NCBI GenBank assembly: GCA_958295905.1
Contig: OY282382.1
Span: 2,194,001-2,258,000 of the forward strand
Length of the DNA stretch: 64,000 nt
Direction: 5' to 3'
From: an uncultured Vicinamibacterales bacterium
Lineage (GTDB): Bacteria > Acidobacteriota > Vicinamibacteria > Vicinamibacterales > UBA8438
The notes under the pieces were generated by a model. That model was given only the letters and a program-made list of their open reading frames with translations, did no database searches and had not been told where the DNA came from. Position 1 is the stretch's first letter. Each line of letters starts with the position of its first letter. Of this stretch, positions 1 through 64,000 are shown one piece after another. The translations under genes were made by a program, and so were the position numbers.

Positions 1-2
1 TC

Positions 3-641
3 GACGTGACCACCGAGGCCTATCCGTACACCGCCAGCGCCAGCCGCATCGAGTCGGCCCTGTTCGACGGCTGGGCGGGCCGGCCCCCCGAAGACCATGC
101 CCGCCTGCAGTGGGTCGAGACCGGCGAGCGCCTGACCGAGGAGACCTTCCGCCGCTACCGCGGGCAGGGCGGCTGGGTCATCACCCACGGCCGGTCGGAG
201 ACCACCAACGAGTGGATCGTCGCCCAGCCCGACGTCATCGCGGCCAGCGACGGCATTCCCTTCAGCCAGGGCCGGTCCCACCCCCGCGGCGCCGGCACGT
301 TCGCCCGCATCCTCGGCCACTACGTGCGCGACCGCGGGGTCCTGCCGCTGATGGACGCCCTGCGCAAGATGACCCTGCTGCCGGCGCAGCGGCTCGAGGG
401 GGTGACTCCTCAGATGGCGCGGAAGGGCCGCGTCCAGGTCGGCGCCGACGCCGACCTCACCCTGTTCGACCCCGGCACGGTCATCGACCGGGCCACCTAC
501 GACTCGCCGGACCGCTACTCCGAGGGCATCCGGCACGTCCTCGTCGGCGGCACGTTCGTCGTCCGGGACGGGGAGCTCCTGGAGGGGGTCTTTCCGGGGC
601 GGGCGATTCGGGGGGCGGTGTCGCCGGAATCCGCACCGTAG
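3..641 (+). CDS. N-acyl-D-amino-acid deacylase (D-aminoacylase), C-terminal part
   Basis: The frame is open to the left edge, so the gene is cut by the window and only about 213 residues remain. The visible part matches the C-terminal third of amidohydrolase-superfamily D-aminoacylases: a segment around SDGIPFSQGRSHPRGAGTF, a helix with ALRKMTLLPAQRL, then the closing beta-sandwich with GADADLTLFDP and VLVGGTFVVRDG. The family hydrolyses N-acylated D-amino acids using a zinc site whose main ligands lie upstream of the window. The family call is firm from these motifs; substrate is inferred only from the family. Confidence 0.85.
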   Translation, partial: DVTTEAYPYTASASRIESALFDGWAGRPPEDHARLQWVETGERLTEETFRRYRGQGGWVITHGRSETTNEWIVAQPDVIAASDGIPFSQGRSHPRGAGTFARILGHYVRDRGVLPLMDALRKMTLLPAQRLEGVTPQMARKGRVQVGADADLTLFDPGTVIDRATYDSPDRYSEGIRHVLVGGTFVVRDGELLEGVFPGRAIRGAVSPESAP

Positions 642-686
642 CGCGGCCCCGCGGTTCGGCGGCCGCGTGCGGACGGCGCAATCCGG

Positions 687-1925
687 TCATGGGCTTCGCG
701 CCGGTCGGGCGGTGTCCGGCTCCGTGTGGCCGCGCGCCGCCCCCACCTCGGGCGCCAGCAGCGCCGCCAGCCGGGCGCCGGCGGCCACCGCGTCCGCGGC
801 GCCGATCTCCAGCAGCCGCTGGATGTAGTCGGGTTGGAACATCAGCAGGCTGAGGAGGTCGGGGCTCGTCGTCTCGCGCGAGCCGAGACCGCGGGTGAGG
901 TACCGGAAGGCCCGCGGGAGCTGCGGCTCGAACTTGAGGGACAGCCGGCCGAGGTCCTCGGACGGGCGGATGACGACGAGCTCGACGTGATGCAGGCCCT
1001 GCCGGCGGTCGGGGGGCAGGAAGCGGATCAGCGAGTTCAGCCGCTGCAGCGCCAGGCCGTCGTGGTCGAGGTCGTCGAGGAACATCGCGTTCAGCAACTG
1101 GCCGCCGATTTGCGCGGGCGGCGGGTAGTGGTGGATGACGGGCCGGCTCGCCTCCCGGGTGATGGCCCGGTGGCGGTTCGAGACGGCGAGGATGCGCCGC
1201 GCGCCGAGGTGGACGGGGGCCGAGCACGGGGCCATCATCCGGATGCCGCCGTCGCCGTACCAGCCGTCGTCGAGCCGGACGGCGGGGAAGAACAGGGGCA
1301 GGGCGGCCGAGGCCATGACGTGCTCGACGGTGATCGCGGCGCGGCGGGCGCGCCGGTAGGGGCGGTTCCAGTCCACGGGGTCCGCCCCCTGCACCCATAT
1401 CACCGACTGCCCGGTGCTGTAGCTGCTGGTGGAGATGGCCAGCGCCCGCAGCCGGCCGGCCGCGAGGTTGCGGGCGATGCCGGCGATCTCGCCGTTGTGG
1501 TTCGGTCTCAGCCGCTGGTGCAGGGAAGCACGGAGGGGCGCGGTGTCGAGCAGTCCCCGCACCTGCGGGGCGAACGTGGCGCCGCCCGAGAGCAGCCGGA
1601 CGCCCCAGCGCGCGACGAGGCCGGCGAGAGAACGGCTGTCGACCCGGAACACCCGGTCGACCCGCTGGCGCCGCCAGTGCTCGACGAGATCGCGGATCGC
1701 GCCGGCCAGCGATCCATCCCGCGCGGCGAGCCAGGTCGCGTTGATGGCGCCGGCCGACGTGCCCACGAGGATGGGGAACCGCGCCGTCGGGTGGCGCCGG
1801 ATCAGCTCTCCCAGGAATCCGACCTGGTAGGCGGCGCGGGCGCCCCCGCCGACGAGGACGAGGGCCAGATCGTCCCTGGCCGGCGAAGGCGTGTCCGGCG
1901 CGCCGGACGGGGAAAATGCATCCAC
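687..1925 (-). CDS. Patatin-like phospholipase
   Basis: A 412-residue protein with the patatin hydrolase signature. The oxyanion loop LVLVGGGARAAYQVGF is at about residues 26-41, the nucleophile elbow GTSAG has its serine at residue 57, and the catalytic aspartate lies in the DGG segment of DDGWYGDGGIRMM. Patatins are Ser-Asp acyl hydrolases acting on phospholipids or other lipids. No signal peptide is obvious, so it is probably cytosolic or membrane-peripheral. The C-terminal 150 residues are helical and could dock to membranes. It stands alone between convergent and divergent neighbours. The exact substrate is not readable from the sequence. Confidence 0.88.
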   Translation of the reverse strand: MDAFSPSGAPDTPSPARDDLALVLVGGGARAAYQVGFLGELIRRHPTARFPILVGTSAGAINATWLAARDGSLAGAIRDLVEHWRRQRVDRVFRVDSRSLAGLVARWGVRLLSGGATFAPQVRGLLDTAPLRASLHQRLRPNHNGEIAGIARNLAAGRLRALAISTSSYSTGQSVIWVQGADPVDWNRPYRRARRAAITVEHVMASAALPLFFPAVRLDDGWYGDGGIRMMAPCSAPVHLGARRILAVSNRHRAITREASRPVIHHYPPPAQIGGQLLNAMFLDDLDHDGLALQRLNSLIRFLPPDRRQGLHHVELVVIRPSEDLGRLSLKFEPQLPRAFRYLTRGLGSRETTSPDLLSLLMFQPDYIQRLLEIGAADAVAAGARLAALLAPEVGAARGHTEPDTARPARSP

Positions 1926-2085
1926 GAGATGACCGGCGGGTTTGGTTGGGGGCGGCGCCGCCGCCGCGCGGCGACGGCCCGGTCGGTGGACCGTCGCTGA
2001 AGGATCCTACCGCCGGCCCGGTGGCGGAGACCGGAAATCGCCCAACCAACCCTCCAGGAGTCCGCGCCGTTTTACGGCGCAGACT

Positions 2086-4275
2086 CTAGCGCGCCAGCGG
2101 GCCGGGGCGAATCTGGAACTTCACCAGGTTGCCCTGCGAGCCCTTGCCGCCCTCCGAGTGCCAGACCGCGTTGGTGCCGTAGTCGGCCCACACCGCCCGG
2201 CCCTTCCATCCGGCGTCGGGATCGTCGATGCGGCCGTCCATGCCCCGCGAGTAGAACCCCATCGGATACGGCACCCGCAGGACGACGAACTCCTCCTCGT
2301 CGGGGAGGAACGCGAGCAGCGAGTCGGACGTGCTGCCGGTGGCGATGGGCACGTCGGGACCGAGCCCCAGCGTGTCGTGCTGGTCGACCCAGTTGTAATA
2401 GTGGAAGTCGGCGCTGCCGTGGCTGTCCACTCCCTTCATCTGCGGCCCCGGGGTCGCGTGCAGGGTCCAGCCCTGGGGGCAGTGCTGCCCGGTGGCGGTG
2501 GCGCCGTTCAGGACGCCGCACCGGCTGCGGTCGAAGCTCGCGAGGTGCCCGCTGCCCGACAGGGCGGTCCACACGACGCCGTTGGTGGTGATGTCGATGC
2601 CCCGCGGCGAGAATCCCTGGATGGGGGCTTCGGGGTTCTCGAACGGCGGCTGGTAGTACTCCGCGACGCACGTCTCGGGCGGATTCTCCCCGAGGGCCAG
2701 GCGCACGATCTGCCCCGGCACCCCGCCCGAGGCGGCCCACACGACGCTGTCCGCGGTCGGGTCCGGGACGATGCCGTACCATCCGCCGCCCATCTCCTTG
2801 TCCAGGGCCGGGTCGAGGTCGCCGCCGCGCCCGACCCACTCGGTGATGCGGCCGTCCCCGTTGGTGTCCACGATAATCGGGCACCACCCCTGCGCGGCCT
2901 GCGCGTCGCCGGTTTCCTCGTAGACCTCGACGTCGAGCCAGCCGATGACCGGACCGACCGAGCTGAGGTACAGGCGCTCGCCGTCCTCGTAGCCGAACTG
3001 CAGGTGGTGGGTGTTGAAGCAGGTGTCGATGAGTTCGACGTGCTCGTTCGCCGGATCGTAGTAGGCGACGTGGCGCGCCGCGCGGTTCAGCGGATAGTGC
3101 TGCGCGTAGGGGTTGTCCGAGCCTTCCCGGCACCACGCGGGATTGCCGGGACCGCGAATCTGGTGGGTCATCCACACCCGTCCCTGTCCGTCCATCATCG
3201 GGTTGTGGGGATTGCCGGGGTTGTTCCAGATCAGCTCGTCGCCCCAGTAGATCGACGGCTCGAGGTTCTCTTGGTCGATGTAGGACCGGAAGTCGCCCTC
3301 GCCGGGGGTGTCGCGCACCGGCAGGGCCACCTCCCGCGCCTCGTGGGTGCGCGGGTCGACCCACACCAGCTTGTCGTTGGCGAACTCCACGCCGTAGACG
3401 GGGCCGCTGGCGTTCACCCGGGGGTCGCGCTTGTCGGTCGCGACCTCGTCGTGGATGTACCCGGTCTCGCCACCCCACTCCCACAGGGTCAGCACGACGT
3501 TGCGCTCGCGCCCCTGCGGGCGCGGCGGCGCCGGGGGTACCTCGCCGGCCATGATCCGGTCGGTCCAGTCCGCGTACATCGCGATGGCGCGCTCCGCCCC
3601 GAAGCGGCGCAGCCCGCCGTTCATCAGGGCGCCGCGCTGGCCGGCCCGCACCCGGTGGGCCCACGCCGCCTCCGTCGAGTCGAAGTCGCCGGGGTTCAGG
3701 ATCTCCCGGGTCGCCGCGTTCCCGAGCTGGTGGCAGAGCTGGCAGCCCTGCTTCAGGCCGTCGATCCAGGCCGCCTGGTGCCGCATGCCCGGCGAGATGC
3801 CGTTGCCGGCGTCGCCGGTGCCGGGGAACTCGTCCTCGGCCGGCACCTCCACCAGCGAGTACCAGTAGTTGGCGGGATAGACCTGCGCCGCCTCGCGCGG
3901 GTTCGCGGCGGGCGCCGCGGCGAGGTCGAGCGGCATGCCCGGCCGCCCCGAGACCGGCTCCGAGTCCCGGAGGCCGTAGCCGCGGACCCAGATCTCGTAG
4001 CCGGCGTCGGGCAGATCGGGCAGCACGTAGCGTCCGTCGTCATCGGTGACCACGATCTTGCGGAACCGCGTGTCGAAGTCGTCGGTCTCGGCGATCACCC
4101 AGACCCCCGCCTCGGGGCCGTTCCGACTCCGCACCACCCCGCCGATGTCGTCCGCGTCGAGGGGAGGCGGGGCGGTCGCCGCGATACCGAACCACAGCGT
4201 CGTGGTGACCATGATGACCAGCGCGGCCATGAACGCCGGCATTCCCCCGGTATCGCGTATCAGTTGCGTTCGCAT
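2086..4275 (-). CDS. Secreted carboxypeptidase-regulatory-like / beta-propeller protein with one CxxCH heme motif
   Basis: The start is placed at MRTQLIRDTGG (4275) because a hydrophobic signal segment, MAALVIMVTTTLWFGIA, follows; the open frame upstream only crosses a repeat. A carboxypeptidase-regulatory-like (CNA-B type) domain covers about residues 45-100, with DDDGRYVLPDLP. Next comes a linker with a single heme-binding CQLCH at about residue 178. The rest, to residue 729, is rich in W and G repeats like a streptogramin-lyase-type beta-propeller. It is probably periplasmic or surface bound. Large secreted proteins of this kind are common in Acidobacteriota. No enzyme activity can be assigned; an electron-transfer role is possible because of the heme site. 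Confidence 0.7.
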   Translation of the reverse strand: MRTQLIRDTGGMPAFMAALVIMVTTTLWFGIAATAPPPLDADDIGGVVRSRNGPEAGVWVIAETDDFDTRFRKIVVTDDDGRYVLPDLPDAGYEIWVRGYGLRDSEPVSGRPGMPLDLAAAPAANPREAAQVYPANYWYSLVEVPAEDEFPGTGDAGNGISPGMRHQAAWIDGLKQGCQLCHQLGNAATREILNPGDFDSTEAAWAHRVRAGQRGALMNGGLRRFGAERAIAMYADWTDRIMAGEVPPAPPRPQGRERNVVLTLWEWGGETGYIHDEVATDKRDPRVNASGPVYGVEFANDKLVWVDPRTHEAREVALPVRDTPGEGDFRSYIDQENLEPSIYWGDELIWNNPGNPHNPMMDGQGRVWMTHQIRGPGNPAWCREGSDNPYAQHYPLNRAARHVAYYDPANEHVELIDTCFNTHHLQFGYEDGERLYLSSVGPVIGWLDVEVYEETGDAQAAQGWCPIIVDTNGDGRITEWVGRGGDLDPALDKEMGGGWYGIVPDPTADSVVWAASGGVPGQIVRLALGENPPETCVAEYYQPPFENPEAPIQGFSPRGIDITTNGVVWTALSGSGHLASFDRSRCGVLNGATATGQHCPQGWTLHATPGPQMKGVDSHGSADFHYYNWVDQHDTLGLGPDVPIATGSTSDSLLAFLPDEEEFVVLRVPYPMGFYSRGMDGRIDDPDAGWKGRAVWADYGTNAVWHSEGGKGSQGNLVKFQIRPGPLAR

Positions 4276-4721
4276 CGTCTCGTCCCCCGTTGGTCGCCGT
4301 TCGGAAACCGCGTCCCGCGCTGGGGCCCCGTCCGGGCTTGTCCTGACTTGTAGCACGTCCGCGATTTCGATGCCAGCGGCGCCGGTGGGCCGGCCAGGGG
4401 CATCCCACGCTGCCCGCGCGTGACGGCCCGCCCCCGATTCGAGGGGTCGCCACCGTCTTGCCGGCCGGCCGGCGCCGCGTGAGACCCACGATGCCGCCCG
4501 TCCAGAGCCCCAAAACCCGCCACGATGCTGCCTGCGCACGGCGGTGGCGGAGCGTGGGATGGTCCTGGTGGGCCGGCGGCGCGGTCCGAGCCACTCATTC
4601 TCCGCCGCGGGCGCCGCCGAATGGACCCTCCCGGGGGCAAGGGCCGAGCCGGAGATGGATGACCGGCATCGCCGTCATGCGATAGATTGAAGTGTACTGA
4701 ATGCCGTGGAGGGGAGGCTCA
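4276..4721. other. Intergenic region with a complete 175-bp repeat element
   Basis: No gene is seen. The central part is the family A repeat described separately. The remaining 150 bases before the Hsp70-type island are less GC-rich. A purine-rich GGAGGGGAGG at 4708-4717 is an excellent Shine-Dalgarno for the GTG at 4722, which decides that start over the ATG at 4701. Confidence 0.6.
4394..4568 (-). mobile_element. 175-bp MITE-like repeat, family A copy 1
   Basis: The ends are imperfect inverted repeats: CCAGGGGCATCCCACGCT on the left and the complement of CCAGGACCATCCCACGCT on the right. An 8-base direct repeat, TGGGCCGG, sits immediately outside both ends (4386-4393 and 4569-4576), as expected for a target-site duplication. 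Three other copies of exactly the same length occur at 21024, 55587 and 58905. It encodes no transposase, so it would be mobilised in trans. Confidence 0.85.
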
Positions 4722-6200
4722 GTGGTCACATCTTCAGAATTGCTGTCCCGGTTCGCCGACGCCGGGGATACGTCGGCCCGGCGCGCGGCCCTCATCGATC
4801 TCATCAAGGCCAAGCAACTTCACAAGGTCGTGGGCACCGATTCTCTGCGGCGCGGGCTCGAGCGGCTTGCCGGTTCGGCGCGGGACGATGGTGAAGAGAT
4901 GGACCGTCTGCTCGCGGTGGCCACGTTGCAGCGTGCCGCCGCCTCGGCGCCGCCCATCAGGGAGGTCGTCAGGGCGCTGATGAGAGACGCCGTCACCCGA
5001 CCGCTGTCGGATCTGCACGAACTGCCTGACGTCGAGGATCGCCTGTACGCGGCAAAGTCGTGGCGTGTCGTGCCTTCCGCCTGGAGTCTCGACGTGCTCG
5101 CAACGGCCGCGGCGCTCGAGGAATCGGGTGAAGCCGCACGGAGAGAGTGTATCGAGGGTCTCGTCGAACTCGCCGGCGATGTCTCGGAGGCGATTTCGGC
5201 TCTGAGGAAGGCTCTCTTGGCCGTGAGGTTCGACACGAAGAAGCCCGGCAACAGTCTGGGACGTCGGTTGACTCGTGTGCTCGGTGCGTTGACGGCGGTG
5301 CTGGCAGGCACTGATGGGCCGGTCGGTGAGAACGCGGGACGGGCGATGAGCGAACTCCTGGATCGAGGATTTCGCGTTGTCGGGACGCCGGAATCGGCAG
5401 CGGTGCGGTTAGCGGTGGTGGAACACGTGGCCGTGCTGACGCATGCGATCGTCCGGGTCGATTTCTCACACGCGGACAGGGACAAGACGTACGAGGCGTT
5501 GTCCGTCGTGCGGGAGTGGTTTGCCGCGCATGAGTGGCAAGAGATCTGCGAGTCGTCGAAGGCGATCTCGCGCGTCAGCCAGGACGTGCAAAAGTCGCTC
5601 CTGTCCCTGGCGCGGCGCGGCGTGACCGACAACCGTCTCCGGCACGCGCTGGCGACCGCGGCGGGCTCGCGTGGGAAGGCGGACACGATCTGCAGGAGGA
5701 TGGCGATCGCGCATCCCGGGATCCCCGATGACGTCCGGGATTGGCTGGCCGGCGTGTCGAAGCGCACATCGATAGCCAGCGCGGTCGAGAGCCAGGAGCG
5801 CTCCATCGATGAAGTGCTCGCCGAACTGCACATCGCGATGACGCGGCTCACGCGGGCCGCGGACCGGGTGCGGTCGGACGTGTTGCCGGAGGTCTCCATC
5901 GTGCTGCCGCAGCAGGAGCGGGCGTTGTCGCGGTTGGCCGGGCTGGTGGAGGCCATGGCCAACAAGCTGAGTCTGGCCGTGAAATGGCGGTCCTTGCGTC
6001 TACGCGGGACAGCGGGTGAGGAAGTCGAGTACTCACCGGTGGAACACCGGCTCGACGCCGGCGTACGCAGCCGGCACGTGCGCCTGCTGACCCCCGTGGT
6101 GGAGCGCGTCAGCGAGGACGGCGTGCCGCGGATCGTGCTGAGGGCGGCCGTCGAGCCGGTCGGCAATCGGCCGGCGCCGGCGGTTGGGGCGTCGGCCTGA
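4722..6200 (+). CDS. Helical protein with GrpE-like C-terminal domain (partner of the Hsp70-like gene)
   Basis: A 492-residue protein, starting at the GTG preceded by GGAGGGGAGG. About residues 1-360 are alpha-helical with no family I recognise, perhaps a HEAT/ARM-like solenoid. A likely coiled coil follows (about 365-430, around IDEVLAELHIAMTRLTRAAD). The last 70 residues resemble the beta-wing head of GrpE nucleotide exchange factors: GEEVEYSPVEHRLDA, then a PV segment and IVLRAAVEPV, compared with GrpE V-x-x-DP-x-x-H and IRAAMV. The next gene, 74 bases on, is Hsp70-like, which supports a nucleotide-exchange role. The GrpE assignment is by motif only. Codon use is less GC-rich than flanking genes, suggesting acquisition. 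Confidence 0.6.
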   Translation: MVTSSELLSRFADAGDTSARRAALIDLIKAKQLHKVVGTDSLRRGLERLAGSARDDGEEMDRLLAVATLQRAAASAPPIREVVRALMRDAVTRPLSDLHELPDVEDRLYAAKSWRVVPSAWSLDVLATAAALEESGEAARRECIEGLVELAGDVSEAISALRKALLAVRFDTKKPGNSLGRRLTRVLGALTAVLAGTDGPVGENAGRAMSELLDRGFRVVGTPESAAVRLAVVEHVAVLTHAIVRVDFSHADRDKTYEALSVVREWFAAHEWQEICESSKAISRVSQDVQKSLLSLARRGVTDNRLRHALATAAGSRGKADTICRRMAIAHPGIPDDVRDWLAGVSKRTSIASAVESQERSIDEVLAELHIAMTRLTRAADRVRSDVLPEVSIVLPQQERALSRLAGLVEAMANKLSLAVKWRSLRLRGTAGEEVEYSPVEHRLDAGVRSRHVRLLTPVVERVSEDGVPRIVLRAAVEPVGNRPAPAVGASA

Positions 6201-6274
6201 TGGCCTTGGATGGTGTCCAGACCAACCAGGGGAGTCGTCCATAGTCCGGCATCGCTCTATATCTCGAGGAACTG

Positions 6275-8035
6275 ATGACCGACGCGTCGCCGACCGACCG
6301 CCTGACACGAGATGCAGCGCTGCTGTTGCTGAAGAACCTGCTCGCCCGACTTGATGCCGACGCCGCAGTTGACCGGCCGCAGTTCCGTGGCGTGGTGTCC
6401 GATGCCGAACGCGGGGCGTTGCGGGTGCTGCTCGGCGACGTCGGGGCCTCTCCGCCCAGCCCGCCGACCCCGCCGGTTGGGCCGGAGCCGCCCGAGCCGG
6501 CGGAACCGCCGGAAGAGGACGCTGCGAAAACGCCGTCGTCGCCCGTCGAATTGAACCTCGACGCCCTGCGTCCCGACGTCTCACCGCCGCCGGAGTGGGT
6601 GCTCTGCCTCGATTTCGGTACCGCGAAGTCGAAGGCGTTCGCCGCCACCGACGACGACGAGGATCCGGAGCTCGAACCGTTGCCGATAGGCGAAGACGAC
6701 GAGGATCTCGACGGATCCGTGTACGAGGTCAGTTCGTGTGTCTGGATCGACGATGACGGTCGGCTGTTCGTGGGGTCAGAAGCGGTCAAACGAGGAATGA
6801 ACTACGGCGGCGAGTCTCGCCGGCCCCTTGATTCGCTCAAGCAGGAAATCAGTCAGGTGGATGAGAACGACGGCTTGGCGGAGCTGGCCCGAAAACTCCC
6901 CGATGACGTGGATCCGACCTCCACGCTGACCTATGCCGACGCCATCACCATCTACTTGGCGTACCTCACGGATTTGGCGACGACGGCGGTCGCACGGCGC
7001 GTCAAGACGCTGTACGTGCGCCGCCGATTCACCGTGCCGTGTTGGAAACCGACGCAGCGCCGCTGGGCAGCCGAGCTGCTGGGGAGGAGTCTGCTGCGCG
7101 CGCAGTTGCTGGCGGATACCTTTCGCGACCGTTGGCGGGAGGGCATTCCCGTCGAACAGGTCGCGTGCGCGGTGCGGGCTGCGGCTGCGCACGACGACAA
7201 GTTGACGCGGCTGGCGGCGACCGAGCCGGACGATGAGACCCACTGGTCCCGCGGCAGCCTCGAAGCGCTGGCGGCGGCTTCCGCGCGGGTCTGGAGAGAT
7301 AGTTCTGAGCGGGACCTCATGCTCGTGGTTGATGTCGGTGCCGGGACGACCGACTTGTCGTTGTTCTGGGTCGTGCATCATGCAGGATTTCATCGCGCGT
7401 TTCCAATCGAGAACGGGGACTCGGGAATCCGGCAGGCGGGAGATACGCTCGACCGATTGCTGGTCGAAGCGCTGCTGCGGAAGGCAGGTCTCGGCGTTGA
7501 CGAGACCGGAGCGCGCGCGCGCCGCGGCCTGCGTCGCAAGGGGGTGCGTCAGATGAAAGAGAGGCTGTTCGCGGTGGGCAGCCTCACGGAGACCCTGGTG
7601 AACGACGCGGAGGTCACTCTGAGCCGGAAGGAGTTCATCGAATCGAAGGGCGTCAGGAATTTCGAGGAGCTGATTGCCGGCACGATCCAGCGGCTTCTGG
7701 ATGGTGTCCACGAGAGCTGGGGAAAGGCGGCGGCCGAGAAGGGCGTTACGCTGGTCCTGACCGGCGGGGGCTGTGACCTTCCGATGATCACGGCTCTCAA
7801 GGACCGGCCGTGGCGGCTCCGCGGGCGCGAGATCCCCTTTCGAGTAGCGCAGCGCGTGCCGAGGCGCTTGGAGGACCAGTTCGATGCGCCGTTCATCCAG
7901 GTGTATCCCAGACTGGCGGTGGCCATGGGCGGAGCCCTGAACACGCGGCTCGACGAGAGGACGGCATTGCGCGATTGGCTGGGCGGCGAGCGCCCACCGG
8001 GGGGGTTGGAGAGTTCCGCGACGAAGGGCGTTTGA
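6275..8035 (+). CDS. Hsp70-like ATPase lacking a substrate-binding domain
   Basis: A 586-residue actin-fold ATPase. The N-terminal 100 residues are a helical piece plus a Pro/Glu-rich linker. The phosphate-1 loop [14 protein letters not shown] is at about residues 109-122, phosphate-2 [16 protein letters not shown] at about 350-365, and the adenosine motif [12 protein letters not shown] near 493. The protein ends about 90 residues later, so the beta-sandwich peptide-binding domain and lid of DnaK are missing. GAGGAACTG before the ATG at 6275 serves as ribosome-binding site. It forms an operon with the GrpE-like gene upstream. Its family position is clear; its client and process are unknown, with a regulatory or defence role plausible. 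Confidence 0.8.
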
Positions 8036-8040
8036 CTCGC

Positions 8041-8291
8041 CGCGGTTGAGTCTGCCCGAAGCCCTCCGGGCGGGCGGGACGGCGACCCTTGGCTCGTAGC
8101 GCCTGGAGCTTCAGCACCGCCTCGGCGCCAAACCAAAGGCGCCGGCGGGCGCCGGTCAACTCCATCCGGTCGCGGACCAGGTACCGGCACGCCCCTTCGA
8201 TGCCCCCGGTGGCGATGGGATACCCGCCGCGAGGTAGCGGTCGTCGTGCAGATACGGCGCGTATTTCAGCAGTGTAGTGGAAGAGCCGCAC
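8041..8291 (-). pseudogene. ISKra4-type transposase remnant
   Basis: The minus-strand translation contains [20 protein letters not shown] followed by [20 protein letters not shown] and ALRAKG. This is the conserved C-terminal block of ISKra4-family transposases (the catalytic Glu lies in IEGACR). There is no upstream DDE part, and the frame loses similarity after ALRAKG, so this is a fossil. It sits directly downstream of the Hsp70-like gene and marks the island's right side. Confidence 0.75.
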
Positions 8292-8351
8292 CCAATGGCG
8301 GGGGATCGCGCGTAGGGCGGGGCGCGGGGGTGGCGCGCCAGGGCGGCGCGG

Positions 8352-9800
8352 TCAGACCGCCGCCAGAACCGGCGGCCGGCGTCGCCGGCACCCGGTGGCC
8401 TGCTCGAAGGCGTGGGCGAGCTGCAGCACCCCCAGATCGTCGTAGGGGCGCCCGACGATCTGCAGCCCCACCGGAAGACCGGCCGGCGTGAACCCGCACG
8501 GCACCGAGATGGCGGGATGGCCCGTCGCGCTGATGAGATAGCACGACTTCATCCAGTCGAGATAGGTGGGCAGGGTCTCGCCGGCGATCTCCGTCACGTA
8601 CGGCTGGTCGACGTCGAACGGCGCGACCTGGGCCACCGTCAGCGCCAGGAAGTCGTGCTCGGCGAACCAGGCGCGGAGGCGGCGATGGAGGGCGGCGCGC
8701 CGGCGTTCCGCCTCGGCGATCTGCGATCCGCCCAGGGCGCGGCCCGCCTCGATGTTCCAGACCACGGTGTCTTTCAGCAGTCCGGGATGACTGTCCAGGA
8801 TCGGTCCGAACGCGAGGTCGAAGTACCAGGCGCGCCAAGTCGTGAAGACCTCGTGGGCGCCGTCGAGGTCGGGGGCGCTCTCCTCGGTTACGCAGCCGAG
8901 GCTCTCGAGCGCGGCCCGGCCGCCGTCGAGGACCGCCAGCACCTCGGGCGCCACCGGCAGGGCGCCGAGGTCGGGCGACCATCCGATGCGGACGCCGGCG
9001 GGATCGCGCTCGAGGGCGCGGCTCGTGGCGGCGGGGGGCACGGTCAGCGACAGCGGCGCCCGCGGGTCGGGGCCCGCGATGGCATCGAAGAGCAAGGCGA
9101 CGTCGGCCACGGTGCGGGCCATCGGGCCGTGGACGTGGAACGAGAACCACGGGGCGGCGCTGGGCCAGCGCGGCACCCGGCCCGACGACGGGCGGAACCC
9201 GACGACGTTGCAGAAACTGGCGGGGTTGCGGAGAGAGCCCCCGAAGTCGCTGCCGTCGGCGATCGGCGCCATGCCGGTGGCGAGGGCGACGGCGGCGCCG
9301 CCGCTGCTGCCGCCGCACGTCTTCGTCAGGCCGTAGGGGTTGCGGGTCGCGCCGAACACCTCGTTGAAGGTCTGCGAGCCGGCGCCCAGCTCCGGCGTGT
9401 TGGTCTTGCCGAGGGTGATCGCGCCGGCCCGCCGCTCGCGCTCGACGATGAGGGCGGTCTCGTCCGGCACGTGGTGCTCGAACACGCGGCTCCCGAACGT
9501 GGTGCGGATGCCCGCGGTGACGAACAGGTCCTTGTGGGCGACGGGGAGGCCGTGCAGGGGGCCGACGCCGCGGCCCGCCGCGAGGGCCGCATCCGCGGCG
9601 TCGGCCGCCTCGAGGGCGGCCTCGGGCACGCAGGTGACGATGGCGTTGACCTGAGGATTGATCCGGTCGTAGCGGGCGAGGTGCGACTGCATGACCTCGC
9701 GCGCGGACACCGCCCGGCCGCGGATCAGCGCCGCGAGGCGGCCCGCCGTCAGGTCGCACAGGTCGCCGGCCGGATCGGACGTGCGGTCGGGCATCGGCAT
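8352..9800 (-). CDS. Amidase (amidase signature family)
   Basis: A 482-residue enzyme starting at MPMPDRTSDPAGD; the open frame extends further upstream but without similarity. The amidase signature is complete. The catalytic lysine is in LPVAHKDLFVTAG (about residue 83), the Gly/Ser-rich loop is TCGGSSGGAAVALATGM with the cis-Ser, and the nucleophile Ser is in ADGSDFGGSLRNPASFC. The C-terminal GHPAISVPCGFTPAGLPVGL is typical. These enzymes hydrolyse amide bonds of diverse small molecules. It resembles stand-alone amidases rather than GatA, since no gatB or gatC lies nearby. Neighbours are unrelated to it. Confidence 0.9.
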   Translation of the reverse strand: MPMPDRTSDPAGDLCDLTAGRLAALIRGRAVSAREVMQSHLARYDRINPQVNAIVTCVPEAALEAADAADAALAAGRGVGPLHGLPVAHKDLFVTAGIRTTFGSRVFEHHVPDETALIVERERRAGAITLGKTNTPELGAGSQTFNEVFGATRNPYGLTKTCGGSSGGAAVALATGMAPIADGSDFGGSLRNPASFCNVVGFRPSSGRVPRWPSAAPWFSFHVHGPMARTVADVALLFDAIAGPDPRAPLSLTVPPAATSRALERDPAGVRIGWSPDLGALPVAPEVLAVLDGGRAALESLGCVTEESAPDLDGAHEVFTTWRAWYFDLAFGPILDSHPGLLKDTVVWNIEAGRALGGSQIAEAERRRAALHRRLRAWFAEHDFLALTVAQVAPFDVDQPYVTEIAGETLPTYLDWMKSCYLISATGHPAISVPCGFTPAGLPVGLQIVGRPYDDLGVLQLAHAFEQATGCRRRRPPVLAAV

Positions 9801-10130
9801 GCCAGTGTACACGCCCGGCCGCGCGGGACGCTCCGGGGCCTCCGGGGTACTCCGGGGTCTGGCTGTTGCCGAACGCGTGAAAGCGATCGATTCGAGCCGG
9901 GCGCCGACCCCAAGATGTTGTGGTGGCCGGGCATCGTTCAACCGACAGCTTCGGCATGCGCTCGCCGGCGTCAAGGCGCGTCGCGTCGCTCCGCCCCCGC
10001 GTCGCGTCGCTCTCGGCCTTGACGGCGGCTCCGCGCACGCCTGTCCAGACTGGGCATTATCGGACGATGCCCCGACCCTGACCCCCTGCATGTTGTGGTC
10101 GACGACCTGTCCAGATTGATGCACCTCGGG

Positions 10131-10310
10131 TGTGCACGTCAAGAAAGTGAGACGGCGCCGTTGGGGGGTATCCGGCGCGGGCGGCCCCGAGGCGCCCCAT
10201 CGCGTCGAAGCCCGAAAGGCCCGTTCGGAGGGCATCCAAGCCGGGAACGGGATCGGAATCGCCAATCTGGCAGCGACAGGGCGGTCGTCTCACAAATCTG
10301 ACGTGCACCC
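10131..10310 (+). mobile_element. About 180-bp MITE-like repeat, family B copy 1
   Basis: The terminal inverted repeats are GTGCACGTCAAGAAAGTGAG at the left and the complement of GTGCACGTCAGATTTGTGAG at the right. A 10-base direct repeat, GCACCTCGGG, flanks it at 10121-10130 and 10311-10320, consistent with a target-site duplication. Related copies lie at 20433 and 44944 (the latter inverted). No coding capacity. Confidence 0.8.
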
Positions 10311-10334
10311 GCACCTCGGGCGACGGTTGACACT

Positions 10335-10440
10335 GGCCGCCCGTGGGCGACACCCGCGTTGCGCCGAGACCCGCGGGGCGCGGGCGGGCGGCAGGGCCGC
10401 AGGGGCGGCAAGGCGTGACGAGGGAGGCTGCTGCGCGACC
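10335..10440 (+). repeat. Degenerate family D repeat
   Basis: It shares with copies at 41268 and 60993 an ordered set of blocks: ACCCGCGT, CCGAGA followed by a G-rich run, GGCGGGC, and AGGCGTGACGAGGG. Divergence is high, so this is a tentative member. Confidence 0.4.
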
Positions 10441-10476
10441 CTGCGTTCGCGTTGGGAGTTTCGCGGGCGCGAACTC

Positions 10477-11085
10477 CTACGGCGCAAGCCCCCCGGATCC
10501 GCCGGCGCCGTTCGAGCCCGGCTGGCGCGGCTGTCCGTGCCACGCCGAGACCCACGCGGTGCCCAGCCGCGCCCACGCGCTGGTGGCGTGGGCGGCCCAG
10601 AGGGTCGGTTGCAGGGCCCAGTGGGCGACCTGGGCCGGGCCGGCCTCCCGCCGGGTGTAGGCGACGGCCTGCTTCGGCGGCGAGAGCAGGGCCTCGCCCA
10701 CCAGCACCTCCCGGTCCTCCTGGTTGACGCACACGGTCTTCAGCCGTATCCGGTTGCGGTCCGTCAGCCGCTCCACCACCTCGACACGCGCGGTGATGCG
10801 GTCGCCGAAGTAGACAGGCCGGGTGAACGCGATCTGCTGGCCGACGTAGATGCAGCCGGGGCCCGGAAGCCGCGTGCCCAGCACGGCCGAGATCAGGGCC
10901 GCCGTCCACATGCCGGGCACGATCGGTTTCTCGAACCGGGTCGAGGCGGCGTACTCGTAGTCCCGGTGAATGGGGTTGTGGTCGCCGATGGAGTCGATGA
11001 ACTCCGCCACGTCCCCGGCGGTGGCGACGCGGGTCAGCTCCGCGCTGTCGCCGATGGCCATGTCCTGCAGTGGGCGTCCCCGCAT
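10477..11085 (-). CDS. phaJ: MaoC-type (R)-specific enoyl-CoA hydratase (PhaJ-like)
   Basis: Start MRGRPLQDMAIGD (11085) gives 202 residues. The hot-dog domain spans about residues 8-150, with the hydratase motif FIDSIGDHNPIH (Asp and His catalytic) near 30-41 and the FEKPIVPGMWTAALISAVLG helix. This family converts trans-2-enoyl-CoA to (R)-3-hydroxyacyl-CoA, the monomer for PHA synthesis. Placement downstream of PhaE/PhaC supports that role. The last 50 residues are a Trp/Ala-rich tail not part of the fold. It could instead be a generic MaoC dehydratase; context favours PhaJ. Confidence 0.75.
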   Translation of the reverse strand: MRGRPLQDMAIGDSAELTRVATAGDVAEFIDSIGDHNPIHRDYEYAASTRFEKPIVPGMWTAALISAVLGTRLPGPGCIYVGQQIAFTRPVYFGDRITARVEVVERLTDRNRIRLKTVCVNQEDREVLVGEALLSPPKQAVAYTRREAGPAQVAHWALQPTLWAAHATSAWARLGTAWVSAWHGQPRQPGSNGAGGSGGLAP

Positions 11086-11161
11086 CCGTCTCAGGTCCCT
11101 CTGGGCGCGCGCCGGGGTGCCGGAGCCGCCGGGAGTAGTCGTACGGCGAAAGAACAACCTA

Positions 11162-11782
11162 TCACGCCGACCGCTTCGGCGTCTTCCCGGCGGCGGTCCC
11201 GCCCGTCTGCCGGCGGATCGGGCGGGGCCGCTTGGGCTGGTCATTCGCCGCCGCCGACGCCGGTGCGGGCGGCGGCGGGGTCCCCAGGGCGTCGAGCTTG
11301 TCCTCCAGCGTCTCGAGCCGGTCTTCGAGGTCCATCATCTGTCGCGACAGGCCGATCACCTGGTCGCGGGACGGCAGTCCGAGCGCGTCGACGGCGGCCT
11401 TGCCGGAGCGCTCCGCCGCCTGCCGGGCCTTGCCCTGGACGGTCAGGAACTGGTCGAGGGTCCGGCCCAAGGCTTCCGCGAACGCCTCGGTCCGCATGGC
11501 CTGCTCGAGGGCCCGGCTCCAGGCCGCGATCCAGTCGTCGAGGAACTGCTTCCACTGGGCGAGCACCTGGGGGTCGACGGGTCCCGCCCCCGGGAACGGG
11601 ACCGAGCCCGTCGGACCGAGGTTCGAGAACTGCCGCCAGAACTGCGCCGGGTCGGGCGGGGGCGGCGCCTGGCCCTGGCCCGCCATCTGCTGGACCGCCT
11701 TCATCCACGCGTCGGCGCCGGCTTCCACCTGCTTCCGCCACATCGCGAACAGGTCGTCGCGGTCCGAAGTGGGGTCTGCCAT
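11162..11782 (-). CDS. phaE: PHA synthase subunit PhaE-like
   Basis: A 206-residue, helix-rich protein with WRKQVEAGADAWMKAV at the N-terminus, a long amphipathic region and a final coiled coil (MMDLEDRLETLEDKLDALG) followed by a Pro/Lys-rich tail. PhaE subunits of class III synthases are poorly conserved, and this one is shorter than the typical 350 residues. It is called PhaE mainly because it begins 25 bases after a class III PhaC on the same strand. A phasin is the alternative. Confidence 0.65.
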   Translation of the reverse strand: MADPTSDRDDLFAMWRKQVEAGADAWMKAVQQMAGQGQAPPPPDPAQFWRQFSNLGPTGSVPFPGAGPVDPQVLAQWKQFLDDWIAAWSRALEQAMRTEAFAEALGRTLDQFLTVQGKARQAAERSGKAAVDALGLPSRDQVIGLSRQMMDLEDRLETLEDKLDALGTPPPPAPASAAANDQPKRPRPIRRQTGGTAAGKTPKRSA

Positions 11783-11807
11783 CTCGATCTCCCTGCGGCG
11801 CAGGCGG

Positions 11808-12905
11808 TCAGGAACGCGCTCCGAGCCAGCTCGCCACGTGCGGCCAGCAGTCGCGGGATGCGCTCCGCCCCGCGATGAGCGAAATGTGCCCGCCGGGCAG
11901 TTCCATGTACTTCTTGTCCCGGCTGCCGACGAGGTCGACGAGCGCCTTCACCCCCGGGGGCGGCGCGATGTTGTCCTCCCGGGCCCCGACCACCAGCAGG
12001 GGACAGGTGATGCTCTCGAGGTCGACCGGCCGTCCGTTGAGCCGCAGCGTGCCCTGGGCGAGGCGGTTCTCCTGGTAGAAGTCGGTGACCCACTGCCGGA
12101 AGAACTCGCCCGGAAACGGCACGTACTCGGAGGCCCACTTCTGCAGCGCCTTGTAGCCTTCGAGATAGCGGTCGTTCCAGGCGTTCCACCACAGGTTGAG
12201 TCCGGTGCTGAGGTCCATGGTGGGGCGGAGCAGCTTGAAGCCGAGCTGCACCATCTCGGCCGGCATCTGTCCCAGGGTGTCGACCAGCTTGTCGACGTCG
12301 AAGTGCCGGCGGTCGAGCCAGCAGCCGAACAGCCCGGCGTCCTCGAAGTCGATGGGGCCGGCGAGGTTGACGAGGTTCCGGACCGGGAAGTCGGGGTGGC
12401 TGCCGAGGAAGCTGACCGCGAGCGGCGACCCCATGCAGTAGCCCACCACCGAGCAGGCGTCGGCGTCCGCGTCGGCCAGCAGCTTCCGCCCCATGCGGGG
12501 CAGGATGCGGGTGGCGCAGTCCGCGAACGTCAGATGGTCGTCCTCGGGGCCGAAGACCCCCCAGTCGAGCAGATAGAACGGGAACCCCTGCCCGGCCATG
12601 TACCCGATGAAGCTGGACTGGGGCAGGAGATCGAAGACGGTGGGGCGGCTGATGCCGAGGTTCGGCACGAAGAGCACCGGGGTGTCGTAGCGGGCCGTGC
12701 CCTCGTAGCGGTACAGGCGCGCCTTGTGCTTGCGATAGACCTCGCGGCGGGGGCTCTGCGCGACGGCCGGCTCGTTGGACTCGGCCACGAGCTCGCCGAT
12801 GTTGCGGACGCGCTGAATCGTGCGCTCGAACTCGGTCTGCCAAGCCGACCAAGCGTTCGCGTCGCTGGGGGGGGGCTGCGCCGACATGCCGGTCATCTCC
12901 TCCAC
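11808..12905 (-). CDS. phaC: Class III poly(R)-hydroxyalkanoate synthase, PhaC
   Basis: At 365 residues it is the length of class III PhaC. The lipase-like box GYCMGS carries the nucleophile Cys157; Asp311 in GAREDNIAPP and His340 in LPGGHISLIAG complete the triad, close to the C149/D302/H331 spacing known for Allochromatium PhaC. VLFVPNLGISRPTVFDL and FYLLDWGVFG are also typical. It polymerises (R)-3-hydroxyacyl-CoA at the granule surface with PhaE. It lies in a minus-strand run between a phasin and PhaE, so a shared transcript is likely. Start MEEMTG is one of three close methionines. Confidence 0.93.
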   Translation of the reverse strand: MEEMTGMSAQPPPSDANAWSAWQTEFERTIQRVRNIGELVAESNEPAVAQSPRREVYRKHKARLYRYEGTARYDTPVLFVPNLGISRPTVFDLLPQSSFIGYMAGQGFPFYLLDWGVFGPEDDHLTFADCATRILPRMGRKLLADADADACSVVGYCMGSPLAVSFLGSHPDFPVRNLVNLAGPIDFEDAGLFGCWLDRRHFDVDKLVDTLGQMPAEMVQLGFKLLRPTMDLSTGLNLWWNAWNDRYLEGYKALQKWASEYVPFPGEFFRQWVTDFYQENRLAQGTLRLNGRPVDLESITCPLLVVGAREDNIAPPPGVKALVDLVGSRDKKYMELPGGHISLIAGRSASRDCWPHVASWLGARS

Positions 12906-12987
12906 GGGGACGAAAGCCGGCGCCGGCCGGATTCGTCATCGAGAAACGGGCGTGGCGACCCGGGCGCCGGGCCGTCACGCCGGGCCG

Positions 12988-13524
12988 CTACGCGGCGGTC
13001 TTGGCGGCCGGTCTCGTCCCGGCCGTGGTCCGGGTCCCCTTCGGCACCGCGTCGGCCGCGCGTTCGGTCCACATCTGCGCCCACGCCGACTGGGCCGCGC
13101 TGACCTGCTCGACCGACTCCTGCCACGCCGCGAACAGCTTCTGGTTCTCGTCGTCGATGGTGCCCAGCATCTTCACCGGCACCGCCTTGCGGACCATGCC
13201 GAAGTAGCTCTCCCAGAGCTCGCTTTGGGCCTCGGTCCAGCGGGTGCTCAGGGCCTGGGTCTGCTCGGCCCAGTCCAGCAGATCCCGGGGAACGCCGGGG
13301 ACGGCCGACGCGCTGTCGGCGACGCTGCGAATCACCGCCTTCTGCGTCTCGATACTGTTCTTGACGGCCGCTTCCCAGGTGTCGACGGCCTTGCGCCAAG
13401 TCTCGGCGAGCTGGGCCTGTCCGGCCTGCTGCTCCGTCGCCTCGGCCCAGCCGCTCCACAGTTTCTTCTGGGTGTCCGTCCACGCCTGCAGCATGTCGTC
13501 GGTCTGCTTGGTCCAGTTGATCAT
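12988..13524 (-). CDS. Phasin-like granule protein
   Basis: Start MINWTKQTDDML (13524) is preceded by GAGGAGAATCCC, a strong ribosome-binding site; the longer frame upstream is not needed. The 178-residue product is almost entirely amphipathic helix with many Trp and Gln (KKLWSGWAEATEQQAGQAQL) and ends in a Lys/Ala-rich tail, the composition of phasins that coat PHA granules. It sits between the HTH regulator and phaC. The 183 bases upstream contain the only AT-rich pocket of the locus (about 13640-13670), a likely promoter or operator. Confidence 0.75.
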   Translation of the reverse strand: MINWTKQTDDMLQAWTDTQKKLWSGWAEATEQQAGQAQLAETWRKAVDTWEAAVKNSIETQKAVIRSVADSASAVPGVPRDLLDWAEQTQALSTRWTEAQSELWESYFGMVRKAVPVKMLGTIDDENQKLFAAWQESVEQVSAAQSAWAQMWTERAADAVPKGTRTTAGTRPAAKTAA

Positions 13525-13639
13525 GGGATTCTCCTCGAAAACGAACAACGCGAGCCTGGAGCCGGTGTCCGTGCGCGGCGCCCATTCTGCCCCGCGCGGG
13601 GTCCCGGCCCGATTGAGCGACGCGGGGATGGTAACCGGA

Positions 13640-13672
13640 TATGCTAACTTTTGCAAGCAGTAATTTTCGGCG
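13640..13672 (-). promoter_or_regulatory. AT-rich promoter/operator candidate upstream of the phasin gene
   Basis: In a GC-rich locus this 30-base AT-rich patch includes TGCTTGCAAAAGTTAGCA on the minus strand, with TGCT and AGCA arms. It lies about 120-150 bases before the phasin start and just after the HTH regulator gene, a common position for a PHA-responsive repressor site. I could not fit a convincing -35/-10 pair. Confidence 0.35.
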
Positions 13673-13707
13673 AGGGCCGGCGAGGGTCCCCGCCCGACGT
13701 CCCGGCG

Positions 13708-14070
13708 TCACTCGGCGGCGTCGTTCACCTTGCGGAACGACTCGTACATCTCGACGAGCATCTCGCGCTGGCGGGCCGACAGGTAGGGGTCGCGGCGCAC
13801 CGCCTCGACGACGTCGCCCGCCTCGCCGTTCGACGGGTCGAGGATGCCCGCCTGGGCGTACAGGGTCTCGGCGGACAGCTCCAAGCCGTCGGCGAGGGCC
13901 TTGAGGACGAAGCTGCTCGGGTTCCGGAGCCCGCGCTCGATCTGGCTGAGATAGGCGTTCGAGATGCCGCACACGTCGGCGAGCTGGCGGACCGACAGAT
14001 GTCCCAGCTCGCGCTGGCGGCGGATGAACTCGCCGAGGCCGAGGTCGGGACCGGAACGCTTGGCGGACAT
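13708..14070 (-). CDS. XRE-type HTH regulator, probably of PHA genes
   Basis: A 120-residue protein with a lambda-repressor-like HTH at about residues 13-68: FIRRQRELGHLSVRQLADVC, then GISNAYLSQIERGLRNPS. A short helical C-terminal part follows (LSARQREMLVEMYESFRKV). It lies between phaB and the phasin gene on the same strand, so local control of granule genes is likely. Its first 25 codons and start region are present twice because of a 119-bp tandem duplication; the upstream copy is a dead-end stub. DNA target unknown. Confidence 0.82.
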   Translation of the reverse strand: MSAKRSGPDLGLGEFIRRQRELGHLSVRQLADVCGISNAYLSQIERGLRNPSSFVLKALADGLELSAETLYAQAGILDPSNGEAGDVVEAVRRDPYLSARQREMLVEMYESFRKVNDAAE

Positions 14071-14207
14071 GGCGGTCGTCGGCTACATCACCGGTCGGCG
14101 CGCCGGCGGACCGGCAGATGTCCCGGCCCGCGCCGGCGGCGGATGAACTCGCCGAGGCCGAGGTCGGGACCGGAACGCTTGGCGGACATGGCGGTCGTCG
14201 GCTACAT
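13970..14207. repeat. 119-bp tandem duplication across the HTH gene start
   Basis: The segment beginning near GACAGATGTCCC (13995) recurs near GGCAGATGTCCC (14114), with an offset of 119 bases and only a few differences. Copy 1 contains the real start of the HTH gene; copy 2 touches the stop codon of the phaB-like gene and holds a truncated copy of the HTH start. Confidence 0.85.
14089..14190 (-). pseudogene. Truncated second start of the HTH gene
   Basis: From ATG at 14190 the frame reads MSAKRSGPDLGLGEFIRR, identical to the real regulator, then diverges and stops at about codon 34. It begins 11 bases after the phaB-like stop, so the native spacing was probably phaB followed directly by the regulator. 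It may still be translated as a short peptide. Confidence 0.7.
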
Positions 14208-14942
14208 CTCCAGACCGCCGTTGACGGCCAGGACCGCGCCCGTGATGTACCCCGCCTCGTCCTCGAGCAGGAACCGCACGCAGCGCGCGACCTCCGAAGC
14301 CTGCCCCAGCCGGCCCACCGGGATGCGGCCGATCACGGTGTCGAGGACGGCCTTGGGGACCGAGGCGACCATCTCGGTGTCGATGAACCCGGGGGCGACG
14401 CAGTTGACGGTGATTCCCTTGCGCGCCACCTCGAGTGCGAGGCTCTTGGTGAAGCCGAACTGGCCGGACTTCGACGCGGCGTAGTTCGCCTGTCCGATGT
14501 TGCCGCTCTGGCCGATGACCGAGCTGATGTTGACGATGCGGCCGCTGCCGCGATCGGTCATGTGGTTGAGAACCGCCTTGATCATGTAGAACGCGCCGGA
14601 GAGGTTCACCCGGAGGACCGCGTGCCAGTCGTCGACGGACATCTTCCGCACCGTCTTGTCGACGTTGATGCCCGCGTTGTTGACCAGGAAGTCGATGCGT
14701 CCCTGCTGGTCCAGCACTTCCCGGACCACCCGCGCGCAGGAGTCGGGCTCGGCGACGTTGCCCTGATGCAGCGAGATCGAGCGGCCCTCGGCCCGCAGGC
14801 CGGCCGCGAGCGCTTCCGCGGTCTCCGCCCCCCGGTTGTAGCCGGCCGCGACGTGGGCGCCGGCCTCGGCGAGGCACTGCGTGATGGCCGCGCCGATGCC
14901 GCGGCATCCTCCGGTGACGACGGCGACCTTCCCTGTGAACAT
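14202..14942 (-). CDS. phaB: Acetoacetyl-CoA reductase / SDR (PhaB or FabG type)
   Basis: A complete 246-residue short-chain dehydrogenase: TGGCRGIGAAI nucleotide loop near residue 11, NNAGIN, catalytic Ser in ISSVIG, and YAASKSG with Tyr and Lys. The end GYITGAVLAVNGGLEM is typical. Location beside phasin and PhaC indicates reduction of acetoacetyl-CoA to (R)-3-hydroxybutyryl-CoA with NADPH; FabG (acyl-ACP) activity cannot be excluded by sequence. It heads the regulator-phasin-PhaC run. Confidence 0.85.
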   Translation of the reverse strand: MFTGKVAVVTGGCRGIGAAITQCLAEAGAHVAAGYNRGAETAEALAAGLRAEGRSISLHQGNVAEPDSCARVVREVLDQQGRIDFLVNNAGINVDKTVRKMSVDDWHAVLRVNLSGAFYMIKAVLNHMTDRGSGRIVNISSVIGQSGNIGQANYAASKSGQFGFTKSLALEVARKGITVNCVAPGFIDTEMVASVPKAVLDTVIGRIPVGRLGQASEVARCVRFLLEDEAGYITGAVLAVNGGLEM

Positions 14943-15189
14943 CCTGGTTCCTCCCCCGCCAGCCCGCCCGTGGGACGGCCCCGCCGCAATCCGCCGGCGA
15001 TGCCTCTTGCGCGAACTGCGCCGCCCTCGTCGCCCGGCCCGATGCGCTTCCTGTTCACGCTCGGTGCGGCGCGGGGCTCTGCCGCCGGTGGCGGCGGCGA
15101 CCCGCGAACCGGCCCGAAGCGTAACACGGCCGTCCAGGGGCCCGCGGGCCTCCGGGACGGCCGGTGTCCGCGCCGGCCCGTTCGGGAGG

Positions 15190-17148
15190 TCAGCCGCCGA
15201 AGGCCGCCTCGACGTCCGCCGACGACGACGTATGGGGCGGCGCCGGCAGCGGGCCGGCGTCCATCGCCGGCGGCGGCCCCGTCCGCTCCGGCGCCACGAC
15301 GGCCGGATCGATGCGCAGCACCGCGTATCCGGCGACGGCGCCGGCGCCGAAGCCGGGCGTGAACACGCGGGTCGGGGTCGAGAGCACGCCGTCGCGGACC
15401 GCGTCGTGGATCGCGAGGGGAATGCTCGCGGCCGAGGTGTTGCCGACCCGGGCGATGTTGAAGTACATCCGATCGCGGCTGATGCCCGCCTGCTCGGCCA
15501 GATCGATCACCATCCGCTTGTTGGCTTGGTGCGGGATGATCAGGTCGACCGCGTCGATGAGGGTGCCCGGCCCGCCGTCGGGATGGGGCAGGGCCTGCAG
15601 CTCCCCGATCATCTGTTCGATATAGCGCTTCACGAGCGCCTTGACCTCCGGTCCGTATACCGTGATGTCGCAGCCGAACTCGACGTTCGGCCAGATGATC
15701 GAGTTCACTTGGCTCTCGGGGCCGCTGGCGTAGGTCTGCAGCACGTCCACGTCGCCGGGGGCGCCGTCCGGGGCGGGGCTCACGACGAGAGCGGCGGCGC
15801 CGTCGCCGAAGATCATGCGCGACGTGCGCACGCTGCCCACCTTGTCGGAGAACTTCTCGGCGCAGACCAGCAGGATCGGACGCCGGACCTCCTGCAAGAT
15901 GCGGACGGCGTCCACCAGGCCGTAGGGGAAGCCGGCGCACGCCGCGACGAGGTCGACCGAGGTGTGGGTCTGGAACATGCCGAGCTGTCCGGAGAGCCAC
16001 GTGGCGGCCGAGGGCAGCAGGCGGGTGTTGGTGCAGGTGCAGAAGATGACCGCACCCATCTCCTCCGGCGACCGGCCGGCCCGGTCCAGCGCGCTCACCG
16101 CCGCGTCGAGAGCGAGGTGCTCGAGGCCGCCCTCGGTGTAGCAGCGGCTCTCGATCCCGGTCTTCGCGGCAATCTGCGCCGCGCTCATCGGCGACCAGTT
16201 GGACGCCGAGTTGCGGATGATGTCGTCGTTGGTGCAGAGGAGCTCGCCGCGCCGCACGGCGAGGGCCTCGATGCGGGGTTGCGCCGGGAACTGGGACCGT
16301 ACCCGCACCGGCGCGAGCGGGGTGACCGGCTGCCGCGGCGGCCGGGCCGGGGGCACGCGCGGCCGGCGCGGCGCGCCGTTCTTCACGCGCCGGATGAAGT
16401 CCATCACGTCGGGGGTGCGGGGCTGGTAGACGACCACGACGTCATCGTCCTTCAGGGCCCCCACCGGGGTCAGCCGGGTGTCCGACCGGTCCCACGGATA
16501 CTGGTTGTGCAGGGTCATCGTCCAGCGCCGCAGGGCCTCGAGCTCCGGCACGTTCTCGTGGCAGTCGAGGATGTCTTCCAGGCTGAACCGGGGATAGTCG
16601 GGCTCGAACGATCCGAGTCGATACACCCGTTGAGAGCCGGTGGCGACGGCCTCGGCGACCGTCGGCTTGATGGCCGGCAGGTCGGTCGCATGGTGCCGCT
16701 TGTGGCGAAACACGTCGAAGAGCATTCGGAACAGCTCGTGCTCGACCTCGGCCGACCACGCGGCCGGCAACCGCCGGTAGCGCGACTCGACCGCTGCGAC
16801 CTTGCGTTCGCCGTCCTCCCAGGGCGTCAGCGCCGGGAGGAAGATGTCGTCGCGGCGCCGGGGGACGTCGCGCCACCGGGTCGGCCGCTTCTCGTACATC
16901 GTGATGACGTAGCGGTTCATCCAGAACAGGTGCAGCCCGAGATCGCGCAGCAGCTCGTACCGGTTGGCGTACCCGCGCGATTCCGCCCGCGCCGCGATCT
17001 CCGAGCCGGTCGGCGCCTTGACTTCGAAGTCGCGCCGCACGATGGCCGCGAGGTCCTCGACGGTGTCGATGGACGAGAAGTCCGGTTCGGGAAAGAAGTT
17101 GGACGGGAAGACGAGCCGGCGGTGCGAGTTCACGACAAACGGTTTCAT
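15190..17148 (-). CDS. KAS III-like thiolase-fold enzyme with a 320-residue N-terminal extension
   Basis: A 652-residue protein, about twice the size of FabH. The C-terminal half (about 325-640) is a KAS III/HMG-CoA-synthase-like domain with Cys404 in VAACAGFPYG, His540 in IIPHQANKRM and Asn570 in VGNTSAASIP. The first 320 residues have no family I recognise; they are helical and acidic/aromatic (FWMNRYVITMYEKR) and end in a Pro/Arg-rich linker. It decarboxylatively condenses or transfers acyl chains by family. It lies upstream of the PHA genes on the same strand, 247 bases away, so a link to hydroxyacyl supply is possible but unproven. Confidence 0.8.
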   Translation of the reverse strand: MKPFVVNSHRRLVFPSNFFPEPDFSSIDTVEDLAAIVRRDFEVKAPTGSEIAARAESRGYANRYELLRDLGLHLFWMNRYVITMYEKRPTRWRDVPRRRDDIFLPALTPWEDGERKVAAVESRYRRLPAAWSAEVEHELFRMLFDVFRHKRHHATDLPAIKPTVAEAVATGSQRVYRLGSFEPDYPRFSLEDILDCHENVPELEALRRWTMTLHNQYPWDRSDTRLTPVGALKDDDVVVVYQPRTPDVMDFIRRVKNGAPRRPRVPPARPPRQPVTPLAPVRVRSQFPAQPRIEALAVRRGELLCTNDDIIRNSASNWSPMSAAQIAAKTGIESRCYTEGGLEHLALDAAVSALDRAGRSPEEMGAVIFCTCTNTRLLPSAATWLSGQLGMFQTHTSVDLVAACAGFPYGLVDAVRILQEVRRPILLVCAEKFSDKVGSVRTSRMIFGDGAAALVVSPAPDGAPGDVDVLQTYASGPESQVNSIIWPNVEFGCDITVYGPEVKALVKRYIEQMIGELQALPHPDGGPGTLIDAVDLIIPHQANKRMVIDLAEQAGISRDRMYFNIARVGNTSAASIPLAIHDAVRDGVLSTPTRVFTPGFGAGAVAGYAVLRIDPAVVAPERTGPPPAMDAGPLPAPPHTSSSADVEAAFGG

Positions 17149-17254
17149 CTGGTTTCATCTCCGGCGATCGAGGAGTCCGCGGCTGCCGCCGCCGGCTCCG
17201 GGTCGGGGGTGAGGCCCGAACGCCGGCGCAATCGGGCGCGCGATGCCGACGGCG

Positions 17255-17461
17255 TCAGCGCGGTTGATCGACGTCGGCCAGGATCTCCTCGATCCAGGTG
17301 CGGGTCTGGCGTCGCTGGACGGTGACGGAGGGGTCCCGCTCCGCCCACGGACAGTCGCTCCCGGCGTCACCGGGAGCCGACGCGCCGATACGCGCGGCGG
17401 CAGACCGCGCCGGGAGGGGACCGTGGTCTTCCACGAGGAAATCACTGCGTGCTGCTGTCAT
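17255..17461 (-). CDS. Small hypothetical protein, second of an overlapping pair
   Basis: A 68-residue frame starting MTAARSDFLVEDHG and ending RRQTRTWIEEILADVDQPR. Its ATG overlaps the stop of the frame before it (ATGA at 17458-17461) and GGAGA lies 10 bases upstream. I recognise no family. Long chance frames are common at this GC, so this is weak. Confidence 0.25.
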   Translation of the reverse strand: MTAARSDFLVEDHGPLPARSAAARIGASAPGDAGSDCPWAERDPSVTVQRRQTRTWIEEILADVDQPR

Positions 17462-17607
17462 CGGTGCGGGTCTCCATGGGCGTCGTTTTGCGCCGGCGCC
17501 GGCCTGTCGGCAGAGATGAAGCGGCGTACTTTCCGGCATCCCGACTGGTGATGCCAGTACCGACCGGCCATACCATCAGCCAGTATCGTTAGCAAGTATC
17601 GTGCCAT
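17458..17607 (-). CDS. Small hypothetical protein, first of an overlapping pair
   Basis: A 49-residue frame starting MARYLLTILADGMAGRYWHH. The only arguments for it are the 4-base overlap with the next frame and the locally lower GC. No family is recognised, and the 200 bases upstream hold nothing convincing. Confidence 0.22.
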   Translation of the reverse strand: MARYLLTILADGMAGRYWHHQSGCRKVRRFISADRPAPAQNDAHGDPHR

Positions 17608-17869
17608 GTTGAGGCTCTTCGCCGGAGCGCTAGAAAAGCGGCCATCCGGGATGGCCGGGGACGAATTCGGCCCACACCCCTGTCGGTCTCCGTGGGCCGG
17701 AATCGACACTCTTGTCGGGGTGTCGCCGAAGGAAGGGCGCTGCCGCCGCGGCGGTGTCCACCGGATCGTCAAGTGACCCGTTGGTGGACCGGCATAAAGA
17801 GGTGGGGCTACGCTCGAGCGGCGGCGTTTCTCTGCGGCCGTCCGCCGCTGCAACCGCCGATTGATTGTA

Positions 17870-19165
17870 TCAGTACCCGATGGCGAACAGCTCGTCCGCG
17901 GTCCGGATGTACCAGATACCGTCGACCAGCGCCGGCGAGGCGAGGGTGCGGGTCCCGATGTCGTTGACGTGCAGCAGCTCGAAGTCCGGACCCGTCTTCA
18001 GCACGAAGGTCTGCCCCTCGTCGTTGGTGACGAAGAGCTTGTCGTCGACGATGATCGGCGACGCCGAGATGCCCTCGCGCCGGGGGCGGCCGAGGCGTTC
18101 CTGCCACACCGTCCCGCCGGTCCTCGCGTTCAGGCAGGTGATGATGCTCGACATGTCGTTGATCTGGTAGAGGTAGTCGCCGTGCACCATCGGCGACGGG
18201 ACGAACGGCGAGCCGCGGGTGGTGCTCCACTCGACGTGGGTGCGGGTGACGTCGCCGCGGCCGCCGGGTCGGATCGCCAGCGTCGGCCCCGCCCGGCCCG
18301 AGGCGCAGTAGACCAGCCCGTGTCCGACCGCGGGCGTCGGGATGACCTCCCGCAGCATGCCGTCGCAACGCCACAGCTCTTCGCCGGTCGACGGATTGTA
18401 GGACTGCACGAGCCGCTGGCTGCTGACGATCAGCTCGTCATGGTCGCCGACGCTGATGGCGATCGGCGTGCCCCAGCCGACGCGGGCCGCCCGTTCGGTC
18501 CGCCACCGCGTCTCGCCGGTGCGCGCGTCGAGGGCGGTGACGAACGCGCCGCCGTTCTGGTCCTGGTAGATGATGACGCTGTCGCGGTAGAGCAGCGGCG
18601 ATCCGGCGGGGCCGTGGTAGTTGTCGATGCGGCCCAGGTCGCGGTGCCAGACGACGTTGCCGTCGAAGTCGACGGCCAGCATGCCGCGGCTGCCGAACGA
18701 GGCGTACACCCGCTCGCCGTCGGTGGTCACCGTCGCCGACGACGGACTGTTCTTGCCGTGGTGGCGCTCCGCCCGGCCGGTCGGGGCGTCGGCCTGCCAC
18801 AGCAGCGCGCCGTCGGACCGGCGGAAGCTCAGAATCGAGACCCGCCGGCCGCGGTCGCGCGAGGTGGTGAGAAAGATCCGGTCGCCCCACACGATGGGCG
18901 AGGAGTGTCCCCGGCCCGGTACCGGCCGCTTCCACAGGACGTTGGTGGTGGCGGACCACCGGTCGGGATATCCCGTGCCCTCGACCACACCCTGCCCCGA
19001 GGGGCCCCGCCAGCGCGGCCAGTACCGCGCGCCGTCGCCCTCCGGCGGGACCATGCGGACGCCGGCCGGGCTCTGGGCGCCGGCCGCCGGCGCCATGGCG
19101 GCCAGCAGGCCGAGCATAAGGGTCAGCGCAGCGAAACGGCGGGGGCCTCGGGTGTTTCGTCTCAC
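17870..19165 (-). CDS. Secreted PQQ-like beta-propeller protein
   Basis: A 431-residue protein with a signal peptide (RRFAALTLMLGLLAAMAPAA, cut near AAGAQ) and repeated propeller blades marked by ALDARTGETRW, NPSTGEELWR and LNARTGGTVWQERLG. The opening WPRWRGPSGQG is shared with two other proteins here (at 21522 and 32397), so they form one paralogous group. Such YVTN/PQQ-like propellers of about 420 residues are periplasmic and their ligand is often unknown; dedicated dehydrogenase residues are not evident. A perfect TATAAT -10 lies upstream. Confidence 0.85.
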   Translation of the reverse strand: MRRNTRGPRRFAALTLMLGLLAAMAPAAGAQSPAGVRMVPPEGDGARYWPRWRGPSGQGVVEGTGYPDRWSATTNVLWKRPVPGRGHSSPIVWGDRIFLTTSRDRGRRVSILSFRRSDGALLWQADAPTGRAERHHGKNSPSSATVTTDGERVYASFGSRGMLAVDFDGNVVWHRDLGRIDNYHGPAGSPLLYRDSVIIYQDQNGGAFVTALDARTGETRWRTERAARVGWGTPIAISVGDHDELIVSSQRLVQSYNPSTGEELWRCDGMLREVIPTPAVGHGLVYCASGRAGPTLAIRPGGRGDVTRTHVEWSTTRGSPFVPSPMVHGDYLYQINDMSSIITCLNARTGGTVWQERLGRPRREGISASPIIVDDKLFVTNDEGQTFVLKTGPDFELLHVNDIGTRTLASPALVDGIWYIRTADELFAIGY

Positions 19166-19288
19166 GGTCGAACTCCTGGTGCGGTGTCACGAGCGAATAT
19201 CAGGGTCATCGGGGAACTCGCCGGGAGCCCGGGAGAGGCCCCCACGCCGGAGAATCGCATCGTTCGACTCAAGTCCGTTCATCCAAAA

Positions 19289-19294
19289 ATTATA
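19289..19294 (-). promoter_or_regulatory. Perfect -10 box (TATAAT) upstream of the propeller gene
   Basis: On the minus strand the sequence reads CGTTATAATTTTTGG, the only consensus -10 I see in the window. The hexamer 17 bases upstream is TGAGCC, a weak -35. It would give a leader of about 115 bases before the start at 19165. Confidence 0.5.
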
Positions 19295-19306
19295 ACGTGA
19301 CGAACG

Positions 19307-20149
19307 CTAGTGGCTCATGGCGTAGAGCAGAACGTTGATCCCCAGCGCGTAGCCGTCGGGCGAGAACTGCTCGAAGAACCGCGGGTCCTCACCTTCGCGT
19401 TCCCAGGCGTCGGCGACGTCGGTGTTGTGCGACATCAGCACCAGAATGCGTCCGTGTTCGTCGGTGATGGCGCGCAGGTGGGCCTCTTCGCTGTCCCGGC
19501 CGCGCTCGGACGTGGTGCCGCCGCTGCGCCACCAGAACTGGATCGCGGTGATCTGCGGCACCTCGTCGACGTACATGAGCGCGCGGAACACCGGATGTTC
19601 CGGCGGCAGGTCGCGGATGGGGTAGTCGGCCGGCGGCAGGACCCGGCTGATCTCCGACTGCCAGTGCTGCCAGGCGGCGGTGCCCCAGAAGTCGTCCACC
19701 CAGAGGAATCCCCCCTTCAGCAGATAGTTGCGAAGCTGGGCGGCCTCCGTTCCGCTCAGGCCGATGGTGCCGACGTCGGCGGCCATGATGAACGGACAGT
19801 TGAACAGCTCGCGGTCGTTGAGGGCGACCACCCAGTGGTTCGGCTCGCCCCGGCGGTCGAGGCTCACCTGGGCCGTCGTCAGGTCCGAGAACCGGAACAT
19901 CAGATTGATGCCCGCGTAGGGATAGTCGGTGATCCAACCCATGCCGAGGGCCTCGTAGCGGACGCTGCGGTACATCAGCTTGCAGAACGCGAAGTCGCGG
20001 TCCGGCATCGAAGGGGGTGGGTAGCGCGGGGGCATGTTGCCCTCGCCGAAGAACCGCTGGGCTCCCGCCGCCGCCGCGAGGGAGACCACCAGCCCGACCG
20101 CGGGCAGCAGGGCGATTCCCGCCGGGAGACGGCGCCGCGGGATCTTCAT
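19307..20149 (-). CDS. DUF4159 domain protein, secreted
   Basis: The start is placed at MKIPRRRLPAGIALL (20149), which gives a signal peptide (ALLPAVGLVVSLAAAAGAQ) and has AGGATGGCAG as ribosome-binding site. The 280-residue product matches DUF4159: FAFCKLMYRS, an ALND-RELFNCPFIMAADVG core and YLLKGGFLWVDDFWG, a glutamine-amidotransferase-like fold of unknown activity. Acidobacterial DUF4159 proteins often sit near MoxR/vWA genes, but none is here. It is transcribed toward the next propeller gene. Confidence 0.82.
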   Translation of the reverse strand: MKIPRRRLPAGIALLPAVGLVVSLAAAAGAQRFFGEGNMPPRYPPPSMPDRDFAFCKLMYRSVRYEALGMGWITDYPYAGINLMFRFSDLTTAQVSLDRRGEPNHWVVALNDRELFNCPFIMAADVGTIGLSGTEAAQLRNYLLKGGFLWVDDFWGTAAWQHWQSEISRVLPPADYPIRDLPPEHPVFRALMYVDEVPQITAIQFWWRSGGTTSERGRDSEEAHLRAITDEHGRILVLMSHNTDVADAWEREGEDPRFFEQFSPDGYALGINVLLYAMSH

Positions 20150-20432
20150 CTGCCATCCTCCGTCGTGTGCTTCATCCGCGTCCGGACGGCCGGCGTTCTG
20201 CGGATCGTTCGACCGTCCTTCCGACCGGACTCTTATACCACGGCGGTCGTTCGGCGGCGGCTTGTTCGCGGCGGCGGTCTCGGGCCGGCGGTCGAGATCC
20301 GCGTCGGGAGAAGAACGGCTCCGGGCGGGCCGACGGGCGGCCTGCGGGCGCGTCGTTCGCGGCGCTTCGCGGGCCGGGGCCGCAGACGGCCGCGCAGGCA
20401 TCCACAACGCGGGCGGCCGCGCGGCGGTGGGG

Positions 20433-20594
20433 GCACGTCAGGACAGTGAGGCATGCGGCTCGGCCGGCTCCCCGAGGCGCCCCTTGGCGCGCGAAACCCG
20501 AAGGCCCCGTTCGGCGGGGCCGCGAGGCCGGGAACGGGACCGAAATCGCCGACCCTGACCGTTCCAGGGCGGTCGCCTCACGAATTTGCCGCGC
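20433..20594 (+). mobile_element. MITE-like repeat, family B copy 2
   Basis: It aligns with the element at 10131: GCACGTCAGGACAGTGAGGC at the left, CCCGAGGCGCCCC and a GGGAACGGGACCGAAATCGCC core, and GGGCGGTCGCCTCACGAATT at the right. The right end is decayed and no target duplication is clear. Confidence 0.65.
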
Positions 20595-20672
20595 AGCCCG
20601 CGGCTGTCCGCGTGTTGCGCGGCGGTTCCATTTGCGTCAGCATGGGGGAGACAAGAGAAAAGGGGGGCAACG

Positions 20673-21014
20673 ATGGCGCTTCGAATCAACCAGCGGGATG
20701 ACGGTCCGATCACGATTCTCGATCTTTCCGGCAAGGTGGCCGGGGCGGCGGGGGAATCGCTCTCGGATCGAATCGAGAGTCTCGTCGGCGCGGGGCGCAA
20801 CCAGCTGATCCTGAATCTCGGCGCCGTGTCGAACATCGACAGCGCAGGGCTCGGCTGGCTGCTGTCGATACGCAGCGCCGTCGGGGGTGCGGGCGGCCAG
20901 CTCAAGCTCCTCAACCTCACCGAGCGGGTCGAGGACCTGATAGTGACGACGAAGCTCGAGATGGTGTTCGACTCGTTCGAGTCGGAGGCGGACGCCGTGC
21001 AGAGCTTCTCGTGA
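20673..21014 (+). CDS. STAS-domain anti-sigma factor antagonist
   Basis: A 113-residue single STAS domain: ITILDLSGKVAGAAGESLSD, NQLILNLGAVSNIDSAGLGW with the phosphorylatable Ser57, and LKLLNLTERVEDLIVTTKLE. Proteins like SpoIIAA bind anti-sigma kinases; phosphorylation of this serine controls release. No RsbW-type kinase is near, so the partner lies elsewhere. AGGGGGGC precedes the ATG. It sits between two different repeat elements (families B and A). Confidence 0.88.
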   Translation: MALRINQRDDGPITILDLSGKVAGAAGESLSDRIESLVGAGRNQLILNLGAVSNIDSAGLGWLLSIRSAVGGAGGQLKLLNLTERVEDLIVTTKLEMVFDSFESEADAVQSFS

Positions 21015-21023
21015 GTCGCCGGA

Positions 21024-21198
21024 CCAGGACCCTCCCACGTTCCGCCACCGCCGTGCGCAGGCGGAATCGTGGCGGGTCCTGGGGTTCTGGACTGGAGGCA
21101 TCGTGGGTCTCACGCGGCGGCGGCCGGTCGGCAAGACGGTGGCGACCCCGCGAATCGGGGGCGGGCCGTCACGCGCAGTCAGCGTGGGATGCCCCTGG
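21024..21198 (+). mobile_element. 175-bp MITE-like repeat, family A copy 2
   Basis: The ends are CCAGGACCCTCCCACGTT and AGCGTGGGATGCCCCTGG. The 8 bases TCGCCGGA occur on both sides (21016-21023 and 21199-21206), a clear target-site duplication. It begins 9 bases after the STAS stop codon. Confidence 0.88.
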
Positions 21199-21239
21199 TC
21201 GCCGGACGGATTGCCCTTGGCAGAGCGGGGGACGGGAGT

Positions 21240-21395
21240 CCCCGAGTCGCGCCCGAGCCGGGGGGCGGTAGGGGCGCAGGCGGGCTGCAGAACGCCCGGC
21301 GGACAAGGCGTACGAGGGAACCGGCCGGCACTGAGGCCGGAACATGGACGTCAGGCCGAATGCGGCGCCCGCCGAATGCGGCGCGGGTTTTCTGC
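21240..21395 (+). repeat. Family D repeat, degenerate
   Basis: It contains GCGCAGGCGGGCTGCAGAACGCCCGGC, matching the hairpin core of family D, followed by AAGGCGTACGAGGG and two GAATGCGGCGC motifs. This lies in the 500-base gap before the next gene, which otherwise shows nothing. Confidence 0.4.
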
Positions 21396-21521
21396 GCCGG
21401 CTGCCGGGGCCGCATCGACCTTTCGGCATCGACCGATCGCCGCTCGAGCGGCCGGCGGACTCCGACCACGGTCTACCCAGGATCGTAGAATCTCATGCCC
21501 GACGGGCGGTCAGGACGAACC

Positions 21522-22772
21522 ATGACACGGATCAGGCGCCGGATGCGGTGGAGCGCCCCCGCGGCGATCGTCGCGGCGGTGGGGGTTCAGGTGGCGGCGC
21601 AGGACTGGCCGCAGTTTCTCGGGCCGGCGCGGGACGGCCGCTACACCGGCCCGCCGCTCGCCGCGGGCTGGGCCGCCGACGGCCCGCCCCGGTTGTGGTC
21701 CCGGCCGGTGGGGGCGGGCTTCGCCGGTCCGGCGGTGGCCGCCGATCGGGTCATCCTGTTTCACCGCGTGGGGCGGCGGGAGGTCGTCGAGGCGCTCGCG
21801 GCCGCAACCGGCGACACCGTCTGGCGCTACGACTACCCGACCAGCTACCGCGACGACTTCGGGTTCGACGAAGGACCGCGGTCGGTGCCGGTCGTCGTCG
21901 ACGGGCGGGTGTACACGTTCGGCGCGCAGGGCCAGCTCCACGCCGTCGATCTCGAGACCGGCGCCGGCGTCTGGCAGGTGGACACCCACGCCCGCTACGG
22001 CGTGCGCAAGGGGTTCTTCGGGGCGGCGGGGTCTCCTCTCGTCGAGGACGGACAGGTCATCGCGAACGTCGGCGGCCGCCGCGGCGGCATCGTCGCGTTC
22101 GACGCCGCCACCGGCGACGAGCGGTGGACCGCGACGACCCACGAGGCGAGCTATTCGTCGCCGGTCGGCGCCACCTTCGGGGGGCGGCGCCACGCCCTCG
22201 TCTTCACCCGTACCGGGCTCGTCGGGCTCGATCCGGCATCGGGCGAGGTTCGGTTCGAGAAACGGTGGCGCTCCCGCATCGGGGCATCGGTGAACGCGGC
22301 CACGCCGCTGGTCCTCGGCGACTCCGTGTTCATCTCCGCCAGCTACGGCACCGGCGCCGCCCTGCTGCGGGTGGAGGGCGGGGCGCTGGCCGAGGCGTGG
22401 ACCGGCGACGACAGCATGACCAACCACTACGCCACCGCCGTGGAGCGAGACGGCGTGCTGTACGGTTACCACGGCCGCCAGGAGTACAGCCCGAGCCTGC
22501 GGGCCGTCGATGCGCGCACCGGCGCCGTCCGCTGGAGCCAGGATCGCTTCGGGGCCGGCACCGTCACGCTGGCCGGCGACCTTCTCGTGATCCTGCGCGA
22601 GAGCGGCGAGCTGATGCTGGCCGAGGCGACCCCCGACGCGCTTCGTCCTCTCGCCCGCGCGAGGATTCTGCCGGGCGTGGTGCGCGCCTACCCCGCCCTC
22701 GCCGCCGGACGCCTCTATGCGAGGAACACCGACACCCTCGTCGCCGTCGATCTCCGAGATCGAAGAAGGTGA
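21522..22772 (+). CDS. Secreted PQQ-like beta-propeller protein
   Basis: Start MTRIRRRMRWSAP (21522) is preceded by AGGAC and gives a signal peptide ending VQVAAQ; an ATG 27 bases upstream is less likely. The 416-residue product has DWPQFLGPARDGRYTG at its N-terminus and blades such as AAATGDTVWRYD, VDLETGAGVWQ and VDARTGAVRWSQ. It belongs with the proteins at 17870 and 32397. The last residues, VAVDLRDRRR, run into a fragment of a foreign ATPase gene on the other strand, so the native C-terminus may have lost a few residues. Confidence 0.83.
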   Translation: MTRIRRRMRWSAPAAIVAAVGVQVAAQDWPQFLGPARDGRYTGPPLAAGWAADGPPRLWSRPVGAGFAGPAVAADRVILFHRVGRREVVEALAAATGDTVWRYDYPTSYRDDFGFDEGPRSVPVVVDGRVYTFGAQGQLHAVDLETGAGVWQVDTHARYGVRKGFFGAAGSPLVEDGQVIANVGGRRGGIVAFDAATGDERWTATTHEASYSSPVGATFGGRRHALVFTRTGLVGLDPASGEVRFEKRWRSRIGASVNAATPLVLGDSVFISASYGTGAALLRVEGGALAEAWTGDDSMTNHYATAVERDGVLYGYHGRQEYSPSLRAVDARTGAVRWSQDRFGAGTVTLAGDLLVILRESGELMLAEATPDALRPLARARILPGVVRAYPALAAGRLYARNTDTLVAVDLRDRRR

Positions 22773-22870
22773 CCGGCAGGGCTGCGCCTTCCACCACGCT
22801 CCGCGCGGTCGTCGTCTTGCCGACCTGCCGCGCACCGATGTAGGCCGACGACGGGAAACTGCCGCAGCAG
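22768..22870 (-). pseudogene. N-terminal fragment of a DUF4143-type AAA ATPase
   Basis: The minus-strand translation reads YIGARQVGKTTTARSVVEGA then ALPVTFFDLGD, which is the Walker A region of DUF4143-family ATPases (consensus GARQVGKTT then FFDLED). Only about 35 codons remain; both sides are unrelated sequence. Confidence 0.7.
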
Positions 22871-23015
22871 GTTTCCCCATCGAGGCTGTATGGCCGGCGC
22901 GGGGAATCACATCGGGCACCGTGCCCCCCGCCCGCGCGCAGTTGCGCCCGCCGCGGCGCTCTCAGTCGCGCAGGGCGAACGTCGAGAGGGAGTGTCCGGC
23001 GATGACCGCCACATA
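22832..23015. repeat. 184-bp direct repeat, left copy
   Basis: It is identical at 183 of 184 positions to 24045-24228. It carries the last 18 codons of the quinoprotein gene at 24175 plus downstream DNA and a piece of the ATPase fragment. The one difference is a synonymous GAC for GAT in the last codon. Confidence 0.92.
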
Positions 23016-24044
23016 GCAGCCCGTGGCAGTGCGCCGTGAAAGGCGCCATTCTTCAGCGGGTGCGAATCCCGCCCGGCAACTGTCGCTCCAGCCGGTAGCA
23101 GTCGGAGCGGACGATGGAGGCAACGACATCGGCTGAAGCACTCCGACGACAAAGGGCCGCCGAGGGCGGTTCAGCGACCATACGGGCCGTAGCGTGAGCG
23201 AACGCCGAGCAGGCCCCGAAACCTGCGTTGCGGAAGCCGACCCGCCTGTCACACGGGGAAGGCTGCCAGCGGTCGGGAAGCGAGCGACGGGAGCACCGAC
23301 CGGTTCCGCCGGGGTATTGGCGACGGCACGCATGGAGGAGGGGAATGGACGCAACACGGGAAGCCCCGCCGGTGGCGTGGCACGCGCCAACTGACAGCCC
23401 GCGAGGGTCAGGTCGGGCCGGTGAGGGTGGCGGAGAAGCTCGTACTACCGAGGAGGTCGGGTAACGCCGACGGAGGGAAGGAGCTTCAGGTGGAAGGGAT
23501 GGCGAAAGGGAGCAGGCTCACGGGAGTGGCCGACGGCCTATCACCCCGGAGATGAGCGGAAATGCCGGACGTCATCACATTCACAAGCGAAGGGGACGAC
23601 CCGAGCGGTCGCCGTCGTCAGGGCGTCGACAGGCCTGACGACGCACCGGTCCGTCCGGCGCAAGGGTGCGAGCTTGGTGTGCCACCGGTTCGCAAGACCC
23701 GCCCGCCGGTCGTGACCGGGAGCCCGTGTGCGAGCCGAATGATTCCACTGGAGAGCCCGGTGCCGGAAACCGGCACGCCGGGTTCGGAGAGCGGGGGGAG
23801 GAAACGTGCCCATGGGAATCGGACTGCGGCCTGGCTGCGAAAGCGCCGGACAAGCCACCGATTCCCTACCGGCTACGCGCCTCCCCTCGACTCTACAAAC
23901 TCCGCGGCGCGCCAACTGGCCGGCGGTGGCGCGGAAACGGCTCGGATCGGTCAGATTTCGGCGATTTTCGACCGCTGTACGACACGTTCTTGGGCCGAGT
24001 ACGGCCCCGGCCGGATGCGGCACAACTTCTGCCACGGACTGATA
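23016..24044 (+). mobile_element. 1-kb insertion: family C repeat split by a group II intron
   Basis: The insertion lies exactly between the two 184-bp repeats. Its ends, GCAGCCCGTGGCA and TGCCACGGACTG, are inverted repeats of each other. Without the intron, what is left (23016-23028 plus 23897-24044) matches the uninterrupted family C element at 43297-43458 on the other strand, at about 85% by eye. No protein-coding gene is present. Confidence 0.75.
23029..23896 (+). ncRNA. Group II intron without ORF
   Basis: The 5' end GTGCGCC fits the GUGYG consensus. Domain V is at 23753-23785: GAGCCCGG pairs with CCGGGTTC, an inner GCCGG/CCGGC stem closes a GAAA-type loop, with a CG bulge. Domain VI is extended: GAGCGGGGGGAGG pairs with CGCCTCCCCTC, and inside it GGGAATCGG pairs with CCGATTCCC. 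An unpaired A at 23890 is 7 bases from the 3' end CTAC, where a branch point is expected. The 868-base intron has no reverse transcriptase, so splicing or mobility would need help in trans. The exon junction agrees with the intact repeat copy at 43.4 kb. Confidence 0.82.
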
Positions 24045-24228
24045 GCACCGATGTAGGCCGACGACGGGAAACTGCCGCAGCAGGTTTCCCCATCGAGGCT
24101 GTATGGCCGGCGCGGGGAATCACATCGGGCACCGTGCCCCCCGCCCGCGCGCAGTTGCGCCCGCCGCGGCGCTCTCAATCGCGCAGGGCGAACGTCGAGA
24201 GGGAGTGTCCGGCGATGACCGCCACATA
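24045..24228. repeat. 184-bp direct repeat, right copy
   Basis: Matches 22832-23015 with one substitution. This copy holds the functional 3' end of the quinoprotein gene that stops at 24175. Confidence 0.92.
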
Positions 24229-25869
24229 CTGCCGGCCGTCCACCTCGTAGGTCATCGGGCCGTTGGTGATCTGCCCGCCGAGGCTCGTCCTCCACAGCAG
24301 GTCGCCGGTGCGCGCGTCGAGCGCCTGGAAGTAGCCCGAGCGCGTGCCGGTGAACAGCAGGTCCGAGGCGGTGGTCAGAATGCCGCTGCTGGTGATGTCG
24401 GTCATCTCGAACTTCCATTGCAGCGCGCCGGTCAGCGCGTCGAGCGCGACCACCGCTCCGGACCCCGCCGCGTCGGTCCAGGTGTTGATGGGGCCCCGCG
24501 TCAGCCCCGGCACCGTGGGCGCGTCGGGCACCGGCGCCGCCGTCCTCGGCCGTCCGCCGACGAACGAGCGCCCCGGTTCGTACTCCTGCGGCTGTCCGTC
24601 GAAGACCGACGCGTAGTCCTCCCAGGCCGGGACGTAGAACAGCCCCGTCCGCGGGCTGAAGGACGGCGAGTACCAGTTCGTCCCGCCCTGCACGCCGGGA
24701 TAGGTGGGCGCGCCCGGGGGCTGGGGCGTCTCGACGGGGCGCCCGCTGTCGTCGAGCCCCTCCGCCCAGTTGACGGCCACGAAGGGACGGCCGGTGAGGA
24801 ACCGGCCCGTCGTCCGGTCGAGCACGTAGTAGAAGCCGTTGCGGTTGGCCCAGAGCATCGCCTTCAGCGTGACGCCGTTGCGCTCGAAGTCGGCGAGCAC
24901 GGGAATCTGCACCGCGTCGTAGTCGTAGGGGTCGTTCGGCGTGAACTGGAAGTGCCACCGCAACTCGCCGGTGTCGGCGTCGAGGGCGACCACCGAGTCC
25001 GAGTAGAGGTTGTCGCCGGGGCGCTGCGCGCGGTTGAAGTCGGGTCCCGGGTTGCCGAGGCCCCAGTACATCAGGTTCAGCTCGGGGTCGTACGACCCGG
25101 TCAGCCACGCCGCGGCGCCGCCGTGCCGCCAAGCCTCCGGGTCGCAGTAAGTCTCGGGGTTCGGCGGGCACGCCTCCCACGTCTCGTGCCCCGGCTCGCC
25201 CGGTCCCGGGATGGTGTGGAAGCGCCACGTCTCCTCGCCGGTGGCCGCGTCGAGGGCCGCGATGAACCCGCGGATGCCCCGGTCGCCGCCGGCCGAGCCC
25301 ACGATGACCTGGTCCTTGACGACGAGCGGCGCCAGGGTGAACGAATAGGCCAGCGCCTTGTCGGCCAACTCCACGTTCCACCGCTCGGCCCCGGTCGCCG
25401 CGTCGAGCGCCACCACGTGCGCGTCCAGCGTGGCCATGAACACGCGATCGCCCAGGATGGCGACGCCGCGGTTGTTCGATCCGCAGCAGGCCCGGTGGTC
25501 GGGCGGGGTGGGATAGCGGTAGATCCAGAACACGCGCCCCGTCCGGGCGTCGAGCGCCACCACGTCGTTGGGGCGCTGCGTCAGGTACATGACGCCGTCC
25601 ACGACCAGCGGCGTCGACTGCCACGGACCGACGACAGGGGTCTGGTAGACCCACTGCAACTGCAGGTCGCCTATATTCGCCGGGGTCACCTCGTCCAGCC
25701 CGCTGTAGCGCTGGCTGAGGTAGCTGCCCGAGTAGGTCAGCCAGTGCGCCGGCGTCTGCGCCGCCTCTCGGAGGCGTTCGAACGGGACCTGCGCCGACAC
25801 GGCGCCGGAAGCCGTTCCGACCAGAAGCGCCGCCAACCCGATCCGCCGCATCGTCTCGTGGGTTCGCAT
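24175..25869 (-). CDS. PQQ-dependent alcohol dehydrogenase-type quinoprotein
   Basis: Start MRTHETMRRIGLAALLVG (25869) gives a secreted 564-residue protein. It has the eight-bladed layout of PQQ alcohol dehydrogenases, including W-motif blades (LDARTGRVFWIYRY, LDADTGELRWHFQF) and adjacent cysteines in HRACCGSNNRGVAI, the vicinal disulfide that covers PQQ. NDPYDYDAVQ lies near the active site, where the catalytic Asp is expected. It would oxidise alcohols in the periplasm using PQQ and Ca or a lanthanide. The diheme cytochrome gene 8 bases upstream is its likely electron acceptor. Its 3' end is duplicated beyond a 1-kb insertion. Confidence 0.88.
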   Translation of the reverse strand: MRTHETMRRIGLAALLVGTASGAVSAQVPFERLREAAQTPAHWLTYSGSYLSQRYSGLDEVTPANIGDLQLQWVYQTPVVGPWQSTPLVVDGVMYLTQRPNDVVALDARTGRVFWIYRYPTPPDHRACCGSNNRGVAILGDRVFMATLDAHVVALDAATGAERWNVELADKALAYSFTLAPLVVKDQVIVGSAGGDRGIRGFIAALDAATGEETWRFHTIPGPGEPGHETWEACPPNPETYCDPEAWRHGGAAAWLTGSYDPELNLMYWGLGNPGPDFNRAQRPGDNLYSDSVVALDADTGELRWHFQFTPNDPYDYDAVQIPVLADFERNGVTLKAMLWANRNGFYYVLDRTTGRFLTGRPFVAVNWAEGLDDSGRPVETPQPPGAPTYPGVQGGTNWYSPSFSPRTGLFYVPAWEDYASVFDGQPQEYEPGRSFVGGRPRTAAPVPDAPTVPGLTRGPINTWTDAAGSGAVVALDALTGALQWKFEMTDITSSGILTTASDLLFTGTRSGYFQALDARTGDLLWRTSLGGQITNGPMTYEVDGRQYVAVIAGHSLSTFALRD

Positions 25870-25877
25870 CGTCCGCC

Positions 25878-26654
25878 TCAGCCCTTCAGGGAAACGAGAT
25901 ACGCCAGCAGATCCGCCAGCTCGCCGGCGTCGAGCCGGTCGCCGTAGGCCGGCATCGGCGACGCGGTGAGGACCCGGAACCCGCGCAGGCCGGCCTTGTC
26001 GAACGACCGGAGGCGCGCCTGCTCGTCGATGAGCTGCACCGTATAGGTATCTTCGTTGAGCCGCCGCCCGGTGACCCGAGTACCGTCCGCCGTCACCAGC
26101 TCGACGGGGCGGTCGATGGGCCGCATGGTGCCGGTCGGGTCGAGCAGCGACCGCCGCAGGGCGCTCGGCGGGCGCGCCGCGCCGATCGCGGTCAGGTCCG
26201 GCCCCGCCCGGGGGCCCCGGTCCCGCACGCGGTGGCAGTCGAGACACGCGCCCCGGCCTTCGAAGATGGTCCGGCCGCGCGCCGCATCGCCCAGCGGGAC
26301 GGCGTCGATCTCGAAGGTCATGTTCCGCAGATAGGCGACGATCGCGGCCATGTCCGCGGTGTCGAGATCGAACGCGGACATGCCGGTGCCGGGAATGCCG
26401 TTCCGAATGACCCCGATCAGGTCCCGGTCGGTCGCGGCGCGCCGCAGTTGGCCGCCACGCAGGTCGACGCCGGCGACCCCGTCCCCGGTCTCGGCGTGGC
26501 AGTTCGCGCACTGCGCCCGGTACACGTCGAGGCCGTACGCGATGTCCGCCGGGTCGTGCTCGGCGTGATCCTGCGCGCGCCCCGCGCCGGTCGCTGCGGC
26601 CAACCAGATAGCCGCGCCCGCTACCCAGCGCCCGCCGAACCCTCTTCGTCGCAT
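25878..26654 (-). CDS. Diheme c-type cytochrome
   Basis: A 258-residue secreted protein with signal peptide WVAGAAIWLAAATGAGRAQ. Heme sites are CANCH (49-53) and CLDCH (137-141), with axial Met candidates in GTGMSAF and SPMPAYGDRL. Two cytochrome c domains of this type accept electrons from PQQ dehydrogenases. Its stop is 8 bases from the start of the dehydrogenase gene, so the two are co-transcribed. The region RRLNEDTYTVQLIDEQARLR resembles the heme-binding domain found in Planctomycete/Acidobacterial cytochromes. Confidence 0.9.
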   Translation of the reverse strand: MRRRGFGGRWVAGAAIWLAAATGAGRAQDHAEHDPADIAYGLDVYRAQCANCHAETGDGVAGVDLRGGQLRRAATDRDLIGVIRNGIPGTGMSAFDLDTADMAAIVAYLRNMTFEIDAVPLGDAARGRTIFEGRGACLDCHRVRDRGPRAGPDLTAIGAARPPSALRRSLLDPTGTMRPIDRPVELVTADGTRVTGRRLNEDTYTVQLIDEQARLRSFDKAGLRGFRVLTASPMPAYGDRLDAGELADLLAYLVSLKG

Positions 26655-26796
26655 CGGACCCTCCTCCCGCGAAGCTCCTCCAGCGCCGCCCGGGACCCCG
26701 GCGGGAACGACCCTGCCGTGCCGCCGCAGGCGTGCCCGGCCGGATTCATGGGCTGCGCCTCGATGAAGTCGGCCACTCCCTCTCTAATCGCGGGCT

Positions 26797-28779
26797 CTAC
26801 TCCGGCAGGGCCAGCGCCACGTATTCGCTCGGCATGTCCTCCCAGCCCACGGTGACGACGATGTACTGCCGGCCGTCGACCAGGTAGGTCATCGGCGCCG
26901 CCGTCGTGCCCCCGGGGAGTTCCATCTCCCACACCACGTCGCCGGTCAGCTTGTCGTAGGCGCGGAACGTCTTCCCGCCGGCCCCGCCCCAGATCGGCTG
27001 CAGCACCACCACGCCGGCGTTGCCGCCCTCGCCGAGGAAGACGAGCGCCTTCGTCACCAGGGGGGAGACCCGGCCCGGCTGCCCGAGCGGCGGCAGGTCG
27101 AGGTCCTTCAGCATCGGGTGGTCGCGCGGCCCGTCGCCGTTGGCCTTCGACCAGAGGATCTCCCCCTTCTTCAGGTCGATGGCGACGAGGCGGCCGTACG
27201 GCGGCTTGAAGATCGGCAGCTCGTTGGGGCCTTGCAGGGGGGCCAGCGTCTCCACGACGAGCCGCATGTCCGAGCGGGGATGCTCCGACGGCACGATGCC
27301 GATCACCGCCTCGCTGTGGACCGACGGCACGTAGAGGATTCCGGTCTCCGGATCGACGGCCGCCCCGCCCCAGTCGGCCCCGCCGACCACGCCGGGCATC
27401 TGCAGGGTGCCCTTGGTGCCGCCGGGTGAGTTGTCGACGAGGGAGGGCGCGGTGAAGAGCGGGCCGGTCACGTGCTGCTCGAACACCGCGAGCGCGTCCC
27501 GCCGGAGTTCGGGCGTGAAGTCGATGAGGTCGTCGATCGTCGTCCCCTGCTGGTCGAACGGGGGCGGCTTCGTCGGGAACGGCTGGGTCGGCGCGTACCA
27601 CTCGCCCGGCACGTCGCCCGGCGGCACCGGCCGCTCCTCGATGGGCCACACCGGCTCGCCCGTCACGCGGTTGAAGACATAGGTGAAGGCCTGCTTGCTC
27701 ACCGCGGCGACCGCCTTCACCGGCTCGTCGCGGCCCTCGACCTGCAGGTCGACGACGTTGGGGGCGGCGGGGAAGTCGTAGTCCCAGATGCCGTGGTGCA
27801 CCGCCTGGAAGTGCCACACCCGCTCGCCGGTGCGCGCGTCGAGACAGACGATGCTCTCGGCGAACAGGTTGTCGCCGGGGCGGTAACCGCCGTAGTAGTC
27901 GTTGGTGGGGGTCGACAGCGGCACGTACACCAAGCCGAGCTCCTCGTCCGCGCTCGGCCAGGCCCACATGTTGGTGTTGCCGCTGTACTCCCACGAGGGC
28001 CGGTCCTCGTTGATCGCGGTCAGCCACGTCTCGTTGCCGGGTTCTCCCCCGCGGGGGATGGTGTGGAAGATCCAGGCCTGCTCCCCGGTCCGCACGTCGA
28101 AGCCGCGCACGTCGCCCGGCGGCATCTCCTTCATCGCGGGCATGTTGGGGTTGGTGACGTCGGTCATGGCGGAGCCGATGACCACGACGTCGCCGACCAC
28201 GAGCGGCGGCGACCCCCAACTGAAGGTCTCCACCGGGCGGTCGAACCCTTGCGTCAGGTCGACCTCGCCGCCGTCGCCGAAGTCGGGATAGCGCTCGCCG
28301 GTGCCGGCGTTCAGCGCCACCAGATTGGAGCCGACCACCGCGAGCACCCGGGCGTCGCCGCTCTCCGGGTCCTCCCAGTAGGCGACGCCGCGGGTCTGAC
28401 GCACCCGCGTGAACGGCTCGCCGCCGCGGTCGGGCGGCGTGTCGAACCAGAGCACCTCGCCGGTCTTGGCGTCGAGCGCCGCCACCGTGCCGAGGGCCGA
28501 GCTGATGTAGAGCCGGCCGTCCGCCATCAACGGCGTGTTCTGGGCGGCGACGGGCGGGGTGAAGTCGCCGCCGCCCCGCATGGCCTCCGGCAGAACCGAC
28601 TGCCGCCAGACGATCTGCAGGTCGCCGATCGTGTCCGCGTTGATCTGATCCAGCGGCGAGTACTTGGTGCCGGCCGCGTCCGACCCGTACGACCGCCATT
28701 CCACGTCCTGGGCCGCGGCCGGCGCCGGCGGGGCTGCGATGGCCGCGAGTGTCAGCGCGCAAGCGAGGATTCTCTGCAT
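26797..28779 (-). CDS. PQQ-dependent dehydrogenase (glucose/alcohol quinoprotein type)
   Basis: Start MQRILACALTLAAIAAPPA (28779) gives a clean signal peptide; the same frame also opens at a duplicated start at 28908. The 660-residue protein begins VEWRSYGSDAAGTKYSPLDQ and has blades such as VAALDAKTGEVLWFD and VWHFQAVHHGIWDYDFPAAP, a hallmark of membrane-glucose-dehydrogenase-like quinoproteins in which the Asp and His line the PQQ site. No transmembrane N-terminal domain is present, so it is soluble in the periplasm. Close paralogs lie at 37673 and 48409. Substrate unknown. Confidence 0.87.
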   Translation of the reverse strand: MQRILACALTLAAIAAPPAPAAAQDVEWRSYGSDAAGTKYSPLDQINADTIGDLQIVWRQSVLPEAMRGGGDFTPPVAAQNTPLMADGRLYISSALGTVAALDAKTGEVLWFDTPPDRGGEPFTRVRQTRGVAYWEDPESGDARVLAVVGSNLVALNAGTGERYPDFGDGGEVDLTQGFDRPVETFSWGSPPLVVGDVVVIGSAMTDVTNPNMPAMKEMPPGDVRGFDVRTGEQAWIFHTIPRGGEPGNETWLTAINEDRPSWEYSGNTNMWAWPSADEELGLVYVPLSTPTNDYYGGYRPGDNLFAESIVCLDARTGERVWHFQAVHHGIWDYDFPAAPNVVDLQVEGRDEPVKAVAAVSKQAFTYVFNRVTGEPVWPIEERPVPPGDVPGEWYAPTQPFPTKPPPFDQQGTTIDDLIDFTPELRRDALAVFEQHVTGPLFTAPSLVDNSPGGTKGTLQMPGVVGGADWGGAAVDPETGILYVPSVHSEAVIGIVPSEHPRSDMRLVVETLAPLQGPNELPIFKPPYGRLVAIDLKKGEILWSKANGDGPRDHPMLKDLDLPPLGQPGRVSPLVTKALVFLGEGGNAGVVVLQPIWGGAGGKTFRAYDKLTGDVVWEMELPGGTTAAPMTYLVDGRQYIVVTVGWEDMPSEYVALALPE

Positions 28780-28909
28780 GTCCTGTCTCGAAGATCGTCT
28801 GCCGGTGGCCGTCTCGGCGGACCACCAGCGTTCAAGGGTCGTGTCTGGCGCCGCCGGCCGGGCTGCGACGGCCGCGGGTGTCGGCGCGCGAGCAGGGATT
28901 CTCTGCATG
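28719..28909 (-). repeat. 129-bp tandem duplication of a signal-peptide coding start
   Basis: The stretch around the start codon (GGGCTGCGATGGCCGCGAGT to CTCTGCATG) recurs 129 bases upstream (GGGCTGCGACGGCCGCGGGT to CTCTGCATG). Because 129 is 43 codons, the upstream copy is in frame and also begins MQRI. The copies differ at several bases, so it is not recent. Confidence 0.75.
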
Positions 28910-29066
28910 CCGCGGATTCCAGCGAGGCGTCGACCCTGCGCGTGAGCTGAGGGCTGCAAGGTATACCATCCGATGACGGTTCTGTCATGTCGCCCGGGAT
29001 GGGGTCCCTGTCTTGGTGGCTCCGCCGAGCTCTCCGGAAACCGGTACGATGGGTCGCTGGGCTGGT

Positions 29067-29693
29067 TCACGGATTGGTGGTGAGCTGATCCACGAGTCGC
29101 CACACGTCCGTGCCGGGATTCGAGCGGGGCGGGGAACCGTCGCCAGCGTGGCGTTCATCGAGCGCCCGGGCGCGCTGTTTCGCGGTCTCGAAGGCCTCGA
29201 CGAGCCCGGTCCACGCCTGTTCCGCGATCCTCTTGCCGTTCTTGCCGTCGGAGAGGCCGAGTTCGCTCGATAGACGCTGCACCTTGTGGCGGTGGATGTA
29301 GGCCGTCTGCTCCTGGACGTGCAGCACGAGCCAGAGCTCGAAGCAGGGGTTGGAGACCGCGACCTCGATTCCGCTCTGCCGGGCATCTTCCATGGCTTGC
29401 GACAGGTGCCGATGCTCGTCGGTGTCGAAGACGCACCAGATCTCGTCGAAGTCCGGATCTGCGCGTCTGGATCGAAGGTTTTGTCGCACGTATTTCCTGG
29501 CTCGCCGGACCAGGGCGTCGGGCGTCATTCCGGCGTCAGGAAAATCGATGCGCACAATGCCGCGGTTACGGCGCGCCCAACGTCTCAAGTAGTCGCGTTC
29601 CGTGACCCGGCCCTCCGTGAGGACACGGATCACTCGACGCTGTTCCTGCGGATTGCCGGGGCGGCGCGGGCGCCCACCGGAGGGTTGCGTCAT
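29067..29693 (-). CDS. rloB: RloB family protein (AbiLii-like, TOPRIM-type nuclease)
   Basis: A 208-residue protein starting at MTQPSGG, whose ATG overlaps the stop of the ATPase gene (ATGA). RloB proteins have a TOPRIM-like fold; here the conserved Glu lies in VLTEGRVTERDYLRRW, the Asp pair in WCVFDTDEHRH, and the motif NPCFELWLVLHVQEQ follows. With the AAA15/21 ATPase upstream this is the layout of the lactococcal AbiL abortive-infection system and related OLD-like defence pairs. Probable role: nuclease effector triggered by the ATPase during phage infection. Activity is inferred from the family. Confidence 0.82.
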   Translation of the reverse strand: MTQPSGGRPRRPGNPQEQRRVIRVLTEGRVTERDYLRRWARRNRGIVRIDFPDAGMTPDALVRRARKYVRQNLRSRRADPDFDEIWCVFDTDEHRHLSQAMEDARQSGIEVAVSNPCFELWLVLHVQEQTAYIHRHKVQRLSSELGLSDGKNGKRIAEQAWTGLVEAFETAKQRARALDERHAGDGSPPRSNPGTDVWRLVDQLTTNP

Positions 29694-31072
29694 GACCGGT
29701 TCGGATCCGTCGCTTCCTGGAACTCGGCCGGGTCCAGCACGGGGACGCCTCCGTAGCGCCCCTGGAGATAGCGTCTTCCGAGAGCTTCGTCGCGCTTCGG
29801 CCGGAACTCCGCCATCGAGTAGAGCGTCGTCGCACCGTCGGCTTTCTTCTCGGTGAGCCAGATCTGGTCCCGACCGAGGTGGCGCCGGCCGCTGTCCCCG
29901 AGAATCGTGGGATCGTGGGCGTTGAAGATGAGTTGCGCACACCGGGGGTTGGTGTTGCGGTTCTGAAAGAGCCGGATGAACTCTTGTACGAGGTGGGGGT
30001 GAAGACTCCCGTCCAGCTCGTCCACCAGAACCGTTGATCCAGTGCTTATCGTGTCCAGCAGCGGGCCGAGCATGCTGATCCACGCCCGCGTTCCCTGAGA
30101 TTCGTGCATCGACTCGATGGGAGTGGGGCCCTCGGCTCCCGTGTGGTGCAAGCGCACCAAGTCACTGGACAATACGACGAACTGCTCCTCCTGCCTCGTC
30201 GCGGATTCCTCTTCAAGCCCATTGAGGATGCGTACCGCCCGCTTGAACCGTTCCGCGACTTCCGGATTCATTTCGACTTGCTCGATCTTCGTGATGCCCA
30301 GATCGGCCGCCTGCAGCAGGTTGAGGATCGCTGCCTGCTCCTCGGGATACTGCAGGCGTTCGGCCGTGTACGCGATACGTTCCAGTCCGTTCTCGGCCTC
30401 CATCAGCAGGAGATTGGTGCGGAACCAGGTGAAAAGCGGGCCGAGCAGATTGGCGATGCCCCGAGGCTCGTGGCCGGACCCATCCGCTACCGCGCCGGCC
30501 ACCGACAAGAGCAGGGCGTTCTTCCGGACGAGGCGCGCAAGCGTGCGGCCGGAGGCGCGAAACGCGGGGCCGAAACTTGGTTCCCGACCATCCCGCTTGC
30601 GGCGAAACACCAGTGCCTGCCGCCCCATGGGATAGTAGTAGGCGTACTCGTCGAGAACCTGATGGTCGTCGACATCGAAGCCGTACTGCCAGCGTACCCC
30701 TTCCAGGATCAAGTCGATCGCGAAACGGGATGGGAGTTTAGGACCCTCGCTGCGAAGGAGGAATGAGTGTCTGGGCAGTTTGGTTTCTCGATCTCCCCGC
30801 CGAAACGAGCCGAGCACTATCGTCCGCATGTCCGCCATGGCGCGGAGAATCGTGGACTTCCCCGAGGCGTTGGCGCCGAAGATGCCGGCGGCGGGGAGCA
30901 CGCTCACCGGCGCCGGGCTTCCCGCAATTGCCAGGTCCCGTGCGATTCCCTCCTCCGACAGCCTGGTTCCCAGCAGAGAAAGGCTTACCTCGTCCCAGTA
31001 CGAACGCACGTTCCGGGTGGTGAAGGACAGGAGCGCGTTCGTGGCGGAAAGTGAGCCCGTCGCGTTGGTCAT
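29690..31072 (-). CDS. rloA: RloA-type AAA ATPase (AbiLi-like)
   Basis: Start MTNATGSLSATNALLSF (31072). The 460-residue ABC/SMC-type ATPase has Walker A GANASGKS at 66-73, a central helical insertion with KNALLLSVAGA, signature-like MHESQGTRAWISMLGP, Walker B STVLVDELDGSLHP around 340-353 and a switch His in LIFNAHDPTIL near 380. It overlaps rloB by four bases, so translation is coupled. The first 60 bases upstream are AT-rich, unlike the neighbourhood, and hold its promoter. Codon use is less GC-rich than nearby quinoproteins, in keeping with transfer of a defence cassette. Confidence 0.85.
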   Translation of the reverse strand: MTNATGSLSATNALLSFTTRNVRSYWDEVSLSLLGTRLSEEGIARDLAIAGSPAPVSVLPAAGIFGANASGKSTILRAMADMRTIVLGSFRRGDRETKLPRHSFLLRSEGPKLPSRFAIDLILEGVRWQYGFDVDDHQVLDEYAYYYPMGRQALVFRRKRDGREPSFGPAFRASGRTLARLVRKNALLLSVAGAVADGSGHEPRGIANLLGPLFTWFRTNLLLMEAENGLERIAYTAERLQYPEEQAAILNLLQAADLGITKIEQVEMNPEVAERFKRAVRILNGLEEESATRQEEQFVVLSSDLVRLHHTGAEGPTPIESMHESQGTRAWISMLGPLLDTISTGSTVLVDELDGSLHPHLVQEFIRLFQNRNTNPRCAQLIFNAHDPTILGDSGRRHLGRDQIWLTEKKADGATTLYSMAEFRPKRDEALGRRYLQGRYGGVPVLDPAEFQEATDPNRS

Positions 31073-31208
31073 TGGCCAATTTTTGCGGAAAAACGTCACA
31101 AAAGGCAAGGTAAGGGTAGATCCTGGCACCTCGTGGTGGAGAGAGACAGTTGTTCGGGTGCCCGGCGGCGTCAGCCGCGGGCAAAGCCGAGCGCGTCGCC
31201 CCCCCGCG
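31073..31208 (-). promoter_or_regulatory. AT-rich leader of the rloAB pair
   Basis: The first 60 bases upstream of rloA contain CGCAAAAATTGG, TTTTGTGACG and TACCTTGCC on the minus strand. I could not choose one -35/-10 pair. The rest of the gap shows nothing. Confidence 0.3.
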
Positions 31209-32312
31209 TCAGGACAGGCGGGAGAGCAGGTCGTCGGCGCGGTCGCACTCGACGATCAGGTCGCAGGCTTCGGCAAGGCGGTCGGGGTCTTCGAGCGTGG
31301 CGAGGAACGCGGCCACCCGTTCGGCGGAGGGCGCGTCGAACTTCCGGGCGGCCAGACGAGCGAGGACGGCTCGTTCCCGGGCGATGCCTTCGGCGCGGCC
31401 CTGCTCCCGCCCCTCGGCGATACCTTCGGCGCGGCCCTGCTCCCGCCCCTCGGTGCGGCCCTGCTCCAGCCCCTCGGCCCGGCCCGCCCGAAGCCCGGCG
31501 TCGCGGGCCTGCCGTCGGTGGCGGCTCATCTGGGGGTCGTTGTCGGGAGTGGTGCCTTCCTGCCCGCCGAGCCGCCGGCCCACCCGCGTCAGGTCGGCCA
31601 GGGTGCGCGGGCCGAGGCGCGTCTCGTTCAGGGCGGCGTGGATCTGCGCGGCCGTCCAGGTGGGGAACGCGCGGCTCTCGCCGGTTATCTGGAAGCGGCC
31701 GCCGTCCAGCACGTAAATCGTCAGGCCCGGCCGCAGGCGCCGCGGCCGGCTCGCCGCCGGCGCATCGGGCGTGTCCACCCACACCTCGGGAAACCCCCAC
31801 GCTTCGTACACCGGCAGCTTGTTGCGCCGGACGTCGGTGGTGTGATCCACTTCGAGGAGCACGTCCGGCAGCGGGTCCTCCCCCTTCACGATGGCGGGGT
31901 CGCGCGGCGTCCAGACCTCCCGGTCCAGGTAGATGGTCTGATCCGCCACCAGCACCTGCCGCGGTCGGCCGTCCCGGCGCCGCTCCATCAGGTAGACGGC
32001 CCCGGCGCACCGGATGCGCGACCCGCGCTCCAGGGAGATGCGGGTCAGGAGCTCGTTCAGAAGGTGCGGGGGAATCTCGTGGACGGGACCGGCGTCGCGC
32101 AGGACCCAAGCCGTCCCCGTCTCCGCCGACCAGTACTCGATGCGCCCTTCGTAGGCCACGACGTCGTCCCAGGTCGACAGGGAGACGGGGTCGCAGCCCG
32201 GAAAATCCGGGTGCGCGTGCGGCGTCGGCGCGGTCGACCTGACGGCCCTTTCGGCGCGTGCGGCGGCGGAGGGGGGAATGGACGGGGCCATGTGCCTTTC
32301 GCAGTATGTCAC
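31209..32312 (-). CDS. Uma2-family putative endonuclease with a GRAEG-repeat tail
   Basis: A 367-residue protein. The Uma2 (DUF820) restriction-endonuclease-like core is in the middle: LPDVLLEVDHTTDVRRNKLP then VYEAWGFPEVWVD, where Asp, Glu and Lys match the PD-(D/E)XK layout. After it comes a short Arg/Glu/Gly repeat (GLEQGRTEGREQGRAEG and copies, about residues 280-315), encoded by near-identical DNA units, and a helical end resembling DUF4351. Uma2 proteins are multiplied in cyanobacteria and other groups; function is not established. An in-frame Met 21 bases later (MAPSIPPS) is an alternative start. Confidence 0.75.
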   Translation of the reverse strand: MTYCERHMAPSIPPSAAARAERAVRSTAPTPHAHPDFPGCDPVSLSTWDDVVAYEGRIEYWSAETGTAWVLRDAGPVHEIPPHLLNELLTRISLERGSRIRCAGAVYLMERRRDGRPRQVLVADQTIYLDREVWTPRDPAIVKGEDPLPDVLLEVDHTTDVRRNKLPVYEAWGFPEVWVDTPDAPAASRPRRLRPGLTIYVLDGGRFQITGESRAFPTWTAAQIHAALNETRLGPRTLADLTRVGRRLGGQEGTTPDNDPQMSRHRRQARDAGLRAGRAEGLEQGRTEGREQGRAEGIAEGREQGRAEGIARERAVLARLAARKFDAPSAERVAAFLATLEDPDRLAEACDLIVECDRADDLLSRLS

Positions 32313-32396
32313 AGTCGGCCGGCGACCGGGCTCCCCGGCGCCGTCACGTCGTCACACGCCGGGGAGCCGGATACAATGCTCTGCAGGAGACAGGCG

Positions 32397-33659
32397 ATGA
32401 CCATCGACACAGCCAGGATCCGGAGATTCGCGCCCGCGGTCGCCGCGGCCATCGTTGCGCTGGCCGGCGCCTCCGCGCGGGCCGCCGACTGGCCCCAGTT
32501 CCGCGGGCCGACGGGGCAGGGGCATGCGCCGGACGAGACCGTCCCCCTCGAATGGAGCGAGACCGACAACGTCATCTGGAAGACGCCGGTCCCCGGTCTC
32601 GGGTGGTCGTCGCCGGTGGTGGCGGACGGACGCCTCTGGCTCACCACGGCGCTGATCGACCCCGCCGCGGGCAGCTCGCTGCGGCTGCTCGCCTTCGACG
32701 CCGAGACCGGGAGCCCCGCCCTCGACGTGGAGGTCTTCGACAGCAGCGAGGTGTATCCGCTCAATCCGAAGAACAGCCTCGCGTCGCCGACGCCGGTGCT
32801 CGACCCGGACGGCGGGCGGGTCTACGTCCACTTCGGCGCCGCCGGGACGGCCGCCGTCAGCACCGCCGGCGAGATCCTGTGGCGCACCCGCTTTCCCTAC
32901 ATCTCGCAGCACGGCAACGGCGGGTCGCCCATCCTCCACGACGGCAGGCTCATCGTCAGCATCGACGGCTACGACACCGCCTACCTCGTGGCCGTCGACG
33001 CGCGGACCGGCGGGGAGCGCTGGCGCTCGGTCCGCCCCGATCCGGTGTCGCAGGCCTACTCCACGCCGATCGTCGTTCGGGTCGGCGGCCGCGAGCAGAT
33101 CGTCAACGTCAGCGCGTTCCGGACGTCGGGGCACGATCCGGCGTCGGGGCGGGAGATCTGGCGGGTCGGCTATCCACGGGGCTTCTCCAACGTCCCGCGG
33201 CCGGTCTTCGGCCACGGGCTCGTCTATCTGTCGACCGGCTTCCAGCAGCCGACCTTGATGGCGGTGCGCGCCGACGGCGCCGGCGACGTCACCCGGTCGC
33301 ACGTCGCGTGGCGGCTGCGGCGCGGCGCCCCGCTGACCCCGTCGCCGATTCTCGTCGGCGACGAGCTCTACATCGTCACCGACTTCGGCATCGCGACCTG
33401 CGTCGACGCCCTGACCGGCGACGTCCACTGGCAGGAGCGGCTCGGCGGCAGCCATTCCGCGTCGCCGGTGTTCGCGGGCGGCCGCATCTACTTCCAGAAC
33501 GAGAGGGGCGTGACGACGGTGCTCGCGCCGGGCACCGAGTTCGAGGTGCTGGCCCGGAACCGGCTCGACGGCTCGACCCTGGCCTCGATGGCGGTCTCCG
33601 AAGGCGCGCTGTTCTTCCGCACGGATACCCACCTCTACCGCATCGGGGAGCGGCCCTGA
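32397..33659 (+). CDS. Secreted PQQ-like beta-propeller protein
   Basis: Start MTIDTARIRRFAPA (32397) with CAGGAGACAGG upstream. The 420-residue product has signal peptide AVAAAIVALAGASARA, then DWPQFRGPTGQGHAPDETVP, and blades LAFDAETGSPALD, VAVDARTGGERWRS, DALTGDVHWQERLG. It groups with the proteins at 17870 and 21522 and especially with 17870 (shared GDVTR-H, QERLG and closing segments). Periplasmic; ligand unknown. The open frame upstream is antisense to the Uma2 gene and is not part of it. Confidence 0.85.
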   Translation: MTIDTARIRRFAPAVAAAIVALAGASARAADWPQFRGPTGQGHAPDETVPLEWSETDNVIWKTPVPGLGWSSPVVADGRLWLTTALIDPAAGSSLRLLAFDAETGSPALDVEVFDSSEVYPLNPKNSLASPTPVLDPDGGRVYVHFGAAGTAAVSTAGEILWRTRFPYISQHGNGGSPILHDGRLIVSIDGYDTAYLVAVDARTGGERWRSVRPDPVSQAYSTPIVVRVGGREQIVNVSAFRTSGHDPASGREIWRVGYPRGFSNVPRPVFGHGLVYLSTGFQQPTLMAVRADGAGDVTRSHVAWRLRRGAPLTPSPILVGDELYIVTDFGIATCVDALTGDVHWQERLGGSHSASPVFAGGRIYFQNERGVTTVLAPGTEFEVLARNRLDGSTLASMAVSEGALFFRTDTHLYRIGERP

Positions 33660-33687
33660 CGGGGCGGGCGGCAGAGGACCACCTCGG

Positions 33688-34248
33688 CTACCGGATGACC
33701 GGGTTCACCCAGCCGGCCGGCAGCACCTTGTCGGGGTCGGGGCGGATGCTCAGATAGGTGACGTGGTCGGGAATGGCGGTCCAGCCGTGGAACACGCCGC
33801 CCGGGATGACCACGATGTCGCCCGCCGACACCTCGCGGACCTGTCCGCCCTCCGCCGAGGCCCGGTAGCTCTCGCCCACGAGCACCGTCACGATGTCGCT
33901 GTCGGCGGGAATGTCCCGGCGCTCGGAGATCGTCCCGCCGGTCATCAGGGTGCCGCCTCCGGAGACGACGTAGTAGACCTCGGTCACCAGCGTGTGGACG
34001 ATCCCGCGCGCCGTTCCCCCGGTCGGTTCGAGGGCGTCGCGGTGGAGGATGCCGACCGCCACGTTCGACCGGCCGATGTCGACCACCTTCACCTGACGGT
34101 CGACGCCGCCCTCGGGCGCGTTCCTGACCGCCATGTACTCCTCCGCCGTCACGTCGGTCGCGGTCGTGATCTGGCCCGCCGCCGGCGCAGGTACGGTCAA
34201 CAGGGCGGCGGCGAATCCGACCGCGCATCCGAGCAGAACCTTGGTCAT
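33688..34248 (-). CDS. Secreted cupin-domain protein
   Basis: A 186-residue protein, start MTKVLLGCAVGFAAALLTV (34248), with GGGAGCTGAC as ribosome-binding site. A signal peptide precedes a single cupin barrel: VTEVYYVVSGGGTLMTGG (motif 1, with some metal ligands replaced) and VSAGDIVVIPGGVFHGW (motif 2 with His). Possibly a sugar or small-molecule binding cupin; enzymatic activity is uncertain because the His ligands of motif 1 are not all present. Convergent with the propeller gene before it. Confidence 0.78.
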   Translation of the reverse strand: MTKVLLGCAVGFAAALLTVPAPAAGQITTATDVTAEEYMAVRNAPEGGVDRQVKVVDIGRSNVAVGILHRDALEPTGGTARGIVHTLVTEVYYVVSGGGTLMTGGTISERRDIPADSDIVTVLVGESYRASAEGGQVREVSAGDIVVIPGGVFHGWTAIPDHVTYLSIRPDPDKVLPAGWVNPVIR

Positions 34249-34399
34249 GTCAGCTCCCGGTTCTATCCCGGAAGTCTGCGCCGCGCCTCCATGGCGCGGA
34301 CTCCCGGCAGGGTTGGTGGCGGCGGCGGCGCCGCACGGCGCCGCCCTCGGGCGGGTTGCCTTGCCATGAATGAACATCAAGGGTGTCGAGGAACTCGCC

Positions 34400-34465
34400 G
34401 CGAACCGAAAGAGTTCCCATGCGGAAGAGGCGCCGCATCTCTTCGACGCGGTCGATGAAGCGCAT
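34400..34465 (-). pseudogene. Start fragment of an AAA ATPase gene
   Basis: From ATG at 34465 the frame reads MRFIDRVEEMRRLFRMGTLS, matching the first residues of archaeal-type AAA ATPases (DUF234 group, M-x-F-x-x-R-x-x-E-L). Similarity ends after about 20 codons. Its regulatory region upstream seems intact. Confidence 0.5.
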
Positions 34466-34472
34466 TCTGGTA

Positions 34473-34505
34473 TTATGCCTGTAAACATTATGCTTCCGTG
34501 CATAA
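34473..34505. promoter_or_regulatory. Palindromic AT-rich operator candidate
   Basis: A perfect inverted repeat TTATGC-TTCCGT-GCATAA lies at 34488-34505 and a third TTATGC at 34473-34478, 15 bases apart. It sits directly before the start of the ATPase fragment in otherwise GC-rich DNA, suggesting an autoregulatory site left behind when the gene was lost. Confidence 0.45.
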
Positions 34506-34644
34506 ATATGTTGCGCACGCAGGGGCGCCCGTCAGCGTCGATCTTCTCGCGTCGGCCCCGGCGCTCCGTCGCCCCCGAGCGCTCGACGGGCCGAAGTGGC
34601 GCGGCGATTCGGCGGGCGCATCCGACGGCGATCATCCCGCCGGT

Positions 34645-35211
34645 TCATCGGTCGAGCTCCGTCCTGCGCTTGGCCAGGGCGGTCAAGATCTCGGGGGCTT
34701 CCTTGAGCGCCGCCAACGGGCCGAGCTGCGCGTCGATGTAGCGCCAGTCCAGAGTCCCCGCCTGCCGGACGATGATCCCCTCGATGTCCGCCCAGTCCCG
34801 GCCGCGTGCGGCGAACGCCTTCAGGACAATCAGGTCTTCCGCCGAGCAGGTGAGCAGGGAAACCTGACCCGGAAATGCGAACCGGCTCGTCCGCGCGATC
34901 ACCGATTCTTCGAACGGCAGCCCGCCGAGCGCGATGTCGATGCCGACGCCGGACCCGGAGCGCAGCAGCAGCACCCGGTTGATTTTCGCGAAACCGGCCG
35001 CATCGTCGATCCGGCCCTGGTACCGGTCGAGCAGAGCCTGGATGAACGCATCCTCGCCGCCGAAACCGGTCAGGAGCGTCAAGTCGACGTCGATGGTCTC
35101 CCGCGGCTCGCCCCAGCGCTGCAGGGCCAGCCCTCCGATGAAGCAGAAGCGCCAGCGCCGGCTTTCGCAGAAGCCCTGCACGTCGGCCGCCACCCGGATC
35201 AGCTCATTCAC
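34645..35211 (-). CDS. AbiEii-like nucleotidyltransferase (toxin-type)
   Basis: A 188-residue protein with the nucleotidyltransferase core: FCFIGGLALQRWG, TIDVDLTLLT (the two metal-binding Asp), GIDIALGGLPFEE (third acidic site) and SAEDLIVLKAFAARGRDW. This fits the AbiEii/AbiGii group of nucleotidyltransferase toxins. Its start overlaps the end of the small gene upstream by 8 bases, as in toxin-antitoxin pairs. The partner is not the AbiEi family, so the pair is only AbiE-like. Confidence 0.78.
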   Translation of the reverse strand: MNELIRVAADVQGFCESRRWRFCFIGGLALQRWGEPRETIDVDLTLLTGFGGEDAFIQALLDRYQGRIDDAAGFAKINRVLLLRSGSGVGIDIALGGLPFEESVIARTSRFAFPGQVSLLTCSAEDLIVLKAFAARGRDWADIEGIIVRQAGTLDWRYIDAQLGPLAALKEAPEILTALAKRRTELDR

Positions 35212-35461
35212 GACGGGAGGCCATCTTCATGAACCACCGCTGTTGCTCGACGAGGCCGGACGTCGGTCGGGGCGCGCGGGGGGGGACCGTGTAGTCCGCC
35301 TCGCCGCACAGGAGGGCGATCGCCCGCTGCTGATCGAGCCGACGCAGCTCCTCGCGCCGCACCCGTTCCAGCCGCGGCCCGGCCTGCTGCCAGACCTTCA
35401 CCCAGCGCCGCGCCAGGGCGATCTGATCGGGGCTCCAGTCTGCGAGCCTATCTTCGGCCAC
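35204..35461 (-). CDS. Small partner of the nucleotidyltransferase, putative antitoxin
   Basis: An 85-residue protein rich in Arg, Glu and Leu: WSPDQIALARRWVKVWQQAG then LERVRREELRRLDQ. It has no family I can name but is often what lies upstream of such nucleotidyltransferases. It overlaps the next gene by 8 bases. Antitoxin status is inferred from that layout only. Confidence 0.55.
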   Translation of the reverse strand: MAEDRLADWSPDQIALARRWVKVWQQAGPRLERVRREELRRLDQQRAIALLCGEADYTVPPRAPRPTSGLVEQQRWFMKMASRRE

Positions 35462-35512
35462 CAGGCAAGTATCAGAGTTACGTTCCGGATTGCGCGCTAC
35501 CCCGGCGAGGGG

Positions 35513-35695
35513 CTATTCCCCGGGCCGTGGCGTCGTGGGCAGCCGACGGTCCCGTGGCTCGTGCAGTTGTCGCGCGCCGGCGTCGACGTGATCCGTCAGC
35601 AGGGAGAGGAACCCGTCGGGCCCCTGGCGCACCTCCCGGATGCGTTGGCGGAGCTCCTGCGAGCTGATAGTCCGTATTAGCGCCATCCCGGTCAT
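35513..35695 (-). CDS. Small hypothetical protein
   Basis: A 60-residue frame, MTGMALIRTISSQELRQRIR and onward. The first 35 residues look protein-like; the end is Arg/Pro-rich and may be a chance extension. No family is recognised. It lies between the toxin-type pair and the IS remnant. Confidence 0.28.
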   Translation of the reverse strand: MTGMALIRTISSQELRQRIREVRQGPDGFLSLLTDHVDAGARQLHEPRDRRLPTTPRPGE

Positions 35696-35924
35696 CCCGC
35701 CCCCTGTTCTTCAACTCTGCCGCGCCCGGGAAACCCAACCCGAGTTCGTGCTGACTACAGTCCGCGTTGCCCACCACCTGATCGGGAAGCTGGACCACGG
35801 AAGTCGTCCGTGCACGGGCGAGCCTGATTCGCCCCGCCGCCCCCCGAAACCCGGCGGGTCCGAGGCCGGACTGGACGCTCCTCAGGGCGCGGTTGCAACG
35901 CCCGACTCCCAGCGCCAATCACCG

Positions 35925-36262
35925 CATGGGGTGGCGCCACAAGGCAGAGCGGCTCGAACGGACCATGGCGATCAAGATGGTCATCGGGTGGCGGGTCCAG
36001 TTGATGGTCCAGGTCGGGCGCGAAGCGCCTGACCTGGCGACCTGCTGTTCTCCGATGACGAGTTGCGTGTGCTCGCGGCCTTCGCCCGCTCGCGCAAGCT
36101 GCCACCCCCTACCCGCCTCGGCGACGCCGTCGGACGGGTCGGGTGCCGCGGCGGCTGGCTCGGGGCACCCGCGACCCGCCTGGCGCGCAACTCCCGGGGC
36201 ACGGCTGTACCCAGACTGTCGCCATCGCCTTCGCGACGGAAAGATCTGGGGCAAGGGCAGCT
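35925..36262 (+). pseudogene. IS4-type transposase C-terminal remnant with frameshifts
   Basis: One frame reads GWRHKAERLERTMAIKMVIG then WRVQLMVQVGREAPDL; after a shift near 36045 the next reads LLFSDDELRVLAAFARSRKL PPPTRLGDAV; a third gives HGCTQTVAIAF. In order these match the end of IS4-family transposases of the kind with AINLVIAWR and VLFSDxELRVL. At least two frameshifts make it inactive. Its end abuts the stop codon of the selenoprotein gene. Confidence 0.72.
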
Positions 36263-36264
36263 GT

Positions 36265-37350
36265 CTAGTCCCGCACCAGCGGGCGCCACGCGAGCTCCCA
36301 GCTCAGCGGCGCCTCCACCGGCAGGTGGCAGATCTCGTGGTCGCAGGCCTGGTACTCCAGCACCCCTTCCACCAGCAGGGTGGCGTCCGGCGCCGAGGCC
36401 AGCGCGTCGACGTCGCGGCGCATGGGGATCGTCACGTCCTGCACGAGCCGGAACGGCTGCTCGTAGACCGGCACGGTCTCGTCCAGAGGCTCGAAATGGT
36501 ACGTCTGCGAGGGCGGGTAGCTCACGTCGTGGCTCCGCAGGAAGTCCGGTGCGGTCAGGCGGAGGCGGATGACCCGATAGCTGTGGTCACCGGGCGCGTA
36601 CACGTGCATGTCGGTCTTCGGCGTCACGTCGACCACGAAGGACAGGCGATTGCCCGGCGCGACCACGTCGTCGGTGGCCCAGGCGAGCGCCTCGAGGTGG
36701 TCGGTGGTGACGCGGGTCGCGGCCCGGTCGGCGGCGCCGGCGAGCGCGTCCCCGAGGCGGACGGCGATGCTGGACACCGTGGAACGCTCCTGGTACGCCG
36801 CCTCGAAGAACCGCGCCGTCACCCGGCCGGTCGTGTCCAGCAGGAACGTGCCGGGATAGGGTATGCCGTAGAGCCGGCGCATCATCCCGCGCCGATCTTC
36901 GGGGGCGCGGGCCGGGTCCATCTCGTGGTTCAGCAGGTCGTAGGCGCGGATGGTGGCCGAGCCCTCGTCCGACAGCAGCGGGATCTCGATGCCGCGGGCG
37001 TCGGCGAACCCGGTGAGGGTCGCGACCGGATCGTAGGTGATGACGGCGACGCCGAGGCCCTGGTCCCGGAGCGCCCGATAGCGGCTTTGCAGCTCCACGA
37101 GCTGCGTCTTGCAGTACGGTCACCAGTCGGCCGAGCGGCTGAACACCAGCATGAGCCCGTTCGGCCCCATCAGCGAAGCGAGGTCCCGCGCCGCGCCGGT
37201 CTGGTCGGTGAGCGAGAAGCTCGGCGCCACGTCGCCGACCTGGGGGCCCATCCCGTCGACGTCCGGCAACGGCGGCGCCTGCGCCGTCGCGGGCGATACC
37301 GCCCCCAGCGCCAGCAGCCCGCAAAGCGTCGCGATACGCGTGATTCTCAT
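36265..37350 (-). CDS. Selenocysteine-containing redoxin fused to a DsbD-alpha-like domain
   Basis: Read through one in-frame UGA (37120-37122), the gene codes 361 residues from MRITRIATLCGLLALG (37350). A signal peptide is followed by an AhpC/TSA-like thioredoxin fold: GDVAPSFSLTDQTG, then VFSRSADW-Sec-PYCK with Sec77 in a UxxC motif, and LPYPGTFLLD-type strands (YGIPYPGTFLLDTTGRV). The last 150 residues resemble the N-terminal domain of DsbD, with EYQACDHEICHLPVE. A GCAGCTC-GTG-GAGCTGC hairpin 15 bases after the UGA fits a bacterial SECIS. Both halves alone would be incomplete, and the frame is unchanged across the UGA, so a stop is unlikely. Probable role: periplasmic peroxide or disulfide reduction. 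Confidence 0.85.
37089..37105 (-). promoter_or_regulatory. Putative SECIS hairpin
   Basis: In the mRNA, GCAGCUC and GAGCUGC pair perfectly around a GUG loop. The stem starts 15 bases after the UGA and its loop is 22-24 bases after it, inside the range for bacterial SECIS elements, whose apical loop carries an essential G. It is within the coding sequence, as required in bacteria. Confidence 0.6.
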
Positions 37351-37375
37351 CGATTCACATCTCCTGTCGTCTTCG

Positions 37376-37396
37376 CGCCCCGGTCCTGCCGGGGCG
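37376..37396. terminator. Perfect 8-bp hairpin, possible terminator
   Basis: CGCCCCGG-TCCTG-CCGGGGCG, without a T-run. It lies 26 bases upstream of the selenoprotein start and could end transcription from the quinoprotein gene upstream or attenuate the leader. The rest of 37351-37672 shows nothing. Confidence 0.35.
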
Positions 37397-37672
37397 TCAC
37401 CACACCAGCGTGGGTCGGGCGTCCTTGCGCCACCGGCCGGCCCCGTCCCGAAATTGCCGCCTGCGGCTGCCGCGTGGCGCCGGAACGACCCTGTCGGGAG
37501 TTCCGCGCGGCTTCCGCGGTCCCATCCCCTTTTATCATAGGCCCTGGCGGCGTTGCTCGCCGGAGATGGCACCGACCGCAGTTTACCGCGCTTCCGGTGA
37601 TCGCCGCGGTCGCGGCCCCGTAACAGATGGAGCGTTGGCTCCGGACGCTCGTGGAACATGCCGGGGCCTTGG

Positions 37673-39673
37673 TCAGGGCAGGGCGAGCGCCACCAGCTCC
37701 GGCACGTCGCCGCCCACCGTCAGCGCGATGTACTGCCGTCCCTCGTGCAGGTAGGTCATCGGCGTGCCGATGGGACCGGCCGGCAGGTCGACCGAGCCGA
37801 CGATGGCGCCGGTCGCCTTGTCGCGCGCCACCAGCCGGGGGCCGTCGTCGGTCCCCCCCGCGGTCAGCCCGCTGACGAGCAGCGTCTTCGTCAGCACCAC
37901 GCCGCCGCGGCCGTCGCCGCCGAGCGGGGGCAGGTCGAGGTCCCGCAGCAGCGGATGCCGGCGGATGCGGTCGCCGTCGCCGTTGGGCCGCATCCAAGCG
38001 TGCTCGCCCCGGGTGAGGTCGATCGCGGTCATGCGCGAATAGGGCGGCTTCAGCAGGGGCAGCCCGTTCGGCATCCGCGGCTGGACGCCGGCTGCGAGTC
38101 CCCGCATCGTGAAGCGGAGGTTGCCGCCCTCGGCGGGGTCCGGCGTGTAGTACTTCAGGACCGAGAACCGGTTGACCGACGGCACGTAGAGCAGCCCCGT
38201 CTCGGGATCCACGGCCGAGCCCGCCCAGCCCGCGCCGCCCCCGACGTGGGGGCGCTGAATCGTCCCCTGCAGGCCTCCGTCGCGGCTCAGCATCGGGGGC
38301 GAGAAGAGCGGCCCGAGGCGGAAGTTCCGCACCGCCTCGACGGCCATGGCGCGGATCTCCGGGGTGAAGTCGACGAGGTCGTCGACGCCCACCCCCTGGT
38401 ACTCGAATGGCGGCGGCTTCGTCGGGAACGGCTGCGTCGGCGACAGCACCTCGCCTTCCAGGTCGGTGTCGGTCTCGACCGGCCGCTCCTCGATGGGCCA
38501 GACCGGCTCCCCGGTCACGCGGTCGAAGACGTAGGTGAACCCCTGCTTGCTCACCTGCGCGATGGCTCGGACCGGGCCGGGGCGGCCCTCGACGGCGACG
38601 TCGACCAGGCTCGGCGCGGCGGGGAAGTCGTAGTCCCACACCCCGTGATGCACCGCCTGGAAGTGCCACATCCGCTGGCCGGTCTCGATGTCGAGGGCGA
38701 CGAGACTCTCGGCGAACAGGTTGTCGCCGGGCCGGTGGCCGCCGTAGTAGTCGCCGGTCGGCGTGCCCGTCGGCAGGTACACGTAGCCCAGCGCCTCGTC
38801 GGCGCTCATCGGCGGCCAGACGTTGGTGTTGCCCGAGTAGCGCCACGATTCGTTGCCCCACGTGTCGGCGCCGAAGTCGTCTCCCTGCGGCACGGTGCGG
38901 AAGACCCACCGCACGTCGCCGCTGCGGGCGTCCACCCCCTTGATCCAACCGGGCGGCGCCTCCTTGGCAATTACCCCGTCGGAGATGACGTTCGGGGTGA
39001 CCACGACCCCGCGGGCGACGATGGGCGGCGAAGCCACCCCCATCAGGTTGCGGCCCCGGTGGTTCGTGCTCCCGCGGACGGCGCGGGGGATGCCCTCCAT
39101 CAGGTCGACGCGGCCGTTGTCGCCGAAGCCGAGCACCGGCGCGCCGGTCTCGGCGTCGAGCGCGATCAGATACCCCTCGTGAGTCCCGAAGAAGATGCGG
39201 GCATCGTCCCCGCCGCTCCACCAGGCGACCCCGCGCGAGTTGTAGAAGTGGGTCGGCCGCCCGCCCCGGTAGACCTCCGGGTCGTGCACCCAGATCGTCT
39301 CGCCGGTCGCGGCGTCGATGGCCGCCACTTGGTGCAGCGCGGTCGAGATGTACAGCACCCCGGCCACCATCAGCGGCGTCGCCTGGAACATCCGGATCCC
39401 GAGGCGCGGAAGCTGCTCGCGCAACCCGTCGAGATCGAGCGACCCGTCGGCCGACGCCCAGCGCCAGGCAATCTGAAGGTCGTCGAAGTTGCCGGCGTCG
39501 ATCTGGTCGAGGGGCGAGTACTTGGTGCTGCCGGCGTCGCCGCCGTAGCTTCGCCATTCGCCGTCCGCGGCGCCGTGCTGGGCGTGCGCATCGGCCGGCC
39601 GGAGCGCGGCCGCGCACCACGCCAGGAGCATCACGGAAACGAGAACCGTCGAGCGGCGCCGGGTGCAGTCCAT
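37673..39673 (-). CDS. PQQ-dependent dehydrogenase (glucose/alcohol quinoprotein type)
   Basis: The start is taken at MDCTRRRSTVLVSVML (39673) because GGAGGTGAC lies 4-5 bases before it. A signal peptide is followed by GEWRSYGGDAGSTKYSPLDQ and a 666-residue propeller with MWHFQAVHHGVWDYDFPAAP and VYLPTGTPTGDYYGGHRPG. It is a close paralog of 26797 and 48409. It shares with 26797 the block GEPVWPIEERPV and TQPFPTKPPPF. Soluble periplasmic enzyme; substrate unknown. No cytochrome is adjacent. Confidence 0.87.
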   Translation of the reverse strand: MDCTRRRSTVLVSVMLLAWCAAALRPADAHAQHGAADGEWRSYGGDAGSTKYSPLDQIDAGNFDDLQIAWRWASADGSLDLDGLREQLPRLGIRMFQATPLMVAGVLYISTALHQVAAIDAATGETIWVHDPEVYRGGRPTHFYNSRGVAWWSGGDDARIFFGTHEGYLIALDAETGAPVLGFGDNGRVDLMEGIPRAVRGSTNHRGRNLMGVASPPIVARGVVVTPNVISDGVIAKEAPPGWIKGVDARSGDVRWVFRTVPQGDDFGADTWGNESWRYSGNTNVWPPMSADEALGYVYLPTGTPTGDYYGGHRPGDNLFAESLVALDIETGQRMWHFQAVHHGVWDYDFPAAPSLVDVAVEGRPGPVRAIAQVSKQGFTYVFDRVTGEPVWPIEERPVETDTDLEGEVLSPTQPFPTKPPPFEYQGVGVDDLVDFTPEIRAMAVEAVRNFRLGPLFSPPMLSRDGGLQGTIQRPHVGGGAGWAGSAVDPETGLLYVPSVNRFSVLKYYTPDPAEGGNLRFTMRGLAAGVQPRMPNGLPLLKPPYSRMTAIDLTRGEHAWMRPNGDGDRIRRHPLLRDLDLPPLGGDGRGGVVLTKTLLVSGLTAGGTDDGPRLVARDKATGAIVGSVDLPAGPIGTPMTYLHEGRQYIALTVGGDVPELVALALP

Positions 39674-39729
39674 CGTCACCTCCAGCGTCCACTATACTCG
39701 GGTCGTCGACCGTGGACGGTCGTCGATGC

Positions 39730-39763
39730 GTCACGCGCAGTCGGCGTGGGGATGCTCCTCCAG
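39730..39763 (+). repeat. Solo end of a family A element
   Basis: GTCACGCGCAGTCGGCGTGG then GGATGCTCCTCCAGG matches the right terminus of family A with one inserted base. No left end is near, so this is a truncated copy. Confidence 0.5.
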
Positions 39764-39803
39764 GCCGGGGTGGTCGGCGCGGCGAGCGTGCGATCATGAC
39801 GGC

Positions 39804-41159
39804 ATGGAGGTCACCGCGTCGGCCGGGACGGCGCGCCGCCGGCGCGCGCTCGTCGACGCGGCGGGTCTGGGCTGCGCCCTCGGATACGGCGTCCTGGCGT
39901 GGGTCGCCCGGCAACCGGGGGAGCCGTCGCTGGTCGTCTTTCTGGCGGTTGCCGGGTGGACCTCGCTGCTGACCTTCGGCCTGTATGCCGGCTGGGGCTG
40001 TTGGGGGGAAGGGCCGTTCCCGGTGGGACGCCTGCTCGTGTGGGCGGTGGCATTCCGCGTCTGCGGGCTCGCCGGCGGCCCTTTTTTCGAGGACGACTTT
40101 TACCGGTATCTGTGGGACGGGTACCGTTTCGCGCAGGACGGCACGCCCTACGGGGCGGCGCCGGAGGCGTTCTTCACCGACCCGGGGGTGCCGGCGGCGT
40201 TCCAGGACGTCCTGGACCAGGTCAACTACCCCGAGCTGCCGACGATCTATGGGCCGGTGACCCAGCTCGTGTTTCTCGCGGCGTACGGGTTGCGTCCGGG
40301 CAGCGTCTTCGCGCTGCAGGCGGTTCTCGTCCTCGTCGATCTGCTGGCCATCGGACTGTTGCTGCGGATGGCGCCGGCCCGCGGCGTGCTGCTCTATGCC
40401 TGGTGTCCGCTGGTGGTCAAGGAGATCGCCTTCACCGCGCATCCGGACGGCGTGGCGGTCTGCCTGCTCCTGGCCGCGGTGGTGTTGGCGCGGGACGGCC
40501 GCCTGCGGGGCGCCGCCGCCTGCCTGGCCCTGGGGGCGGGCGCGAAGGTGCTGGCGCTGTTGCTGGTCCCTCTCGTCCTGGTGCGGGGCCGGCCGGCCCA
40601 CTGGGCGGTCTTCGCCGGGGTGCTGGCCCTCCTCTACCTCCCGTTCGTCTGGCGGGGCGGCACCGACCTCGCGACGCTGGCGGTGTTCGCGCGCGAGTGG
40701 GAGTTCAACGCCGCGCTGTATGGCCTGCTGACGCCGTGGATGCCCGGCGGCGCGGCCCGGTTGGCGTGCGGGCTGGCGGTGGCCGTCGGGTGGGGCTGGT
40801 ACTACCTCCACCACCGCCGGTCGGCGGCGGGCGCGGTTCCCCGGGGCGACCGGGTCTACGGCGGGTTCCTCGCCCTGTCGCCGGTCGTCAATCCCTGGTA
40901 CCTGCTGTGGCTGCTGCCGTTCGCGGCGATTCGGCCGAGCCTGTGGGCGTGGACGGCGTCGGCGTCGGTGTTGCTCGCCTATGTGACCGGACTCAACCTG
41001 AACGACCTGACCCTGCATCCGTTTGGCCATCCGCCGTGGGTGCGTCCGGTGGAGTACGGCCTGATCGCGGCCGCGGTCGGCTGTCATTGGTTGGCAGGGC
41101 GCCGCATCCGCACCGAGACCGGCGGGGGTCCCGGCGGGTCTTGGGCGTCTGCGCCGTAG
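39804..41159 (+). CDS. Membrane mannosyltransferase-like protein (GT-C fold, GT87 type)
   Basis: Start MEVTASAGTARRRR (39804); 451 residues with about ten hydrophobic segments. The first lumenal loop carries FFEDDFYRYLWDGYRFAQDG, the acidic motif of GT-C glycosyltransferases that use polyprenyl-phosphate sugars. YLPFVWRGG and NPWYLLWLLPFAAIRP are later features. It probably transfers a hexose outside the membrane from a lipid carrier. The GT2 gene 370 bases downstream could make that carrier-linked sugar. The family is clear; the acceptor is not. Confidence 0.75.
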   Translation: MEVTASAGTARRRRALVDAAGLGCALGYGVLAWVARQPGEPSLVVFLAVAGWTSLLTFGLYAGWGCWGEGPFPVGRLLVWAVAFRVCGLAGGPFFEDDFYRYLWDGYRFAQDGTPYGAAPEAFFTDPGVPAAFQDVLDQVNYPELPTIYGPVTQLVFLAAYGLRPGSVFALQAVLVLVDLLAIGLLLRMAPARGVLLYAWCPLVVKEIAFTAHPDGVAVCLLLAAVVLARDGRLRGAAACLALGAGAKVLALLLVPLVLVRGRPAHWAVFAGVLALLYLPFVWRGGTDLATLAVFAREWEFNAALYGLLTPWMPGGAARLACGLAVAVGWGWYYLHHRRSAAGAVPRGDRVYGGFLALSPVVNPWYLLWLLPFAAIRPSLWAWTASASVLLAYVTGLNLNDLTLHPFGHPPWVRPVEYGLIAAAVGCHWLAGRRIRTETGGGPGGSWASAP

Positions 41160-41531
41160 AAAGCCGTGCAGACTCCCGGAGGGTTGGTCGGGGCGGCGGC
41201 GGAGCCGCCGGCGACGGTTTCCCGGCTGGGCGCTCGTGCGACAGGTCGTGACGAAGGAGCGCTGTCAGCCCGTGGTGAAACCCGCGTCGGCCCGAGAGCG
41301 GGGGGGGCGCCGGCGGGCTGAAGAGCGCCCGCGGGCCAAGAACGCCCGTGCCTGACCAGGCGTGAGGAGGGCGCCTGTCGGGCATAGGCAACCGACGAAC
41401 AACGCGGTCAGGCGGGCTGCATCGCCGCTCGAATGCGGCGGGGACTTTCGCCGCGGGCGGCTATGGCATGATGGGTCGGGAGCGGACGCCGCAGGGTACG
41501 CGGGCCCGCCGGCCGTGGAAGACAGGGCGCG
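41160..41531. other. Gap with family D/E repeats
   Basis: No gene. The stretch holds a full family D copy (41268-41386) and a family E hairpin (41417-41446). Confidence 0.5.
41268..41460 (+). repeat. Family D repeat with terminal E hairpin
   Basis: It begins GCCCGTGGTGAAACCCGCGT, contains the hairpin GCCGGCGGGCTGAAGAGCGC then CCGCGGGC, then GACCAGGCGTGAGGAGGGCG, and ends with GCATCGCCGCTCGAATGCGG, where GCCGC and GCGGC pair around TCGAAT. A close copy is at 60993. Confidence 0.7.
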
Positions 41532-42308
41532 GTGTACAAGAAGCTGACGGTCGGCGTGGTCGTGCCGGCGCGCGACGAGGAACGCAACGTCGGCCCGGTG
41601 GTCCGCGATCTGCTGGCGTTGCGCGGCGACGGGGGCGCGCGGCTCGTCGACGATTTCGTCGTCTGCGACAACGGCTCGGCCGATGCCACCGCCGAGCGCG
41701 CGCGCGCGGCGGGGGCGCGGGTGGTGCGCGAGGAGACCCCGGGCTACGGCATCGCCTGCCTGACCGCGCTCGGCGCGCTCCGCCCCGTGCACGTGGTTTT
41801 GTTCACCGACGGCGACCAGTCTTTCGTGGCGGGGCAGTGTGTCCGGCTCCTGGACGCGATCGCGGCCGGCGCCGATTTCGCGGTGGGGTCCCGCGCGCTG
41901 GGCCGCAGGGAGCCGGGGGCGCTGTCGCCGCCGCAGATCCTGGGCAACCGCCTCGCCGGTTTCCTGATTCGGGCGGTCTGGGGACGCCGCGTGACCGACC
42001 TCGGGCCGTACCGCGCCATCCGCGCCGGGGCGTTGCGGCGTCTCGACATGCGGGACCGCGCCTACGGCTGGACGGTCGAGATGCAGGTCAAGGCGATCCA
42101 GCACCGCCTGCGGATGGTCGAGGTGCCCGTGGACGCCGTGCGGCGGCGTTTCGGCGTTTCGAAGGTGGGCGGCACGGTCCGCGGCGTCATCGGCGCCGGC
42201 ATCGGCATCCTGTCGATGATCGCGCGCCTCCGGTGGCGGCAGGCGCGGGAGGCCCCCGGCGGCGGTGCAAGCCGGGAAGATGCCGGACCGGGGACTGAAG
42301 AGGGATGA
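41532..42308 (+). CDS. Family 2 glycosyltransferase (polyprenyl-phosphate sugar synthase type)
   Basis: A 258-residue GT-A enzyme starting at GTG (MYKKLTVGVVVPARDEERNV). DDFVVCDNGSADATAE gives the nucleotide site, FTDGDQSF the metal-binding acid pair, and GRRVTDLGPYRAIRAGALRR the acceptor region. There is no transmembrane segment, as in DPM1-like enzymes. It probably moves a sugar from a nucleotide donor to polyprenyl phosphate, which would feed the GT-C enzyme upstream. It is directly followed by the DUF547 gene. Confidence 0.82.
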   Translation: MYKKLTVGVVVPARDEERNVGPVVRDLLALRGDGGARLVDDFVVCDNGSADATAERARAAGARVVREETPGYGIACLTALGALRPVHVVLFTDGDQSFVAGQCVRLLDAIAAGADFAVGSRALGRREPGALSPPQILGNRLAGFLIRAVWGRRVTDLGPYRAIRAGALRRLDMRDRAYGWTVEMQVKAIQHRLRMVEVPVDAVRRRFGVSKVGGTVRGVIGAGIGILSMIARLRWRQAREAPGGGASREDAGPGTEEG

Positions 42309-42320
42309 ATGGAGGCGCAA

Positions 42321-43214
42321 ATGATACGAATTACGCATGCGCGGTGGAGACGTACCCTGCGCCCGGTTCTGGTCGGCCTGGTCGGCCTGTCGGTGCTGGC
42401 CGGCGTCGCCTGCTCGGCCCCCCGGCCGGAGTCGGTTCCGTTCTGGGACGAACGCAACGACGCCAATCCCGAGCGGATCGACCACGCCCGCTGGCAGGCG
42501 ATTCTGGACGCCCACGTGCGCTCGGACGAGACCGGCGTCAACCTGTTCGACTACGCGGCCCTGCACGCCAACGCGGCGGAGCGGGCGCGCCTGACCGGCT
42601 ATCTCGACGATCTCCAGGCCATCGACCCGCGGCGCCTCTCGGCCCCGGAGCAGATGGCCTACTGGATCAATCTGTACAACGCCCTGACCGTGCAGGTGGT
42701 GCTGGGCGACTATCCGGTGGAGTCCATCCGGGAGATTCACGAGGGCCTGGTGCCGCTGGTGGGGCCGTGGGGCGACGTCCGTGCCACCGTCGCCGGGCAG
42801 GGCCTGACCCTCGACGACATCGAGCACCGGATACTGCGGCCCATCTGGAAGGACCCCCGGATTCACTACGCCGTGAACTGCGCCGCCTACAGCTGCCCGC
42901 ATCTGCTCGCGCGGGCCTTTACCGCCGACAACCTGGAAGAGTTGATGGAGCAGGGCGCGAGAGACTACGTGAACCACCCGCGCGGGGTCGAGGTCCTCGA
43001 CGAGGCGTTCGCGGTCGTCTCCAGCATCTACTCGGACGACTGGTACCGCGAGGACTTCGGCGAGACCGACGCCGAGGTCATCGCACATTTCCTGCAGTAC
43101 GCGCAGCCCGAGCTGGCCGAGCAGTTGGAGGGCTTCGACGGCATCATGGAGTACGAGTACGACTGGCGTCTCAACGCGCCCCCCGCCACCGTACCGGAGA
43201 TCACCGAGCCCTGA
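42321..43214 (+). CDS. DUF547 lipoprotein
   Basis: MIRITHARWRRTLRPVLVGL is chosen as start (42321) because GGAGG lies 5 bases upstream; an ATG at 42309 directly follows the previous stop. A signal sequence ends in the lipobox LAGVAC, so it is a lipoprotein. The 297-residue product matches DUF547: AYWINLYNALTVQVVL and IHYAVNCAAYSCPHLLARAF, with conserved Cys pair. DUF547 proteins are cysteine-peptidase-like (transglutaminase fold) of unknown role. Operon with the GT2 gene is likely; a strong hairpin ends it. Confidence 0.85.
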   Translation: MIRITHARWRRTLRPVLVGLVGLSVLAGVACSAPRPESVPFWDERNDANPERIDHARWQAILDAHVRSDETGVNLFDYAALHANAAERARLTGYLDDLQAIDPRRLSAPEQMAYWINLYNALTVQVVLGDYPVESIREIHEGLVPLVGPWGDVRATVAGQGLTLDDIEHRILRPIWKDPRIHYAVNCAAYSCPHLLARAFTADNLEELMEQGARDYVNHPRGVEVLDEAFAVVSSIYSDDWYREDFGETDAEVIAHFLQYAQPELAEQLEGFDGIMEYEYDWRLNAPPATVPEITEP

Positions 43215-43220
43215 TCGCGT

Positions 43221-43263
43221 AAAAGACGCCGCCCCGGGAGCTCCGGGACGGCGCCTCGTCTTC
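43221..43263. terminator. Strong bidirectional terminator hairpin
   Basis: Seven bases after the DUF547 stop, AAAAGACGCCGCCCCGGGAG and CTCCGGGACGGCGCCTCGTC TT form a long GC-rich stem flanked by an A-run on the left and a T-rich end on the right, so it can work in both directions. Confidence 0.75.
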
Positions 43264-43296
43264 GTTGAATCGCGATCGGGCCGCGGGGCGCCGACA

Positions 43297-43458
43297 CTAC
43301 CGTGGCAGAAGTCTTGCTGCATCCGGCCGGGGCCGTCTTCGGCCCAAGAACGTGTCGGGCTGCGGTCGAAATCGCCGAATCTGACCGATCCGAGCCGTTC
43401 CGCGCCACCGCCGGCCGGTTCTGGCGCGCCGCGCGGGAGTTTGCCGACGGGCTGCTAG
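43297..43458 (-). mobile_element. Family C repeat element, intact copy
   Basis: The same sequence as the split copy at 23016-24044, inverted, about 160 bases. It contains AAGAACGTGTCGGGCTGCGG and TCGAAATCGCCGAATCTGAC. Its end CTAG overlaps the stop codon of the barrel gene at 43455. It has no intron, and so defines the empty site for the group II intron. Confidence 0.75.
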
Positions 43459-44384
43459 AACGAGCCTCCGAAGCCGAAGCTCAGGCCGACGCCGAAGATG
43501 CGCGACGCGGCGATGTTGCGCCCCTTGACGACCTGACCGAAGAACCCGTTCAGGCTGACGAGGTCGGTGACGTTGGCGATCAGCCGCCCCCCGACGATGT
43601 GGCCGTCCTCCTGCAATCCGGGGAACCGGCTCGGCGAGAAGCCTTCGCCGCCGATGTCGATGCCGGACAAGGCGTTGACCATCCGATAGTCGAAGCCGAT
43701 GGTGACGACGCCGCCGGCCGGGATGAAGAGGCCGAGGTTGACGAACATGTCGTTGGGGATGTCGACCTGGTCCCCGGCCGTGGCGCCCACCGCGTTCGGG
43801 TTGATCTCGGTGCTCGTGCGGGCGCGGTAGCCGATTTCTCCCGAGAACCCGGCGACGCCGCCGAACTTGCCGATGATGAGCGACGTCTCGATGCCGTTGC
43901 CGCCGTCGCCCAGCGAGTTGATGTAGCCGGTGTCGTAACCGCCGGCGACGATCGCGCCGACCCGCAACGCGACGCTCGGCGCATCGCTGACCAGCTCGTC
44001 GACGAAGCGCCACGTCACCGCGGCGTTGGAATCGAAGAGGCCGCTATAGCCCTCCTCCCCCCCGGACGGGCCGACCGCGCCCGGCAGGGAGCTGCGCGCC
44101 CAAGCCGACTGCACGTCGAGGGCCACGGCGTCGGTGAACGCGTAGTTGACCCCGAACCACAGGGTGTTCTGAGACAGGTGGGCGCCGGCGAGCGGCCCCG
44201 TGGTCTTCGTGGTCTGGCGGTAGAACTCGGCGGCGTTCTGGTTGGCGTAAGTCAGGTTGACGGATCCGGTGCCCGGCTCCGCGATCCACGGCGTGCCCTG
44301 TGCGGACGCGGGTCGCGCCGCCGGGGCCGACACCAGGGCCGAGCCGACGAGAATCGTCAAGAGTGAGCAGCGTGCATTGCGCAT
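43455..44384 (-). CDS. Outer-membrane beta-barrel protein
   Basis: A 309-residue protein with signal peptide (LLTILVGSALVSAPAARPAS) and alternating hydrophobic strands such as SVNLTYANQNAAEFY, NTLWFGVNYAFTDAVALDV and TIGFDYRMVNALSG. It ends SRIFGVGLSFGFGGSF, with the terminal Phe recognised by the BAM machinery. It resembles transporter/porin-like barrels of unknown cargo. The small secreted-protein gene is 43 bases upstream in the same direction. The stop codon coincides with the edge of a repeat element, so the exact end may have been altered by insertion. Confidence 0.8.
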   Translation of the reverse strand: MRNARCSLLTILVGSALVSAPAARPASAQGTPWIAEPGTGSVNLTYANQNAAEFYRQTTKTTGPLAGAHLSQNTLWFGVNYAFTDAVALDVQSAWARSSLPGAVGPSGGEEGYSGLFDSNAAVTWRFVDELVSDAPSVALRVGAIVAGGYDTGYINSLGDGGNGIETSLIIGKFGGVAGFSGEIGYRARTSTEINPNAVGATAGDQVDIPNDMFVNLGLFIPAGGVVTIGFDYRMVNALSGIDIGGEGFSPSRFPGLQEDGHIVGGRLIANVTDLVSLNGFFGQVVKGRNIAASRIFGVGLSFGFGGSF

Positions 44385-44427
44385 GATACCTCCGCATTCC
44401 CCGGTCGCCGATACAGGTGCGCGCCGC

Positions 44428-44790
44428 CTACAGCTTGTAGCGACGGGTGAGGAAGTAATGCACCAGCTCCATCTTGAGGTTGCAGTCGTCGGTTCCGGCG
44501 CACAGGGCCTGGACCGCCGCGTCGTCCGGCGAACCCGCCCCGCCGCCCTCGTAGGCCGCTTCGAGGCTGGCCGTCAGGCTGCGCGCGCGGTCGCGGTCGA
44601 GGTCGCCCTTCCGGAGCGGACACGTGTCGCAGACCAGCTCTCTGAACGTGAGCGCCTTGCCCTGCGAGTACGCGGCGCGGGGGCTCACCTTGCCGGGGCC
44701 GGGGCCGATCGAGCCCGAAGCCGACACGGCGGCCTGAAAGAGCCCCATGCCCGCGGTGAGCGCGACGGCCAAGAGAATCCAGCGTTTCAT
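44428..44790 (-). CDS. Small secreted CxxC protein
   Basis: Start MKRWILLAVALTAGMGLFQA (44790) with GGAGGAGTTGAAA upstream. The mature part of the 120-residue product contains VCDTCPLRKGDLDRDRARSL and CAGTDDCNLKMELVHYFLTR. The four cysteines form two pairs. I recognise no family. It is co-directional with and just before the barrel gene, so both probably act at the envelope. Confidence 0.7.
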   Translation of the reverse strand: MKRWILLAVALTAGMGLFQAAVSASGSIGPGPGKVSPRAAYSQGKALTFRELVCDTCPLRKGDLDRDRARSLTASLEAAYEGGGAGSPDDAAVQALCAGTDDCNLKMELVHYFLTRRYKL

Positions 44791-44943
44791 TTTCAACTCC
44801 TCCAAAGGCGCAGTTACAGGGTCGGCCGGCAATCGCCGCGCCGGGTCGCGGACCGGTCTCCGACTTGCGCGCGACTTCCCGCGGCGCGCCAACTTGACCA
44901 GCCAACTGTATCAGGAAACCGCGGCCTTGCGCCGACTTGCGCC

Positions 44944-45122
44944 GCGCGTCGGATTGGCGAAACGACCCCCTCCCGCCACTGTCAGGTTGGCGATTTCCGT
45001 GCCGTTCGCGGCATTGAGGCCCTCCCGAACGGGTCCCTTGGGGCTTTGGCGCCGCGGGACGCCTCGGGGGCCGGCCACGCCGGATACGCCGGCGGCGGCG
45101 CCTCACTTTCTTGACGTGCATT
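44944..45122 (-). mobile_element. MITE-like repeat, family B copy 3
   Basis: The inverted copy of 10131-10310. On the minus strand it starts TGCACGTCAAGAAAGTGAGG, includes CCCGTTCGGGAGGGC and GAACGGCACGGAAATCGCC, and ends GGTCGTTTCGCCAATCCGAC. Length is about 178 bases as in copy 1. The rest of 44791-45351 holds no gene. Confidence 0.7.
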
Positions 45123-45300
45123 CCCTGCGCCCGGATCACCCGGATCGTCCGGATCGGCGAGGGTGTGCGCTTGGCCGGACGCGGCGCGGGAACACGTGGG
45201 ACAACGGGATCGGGAAGCGCCGCCGGGTCGCGGGGGATGCAGCGCTGATCCGGGCGGGGACTTGCCGGTTCTCGCGGGCGGATTTGACGCTGGATGTCCC

Positions 45301-45327
45301 TGAACGTACATTCTATGTACACGTTCA
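45301..45327. promoter_or_regulatory. Palindromic operator candidate before the sigma-54 activator
   Basis: Arms TGAACGTACA (left) and TGTACACGTTCA (right) flank TTCTA, 25 bases before the start codon. The right arm has two extra bases. It is AT-rich relative to its surroundings and could be an autoregulation site or an RNA hairpin controlling translation. Confidence 0.5.
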
Positions 45328-45351
45328 GGCGAGATCCGTTCCAGAGATCCG

Positions 45352-46899
45352 ATGCCCCTCTTCCCGGCCGACGAACGCCGCGCCGTCGAGTCGGTCGCGC
45401 GGCTCGCCGCGTGCAATCCGTTCGTGCCGGAGTTCGTCGAATGGGAGCGTTCGCTCCTGGGGTCGGACCACGCCTCGGACGGCGCGGTCTGGAACCTGCG
45501 CGCGCAACCCGCGGCGGAGAACCGGGCGCCCGCGATGGTGGGGGTCATCGCCGAGCGGGCGGCGCGCGGCGCCCGGGAGCGGCTGAGCAAACGCCCGGCC
45601 GCCACCCGCGACGAGTTGATCCTCTACGGGCAGGTCGTGGTCTACACGCTGTTCCAACGCTACGCCGAGCCCCTGCACCAGGTGGATCTGGATCTCGCCC
45701 GGGGGCGCGGGCGGGTGGTCTGCTACCGGCAGTTCCGCCGCGACCTGGAGCACTTTCTCGCGGTGCCCGGGCTTCTGCTGCCGGGGCGCGTCGATCCCGC
45801 GCACCTGTTCGCCTGCTTCCATCAGGTTCGCCGCGCCTTCCGTCTCATCTATCGCCACATCATCGGCGCGTCCCGCCCCGCCGCGCACCTGCGTGCGTCC
45901 GTGTGGCAGTCGATCTTCACGCACGACCTGTGGCGCTACTGGCGGTCCCTGCACGACCGGATGCACGACATCACGACCCTGATCACGGGACCCTCCGGCA
46001 CCGGGAAGGAGCTCGTTGCGCGCGCGATCGGGCTGTCGCGCTACGTGCCGTTCGACCCGGAACGAGAGTCGTTCACCGGGACCCTCGAAGGCGCGTTCCA
46101 CACCCTCAACGTTTCGGCGCTGTCTCCGACCCTCATCGAGTCGGAGCTGTTCGGCCACCGGAGGGGCGCCTTCACCGGGGCGGTCCAGGACCGGGTGGGC
46201 TGGCTCGAGTCGTGCCCCGCCCTCGGCGCCGTGCTCCTCGACGAGGTCGGCGAGATCCACGCGTCGATCCAGGTCAAACTGCTGCGCGTCCTGCAGACGC
46301 GCGAGTTCCAGCGCATCGGCGAGACCACGCCGCGCGAGTTCAAGGGCAAGCTGATCGCGGCGACCAACCGCGATCTGGCGGCGGAGATGCGCGCCGGGCG
46401 GTTCCGCGAGGACCTGTACTATCGCCTGTGCTCAGACCTCGTCGTGACCCCGTCGCTGCGCGATCAGCTCCGCGACGCGCCGGACGAGCTCCGCAACTTG
46501 GCGTTGTTCGTCTGCGAACGTGTGGTCGGCGCGGCTGGCGCCGCCGAGCTCGCCGACGAGGTGATGGCGTGCATCGACCGTGATCTCGGCCCCGACTATC
46601 GCTGGCCGGGGAACGTGCGGGAGCTCGAGCAGTGCGTCCGGAACGTGCTGGTGCGCAAGCGCTACCGGCCGCCGGCGCCGGCGGCCGATGACGGCGTAGC
46701 CTCGGCGCTGCAGGACGGCCGCATCACCGCCCGGGAGCTGCTCAGCCGCTATTGCACGACGGTCTACGCCCGCACCGGCAGCTACCAGGAGACGGCGCGC
46801 CGGCTGGCCCTCGACCGGCGGACTGTGAAGCAGCACGTCGACCCCGATCTGCTCGAACGCCTGGCCGCCGCGGCGGCCACCCCGTCGGCGTCCTCCTGA
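45352..46899 (+). CDS. Sigma-54-dependent transcriptional activator
   Basis: A 515-residue protein. About 200 N-terminal residues form an unknown sensory domain ([20 protein letters not shown]). The AAA+ core follows: Walker A GPSGTGKE at 213, the GAFTGA loop at 272-277 (needed to contact sigma-54), Walker [10 protein letters not shown] and the sensor region ATNRDL. A Fis-like HTH ends the protein ([20 protein letters not shown]). No receiver or PAS domain is seen. Targets are unknown; no clear -24/-12 promoter was found near it. It diverges from no gene and is convergent with glutamate dehydrogenase. Confidence 0.88.
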
Positions 46900-46932
46900 C
46901 CTCTCCGCCCCTGGCTGGGACGAATCGGGGGG

Positions 46933-48357
46933 TCAGGGGAACACGCCCAAGGCCAGATAGGACCGGGCGACCTTCTCGATGGCGTTGGCCATGGCCGCGA
47001 TGCGCAGCGAACCCATCTCGGGGCGGCGTTCGAGCGTCTCGCGGATCTCGCGGTAGGCCACGGCCAGGATCTCCTCGAGCCCGGAGTTGACCATGGTCAG
47101 CTCGTCCGGCCCCCGGATGACCGCGGCGCGTTCGTCCGGGGTGAGCCGGTCGCCGGTCGCGCTCTCGACGGTGCCGAGAATGCGGCTGTAGGCGCTCTCC
47201 TGGTACCGCTTCTCGATGCGGCCGAACCCGATGTGCGACAGGTTCTTGAGCCACTCGAAGTAGGACACGACGACCCCGCCGGCGTTGGCGTAGATATCGG
47301 GGATCACGAGGACGCCCTTGTCGCCGAGGATGGCGTCCGCCTCGGGGGTGGTTGGCCCGTTGGCGCCTTCGAGGACGATCCGGGCCTGAATGCGGGGGGC
47401 GTTCTCTTCGGTGATCTGGTGCTCGATCGCGGCCGGAATGAGGACGTCGCACGGCAGCTCCAACGCCGCGCGGGTATCCGGCAGGGTGGCGGCGCCGGGG
47501 CAGTCGAGAATCGAGCCGGTGGCGGTCCGGTGACCCCGCACGGCGTCGGGGTCGAGGCCGCCGGGGCTGGCGACGGCGCCGTCGTGCTCGGCGATGCCGA
47601 CGATGGTGGCGCCCGCCTCGTGGCAGCACTGCGCCGCCCAGTAGCCGACCTTCCCGAACCCCTGCACGACGATGCGCTTGCCCGCGACTCCGGGGCCGAG
47701 GCCGATGCGCCGCATGTCGTCGGGCCGGTCGCAGGCTTCGCAGAGCACGTAGTACAGCCCGCGCCCCGTCGCCTCGGTGCGTCCGTTGATGCCGCCCAGG
47801 TCGACCGGCTTCCCGGTGACGCAGCCGAGGGCGTCGATCTGATCGGGGCGCAGCGCCGCATAGGTGTCGGCGATCCAGGCCATCTCGCGGCTGCTGGTGC
47901 CGTAGTCGGGCGCCGGGACGTCTACGGCCGGGCCGATGAAGTTCTTGCGCACCAGCTCGTGGGTGTATCGGCGGGTAATGCGCTCGATCTGGTCGTCCGC
48001 GCAGGCCCGGGTATCGATCTGCACCGCGCCCTTGGCGCCGCCGAAGGGGACGTCGACGATGGCGCACTTGAAGGTCATGAGGGCGGCGAGGGCCATGACC
48101 TCGTCCTCGTCGACCTGCGGGCTGTAGCGGATGCCGCCCTTCAAAGGCAGGCGGTGGTGGCTGTGCTCGGCCCGCCACGCCCGGACGACCTGGATCCCGC
48201 CGTCGGACCGACGCACCGGAAAGTCGATGCGATAGACCGCGTTGCAGCGCTTGATCTGGTCGAGCAGGCCGGAGGGGTGGCCGCCGAACGACGCCGCCCG
48301 GTCGAAGATGTGTGACAGGTCGGCGAAGAATCGGGGACGCCTCGTCATCGCCGGCAT
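46933..48357 (-). CDS. gdhA: Glutamate (Glu/Leu/Phe/Val) dehydrogenase
   Basis: Start [20 protein letters not shown] (48357); 474 residues. Signature segments: [40 protein letters not shown] with the catalytic Lys, and the Rossmann loop [14 protein letters not shown]; then IPAAIEHQI and [13 protein letters not shown]. The hexameric enzyme interconverts glutamate and 2-oxoglutarate with NAD(P). GFGKVG with a following Glu-type site suggests NAD, but this is not decisive. Gene is 51 bases downstream-facing from the quinoprotein gene. Confidence 0.92.
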
Positions 48358-48408
48358 CCGGACACGCCCCGCGCACATGTGCGGCGTACGCGGGGCGCGC
48401 AACCCGGT

Positions 48409-50367
48409 CTAGGGCAGGGCATAGGCCACCAGGGTGCCCGATTGCCCGCCGCCGCTGGTCGCGAGGACGATGTGCTGCCGGCCGTCGACCTCGTAGGTCA
48501 TCGGCGAGCCGCTCTGCGGCGCGGTCATGTACACTGCGCCGACCTCCGCGCCGGTGGCCTTGTCATAGGCGCGCAGCATCGCCCCGACCTCGCCGGTCTC
48601 GGTGGTGTAGCGGCCCGATTCGCCGGCGACGATCAGGTTCTTCGTCACCAGCACCCCGACCCGGCCGGGCCAGCCGGTGCGGCCGATGTCCTGGCCGTCG
48701 AGCAGGGGGTGGTTCCGGATGTTGTCCGGCGCCTCGCCGTGGGGGATCTGCCAGGCGATGTCCCCGGTGTTCATGTCGATGGCGGTGATGCGTCCCCAGG
48801 GCGGCTTGATCATCGGGAAGCCGTCGATGCTCGTCGACGCGTCCCGGAAGCTCACGCCGTCGGGCCGGCCGCGGATGAAGTCCATGTCCGACCGTTCCGG
48901 GTCGTTGACCAGTCCCAGGGCGCCGATCTGGGTCTTGGTGTAGACGTAGAAGAAGCCGGTCTCGGGGTCGGCCGACGCGCCGGGCCAGTTCACGCCGCCC
49001 GTCGAGTTGGGGAGCTGCAGGGTGCCCAGCATGCCCGGCTCGGCCACCGTCGGCGGGTCGTAGAGCCAGCCGATGGTGTGCCGGTTGTAGATCGCCATCG
49101 CGCGGGTCAGCAACTCGGGCGTGTAGTCGACGAGGTCGTCGATGCTGAGGTCGACGTCGTCCACCGCGGGCGGCTTCATCGGAATCGGCTGGGTGGGGGA
49201 GTACCACTCGCCCGGCACGTTGCCCGCCCGCACCGGGACCTCCGGAATCGGCCACACGGGCTCGCCGGTCCCGCGGTCGAGCACGAACATGTAGGTCTGC
49301 TTGGTGGGCTGGATCAGGGCCTTGACGTCCCGCCCGTCCACGGTGATGTCCAGCAGCACCGGCGCCGCCGGCAGGTCCCAGTCCCAGATGTCGTGGTGCA
49401 CCGTCTGGTAGTGCCACACCCGCTCGCCGGTGTCGAGATCGACGGCGACGACGCTGCCGGAGTACAGGTTGTCCCCGGGCCGGTGCCCGCCGTAGTAGTC
49501 GCCGGTGGGCGCCTCGACCGGGAAGTACGCCATGTTGAGCTCGGGGTCGACGGCCCACTGCGCCCACACCCCGGTGTTGCCGGTGTAGCGCCACGAGTCG
49601 TTCAGCCAGGTGTCGTTGCCGAATTCGTCGCCGCCGGGAATCGTGTGGAAGATCCACTTGCGCGCGCCGGTGCGGGCGTCGAATCCCCGCACGTAGCCCT
49701 TGACGTTGGTCCGTGACGGCGGAGCGCCGCCGGGCCGGTGGGCGGCCCCGATCAGGACGGTGTCGCCGGCGACGATCGGCGCCGAGTGCAGGCCGATCTC
49801 GGAGGTCGGCTCGAGGTCCTGGTCGATGTTCTGCTTCAGGTCCACGACGCCGTTGTCGCCGAAGCCCTCCACCTCGTATCCGGTGCGGGCGTCGAGGGCC
49901 ACGAGCTGGTAGCCGGGGGTCACGTAGAGCACGACCCCGTCTCCCCCGTCGTCCCAGTAGGCGAGTCCGCGGCCGGACAAGCGGCGCGGCGCGGTCTCGC
50001 CGCGTTCGCCTTCGTCGATGCGGTGCATCCACAACAGCTCGCCGGTCGCCGGATCGAGGGCGACCACCGCCCGTCGCGACCCCGCGGTGACGTAGAGGAC
50101 CCCGTTGACCATCAGCGGCGTCGACTGGTAGTTCGTCTCGGGCCGCGGGCCGAAATTGTCGGTGTTGAACCGCCAGGCCACCTCCAGCTCGCTGAAGTTC
50201 CCGGCGGTTATCTGGTCGAGGGGGGAATAGCGGTCGTGCGAGAGATTGCCGCCGTAGGACGGCCATTCGCCGTTGGCCGTGGACGGCTCCTGCGCCGCCG
50301 GGCTCGCCGGGACGGACAGCAGTGCGGCCGCTGCGGCGGCCGCGATCGACATCGATCTCATGCTCAT
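48409..50367 (-). CDS. PQQ-dependent dehydrogenase (glucose/alcohol quinoprotein type)
   Basis: Start MSMRSMSIAAAAAAALLSVP (50367) with TGAGGT upstream. The 652-residue secreted protein begins GEWPSYGGNLSHDRYSPLDQ and has VWHYQTVHHDIWDWDLPAAP, VEAPTGDYYGGHRPGDNLYS and the closing GSPMTYEVDGRQHIVLATSG. Paralog of 26797 and 37673. Periplasmic; the Asp-Trp-Asp segment lies at the PQQ site. Faces gdhA, but no functional link is evident. Confidence 0.87.
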   Translation of the reverse strand: MSMRSMSIAAAAAAALLSVPASPAAQEPSTANGEWPSYGGNLSHDRYSPLDQITAGNFSELEVAWRFNTDNFGPRPETNYQSTPLMVNGVLYVTAGSRRAVVALDPATGELLWMHRIDEGERGETAPRRLSGRGLAYWDDGGDGVVLYVTPGYQLVALDARTGYEVEGFGDNGVVDLKQNIDQDLEPTSEIGLHSAPIVAGDTVLIGAAHRPGGAPPSRTNVKGYVRGFDARTGARKWIFHTIPGGDEFGNDTWLNDSWRYTGNTGVWAQWAVDPELNMAYFPVEAPTGDYYGGHRPGDNLYSGSVVAVDLDTGERVWHYQTVHHDIWDWDLPAAPVLLDITVDGRDVKALIQPTKQTYMFVLDRGTGEPVWPIPEVPVRAGNVPGEWYSPTQPIPMKPPAVDDVDLSIDDLVDYTPELLTRAMAIYNRHTIGWLYDPPTVAEPGMLGTLQLPNSTGGVNWPGASADPETGFFYVYTKTQIGALGLVNDPERSDMDFIRGRPDGVSFRDASTSIDGFPMIKPPWGRITAIDMNTGDIAWQIPHGEAPDNIRNHPLLDGQDIGRTGWPGRVGVLVTKNLIVAGESGRYTTETGEVGAMLRAYDKATGAEVGAVYMTAPQSGSPMTYEVDGRQHIVLATSGGGQSGTLVAYALP

Positions 50368-50510
50368 GAATCGTACCTCATCGGTCATCGGCCGCCCCGC
50401 GCGGTGGAGTTCCATCAGGATACGGCGAGCGGGTCGGCGGTGGCGATACGCGCGCACGGATCATATCAGCCTGGGGCGGAAGGCCCCGTTGTGTTCGACC
50501 GCCGCGCCAG

Positions 50511-51785
50511 CTAACCCGCCCGTATGACGCTCAGCAGCTCGGGCAGCGTCGGCCGCTTGCCGTGCAGCAGCAGGGCGTAGCGGAAGATCCTGGCGGCCAG
50601 CCAGCCGGCGGCGACGATGCCCAGCGCGAGCAGCGCGATGCCCAGCCAGATCTCCCAGAGGGGCGGGCTCAGCACGTTCACGCGGGCCAGCATGACGAGC
50701 GGGGTCAACGGCGGCAGCAGGCTCAGCACCCGGGTCGCGGCGGTGCCGGGGTTGGCGATGACGTAGAAGGTGGACATCAACGCGATGACCATCGGCACGA
50801 CCGCCGCGAACATCGCGTGCCCCAGCTCTTCCGTGCTCGTGCAGGTGGCGGCGAGGACCGCGAAGAAGACCGAGTAGAGGAAGTAGCCGAGCGTGAAGAA
50901 GACCGAGAAGTAGAAGATCAGCTCCAGGCTGAGGATGGTGCCGAGATCGAATTCGGCCACCCCCGCGCCCAGCGACAGCATCGGCACCGCGTAGAACACG
51001 CCGAGCAGGACCGCCGCGACCCAGATGCCCAATTGGGTCAGACCCGAACCGAGCACCCCGAGGATCTTCCCGGCCATGAACTCGGTGGAGGTCACCGCCC
51101 CCAGAATGACCTCGATGAGCCGGGACGACTTCTCTTCCACGATGGCCATCGCCATGCCCTGGCCGTTGATGAGCACCGCCATGTACAGCAGCATCGAGAG
51201 GGCGACCGTGCTGAAGAACGCGGCCTCGAAGCCGCCCGCCGACTCGCCCTCGTCCGATACCGTCACTGCCTCCAGATCGAACCGCTGCCAGGCGCGGATG
51301 CGTTCGGTGTCGACGCCGGTGCCGGCGACCAGGCGGTCGAGCAGGGTGGCCTCGACCGCCCGCTCGAGATCGCGCAGCATCACGGGGTTGCCGGTCTCGC
51401 GGGCGTAGTAGCGCCCGCGCGCCCCGATGTCGGGATCCGGCGTGAGCACCAGATAGCCGTCGAGGCGTTCCTCGAGCACCGCGTCGGTATAGGGCTGCCG
51501 GGCGCTCTCCGAATCGTCGGGCAGGGCGGCCTGCTCCGTGACGTCGAGCCGCGGCCGCTCAATCGCTGCGAGTTGCTCGCCGAGGGCGGGTCCGAAGCCG
51601 GTATTCACGTCGACGACCGCGATGCGCAACTCCTCCACGCCGGACGACGTGAAGAGCAGCGGCATGAGGAACATGTAGCCGCCCATGAGCAGCGGAATCA
51701 TCACCGTCATGAAGATGAAGGCGCGGCTGCGCACGCGGGCGAGATACTCGCGGCGGGCGACCTTGACGACCTGGCTCGGGTTCAC
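50511..51785 (-). CDS. ABC-2 type permease (NatB-like)
   Basis: A 424-residue protein with one N-terminal and five C-terminal membrane segments separated by a large outside domain (about 50-190). VARREYLARVRSRAFIFMTV and VEEKSSRLIEVILGAVTSTE are typical of NatB/ABC-2 permeases. It starts with GTG overlapping the stop of the ATPase gene (GTGA), so the two are translated together. Family members export sodium, drugs or peptides; cargo is not predictable here. Confidence 0.87.
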   Translation of the reverse strand: MNPSQVVKVARREYLARVRSRAFIFMTVMIPLLMGGYMFLMPLLFTSSGVEELRIAVVDVNTGFGPALGEQLAAIERPRLDVTEQAALPDDSESARQPYTDAVLEERLDGYLVLTPDPDIGARGRYYARETGNPVMLRDLERAVEATLLDRLVAGTGVDTERIRAWQRFDLEAVTVSDEGESAGGFEAAFFSTVALSMLLYMAVLINGQGMAMAIVEEKSSRLIEVILGAVTSTEFMAGKILGVLGSGLTQLGIWVAAVLLGVFYAVPMLSLGAGVAEFDLGTILSLELIFYFSVFFTLGYFLYSVFFAVLAATCTSTEELGHAMFAAVVPMVIALMSTFYVIANPGTAATRVLSLLPPLTPLVMLARVNVLSPPLWEIWLGIALLALGIVAAGWLAARIFRYALLLHGKRPTLPELLSVIRAG

Positions 51786-52711
51786 GACGCCGCCTCCCCG
51801 GCCGGGGACGGCGGCGCCCCGACCCGTTCGAGATAGATGTCTTCGAGGCTCGGGTGCTCGAGGCGCACCGCCCCGATCGCCACCCGGTTCACGACGGTCC
51901 GGATGACCGCCTGCGGGTCGGCGCCGGGGTCGAGCTCGAGCCGCGCCTCCTGCCCGGTGTCCTCACCGCGGCGCACCCCCGGCAGGTCCGTCAACGGCCC
52001 CCCTCCGCCCTCGTACTCCACGACCACGGTGTTCCGCCCGTAGCCGGTCCGGATGTCGGCGAGCACGCCGTCGAGGATCGGCCGGCCCTCGTGGATCAGG
52101 CAGATCGACTCGCACAGGGCTTCGACCTGCTCCATCCGGTGGGTCGAGAGGACAACGGTCGCGCCGCGCCCGCGCTGCTCCAGGATGAGGTCCTGCAGGA
52201 GGCGGCTGTTGATGGGGTCGAGCCCGGTGAAAGGCTCGTCGAGGACGACCAGGTCCGGTTCGTGGATGACCGCCGCGGCGAACTGCACCTTCTGTTGCAT
52301 CCCCTTCGAGAGCTCGCCGGTCTCCGAGCGGGCGTTGGCGGCGAGGCCGACCCGATCGAGCCAGGCGTGCGCGCGCCGGTTCGCCTCGGCCTCGTCGAGC
52401 CCGCGAATCGCGGCCAGGAACGTCAACTGCTCGGCCACCTTCATCTTGGCGTAGAGCCCGCGCTCCTCCGGCAGATAGCCTACCCGGTGCCGCACCGCCA
52501 GCGGATCCCGCGAGCCGAGCAGCTCGACGGACCCGCCGTCCGGAACGTAGATGCCCAGGCTGGTCCGGATGGTGGTCGTCTTGCCCGAGCCGTTGGGCCC
52601 CAGGAGCCCGAAGATCGCGCCGGCCGGCACGTTCAGGTCGAGACCGCGGACCGCGGTGGTCCCCGCGAACTTCTTGACCAGATTCTCGCAGCGCAGAGCG
52701 GCGGTCGGCAT
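51782..52711 (-). CDS. ABC transporter ATPase (NatA-like)
   Basis: Start MPTAALRCENLVKKFAGTTA (52711) with GAGGTGACG before it. The 309-residue protein has Walker A GPNGSGKTT, a Q-loop near YLPEERGLYAKM, signature LSKGMQQK, Walker B LVVLDEPFTGLD and switch His in STHRMEQ. The C-terminal 80 residues are the extra domain found in NatA-type exporters. It energises the permease encoded immediately downstream. Confidence 0.92.
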   Translation of the reverse strand: MPTAALRCENLVKKFAGTTAVRGLDLNVPAGAIFGLLGPNGSGKTTTIRTSLGIYVPDGGSVELLGSRDPLAVRHRVGYLPEERGLYAKMKVAEQLTFLAAIRGLDEAEANRRAHAWLDRVGLAANARSETGELSKGMQQKVQFAAAVIHEPDLVVLDEPFTGLDPINSRLLQDLILEQRGRGATVVLSTHRMEQVEALCESICLIHEGRPILDGVLADIRTGYGRNTVVVEYEGGGGPLTDLPGVRRGEDTGQEARLELDPGADPQAVIRTVVNRVAIGAVRLEHPSLEDIYLERVGAPPSPAGEAAS

Positions 52712-52970
52712 CGTCACCTCGATTCGGGGACCCGGACGTCGGCGCCCGCGCCGGGCCGCCCCGGCCGGGCCCGTGGTTGTCGGGGGTCTCCTACATCGTA
52801 ATACGCCTCCCCCGGTGGTAAATTCGTGCCGGGAGCCGGTGGCGGAGGCCGCGGCGCTCCCGGTCACGGCTCCCCTCGCCGGGGAGGACTGGAGCCACAT
52901 CGTCGCGCACGTGCCGGAAGCCGCGGCGCCCCTGGTCATGGCTCCCCCGGGCCGGACCCCCCGACGAGCG

Positions 52971-53819
52971 ATGAAGCTCTATGCGCTCGGCGATCTCCAT
53001 CTCGGCCACCGCGCCAACCGCGAGGCCCTGGCGGACTGGCGCGCCCGGCCCGACGACTGGCTGATTCTCGCCGGCGACGTCGGCGAGTCGACGGCCCTGA
53101 TCGAGCTCGGCCTGCGGGCCGCGGTCGAACGGTTCGCGAAGGTCTTCTGGGTGCCCGGGAATCACGAGCTCTGGAGTCCAGGCGGAGCCGGTCCCCGCGG
53201 AGTCGCCAAGTACGCGGCGGCGGTCGAGGCGTGCCGCCGGCTCGGCGTGGTGACCCCCGAGGATCCCTACGTCGTCTGGCCGGAGCCGCCCCGGTGCGTC
53301 ATCGCCCCGTTGTTCCTGTTGTACGACTACAGCTTCGGACCCGATTCGGTGCCGCCGGCGCGGGCGGCGGCGTGGGCGGCGGAGGCGGGGGTCCGGTGCG
53401 CGGACGAGCGCTTTCTCGCTCCCGATCCGTATCCGTCGCGGGCCGCCTGGTGCGGGGCGCGTATCCGGGAGACGGCGCCGCGGCTGGCCGAGGCGGCGGC
53501 GCGGCATCCGCTCGTGCTCGTGAACCATTTTCCCCTCCGGCGCGACCTCGTGCGGCTGCCCCGCATTCCGCGGTTCTGTGTCTGGTGCGGCACCCGGCGC
53601 ACCGAGTCGTGGCATCGGCGGTTTCGGGCGAAGGTGGTGGTGGCCGGGCACCTGCACGTGCGGACCACCGACTGGATCGACGGGGTTCGGTTCGAGGAAG
53701 TGTCTCTGGGCTATCCGCGGCACTGGCGCCGCGACCGCGGCGTCGACGGGTATCTGCGGGAGATCCTGCCGGGGCCGCCCGAGGTCCCGGGGCGGGAGGG
53801 GCCGGTGCATCACCGATGA
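52971..53819 (+). CDS. Metallophosphoesterase
   Basis: A 282-residue calcineurin-like phosphoesterase starting at MKLYALGDLHLGHRANREAL; the upstream open frame is antisense to the ABC gene. All metal motifs are present: GDLHLGH, GDVGE, GNHE, VNHFP and AGHLHVR. An extra Cys pair occurs in FCVWCGTRRTESWH. It hydrolyses phosphoesters with two metal ions; substrate unknown. Its stop overlaps the start of the phosphopantetheinyl transferase (ATGA), a conserved-looking pairing that suggests it acts with carrier-protein metabolism. Confidence 0.9.
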   Translation: MKLYALGDLHLGHRANREALADWRARPDDWLILAGDVGESTALIELGLRAAVERFAKVFWVPGNHELWSPGGAGPRGVAKYAAAVEACRRLGVVTPEDPYVVWPEPPRCVIAPLFLLYDYSFGPDSVPPARAAAWAAEAGVRCADERFLAPDPYPSRAAWCGARIRETAPRLAEAAARHPLVLVNHFPLRRDLVRLPRIPRFCVWCGTRRTESWHRRFRAKVVVAGHLHVRTTDWIDGVRFEEVSLGYPRHWRRDRGVDGYLREILPGPPEVPGREGPVHHR

Positions 53820-54724
53820 CGACGAACGGCCCCCGGTTCGGGAACGGCGGTGCGGGCGGCGGCGGGGACCCGGGGGCGGCCGGGCCCGCCGCGGCCATGC
53901 CGCTCTCCGCCGGAGAGGCGCATCTGTGGTCGGCGCGACCGGGCGCCTTCACCGATCCGCCGCAGCTCGCGCGGTATCGGGCGATACTGAGCGGCGGGGA
54001 ACGCGCGCGGACGGACCGGTTCCGCTCCGCGCGGGATCGCCGCGCCGGCCTGGTGGCCCGCGCCCTGGTGCGGATCACGTTGTCGCGGTACTGCGACGTG
54101 CCCCCGGCCCGGTGGCGGTTCCGCGCCAACCGCCACGGCCGGCCCGAGATCGCCTCGCCCGCCTCGCCCCTCCGGTTCAACCTCTCCCACACCGAAGGAC
54201 TCGTCGCCTGTCTGGTGAGCCGGGGGCGCGAGCTCGGGGTCGATGCGGAGAGCCTGCGCCGCGACCGCCGCTGGCTCGACCTCGCGGGGCGGTTCTTCGC
54301 GCCGGCCGAGGCGCGCGCGCTGAACGGGGTCCCCGCGGCGGAGCGTCCGCTCCGTTTTCTCGAGTACTGGACCCTGAAGGAAGCCTACGTCAAGGCGCGC
54401 GGCCGCGGACTGACGCTGCCGCTGTCGGGGTTCTGGTTCGACCTGCCGGCCGGGACCGCGGACGGCATCCGCATCCGCTTCACGCGGGCCGTCGACGACG
54501 ACCCGGCGCGGTGGCAGTTCACCCTCGACCGATTCGGAGCGGGCCACGTCGTGGCGACCGCGATCGACCGGAAGAGAGCCGGAAGGGTGCCGATCGCGCG
54601 CTTCGAAGCGGTGGCGTCGCGGGACGCCGGACCGGCCGGTCCGCCCCCGGTCGCCGGCCGGATGGTGCTCGATCCGGTACCGGCGGCGGGAAGCGGCGCA
54701 AGCCGCCGGGTGGTCACGTTGTAA
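53816..54724 (+). CDS. 4'-phosphopantetheinyl transferase (Sfp type)
   Basis: A 302-residue enzyme. Signature motifs are GVDAESLRRD (Mg-binding Asp) and LEYWTLKEAYVKARGRGLTL; RFNLSHTEGLVACLVS precedes them. It transfers phosphopantetheine from CoA to acyl or peptidyl carrier proteins. The ends are Pro/Gly/Ala-rich and longer than in typical Sfp. Four-base overlap with the metallophosphoesterase indicates coupled expression. No polyketide or NRPS genes are in the window, so its carrier protein is elsewhere. Confidence 0.9.
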   Translation: MTTNGPRFGNGGAGGGGDPGAAGPAAAMPLSAGEAHLWSARPGAFTDPPQLARYRAILSGGERARTDRFRSARDRRAGLVARALVRITLSRYCDVPPARWRFRANRHGRPEIASPASPLRFNLSHTEGLVACLVSRGRELGVDAESLRRDRRWLDLAGRFFAPAEARALNGVPAAERPLRFLEYWTLKEAYVKARGRGLTLPLSGFWFDLPAGTADGIRIRFTRAVDDDPARWQFTLDRFGAGHVVATAIDRKRAGRVPIARFEAVASRDAGPAGPPPVAGRMVLDPVPAAGSGASRRVVTL

Positions 54725-54784
54725 TTTTCGGATAAAGGAACTTGCGCCGAATGATGCGATTCTCCCCTGCATTCCCGCGTCGCA

Positions 54785-54850
54785 TCAAGCGTGGCGAGGG
54801 GTGCCGGCGGGCTGAAGAGGGCCCGCGGGCATTGTGTCAGATCGGAACCA
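54785..54850 (+). repeat. Partial family D repeat
   Basis: GGTGCCGGCGGGCTGAAGAG then GGCCCGCGGGCAT is the hairpin core seen at 41268 and 60993. The outer parts are missing. Confidence 0.5.
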
Positions 54851-54873
54851 AACCGTTCTGGGCGCGCAGACTT

Positions 54874-55263
54874 CTAGGCGGCGGCCAGTTGCGCCAGAAT
54901 CAGCTCGCCGACGCGGCCGGCGACCAGGACCGTGACCCCGAAGAACATGGCCGCGAGCAGCAGAATGGCCAGAGACCGGCCGAACGACACCGAGAACAGG
55001 CCGCTGACGTGGGAGATGACCGTCACCGCCATCCACGCCGGCAGGAACAGGAAGATCCACGAGGCATGGTCGATCACCGCGACGGTCGTGAGGACGACGA
55101 AGACGCTCAGGATGAGCACGCCCATGGCGTTCATGAAGGCATGCCTGAACGTCACGTGCCGGGCGTCCATCGCGGTGCAGGCGAAGTAGAGAGTCGAGCC
55201 GTAGACGAGCTGGGCCACCGCGGTGGCCACGAAAAGGCTCAACGTCATGAGAACGGGGGTCAT
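54874..55263 (-). CDS. Small four-helix membrane protein
   Basis: A 129-residue protein with four hydrophobic helices, beginning MTPVLMTLSLFVATAVAQLV and including MGVLILSVFVVLTTVAVID and SLAILLLAAMFFGVTVLVAG. I recognise no family. It stands alone between a repeat and an empty region. The codon pattern and the clean membrane topology make it a real gene. Confidence 0.6.
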   Translation of the reverse strand: MTPVLMTLSLFVATAVAQLVYGSTLYFACTAMDARHVTFRHAFMNAMGVLILSVFVVLTTVAVIDHASWIFLFLPAWMAVTVISHVSGLFSVSFGRSLAILLLAAMFFGVTVLVAGRVGELILAQLAAA

Positions 55264-55870
55264 GTGCGTTCCTCCAGCTCCGAATCGGCTCCGCGATACT
55301 CCGCCGGAGCCGCAACCTTACCATACGCGGGCGGATGGCGGCACGGCGATCTCTAGGAGTCTGCGCCGCAGAAAATCGATGCGACAGTAGACGAGCCGAC
55401 GACGAGAGGGAGCTTGATGTCGACCACGTTTCGCCCCTACGTGCCCGAGCAGTCGCTGTTGTTGCCGCCCGATGTCGGCGATCGGGAGGCGGCCGGGCGG
55501 GAACGATCTCGGGCTTCCGGGGGCGCCGTTCCGGTGGTCGCCTGCCGCGGCCGGCGCTGCCCGCCGAGGGACCCGCGGTAGAACCTCCAGGACCATCCCA
55601 CGCTCCGCCACCGCCGTGCGCAGGCAGAATCGTGGCGGGTCCCGGGGCTCTGGACATGCGGAATCGTGGGTCTCACGCGGCGCCGGCCGGTCGGCAAGAC
55701 GGTGGCGGCCCCTCGAATCGGGGGCGGGCCGTCACGCGCAGTCAGCGTGGGATGCTCTTGGTAGAACCCCGGGTGTCGCACGGCGTCGGCGGGAGCGTGG
55801 CTGCCCTGACCGATCCGCTCGACGGGGTCGCGGCAGACCCCCCGGGTGTCGCACGGCGCCGGCGGGGTCG
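55264..55870. other. Gap of 600 bases with a family A element
   Basis: No gene is seen. Apart from the repeat at 55587, the phrase GGGTGTCGCACGGCG with its following GGCGGG occurs twice, about 70 bases apart, near 55790 and 55855. Confidence 0.5.
55587..55761 (+). mobile_element. 175-bp MITE-like repeat, family A copy 3
   Basis: The ends are CCAGGACCATCCCACGCT and AGCGTGGGATGCTCTTGG. Flanks TAGAACCT (55579-55586) and TAGAACCC (55762-55769) match at 7 of 8 positions, an ageing target-site duplication. Confidence 0.85.
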
Positions 55871-57343
55871 TCAGGGGGCGCCGACACGTTCCCCGGCGCG
55901 CCAGGAACGGAGCGCGGCGGCAATCCCGCGGCGCGCCGCGGCCGGCCGCCGGTGATGATTGACGAAGTAGCAGAAGAACACCGGGGTCTCCGAATCGGGA
56001 TCGAGGACACCGGCGAGCGCGACGGTGTGCCGCAGCGTGCCGGTCTTGGCCGCGAGCCTGGGCAGGCGGGGCCACGCGGCCAGGGTGCCCCCGCCCGGCC
56101 GCGCCAGGGCGTCGAGCAGTCTTCCGCCCCAGGGCCGGCCGGCCGCGTGCGCGAGCACCCGGACGACGGCGGCCGGCGTCACGAGGTTGGCGGCGGAGAG
56201 TCCCGAGCCGTCCCGGATCGACAGATCGCCTGGTGGGAGGGCGCCGTCGTCCGGCAGATCGGCGGCGAAGTCGGCGATGACTTCGACCCCGTCGTCGAAG
56301 CGGCCGCTGCCGGCCACTTCCAGGCCCAGGGTCAGGGCGAGGGTGTCGGCGTACCAGTTGTGGCTGTTGGTGAGAATGGGGTCCAGCAGATCGTCCAGCG
56401 GGGGAGAGCGGAGCTCCGCCAGCAGCGTGGCCCGGTCCCCCGCGGCGGCCCGCGCCCTCCGCACCCGCACCCCGCCGTCGACGGCCACCCCCGCCTCGTC
56501 GAGGGCGGCACGCAGCCGGCGGGCTGCGCGCAGCGCCGGCGCCGGGTCGCTCACGGGAACCACGAAAGGGGGCTCGCTGAGAGGGTACTCGCCGCGGAGC
56601 AGGAGCGTGTCGGTGCCCCACACCGGCAGGAAATCGAGGGTGCCGGCCCCGTGGCGATCCCGGCCCGCGGTGGTCGTCAGGTTGATCACGGTCATGCCGT
56701 CCGGCGCCTCGACCCGGGCCGGCGCGCCGATGGATGGACCCGGCGCCACCCGCACCGTGATCGTCGCCTCGTCGACGGCGAGGGGGGACGAGGGGGTGCC
56801 GTGACGGTACGGCAGATCGCCAAGGGTGCGATCGAGCGGGTGCGGGCGGCCCGGAAACCGGCTCGCGTCGACCACGAGATCGCCGCGGATGCGGGTGATC
56901 CCGTGCGCGCGCACCTGCCCCGCCAGCGCCGCCAGCGGTTCGGCCGCGCCGCCCGGGAACCGGTTCCGACCCCAGGTCGGGTCGCCGCCCGGCTCGATGA
57001 CGAGGTCGCCGCCGAGGACCGCCCCGGCGACCGCGCCGGTTGACGTCAGGCGGGTGCGCCAGCGATATCCGATCCCCAGGTGCTCGATCGCGGCGGCCAC
57101 CGTCACCACCTTGAGGACCGACGCGGGCACGAAGAAGCGGCCGGCGTCCCGCTCGTCGATCACCTCGAGCCGCCCGTCACCCGCCATCCGCGCCGCCAGA
57201 TAGCCGTGGTGCGCCCCGTCGCCGCCGGAAGCGGGGCGCTGGGCCGCCGCGCCGCAGACCGCGGCCAGGACGAGGCAGGCGGCGAGACCGACGAGGGCGG
57301 GGCGGAGCACGGTCGGGGTGCGGCGCGCTATGATTTCGGGCAT
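55871..57343 (-). CDS. dacB: D-alanyl-D-alanine carboxypeptidase/endopeptidase (PBP4, DacB)
   Basis: Start MPEIIARRTPTVLRPALVGL (57343). After the signal peptide the 490-residue protein shows the three penicillin-binding motifs: PASVLK (Ser75, Lys78), TNSHNWYAD (SxN) and AAKTGTLR (KTG). The large insertion between the first and second motif (about 95-290) is the PBP4-type domain. It cleaves terminal D-Ala and cross-links in periplasmic peptidoglycan. The gene is divergent from tRNA-Leu. Confidence 0.92.
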   Translation of the reverse strand: MPEIIARRTPTVLRPALVGLAACLVLAAVCGAAAQRPASGGDGAHHGYLAARMAGDGRLEVIDERDAGRFFVPASVLKVVTVAAAIEHLGIGYRWRTRLTSTGAVAGAVLGGDLVIEPGGDPTWGRNRFPGGAAEPLAALAGQVRAHGITRIRGDLVVDASRFPGRPHPLDRTLGDLPYRHGTPSSPLAVDEATITVRVAPGPSIGAPARVEAPDGMTVINLTTTAGRDRHGAGTLDFLPVWGTDTLLLRGEYPLSEPPFVVPVSDPAPALRAARRLRAALDEAGVAVDGGVRVRRARAAAGDRATLLAELRSPPLDDLLDPILTNSHNWYADTLALTLGLEVAGSGRFDDGVEVIADFAADLPDDGALPPGDLSIRDGSGLSAANLVTPAAVVRVLAHAAGRPWGGRLLDALARPGGGTLAAWPRLPRLAAKTGTLRHTVALAGVLDPDSETPVFFCYFVNHHRRPAAARRGIAAALRSWRAGERVGAP

Positions 57344-57419
57344 CGTCGTCCCAGGGTCGAGAGACCGTTCGGAGCCGGCGCGGTGCGGAGCGGCAGGATA
57401 CATCGAACGGGAAGTCCAT

Positions 57420-57506
57420 GCCGAGGTGGCGAAACTGGCAGACGCACGAGACTTAAAATCTCGTGACCTTCGGGTCGTGCGGGTTCGAGCCCCGCCCTCG
57501 GCACCA
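57420..57506 (+). tRNA. tRNA-Leu(UAA)
   Basis: An 87-base tRNA: acceptor GCCGAGG pairs with CCTCGGC, anticodon loop CTTAAAA gives UAA, the variable arm is long (class II, as in tRNA-Leu), the T-loop is GGTTCGAGCC, and the CCA is encoded. It is a common kind of integration site, but no integrase is near. Confidence 0.97.
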
Positions 57507-57849
57507 ACGGTCCGCGGCGAAGGGCACGCCGCCTTCGAGCGGCGATGCATCCCGCCCGCTGTCCCGCGGCCGCTTCCGCTTGCCGCATCACGCGGCGCCG
57601 GTTGCCGCCCATCGTTCCGGCCGACCCCGCCGTTCGGGAATCCGCGGTCCTCGAGGGCCGCGACGAGGTTGGGGGGTTGCCGATATCGCCGACCGGATCC
57701 GGCCCTTCGGGAACCCGCCGCCCGGCGTGGTCGCGGCCGCACCCGACGCCACGGGGGCGACGCCGGCCACCGTCGCCGCGTGCTCGACCGGGTCGACGCA
57801 CGCGGCGACGGCGGTCCGCCGCCGGTCCCACCATTGAAGGAGAGTCTCC
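57507..57849. other. Gap after tRNA-Leu with a family E fragment
   Basis: Minus-strand GGATGCATCGCCGCTCGAAG then GCGGCG at about 57529-57555 matches the family E hairpin at 41417. No gene is seen in the remaining 280 bases. Confidence 0.4.
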
Positions 57850-58434
57850 ATGCAGGGACCACTGCGGGTCCTCGCGTTTGCGGGCAGCACGCGACGGGCA
57901 TCGCTCAACCGGACCCTCGTCCGGATTGCCGCCGCCGGCGCCCGCGAGGCGGGCGCGGCCGTCAACGAGATCGACCTGCGCGACTATCACCTGCCGGTCT
58001 TCGACCAGGACGACGAAGCGGAGCGGGGCAAGCCGGCGCCGGCGGGGGCGCTGAAGCAGCAGTTGATCGACCACGAAGCGTGGCTCGTGGCGGCGCCCGA
58101 GCACAACAGCTCGATCACCGCGGTCCTCAAGAACGGCATCGATTGGGCGTCGCGCCCCGACCCCGGCGACGCCGGTCCGCTGGTGGCGTTCCGCGGCAAG
58201 CTGGTCGTGCTGATGAGCGCCTCGCCCGGCGTGCTGGGCGGGTTGCGGGGGCTGGTGCACGTGCGCGCGATCCTCGGCAACCTCGGATGCGTCGTCCTGC
58301 CCGATCAGGTGGCGGTTCCCAAGGCGCACGAGGCGTTCGACGCCGAAGGCCGGCTCGTCGATTCGCAACAGTATCAGCGCGTTCAAGGGCTCGGGCGGAC
58401 CCTGGTGGCGCACGGAGGGAAGTTGTTCAGGTGA
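57850..58434 (+). CDS. NADPH-dependent FMN reductase
   Basis: A 194-residue flavodoxin-like protein: LAFAGSTRRASLNRTLVRIA binds the FMN phosphate, and AAPEHNSSITAVLKNGIDWA is the isoalloxazine loop with the typical N-s-s-x-x-x-x-L-K-N-x-x-D-W. Such enzymes reduce FMN, quinones or chromate with NADPH. GGAGAGTCTCC before the ATG is the ribosome-binding site. It is alone in its transcription unit. Confidence 0.9.
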   Translation: MQGPLRVLAFAGSTRRASLNRTLVRIAAAGAREAGAAVNEIDLRDYHLPVFDQDDEAERGKPAPAGALKQQLIDHEAWLVAAPEHNSSITAVLKNGIDWASRPDPGDAGPLVAFRGKLVVLMSASPGVLGGLRGLVHVRAILGNLGCVVLPDQVAVPKAHEAFDAEGRLVDSQQYQRVQGLGRTLVAHGGKLFR

Positions 58435-59331
58435 CCGGGCGCGGGCCGCGCGCGCGATCCGCCGGGCGCGCGGCGGGAAGCCGGCCGGCGCTCACCGCCG
58501 TCGCCGCCGCGGTGGTGGGACGGGTTTCCGCCGTCGCCGATCAGCCCGCGCTCACGGACGCGCTTGCCGCCGTCGCCGGCAACGCGCGCGGCGGTGCGGC
58601 CTCGGCGGAGGGCGGTTCGTCTCCGGCGTCACCATGATCGCGATCGCGGCGGCCCGGCAGCCCGTGGCGAAACGGCGGCCCGGCCACAGCGCGCAGCCGC
58701 GGTTCGTCGGCGGGGAGCAACCGCGCGGCGCGGTCGAGGGCGGTGTCGCCGCGCTTGCGCGGCCCCGCAAACCGTCGCGCCGCGCCGGCCGACGCCGCGG
58801 GAGGGCCGCGCGGCGGGGCGCAGACTCCGGGTTGCGCCCGCCCGGACGGTGGGCGCCCCGAAAATTCCGGAGAGCGCGGAACCAGCACGACCCGAACCGT
58901 TGCGGCAGGGGCATCCCACGCTGACTGCGCGTGACGGCCCGCCCCCGATTCGAGGGGTCGCCACCGTCTTGCCGACCGGCCGTCGCCGCGTGAGACCCAC
59001 GATTCCGCACGTCCGGAGCCCCATGACCCGCCACGATTCCGCCTGCGCACGGCGGTGGCGAAGCGTGGGATGGTCCTGCCGTTGCGGCACTTGCAATAGC
59101 CGCCGGCGTTCACTACGATTCGCGCGTCGGCGTCGCGGCAGCGGCTTGGTTGCGCCGTCGAGTGCCGCCGTCCGCGTTGCGGCGCCCCGCGCCCGCGCGG
59201 CCGTGGAACCGCGCGGGCGACGTCGGCGCCGGGCCGTCGTTCGGTCGAATACCGTGGAACCGGTTGCCGCGGGCGCCAGCCCGTACATCGACTGACGCGC
59301 ATCGAGTGATGCCGCTCGGGGAGAAGCTTCA
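58435..59331. other. 900-base gene-free gap
   Basis: Contains a family A element (58905-59079). The rest is GC-rich with open frames on all sides but no similarity I recognise, and no sign of a start with a good ribosome-binding site. Confidence 0.5.
58905..59079 (-). mobile_element. 175-bp MITE-like repeat, family A copy 4
   Basis: The ends are GCAGGGGCATCCCACGCT and AGCGTGGGATGGTCCTGC. CCGTTGCGG occurs at both borders (58897-58905 and 59079-59087), giving an 8-9-base duplication. Orientation is the same as copy 1. Confidence 0.85.
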
Positions 59332-59955
59332 ATGGCCACCAGAATTCGAGTCCGCAAGGGCGATACCGAAGTCGAGTACGAAGGGAGCGAGCAGTTCCTC
59401 AGGACCGAACTCTCCAGCCTCCTTCAAGTCGTCTCGGCGTTCCCTTCGGGTTCCGGCGGCCAAGCCCCGCCGGCGGCCGCCGCGCCGAGCCCCGAAATCA
59501 CCACCACGGGCACCAAAGCCGCCGCCGCCCGCAAGAAGGCTTCCACCCGAAAGAGCGGCGGCAGAAAGACACCCGCGAGTCCCGCGCCGGCTCCTGCTGC
59601 GCCTGCTTCCTCCGGGTCCGCGGGCCGGGCCTCGGCCAGCCCGGAGGCGAAGACGCCGCCGGCATCCGGCAGTGCCGATATCGCCGCGAGGATCGGGTGC
59701 CGGCATGGCACGGACCTGGTGCTCGCGGCGTCCGCGCAATTGAATCTGCGCGGGGGACAGAAGACCTTTTCGCGGGGTGCGTTGCTGGCGGAGATGAAGG
59801 CCGCGGAGGAATACTACAAACCGGTCTACGGGAAGAATCTGAGCAGATACCTGAAGAATCTGATCAAGGATCGGCAACTGAGTCAACCCCGCCCGAACGT
59901 CTATGGTCTGACGGCGGCGGCGCAGCGGGAGATAGAAAAGATTCTGGCCGAGTAG
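59332..59955 (+). CDS. Hypothetical protein with Ala/Pro/Lys linker and winged-helix-like end
   Basis: A 207-residue protein. The first 40 residues are compact (IRVRKGDTEVEYEGSEQFLR), residues 45-120 are low complexity (KKASTRKSGGRKTPASPAPA), and the last 80 look like a small DNA- or protein-binding domain (GALLAEMKAAEEYYKPVYGK, then NVYGLTAAAQREIEKIL). GGGGAGAAGCTT precedes the ATG. No named family. A nucleoid-associated role is possible from the linker, but this is a guess. Confidence 0.6.
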   Translation: MATRIRVRKGDTEVEYEGSEQFLRTELSSLLQVVSAFPSGSGGQAPPAAAAPSPEITTTGTKAAAARKKASTRKSGGRKTPASPAPAPAAPASSGSAGRASASPEAKTPPASGSADIAARIGCRHGTDLVLAASAQLNLRGGQKTFSRGALLAEMKAAEEYYKPVYGKNLSRYLKNLIKDRQLSQPRPNVYGLTAAAQREIEKILAE

Positions 59956-59957
59956 TT

Positions 59958-60722
59958 CTACCGGCCCGTGGCGGAAGTTCCCGCTGCCTTCGACGCCGTG
60001 AAGCCGGTCAGGGGTTCCTGGGTCATGAAGTCGTCCCAGTAGGAATCGTCCTGCTCGGACGGTTCGAGCATCGCATCGACCCAACGGAAATCGTCGAACC
60101 CGGCGGCGCGCGCCGCGGCCGCGTAGGTGGCCGGCTCCAGATAATAGTTGTCGAACTCGAAGGCTTGGCCGTCGTGGTTGGTCAACCGGTACCGGATGGC
60201 GTCGCTTTCGCGCGGGGGGTCCGGGCAGGTCTTTTCGAGTCCGTACTTCGCCAGAGAGTCCCCCGGCCGCGGCGGGCGCCGGACGTTGTCGTTGAAACCG
60301 ACGAGGATGCCCCCCGGCCGCAGCGCGCGGTAGCAGGCTTGGAGGAAGCGGTCCAGCTCGGCCCGGGTCCGGGCGTAGTTCAGCAGATAGATCGCGGTGA
60401 CGACGTCGACGGGCGCCGCCGGCGTGAACGCGGCGGCATCGGCGCAGACGTAGCGGCAGCCGAGGGGGTCCCGGCGTTCGTCCGCCTCCGCCAGGGCGAT
60501 CATCTGCTCCGATACATCGACGCCGGTCACGCCGGCGGCGCCGGATCGCTTGAACTGGCGCGCATAGACCCCTTCGCCGCAGGCGAGGTCCAGCACCGTC
60601 CGGTCCCGCAGGTCGCCCAGCAGCTCGACCAGCGTGTAGCGCTCGATGAAGTGGCGGAACAGCAGCCACTTCGATTCGCGGTAGTGCTCGGCGATGGTGT
60701 CGTAGACCTGCCCGTCGCTCAT
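59958..60722 (-). CDS. SAM-dependent class I methyltransferase
   Basis: Start MSDGQVYDTIAEHYRESKW (60722); an in-frame extension of 50 codons upstream is possible but not family-like. The 254-residue protein has motif I VLDLACGEGVYAR, motif II VTGVDVSEQMI and the post-motif VDVVTAIYLLNYARTRAEL. It resembles ToxA/Mg-protoporphyrin-type small-molecule methyltransferases; substrate unknown. Convergent with the gene before it, with only 2 bases between the stops. Confidence 0.85.
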   Translation of the reverse strand: MSDGQVYDTIAEHYRESKWLLFRHFIERYTLVELLGDLRDRTVLDLACGEGVYARQFKRSGAAGVTGVDVSEQMIALAEADERRDPLGCRYVCADAAAFTPAAPVDVVTAIYLLNYARTRAELDRFLQACYRALRPGGILVGFNDNVRRPPRPGDSLAKYGLEKTCPDPPRESDAIRYRLTNHDGQAFEFDNYYLEPATYAAAARAAGFDDFRWVDAMLEPSEQDDSYWDDFMTQEPLTGFTASKAAGTSATGR

Positions 60723-60992
60723 CGAACTGCTCTCCGCGCTTTCGTGCCGGCGCCAATCCGTTGCGGATACGGAACCGTGGATGTCATGGCCGCTCCAGCA
60801 CCTCGTTCTGAGTAGTTCGCCTTCCATCCTGATGGTAGTAGCTCTCATGTATGGAATCAACTCCATCAGCATGGCCGGGGCAACTCGTCCTGCTGAATCC
60901 GATTCGCTCGATCGACCGGCGGCGTCGTCAAGCGTCTCGGGCGGGTCGATCCACCGACCATGAGGCGGGTCGATCGGGCCCTCCGCCTGACC

Positions 60993-61110
60993 GCCCGTGG
61001 TGAACCCCGCATCGCACCGGGAGCGGCGGGGGCGCCGGCGGGCTGAAAAGCGCCCGCGGGCAAAGAACGCCCGTGCCCGACCAGGCGTGAGGAGGGCGTC
61101 GATGAGACGT
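60993..61110 (+). repeat. Family D repeat
   Basis: It begins GCCCGTGGTGAACCCCGCAT, includes GCGCCGGCGGGCTGAAAAGC then GCCCGCGGGC, and ends GACCAGGCGTGAGGAGGGCG. Very similar to 41268-41386. The rest of the 560-base gap 60723-61282 shows no gene. Confidence 0.75.
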
Positions 61111-61282
61111 CCGGTCCTGTGCGCGGCGCCGGGGCGGCGGCGTGCGCTCTGAAGAATCGGTTGTGAGGTTCGTTCGCGGCTGATACTGTTGTGGCCATTC
61201 GTCGGAGGCGAACGGGGCGCCGCCGGATGGCGGCCGACGGTTCCCGCGGGCGACCGCGTCCGGCGGCTGCGGAGGTAACGCG

Positions 61283-62356
61283 ATGAAATACGGACAGTTG
61301 GCGGGGTGCTTCGTCGTAGGTGCGCTCGTGGCGTTCTTCCTGACCACGGGAGGCGGGTCGGGGACCGACCCCGCTTCCGCGGCGGTGGCCGCGGCGCCTG
61401 CGGAATACGTGCCGCCGCCCGTCGCCCCGGAGTCGCGCGAGCTCGACGAGGCCGACATCGAGCGCCTGATGGGCGAGCTGTCGAACTGGGGGCGCTGGGG
61501 TCCCGACGACCAGCTCGGGGCGGCGAACCTGATCACGCCCGACAAGCGGCTGGCGGCGCTCGGGCTGGCCACCGAAGGCATCACGGTGTCGCTCGCGCAC
61601 CGCGTCCTGAAGGACGAGGCCGACGACGTGCCGCTGCCGTTCGGGCACCGCATGCTGGGGGTGCCCGACGAGGCGTCCGCATCGGCGTTCTTCGGCGGCG
61701 TCAGCGACAACTACCAGGTCAGCTACCACGGCTACTCGCACAGCCACATCGACTCGCTGTGCCACATCCTCCACAAGGGGCAGATGTACAACGGCGTGTC
61801 GCAGGACACGATCACCGAGGCGGGATGCTCGAACGCGTCGATCGTCAACCTGCAGGGCGGCATCGTGACCCGCGGCGTGCTCGTCGACGTCCCGCGGCTG
61901 AAGGGGGTGCCGTACCTCGAGCCGGGGACGCCGATCTACGTGGAGGACCTCGACGCGTGGGAGGAGATGGCGGGCGTCACGGTGCGGCCGGGCGACGCCG
62001 TCTTCATCCGTACCGGCCGGTGGGCGCGGCGCGCCGAGGTCGGTCCGTGGAACATCTCCCAGAACGCGGCGGGGCTCCACGCCTCGACGATACCGTGGTT
62101 CAAGTCGCGCGACGTTTCGTTCATGGGCAGCGACGCGGCTCTCGACGTCGTGCCGTCGCTGGTCGAAGGCGTCCGCCTGCCGGTGCATCTGCTGACGATC
62201 GTGGCGATGGGGGTCGACCTGTTCGACAATCAAGACCTGGAGGCGCTGGCGGAGACCGCGGCGTCGTTGAACCGCTGGGAGTTCACGCTGGTTGCGGGGC
62301 CGCTCGCGGTGGAGAACGGCACGGGGTCGCCGGTCAACGCGCTGGCGATCTTCTGA
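61283..62356 (+). CDS. Cyclase family protein (kynurenine-formamidase-like)
   Basis: A 357-residue protein with an N-terminal hydrophobic anchor (LAGCFVVGALVAFFLTTGG) and the metal site of the cyclase/KynB superfamily in HGYSHSHIDSLCH (HxGxHxDxxxH form). The segment ELSNWGRWGPDDQLGAANLI is typical of the larger Acidobacterial members. These hydrolases act on amides or cyclic substrates with Zn or Mn. The last ten codons are repeated downstream in a 216-bp tandem duplication, but the gene itself looks whole. Confidence 0.85.
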   Translation: MKYGQLAGCFVVGALVAFFLTTGGGSGTDPASAAVAAAPAEYVPPPVAPESRELDEADIERLMGELSNWGRWGPDDQLGAANLITPDKRLAALGLATEGITVSLAHRVLKDEADDVPLPFGHRMLGVPDEASASAFFGGVSDNYQVSYHGYSHSHIDSLCHILHKGQMYNGVSQDTITEAGCSNASIVNLQGGIVTRGVLVDVPRLKGVPYLEPGTPIYVEDLDAWEEMAGVTVRPGDAVFIRTGRWARRAEVGPWNISQNAAGLHASTIPWFKSRDVSFMGSDAALDVVPSLVEGVRLPVHLLTIVAMGVDLFDNQDLEALAETAASLNRWEFTLVAGPLAVENGTGSPVNALAIF

Positions 62357-62759
62357 TTCGGGGCGGCCGTGCGGCGACAGGAGCCCTTGGTGAGAACACG
62401 CGTCGCGCCGAGACCGTGGCGCGGCGCGGCGGCGCCTGATGGGACGCGCGGCAGCGCAGGCCCGCGGAGCCACGCAGGCCACCGCGGGCTGTTACGGCGC
62501 CCGGCGGGACGCATCGCCGGTCGAATGCGGCGGGGCCTTGGGTCGCCGGTCAACGCGCCGGCGATCTTCATGATTCGGGGCGGCCGTGCGGCGACAGGAG
62601 CCCCGGGTGAGATCACGCGCCACGCCGAGACCGTGGCGCGGCGCGGCGGCGCCTGATGGGACGCGCGGCAGCGTAGGCCCGCGGAGCCACGCAGGCCACC
62701 GCGGGGTGTACGGCGCCCGGCGGGACGCATCGCCGGTCGAATGCGGCGGGGGCCTTGCG
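62326..62759. repeat. 216-bp tandem duplication covering the cyclase 3' end
   Basis: GTCGCCGGTCAACGCG occurs at 62326 and 62542, and the following 200 bases match with few changes, including a family E hairpin (GCATCGCCGGTCGAATGCGG) in each. Copy 2 has one extra A just after GCGATCTTC, which removes the stop codon seen in copy 1. The gap before the next gene holds only this repeat. Confidence 0.88.
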
Positions 62760-62833
62760 CCACGGGTTTTCCAGGCGTGCGGTCGTTACGGTGAAGGCTT
62801 CGTGAAGCGGACGAGACCGCGGGGAGGAAGACG

Positions 62834-64000
62834 ATGAGCGGCACACACCCGAGCCGGCGGCGGTTTCTGAAGAAGGGCGCGGCGGCGGCCGGCCTCGTCG
62901 CGGCACCGGGGGCGCTGGAACTGACCGGCGGCTCGTCCACGGCCGCCGCGCAGGCGCCGGTGGTCGACAACAACGCCATCGAGAGCGTGCTCTACGGCCG
63001 GCGGTCGCGGTTCGTCACGACGACCCGCGAGATCGAGGGACGGAGCCACAGCGAGACCGCGCGCATCCGCCCCAACCCGCAGCGGCCGAGCGCGCGGACC
63101 CCGCTCGCGGAGCTGACCGGCGCCATCACGCCCACGTCGCTGCACTTCACGACGCAGCACTACTACGGCATTCCCGACATCAACCCGGCCGAGCACACCC
63201 TGCGGGTCGAGGGGATGGTCGACCGGCCGCTGGTGTTCACGATGGACGAGCTGCGCCGGCTGCCGTTCGTCTCGCGCGTGCACTTCCTCGAGTGCGTCGG
63301 CAACCGGCCGAACCCCCGGGGCGCGACGGTCACCGCGACGCACGGCCGCATGGGGTGCAGCGAGTGGACCGGGGTGCCGCTGTCGGTCCTGCTCGGCGAG
63401 GTCGGGGTGCGCGGCGGCGCGTCGTGGATCATCGCGGAGGCGGCCGACGGCGGGCGGCACACCAAGAGCGTTCCCCTCGCCAAGGCCCTCGACGACGTGC
63501 TCGTCGCCTACGGGCAGAACGGCGAGCCGGTGCGGTCCGACCACGGGTTCCCGCTGCGGCTGCTGGTGCCGGGGTTCGAGGGTATCTACAACGTGAAGTG
63601 GCTCAAGCGCATCAAGGTCGTCGACCAGCCGTACCTGTCGTTCCAGGAGCACTCGCGCTTCCTGACCCCCGACCCGAAGACGCAGCGCGACAGCTACGAC
63701 TTCGGACCCAACTCGGTCATCACCCGGCCGTCGGGCGCCCAGCGGCTGCCGGCGCACGGCCTCTACGCCATCAGCGGGCTGGCGTGGTCGGGCAGCGGCG
63801 CGGTCAGCCGGGTCGAGGTCTCGACCGACGGCGGCGCGACCTACCGCGGGGCGGAACTCGTCGGACCGGCGCTGCCGAAGGCCCACACCCGCTTCTGCCT
63901 GCCGTGGCGCTGGAACGGGGAAGAGGCGGTGCTGCAGTCGCGCTGCCTCGACGAGCGCGGGCAGCTTCAGCCGACGGAGGCCGAGTACGCGCACTACTGG
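62834..64000 (+). CDS. Sulfite oxidase-family molybdopterin enzyme (SoxC-like), 3' end beyond window
   Basis: Begins MSGTHPSRRRFLKKGAAAAG, a twin-arginine signal, so the enzyme is exported folded with its molybdenum cofactor. The molybdenum ligand is Cys154 in VHFLECVGNRPNPRG. LRLLVPGFEGIYNVKWLKRI and YDFGPNSVITRPSG follow, then the dimerisation domain (LAWSGSGAVSRVEVSTDGGA). 389 residues are visible, near full length. SoxC partners with a SoxD cytochrome to oxidise sulfur in thiosulfate metabolism; a partner would lie beyond the edge. GGGGAGGAAG precedes the ATG. Confidence 0.9.
   Translation, partial: MSGTHPSRRRFLKKGAAAAGLVAAPGALELTGGSSTAAAQAPVVDNNAIESVLYGRRSRFVTTTREIEGRSHSETARIRPNPQRPSARTPLAELTGAITPTSLHFTTQHYYGIPDINPAEHTLRVEGMVDRPLVFTMDELRRLPFVSRVHFLECVGNRPNPRGATVTATHGRMGCSEWTGVPLSVLLGEVGVRGGASWIIAEAADGGRHTKSVPLAKALDDVLVAYGQNGEPVRSDHGFPLRLLVPGFEGIYNVKWLKRIKVVDQPYLSFQEHSRFLTPDPKTQRDSYDFGPNSVITRPSGAQRLPAHGLYAISGLAWSGSGAVSRVEVSTDGGATYRGAELVGPALPKAHTRFCLPWRWNGEEAVLQSRCLDERGQLQPTEAEYAHYW

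Follow-up and report, generated by a model that had tools for sequence, protein, structure and literature searches.

A HEAT-like helical protein and an Hsp70-type ATPase without a substrate-binding domain, encoded as a pair in a Vicinamibacterales genome, form a candidate phage-defence switch

Introduction

Among the candidate defence systems of PADLOC-DB 2.0.0 is PDC-M61, with the proteins PDC-M61A and PDC-M61B. Such candidates (PDCs) are nominated by "guilt-by-embedding" and are mostly unvalidated (PMC12988326, in the part available). Literature searches, which mostly covered sources outside the subscription journals, returned nothing on PDC-M61, i.e., as far as these searches show it has so far been a catalogue entry only.

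Searches of the same coverage for Hsp70 or GrpE in connection with defence or BREX yielded the CoCoNuTs as the sole relevant parallel that we recognised. The type III CoCoNuT restriction systems offer, with CnuD and CnuCD, a defence example of an Hsp70-like domain joined to HEAT-like helical repeats; CnuD carries both a nucleotide-binding domain (NBD) and a substrate-binding domain (SBD), its ATP motifs are degenerate, and it acts together with homologues of McrBC (PMC11090510, in the part available). The BREX type 2 (Pgl) system depends for its function on the signalling kinase PglW and the ATPase PglY (PMC4365076, likewise in the part available). The main text of a preprint on YprA helicases does not contain the terms Hsp70, DnaK or GrpE, and that of a 2026 BREX survey (PMC12839542) does not contain "chaperone", "DnaK" or "ASKHA".

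Here, we describe a pair of genes, A and B, found in a stretch of 64,000 nucleotides (hereafter the window) from an uncultured Vicinamibacterales bacterium. The pair matches PDC-M61, and its relative in another genus opens a BREX type 2 operon.

Results

The locus

The features of the locus are the following (window coordinates).

4391 to 4567, no strand assigned: 175-bp dispersed repeat, present in 4 copies in the window; inserted later and not belonging to the system
4722 to 6200, plus strand: gene A (PDC-M61A), open reading frame of 492 residues, helical protein
4722 to 5756, plus strand: A residues 1-345, HEAT/ARM-like alpha-repeat region (AlphaFold2 helices, VIA-align)
5757 to 6002, plus strand: A residues 346-427, long paired helices, likely a coiled coil (AlphaFold2)
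6003 to 6197, plus strand: A residues 428-492, small C-terminal head with low-confidence beta strands (AlphaFold2)
6275 to 8035, plus strand: gene B (PDC-M61B), open reading frame of 586 residues, Hsp70-like ATPase without an SBD
6275 to 6439, plus strand: B residues 1-55, conserved helical N-terminal extension (identity to the relative in genome G277; helices in a low-confidence model)
6440 to 6589, plus strand: B residues 56-105, proline-rich variable linker (sequence)
6590 to 7972, plus strand: B residues 106-566, Hsp70-type NBD (hhalign, PDB matches, Foldseek)
8085 to 8231, minus strand: ISKra4 transposase C-terminal remnant (NCBIfam NF033572); later insertion, not part of the system

Both open reading frames of the adjacent, co-directional pair described in an earlier note on this DNA were found. 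The start of gene A was taken as GTG 4722, where the first in-frame start is ATG 4701; the gene A reading frame of a congener begins at the position equal to 4722. Protein A matches the PADLOC profile PDC-M61A with an E-value of 4e-54 (residues 7-479, profile positions 12-488 of 489), and protein B matches PDC-M61B with an E-value of 3.5e-110 (residues 14-565, profile positions 5-567 of 588). The GC content is lower than that of the surroundings, as had been noted (A 67.7% and B 66.6%, compared to 70.9% for the window), and at third codon positions it is 80-82% in the pair, compared to 92-94% in two neighbours. In a selection comparison that comprised three congeners only, dN/dS was 0.22-0.25 for gene A and 0.36 for the full-length pair of B sequences; values for neighbour genes were 0.21-0.23 and those of the pair are thus ordinary. 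This purifying selection on A and B indicates that the pair is more than a product of chance.

The two flanking elements are indeed present, i.e., the 175-bp repeat, with 44 near-full-length copies in the genome, and the remnant of the ISKra4 C-terminus (NF033572, E 7.9e-9, profile positions 373-420 of 422). The related genome G001 harbors the same pair at the same place and lacks both the repeat stretch and the ISKra4 stretch, which excludes either element as carrier of the pair and removes the basis for the suggestion that these elements had made it mobile. Mobility in a weaker sense, through horizontal gain long ago, is plausible given the low third-position GC and the patchy distribution described below. 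The neighbours in the window are metabolic genes rather than a defence island, and among the 8 neighbour proteins scanned there was neither a defence gene, besides generic patatin and helix-turn-helix matches, nor an McrBC gene.

Distribution and the BREX type 2 link

True homologues of either gene were found in the window genome (G000), in G001 and G002 of the same genus, and in G277, the only relative found outside the genus. In all four genomes A and B are adjacent and in the same order, contrary to the lack of co-occurrence that would have spoken against the earlier reading. In G002, gene B breaks off after ~217 codons at an IS-like end and the remainder of the gene was not found, so that the system looks dispensable. 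Full-length B is found in 2 of 396 phylum genomes and gene A in the same two, out of 282 genomes; in the class, 3 of 193 genomes carry gene A, all in the genus of the window. One contig search for relatives returned only two congeners. These counts omit 95 of the 97 genomes with PDC-M61B matches, where the match was short and weak (best E 8e-8, partial profile) and was taken for a DnaK/MreB-like protein; also dropped as DnaK/MreB-like were 5 of the 8 matches in a second search and a 62-residue match in genome G766. No relatives of B were found in plasmids and phages (tblastn, 1e-5), none of the G277 B in plasmids, and none of A or B in viral contigs in two alignment scans.

The G277 proteins are 40% (B) and 27-28% (A) identical to those of the window. 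In G277, A and B overlap at the stop/start codon and immediately precede a complete BREX type 2 operon; PglW, PglX, PglY/BrxC, PglZ, BrxD and BrxHI come next, all on that strand. This arrangement lends independent support to the phage-defence role that had been raised as a possibility, in addition to the PDC-M61 match. The pair is present at one of the seven PglW loci of the phylum sample, so that the BREX link comes here from a single locus. Neither PglW nor PglX has an orthologue in the window genome, which also gave no match to the PglW family at 1e-60; its matches to PglW and PglX are kinase- and methyltransferase-domain stretches (best E 1.1e-10 and 1.1e-11, respectively).

From the G277 locus, where a run of genes on one strand begins with A and B and leads into pglW, and from the dependence of Pgl on PglW and PglY, it could be argued that A and B serve BREX type 2 as an accessory instead of forming an independent system; the pair would help PglW or PglX to assemble or relay an infection signal to them, the window copy being a remnant or repurposed. 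This explanation is rather unlikely, because the other six of the seven PglW loci have neither A nor B in the flank read, the three genomes of the window's genus have the pair next to an amidase gene and not next to pgl genes, and in the window genome both genes are intact and constrained even though PglW and PglX orthologues are absent.

The ATPase

Global hhalign alignment of the B NBD to DnaK residues 1-390 gave an E-value of 1.2e-7, and profile comparison of B with PDB sequences gave DnaK and BiP matches with a best E-value of 2.5e-6 (19 distinct sequences at E<=0.001); the Pfam HSP70 match, at E 0.056, is below the cut-off. Residues D113, K189, E330, D353, T358 and D360 of B align with D8, K70, E171, D194, T199 and D201 of DnaK, which are ATP-handling/ATPase residues, and all six are unchanged across the three full-length B sequences. 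The alignment to DnaK stops near residue 566 of 586 and, because the protein ends ~20 residues past the NBD, there is no SBD. These data agree with the earlier reading of B as an Hsp70-like ATPase that lacks the peptide-binding part. The structural model of B, built on three sequences, is poor (pLDDT 43), so that the fold matches of this low-confidence model, of which the best 50 in Foldseek are Hsp70 NBDs, serve as supporting evidence. Compared to G277, the N-terminal extension is 48% identical (22/46), while linker residues 56-92 are 18.9% identical (7/37).

The helical protein

The AlphaFold2 model of A (mean pLDDT 74.7) shows a helical region of residues 1-345, followed by two long helices (349-394 and 396-426, partly at low confidence) and a small beta-containing head. 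The long helical region proposed earlier is thus seen in the model, and the coiled coil proposed with it is likely. Among the top VIA-align matches of the model are HEAT/ARM proteins, e.g., Kap95p; the best match of the solenoid has a Z of 10.4, with an rmsd of 7.5 over 276 aligned residues, which is below the safe level of the tool for helical repeats.

Residues 1-345 are 77.7% identical (268/345) and residues 346-427 are 87.8% identical (72/82) to G001, and the head has the lowest dN/dS of the three regions, 0.16. Among congeners, conservation within A is lowest in the solenoid and highest in the coiled coil and head, which is the pattern expected for a variable sensor joined to a fixed interface. 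In the more distant comparison with G277, identity within A is lowest in the coiled coil (19.8%, 16/81), which counts against the idea of a conserved interface.

The head had been described as GrpE-like. GrpE has a long helix, a helical hairpin and a beta domain, and the order of elements in A, i.e., a long helix, a second helix and a small beta head, is compatible with this fold, albeit at low pLDDT in the head. At the level of sequence, the fold apart, GrpE identity of the head is supported by none of four kinds of test. A Pfam search with the last 132-145 residues of four A proteins gave no match except an unrelated one at E 0.09, a profile of A gave no match to PDB sequences at E<=10, and hhalign to 12 GrpE sequences gave P of 0.07-0.31. 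In a head-only GrpE profile scan, the comparison that the earlier note had proposed, the four A heads rank 38, 43, 87 and 114 of 177 scored stretches, while the scan is led by four stretches at 36-39 bits that are presumed to be true GrpE genes in the loci read. The window genome already harbors DnaK and two GrpE genes, and gene A is not among the GrpE matches of its own genome. No GrpE chain is found among the structure matches listed for the A model, where the VIA-align matches cover almost only residues 1-345. By eye, residues ~437-442 of A look like the FDPxxH motif of GrpE and are paired with it in one insignificant hhalign path; this resemblance was not counted.

The Hsp70-type NBD of B, the GrpE-like order of elements in A and the stable chromosomal place of the pair beside metabolic genes in the genus would also be consistent with a specialised chaperone or stress module, in which B would be a cousin of Hsp70, A would bind clients and exchange the nucleotide of B, and the target would be a host protein, with no role against phages. 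This explanation is less likely still than an accessory role in BREX, given that B has no SBD, that A has no GrpE similarity by sequence, that DnaK and GrpE genes are already present, that the distribution is very rare and patchy, unlike that of housekeeping chaperones, and that the G277 relative is tied to a defence operon. Improbable is a third explanation, in which B would be a filament-forming ATPase of the MreB/MamK/BeeR side of the actin-like superfamily and A a filament-binding adaptor, because the weak profile matches of B to BeeR, MreB and MamK (E 0.0035 to 0.055) and the MreB chains in the PDB search (E 0.025) are outweighed by stronger DnaK, HscA and BiP matches in the same searches and by the Hsp70 NBDs that lead the Foldseek matches of the low-confidence model.

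Discussion

The explanation that we prefer, at a probability of about one half, is that the pair is a stand-alone copy of PDC-M61 and a dedicated ATP-driven phage-defence switch, where A would act as the sensor and B as the switch. It starts from the partly defined folds of the two proteins, the conserved ATP residues of B, the fixed pairing and the operon context; the defence role itself is what we infer from them.

In such a switch, B would be the ATP-dependent element, i.e., an Hsp70-type NBD that has the ATPase residues and lacks the peptide-gripping half, with a flexible linker connecting it to a conserved helical domain that may serve for docking. Protein A would be the dedicated partner of B, with the HEAT/ARM-like solenoid binding an infection cue, which might be a phage protein, a nucleic acid or a stalled host complex. 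The coiled coil would join the solenoid to the small head, and the head would contact B. Binding of the cue to A would then change the nucleotide state of B, at the step of loading, hydrolysis or exchange; the direction of this change is, like the sensing and the A-B contact, part of the proposal. In its new nucleotide state B would act on a further target, which in G277 could be the Pgl machinery. Because the window genome is devoid of PglW and PglX, the pair found there must act alone or on host machinery. A more specific and tentative proposal, which we consider possible but doubtful, is that the HEAT-repeat sensor directly gates the ATP cycle of an SBD-less Hsp70-type domain and that this two-protein immune switch is a timer of infection signalling instead of protein folding, used alone or plugged into BREX type 2.

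The present analysis gives PDC-M61 an anatomy, i.e., an Hsp70-type NBD with ATP residues and no SBD, together with a HEAT-like partner. At one locus PDC-M61 is seen to open a complete BREX type 2 operon, of which it supplies the two leading genes, and in another genus the pair is retained in a genome devoid of PglW and PglX. The questions of whether the pair defends alone and whether it signals to the Pgl kinase thereby become testable.

Comparison with known systems

The YegD-like Hsp70 family (NCBIfam NF008673, PRK11678), which is presumably that of YegD, shares an Hsp70-type ATPase with the pair; the match of B is weak (E 0.0028) and the family is shorter than B (profile of 450 positions). 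YegD also lacks an SBD, and we know of no HEAT partner gene for it. With DnaK/Hsp70 and GrpE the pair has in common the NBD and ATP residues of B and an ATPase encoded together with a coiled-coil partner. It differs in that B has an N-terminal extension instead of an SBD, and in that A contains a HEAT-like solenoid of 345 residues, with no similarity to GrpE detected in its sequence.

The combination of an Hsp70-like domain with HEAT-like repeats is shared with CnuD/CnuCD, as described in the available part of the source. In contrast to CnuD, the pair comprises two proteins, has no SBD, retains the ATP residues and is devoid of McrBC among the 8 neighbour proteins. The likeness to BREX type 2 is that of position, i.e., the G277 pair immediately precedes a complete type 2 set, whereas neither A nor B belongs to the BREX core and the window genome has no PglW or PglX orthologue. 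With PDC-M61 the match extends over nearly the full length of both window proteins, whose genes lie next to each other in the order A-B; apart from the generic matches mentioned above, the 8 proteins scanned around the window copy include no defence protein, while the G277 copy is found beside defence genes.

A maintained gene pair of the PDC-M61 family

The pair belongs to PDC-M61, a catalogued candidate anti-phage system, which is the central result of this analysis. With PADLOC, protein A matches PDC-M61A (4e-54) and protein B matches PDC-M61B (3.5e-110), each over nearly its full length; Pfam returned nothing above its cut-off for either protein (HSP70 on B, E 0.056). PMC12988326 describes the PDC candidates as gathered through guilt-by-embedding and, for the most part, unvalidated. 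The features of the window, which covers G000:C1:2194001-2258000 in a genome of three contigs and 6.3 Mb (G000), are:

4722-6200, same strand as gene B: gene A, helical protein, 492 aa
6275-8035, same strand as gene A: gene B, Hsp70-like ATPase, 586 aa
4391-4567, 21023-21198, 55584-55755 and 58903-59078: dispersed repeat of ~175 bp, 92-93% identity between window copies
8085-8231, minus strand: ISKra4-family transposase remnant (C-terminal part), located between gene B and an amidase gene

The genes are separated by 74 bp, with equal spacing in the congener G001. Between congeners, dN/dS is 0.22-0.25 for A and 0.36 for the full-length pair of B sequences (0.25-0.30 for the first 203-215 residues against a second congener, G002); two neighbouring genes gave comparison values of 0.23 and 0.21. 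Because the ratios of A and B lie at 0.22-0.36, both are maintained proteins, and the pair is a real, constrained two-gene member of this defence candidate.

Full-length B was found in two of 396 genomes of the phylum, i.e., G000 and G277, the latter from outside the genus (95 others, with short, weak matches only, were left out of this count), and in one of 399 genomes of the class of G277. Protein A was found in 2/282 phylum genomes, again G000 and G277, and in 3/193 genomes of the class of G000, all from its genus; in the family of G277, 2/250 genomes matched, one over 62 residues (E 7.9e-4) and not counted as a homologue. Among 60 relatives, B is present in G000 and two congeners (74-100% identity), and five further genomes match it at 27-32% identity, limited to the DnaK-like part. 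Plasmids and phages gave no match to B, and viral contigs none to A or B. A and B thus co-occur, rarely and patchily; their co-occurrence agrees with the two-gene unit of the earlier note.

Protein B: an Hsp70-type ATPase

A profile of three B sequences matched structures of DnaK and BiP, the best at 2.5e-6, with 25 distinct sequences reaching E<=1, and NCBIfam gave weak DnaK/HscA matches at residues 333-508 (best 9.2e-5). In a global profile alignment, B from residue 101 on matches DnaK 1-390 at E 1.2e-7; the N-terminal half by itself aligns weakly (P 0.012 local, 0.46 global). Here, D113 is paired with D8 of the phosphate-1 loop, K189 with the catalytic lysine K70, E330 with E171, and D353, T358 and D360 with D194, T199 and D201 of the phosphate-2 loop. 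All six B residues are invariant across three full sequences. Because the alignment stops near residue 566 of 586, B is without a substrate-binding domain, in agreement with the first reading. Residues 1-55 form a conserved helical extension (48% identity to G277), and a proline-rich linker is variable (19%). The structure model of B is of low quality (pLDDT 43); its best Foldseek matches are Hsp70 nucleotide-binding domains (111 hits at E<=0.001), and its best VIA Z is 10.0 (rmsd 4.4 over 163 aligned).

Protein A: a helical partner

In the AlphaFold2 model of A (mean pLDDT 74.7), residues 1-345 form successive helices, and 349-426 two long helices, followed by a small, low-confidence beta-containing head. 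The best structural neighbours are solved HEAT/ARM proteins (VIA Z 10.4, rmsd 7.5 over 276 aligned), which falls short of the Z of ~13 deemed safe by the tool for helical repeats; Foldseek gave no hit at E<=0.001. Compared with G001, the solenoid of A is 77.7% identical, the coiled coil 87.8% and the head 89.7%; compared with G277 the order differs, with 32.1% for the head, 28.4% for the solenoid and 19.8% for the coiled coil.

The head had been described as GrpE-like, an identity that failed four kinds of sequence test. There was no match to GrpE in Pfam or to PDB sequences at E<=10; hhalign against 11 GrpE stretches from the phylum and E. coli GrpE gave P 0.09-0.31 for A and 0.07-0.08 for the head alone, where the same procedure, serving as a positive control, finds DnaK for B at 4.6e-6; and in a head-only GrpE scan the A heads ranked 38-114 of 177, the four top stretches scoring 36-39 bits. 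At the sequence level, A is without detectable similarity to GrpE. A second, divergent GrpE gene adjoins an Hsp70 gene (820-aa open frame) elsewhere in the genome, away from the main DnaK (G000:C1:130363-132581; L002, L104).

Surroundings of the pair

The pair adjoins the amidase gene at one shared place in G000, G001 and G002. The earlier note called the pair mobile and pointed to its flanking elements; carriage by these elements is contradicted by G001, which has the pair at this place and lacks both the repeat and the ISKra4 remnant at the matching positions; most simply, therefore, these elements postdate the pair. Genome-wide, the repeat has 44 near-full-length copies, several as close tandem pairs, and one 23-bp match. 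The lower GC content noted initially was confirmed (third-position GC 80-82% vs 92-94% in neighbours), which suggests that the pair was acquired longer ago.

In G002, gene B ends after about 217 codons (at L054:1-150), near a contig end, where, by eye, sequence resembling that beside the ISKra4 remnant begins; the remainder was not found elsewhere in that genome. G002 also carries a PglW-like gene (L076:2495-6030) that lacks the N-terminal nuclease portion and whose end lies in a different frame; no other pgl genes were recognised nearby by eye.

A relative heading a BREX type 2 operon

In G277, a single-strand run comprises A, B, PglW (1426 aa), PglX (1175 aa), PglY/BrxC (1253 aa), PglZ (866 aa), BrxD (440 aa) and BrxHI (697 aa), as assigned by PADLOC, and the start of B overlaps the stop of A. 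PglZ and PglY also match NCBIfam BREX-2 models, above and below the curated cut-off, respectively. Upstream of A, divergently oriented, are a 344-aa gene with weak PADLOC matches (PDC-M38A / PD-Lambda-5_A) and a 98-aa HNH nuclease (L051:15288-16615), so that defence-type genes flank the pair on both sides.

PglW is present in 7/396 phylum genomes, and the A and B profiles found no match in the flanks of the other six loci (about 6.6-9 kb upstream). Assuming that both 396-genome samples are identical, one or both of the two M61 genomes would fall among these seven with a probability of ~3.5%; co-occurrence is therefore weak by itself, and the argument rests on operon position. The terms "chaperone", "DnaK" and "ASKHA" were not found in the main text of a 2026 survey of BREX diversity (PMC12839542). 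Upstream of PglW in another genome, G043 (L088:2191-5948), lie a 770-aa Hsp90-like and a 482-aa calcineurin-like open reading frame, both recognised by eye, which may represent a further chaperone-like addition to Pgl.

The possible phage-defence role considered in the earlier note gains support from the PDC-M61 matches and the BREX operon, but the neighbours in the window are metabolic (by Pfam, patatin, amidase, MaoC dehydratase, PHA-synthase subunit-like and hydrolase). Two of the eight neighbouring proteins scanned match in PADLOC, solely via generic domains (patatin, helix-turn-helix), and G000 has no PglW or PglX orthologues (best partial matches 1.1e-10 and 1.1e-11).

Proposed mechanism and comparison with known systems

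The best-supported model is that B would act as an ATP switch governed by A as a HEAT-repeat sensor. Three of its elements are observed, namely an ATP site in B, the absence of a substrate-binding domain and the constant pairing of the two genes; the contact between A and B, the cue and the output are proposed. For Pgl systems, PMC4365076 presents the kinase PglW as the presumed transducer of the infection signal, and PglW is a plausible signal recipient for the G277 pair, though not for the window pair. PDC-M61 was already catalogued; its Hsp70-type engine and its place heading a BREX type 2 operon permit a clear test. The nearest published parallel found is CnuD of CoCoNuT systems (PMC11090510), which combines an Hsp70-like domain with HEAT-like repeats; unlike the pair, CnuD has degenerate ATP motifs and a substrate-binding domain.

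Follow-up and report, generated by a model that had tools for sequence, protein, structure and literature searches.

A very probable selenoprotein of Acidobacteriota that joins a UxxC redoxin to a DsbD-alpha-like domain

The gene at 36265..37350 on the minus strand of the window (the whole stretch of 64,000 nucleotides that was analysed) is almost certainly a genuine selenoprotein gene, in which UGA 77 is decoded as selenocysteine; comparison with homologous sequences supports this strongly. Its product of 361 residues is composed of an AhpC/TSA-type redoxin domain, which carries the selenocysteine, and a C-terminal domain resembling the alpha domain of DsbD. The DsbD-alpha fusion, its conservation in Acidobacteriota and its presence in three copies in the window genome all appear to be new.

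When TGA is read as U, the coding sequence is complete from the ATG at 37350 to the TAG at 36265. The frame of 361 codons is broken by one UGA alone, at codon 77 (37120..37122, minus strand), in the context RSADW-U-PYCKTQLVELQ; Sec77 thus occupies the first position of the U-P-Y-C motif. The preliminary description, in which the strand of the gene was not stated, had proposed that a single in-frame UGA splits one continuous protein and that ordinary gene callers would report two false genes. Both proposals were confirmed: reading with table 11 gave two ORFs, 37659..37120 and 37098..36265. The fusion gene is one of a class that standard annotation cuts in two. Residues ~1-25 (...SPATAQA; 37276..37350, minus strand) were recognized by eye as a probable Sec-type signal peptide, and residues 2-15 in this region form a helix in the structure model. 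From this N-terminal sequence, the selenoprotein is probably exported to the periplasm.

When 396 genomes of the phylum and a named genome collection were searched, 64 usable near-full-length homologs were obtained; one further record (L060), which has no in-frame UGA and is apparently frameshifted upstream, was excluded. In the aligned column, 37 sequences, including the window gene, have UGA and 27 have Cys, and no other residue is found. The UGA is shared across many genera. None of the 64 homologs ends at this position, as might have been expected of a true terminator: all run through it with UGA or Cys. Upstream and downstream of the UGA alike, dN/dS stays under 1; in the downstream part it is 0.10-0.40. 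The two ORFs from standard gene calling would also result if the UGA were a true stop or a sequencing error, or if the gene had decayed, the halves being separate or dead. This explanation is very improbable, because the same UGA occurs in 37 homologs of many genera with Cys in the remainder, the downstream part is under purifying selection, the SECIS is conserved and the Sec machinery is complete (see below). In addition, the upstream piece would be a fragment of 76 residues that ends within the redoxin active site. Readthrough of the UGA as Trp or another amino acid would likewise leave the frame continuous, but seems even more improbable: the replacement in this column is always Cys and never Trp, and the UGA tracks with SelA, SelB, tRNA-Sec and the downstream hairpin.

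Since 27 homologs manage with Cys, Sec is not essential for function. Seven Sec/Cys changes are needed on the tree, at least six of which are forced by well-supported branches. The Cys twins in sister genomes allow a controlled Sec/Cys comparison. Judged by this gene, the closest relatives carry the label Vicinamibacteria/Vicinamibacterales (phylum Acidobacteriota), and the fusion is widespread in this large, little-cultivated phylum. Single-domain redoxins from Hyphomonas, Colwellia and others match residues ~34-200 only. Throughout alignment A1, which has 42 members, Sec77 (or Cys77), Cys80, Cys336 and Cys341 do not vary.

Some further members and relatives should be mentioned. Two more fusion paralogs lie in the genome of the window, L112 (C1:4864639-4865715) and L113 (C1:787886-788860). 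Each has one in-frame UGA (SADWUPYC and SAVWUPYC, respectively), a similar hairpin sequence downstream and the C-terminal Cys pair, which brings the Sec copies of the fusion in this genome to three. An Acidobacteriota-type Cys homolog (L073) was found on a contig that bears the label of a Bifidobacterium breve MAG, probably through a binning or labelling error. The DsbD-alpha-like half alone (residues ~196-357), with no UGA, occurs in several relatives, for example at G116:C170:847-1338 and G355:C19:118571-119023; these frames are a separate family bearing that domain.

A SECIS-like hairpin, GCAGCTC-GTG-GAGCTGC (37105..37089, minus strand), follows the UGA. It forms a perfect 7-bp stem closed by a GUG loop, and its first base lies at +15, in agreement with the position given earlier. 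The bacterial SECIS model allows a loop of 3-9 nt, a stem of 4-16 bp and a UGA-to-loop distance of 16-37 nt (PMC13188914). The hairpin, with a 3-nt loop starting with G-U, a 7-bp stem and a UGA-to-loop distance of 21 nt, falls within these limits. When the mRNA around the UGA was folded, as the preliminary description had recommended, the hairpin was not unusual for this single GC-rich sequence (z -0.40; 61 of 200 shuffles were as stable), whereas its conservation among UGA homologs was clear. The case for a SECIS therefore rests only on comparison. The full 7-bp stem is kept in 31 of 32 distinct UGA homologs, against 2.55 expected when synonymous codons are sampled at the family's own usage, and in only one of 25 distinct Cys sequences. 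For Leu, the 5' arm of the stem uses CTC in 36 of 37 UGA sequences, even though these genes as a whole use CTG slightly more often. Covariation is weak, with one compensatory pair change from G-C to C-G (L049) and an equally high value in 18 of 500 shuffles, because the stem falls within the conserved peptide QLVELQ.

The sole Cys sequence with an intact SECIS-like stem is L039, from genome G293. Its neighbour on the tree is a UGA sequence, and G293 has no SelA, no SelB over the cut-off and no strong tRNA-Sec. For these reasons, L039 is likely to represent a recent Sec-to-Cys change.

The window genome (6.3 Mb in three contigs) carries every component that was sought for selenocysteine insertion: tRNA-Sec with the anticodon TCA (63 bits, above the gathering score), SelA (445 bits), SelB (332 bits including a second piece) and SelD (290 bits). 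Absence of these genes would have spoken against a selenoprotein. Among the genomes of the homologs, SelA is present in 40 of the 46 with UGA and in seven of the 30 with Cys (P = 2.6e-8, a pooled value that includes a few duplicated genomes and ignores kinship). Of the six UGA genomes without SelA, none lacks both SelB and tRNA-Sec: a SelB over the cut-off is encoded in five, and a tRNA-Sec of 68 bits in the remaining one, G317. Every UGA genome checked therefore carries Sec-machinery genes. In five checked Cys genomes without SelA, neither SelB over the cut-off nor a tRNA-Sec match over 51 bits was found.

The SelD of the window genome (L018, C1:874147-875073) also carries an NADH-dehydrogenase-like FAD domain, the fusion being a frame of ~847 residues with a CGGC motif. 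It is apparently of the Ndh-SelD type, which has been described as common in marine samples (PMC2398784). In genome G028, the fusion gene (L038), tRNA-Sec (59856-59946, opposite strand) and selA adjoin one another in this order within C15:58769-61322, an arrangement that suggests a compact Sec cassette. In G183, selA is the gene next to the fusion.

The redoxin domain covers residues 38-179 (36814..37239, minus strand) and was matched by Pfam PF00578 with E=1.4e-25 (90 bits; cut-off 26); its motif is WUPYC. The model of the whole protein had a pLDDT of 92.1 and a pTM of 0.85. Its closest folds are the peroxiredoxins AhpE and BcpB (Z ~19), and a ResA-like reductase scores nearly as well. Sec77 aligns with the first Cys of ResA and with the Thr of the AhpE TxxC motif, whereas the counterpart of AhpE's peroxidatic Cys is the invariant Cys80, the second position of UxxC (37111..37113, minus strand). 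This means that the protein is of the Prx-like UxxC type, and a classical TxxU selenoperoxiredoxin was ruled out. The active site had been described at the outset as that of an AhpC/TSA-like redoxin; the redoxin assignment stands, but the Sec occupies the first-Cys position of the thioredoxin/ResA type and not the peroxidatic one.

The fold search with the whole model returned the redoxin half only, and the C-terminal half was therefore modelled separately (pLDDT 93.7). The predicted structure leaves little doubt that this half, residues 205-361 (36268..36738, minus strand), has a DsbD-alpha-like, immunoglobulin-type fold. The top eleven entries of its fold search were all ScsB (Z 12.1) or DsbD-alpha (Z 10.1-11.1), the next other fold scoring 9.1. 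Pfam DsbD_N matches 40 of 42 family members at E<0.01 (best 9.9e-11); for the window protein alone, the score is 20.5 bits, which is under the gathering score of 25. A sequence search with the profile of this domain against solved structures gave no match. Cys336 and Cys341 in YQACDHEIC (36328..36345, minus strand) form a Cx4C pair that is invariant in the 42 aligned members. The earlier assignment of a DsbD N-terminal-type domain with its own Cys pair was borne out by Pfam at the level of the family and by the fold search. The membrane domain DsbD_TM (PF02683) was absent from the window protein and from the family in the Pfam search. The one DsbD_TM protein of the genome is a complete DsbD, including an alpha domain at its N-terminus. 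The fused domain matches this alpha domain with E=5e-8 and 24% identity; YQAC-x4-C is common to both, YQACDHEIC corresponding to YQACNDRMC in DsbD.

A mechanism may be proposed from these features. Directed by the hairpin just downstream, SelB and tRNA-Sec very probably decode UGA 77 as selenocysteine. The Sec77-Cys80 pair of the N-terminal UxxC Prx-like redoxin would then act on periplasmic disulfides and/or peroxides, with the fused DsbD-alpha-like domain serving as a built-in electron adapter. Cys336-Cys341 would be reduced by the membrane DsbD, a single copy in the genome, and would in turn reduce the oxidised Sec77-Cys80 selenenylsulfide. As a whole, an exported selenoprotein in which a DsbD-fed alpha adapter reduces a Sec-redoxin acting on disulfides or peroxides seems reasonably likely. 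In E. coli, free DsbD-alpha passes electrons to DsbC and CcmG. In the solved complexes 1jzd and 1vrs, DsbD-alpha is joined to DsbC or to the gamma domain of DsbD itself. The chain from DsbD through the fused alpha domain and Sec77-Cys80 to a disulfide or peroxide is inferred from these complexes and from the genome's DsbD. By analogy with E. coli DsbD, transfer of electrons from the alpha domain to the redoxin is quite likely, reduction of the fused alpha domain by DsbD itself is somewhat likely, and the substrate is most likely a periplasmic disulfide or peroxide. The Cys pair of E. coli DsbD-alpha, C103-C109, has Cx5C spacing; this difference from the Cx4C pair of the fused domain counts against the DsbD-fed model. 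Also against it, dsbD was not seen beside the fusion gene, either in the genome of the window or at the related loci examined.

The preliminary description had suggested a relay from Sec to the DsbD-like cysteines, that is, the opposite direction. A periplasmic thioredoxin-like donor would then reduce the Sec-redoxin, and the DsbD-alpha-like domain, receiving electrons or disulfides from it, would act on the substrate. Both redox pairs are invariant and either could face the substrate, but this direction is judged improbable by analogy: DsbD-alpha pairs in solved complexes (1jzd, with DsbC; 1z5y) with thioredoxin-fold partners that it reduces, and Sec normally occupies the attacking position facing the substrate. 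Accordingly, it is regarded as more likely that the DsbD-alpha pair donates electrons to the Sec-redoxin. Another explanation is that the protein is chiefly a Sec peroxidase, in which Cys80 or Sec77 attacks the peroxide and the DsbD-alpha domain recycles the enzyme. The nearest folds are indeed the peroxiredoxins AhpE and BcpB, and Cys80 falls on AhpE's peroxidatic Cys in the alignment. However, the TxxC motif is lost by the replacement of Thr with Sec, WUPYC resembles the ResA variant WCPHC, and the ResA-like reductase fold scores almost equally; a mainly peroxidatic role is therefore unlikely, if a little less so than the opposite direction of flow. Extending the proposal of a DsbD-fed adapter, it is conceivable, though doubtful, that Acidobacteriota run a selenium branch of the DsbD pathway: an old Sec-redoxin/DsbD-alpha family in which each client has its own alpha adapter, bypasses the alpha domain of DsbD and docks straight on DsbD gamma.

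Selenoproteins of the Prx-like thiol:disulfide oxidoreductase or "Redoxin family protein" type (PF00578, PF08534; UxxC) have been known since 2006-2008 (PMC1794560, PMC2398784), and UxxC Sec redoxins are listed in a 2026 review (PMC13188914). They share with the window protein the redoxin fold, Sec in UxxC, the downstream SECIS and Cys homologs. In the accessible portions of these three sources, a DsbD-alpha domain is not mentioned, whereas the window redoxin is fused to one. The marine fusion "Prx-like 3/Unknown_3" is reported to have three Cys and a CxxC in its added domain (PMC2398784); by that description it is set apart from the window protein, which has Cx4C. TsoB (NF045694) is also a selenoprotein with a DsbD-like part, tabulated in PMC13188914 as a rhodanese/DsbD fusion-like protein with a UxxxxU motif and two Sec. 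By this tabulated description it differs in the rhodanese and the UxxxxU motif; the Sec of the window protein lies in the redoxin and not in the DsbD-like part.

Among Cys-containing systems, AhpE/BcpB and ResA are alike in the fold of the N-terminal domain, and ResA also shares the W-C-x-x-C motif, but they are single-domain Cys enzymes and AhpE has TxxC where the window protein has UxxC. The N-terminal domains of DsbD and ScsB share the immunoglobulin-like fold (Z 10-12) and the C-terminal Cys pair, with YQAC..C as in the genome's own DsbD. In contrast to them, the window domain is not followed by a membrane part, is joined to a Trx-fold domain and has Cx4C spacing. No NCBIfam model scored over its cut-off on the window protein. 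No description of a redoxin/DsbD-alpha selenoprotein was found in the searchable literature, which is weak evidence of novelty, many journals being outside its coverage. With this fusion, the prokaryotic selenoproteome gains a two-domain architecture that ties selenocysteine chemistry to the periplasmic DsbD reductive pathway.

Gene neighbourhoods were compared at 16 loci; apart from selA, seen in two genomes, distant relatives had no partner gene in common. A PQQ-dependent dehydrogenase-type beta-propeller gene (37673-39679, minus strand) lies immediately upstream of the selenoprotein gene in the window. A similar gene precedes the fusion at L051; this is not so in more distant relatives. Elsewhere in the window, matches to group II intron RNA (RF02003 and RF00029) are located at 23054-23867 on the plus strand. 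An AbiEii-like nucleotidyltransferase gene at 34645-35461 on the minus strand overlaps a small upstream ORF (35204-35461), and the two possibly form a type IV toxin-antitoxin-like pair.
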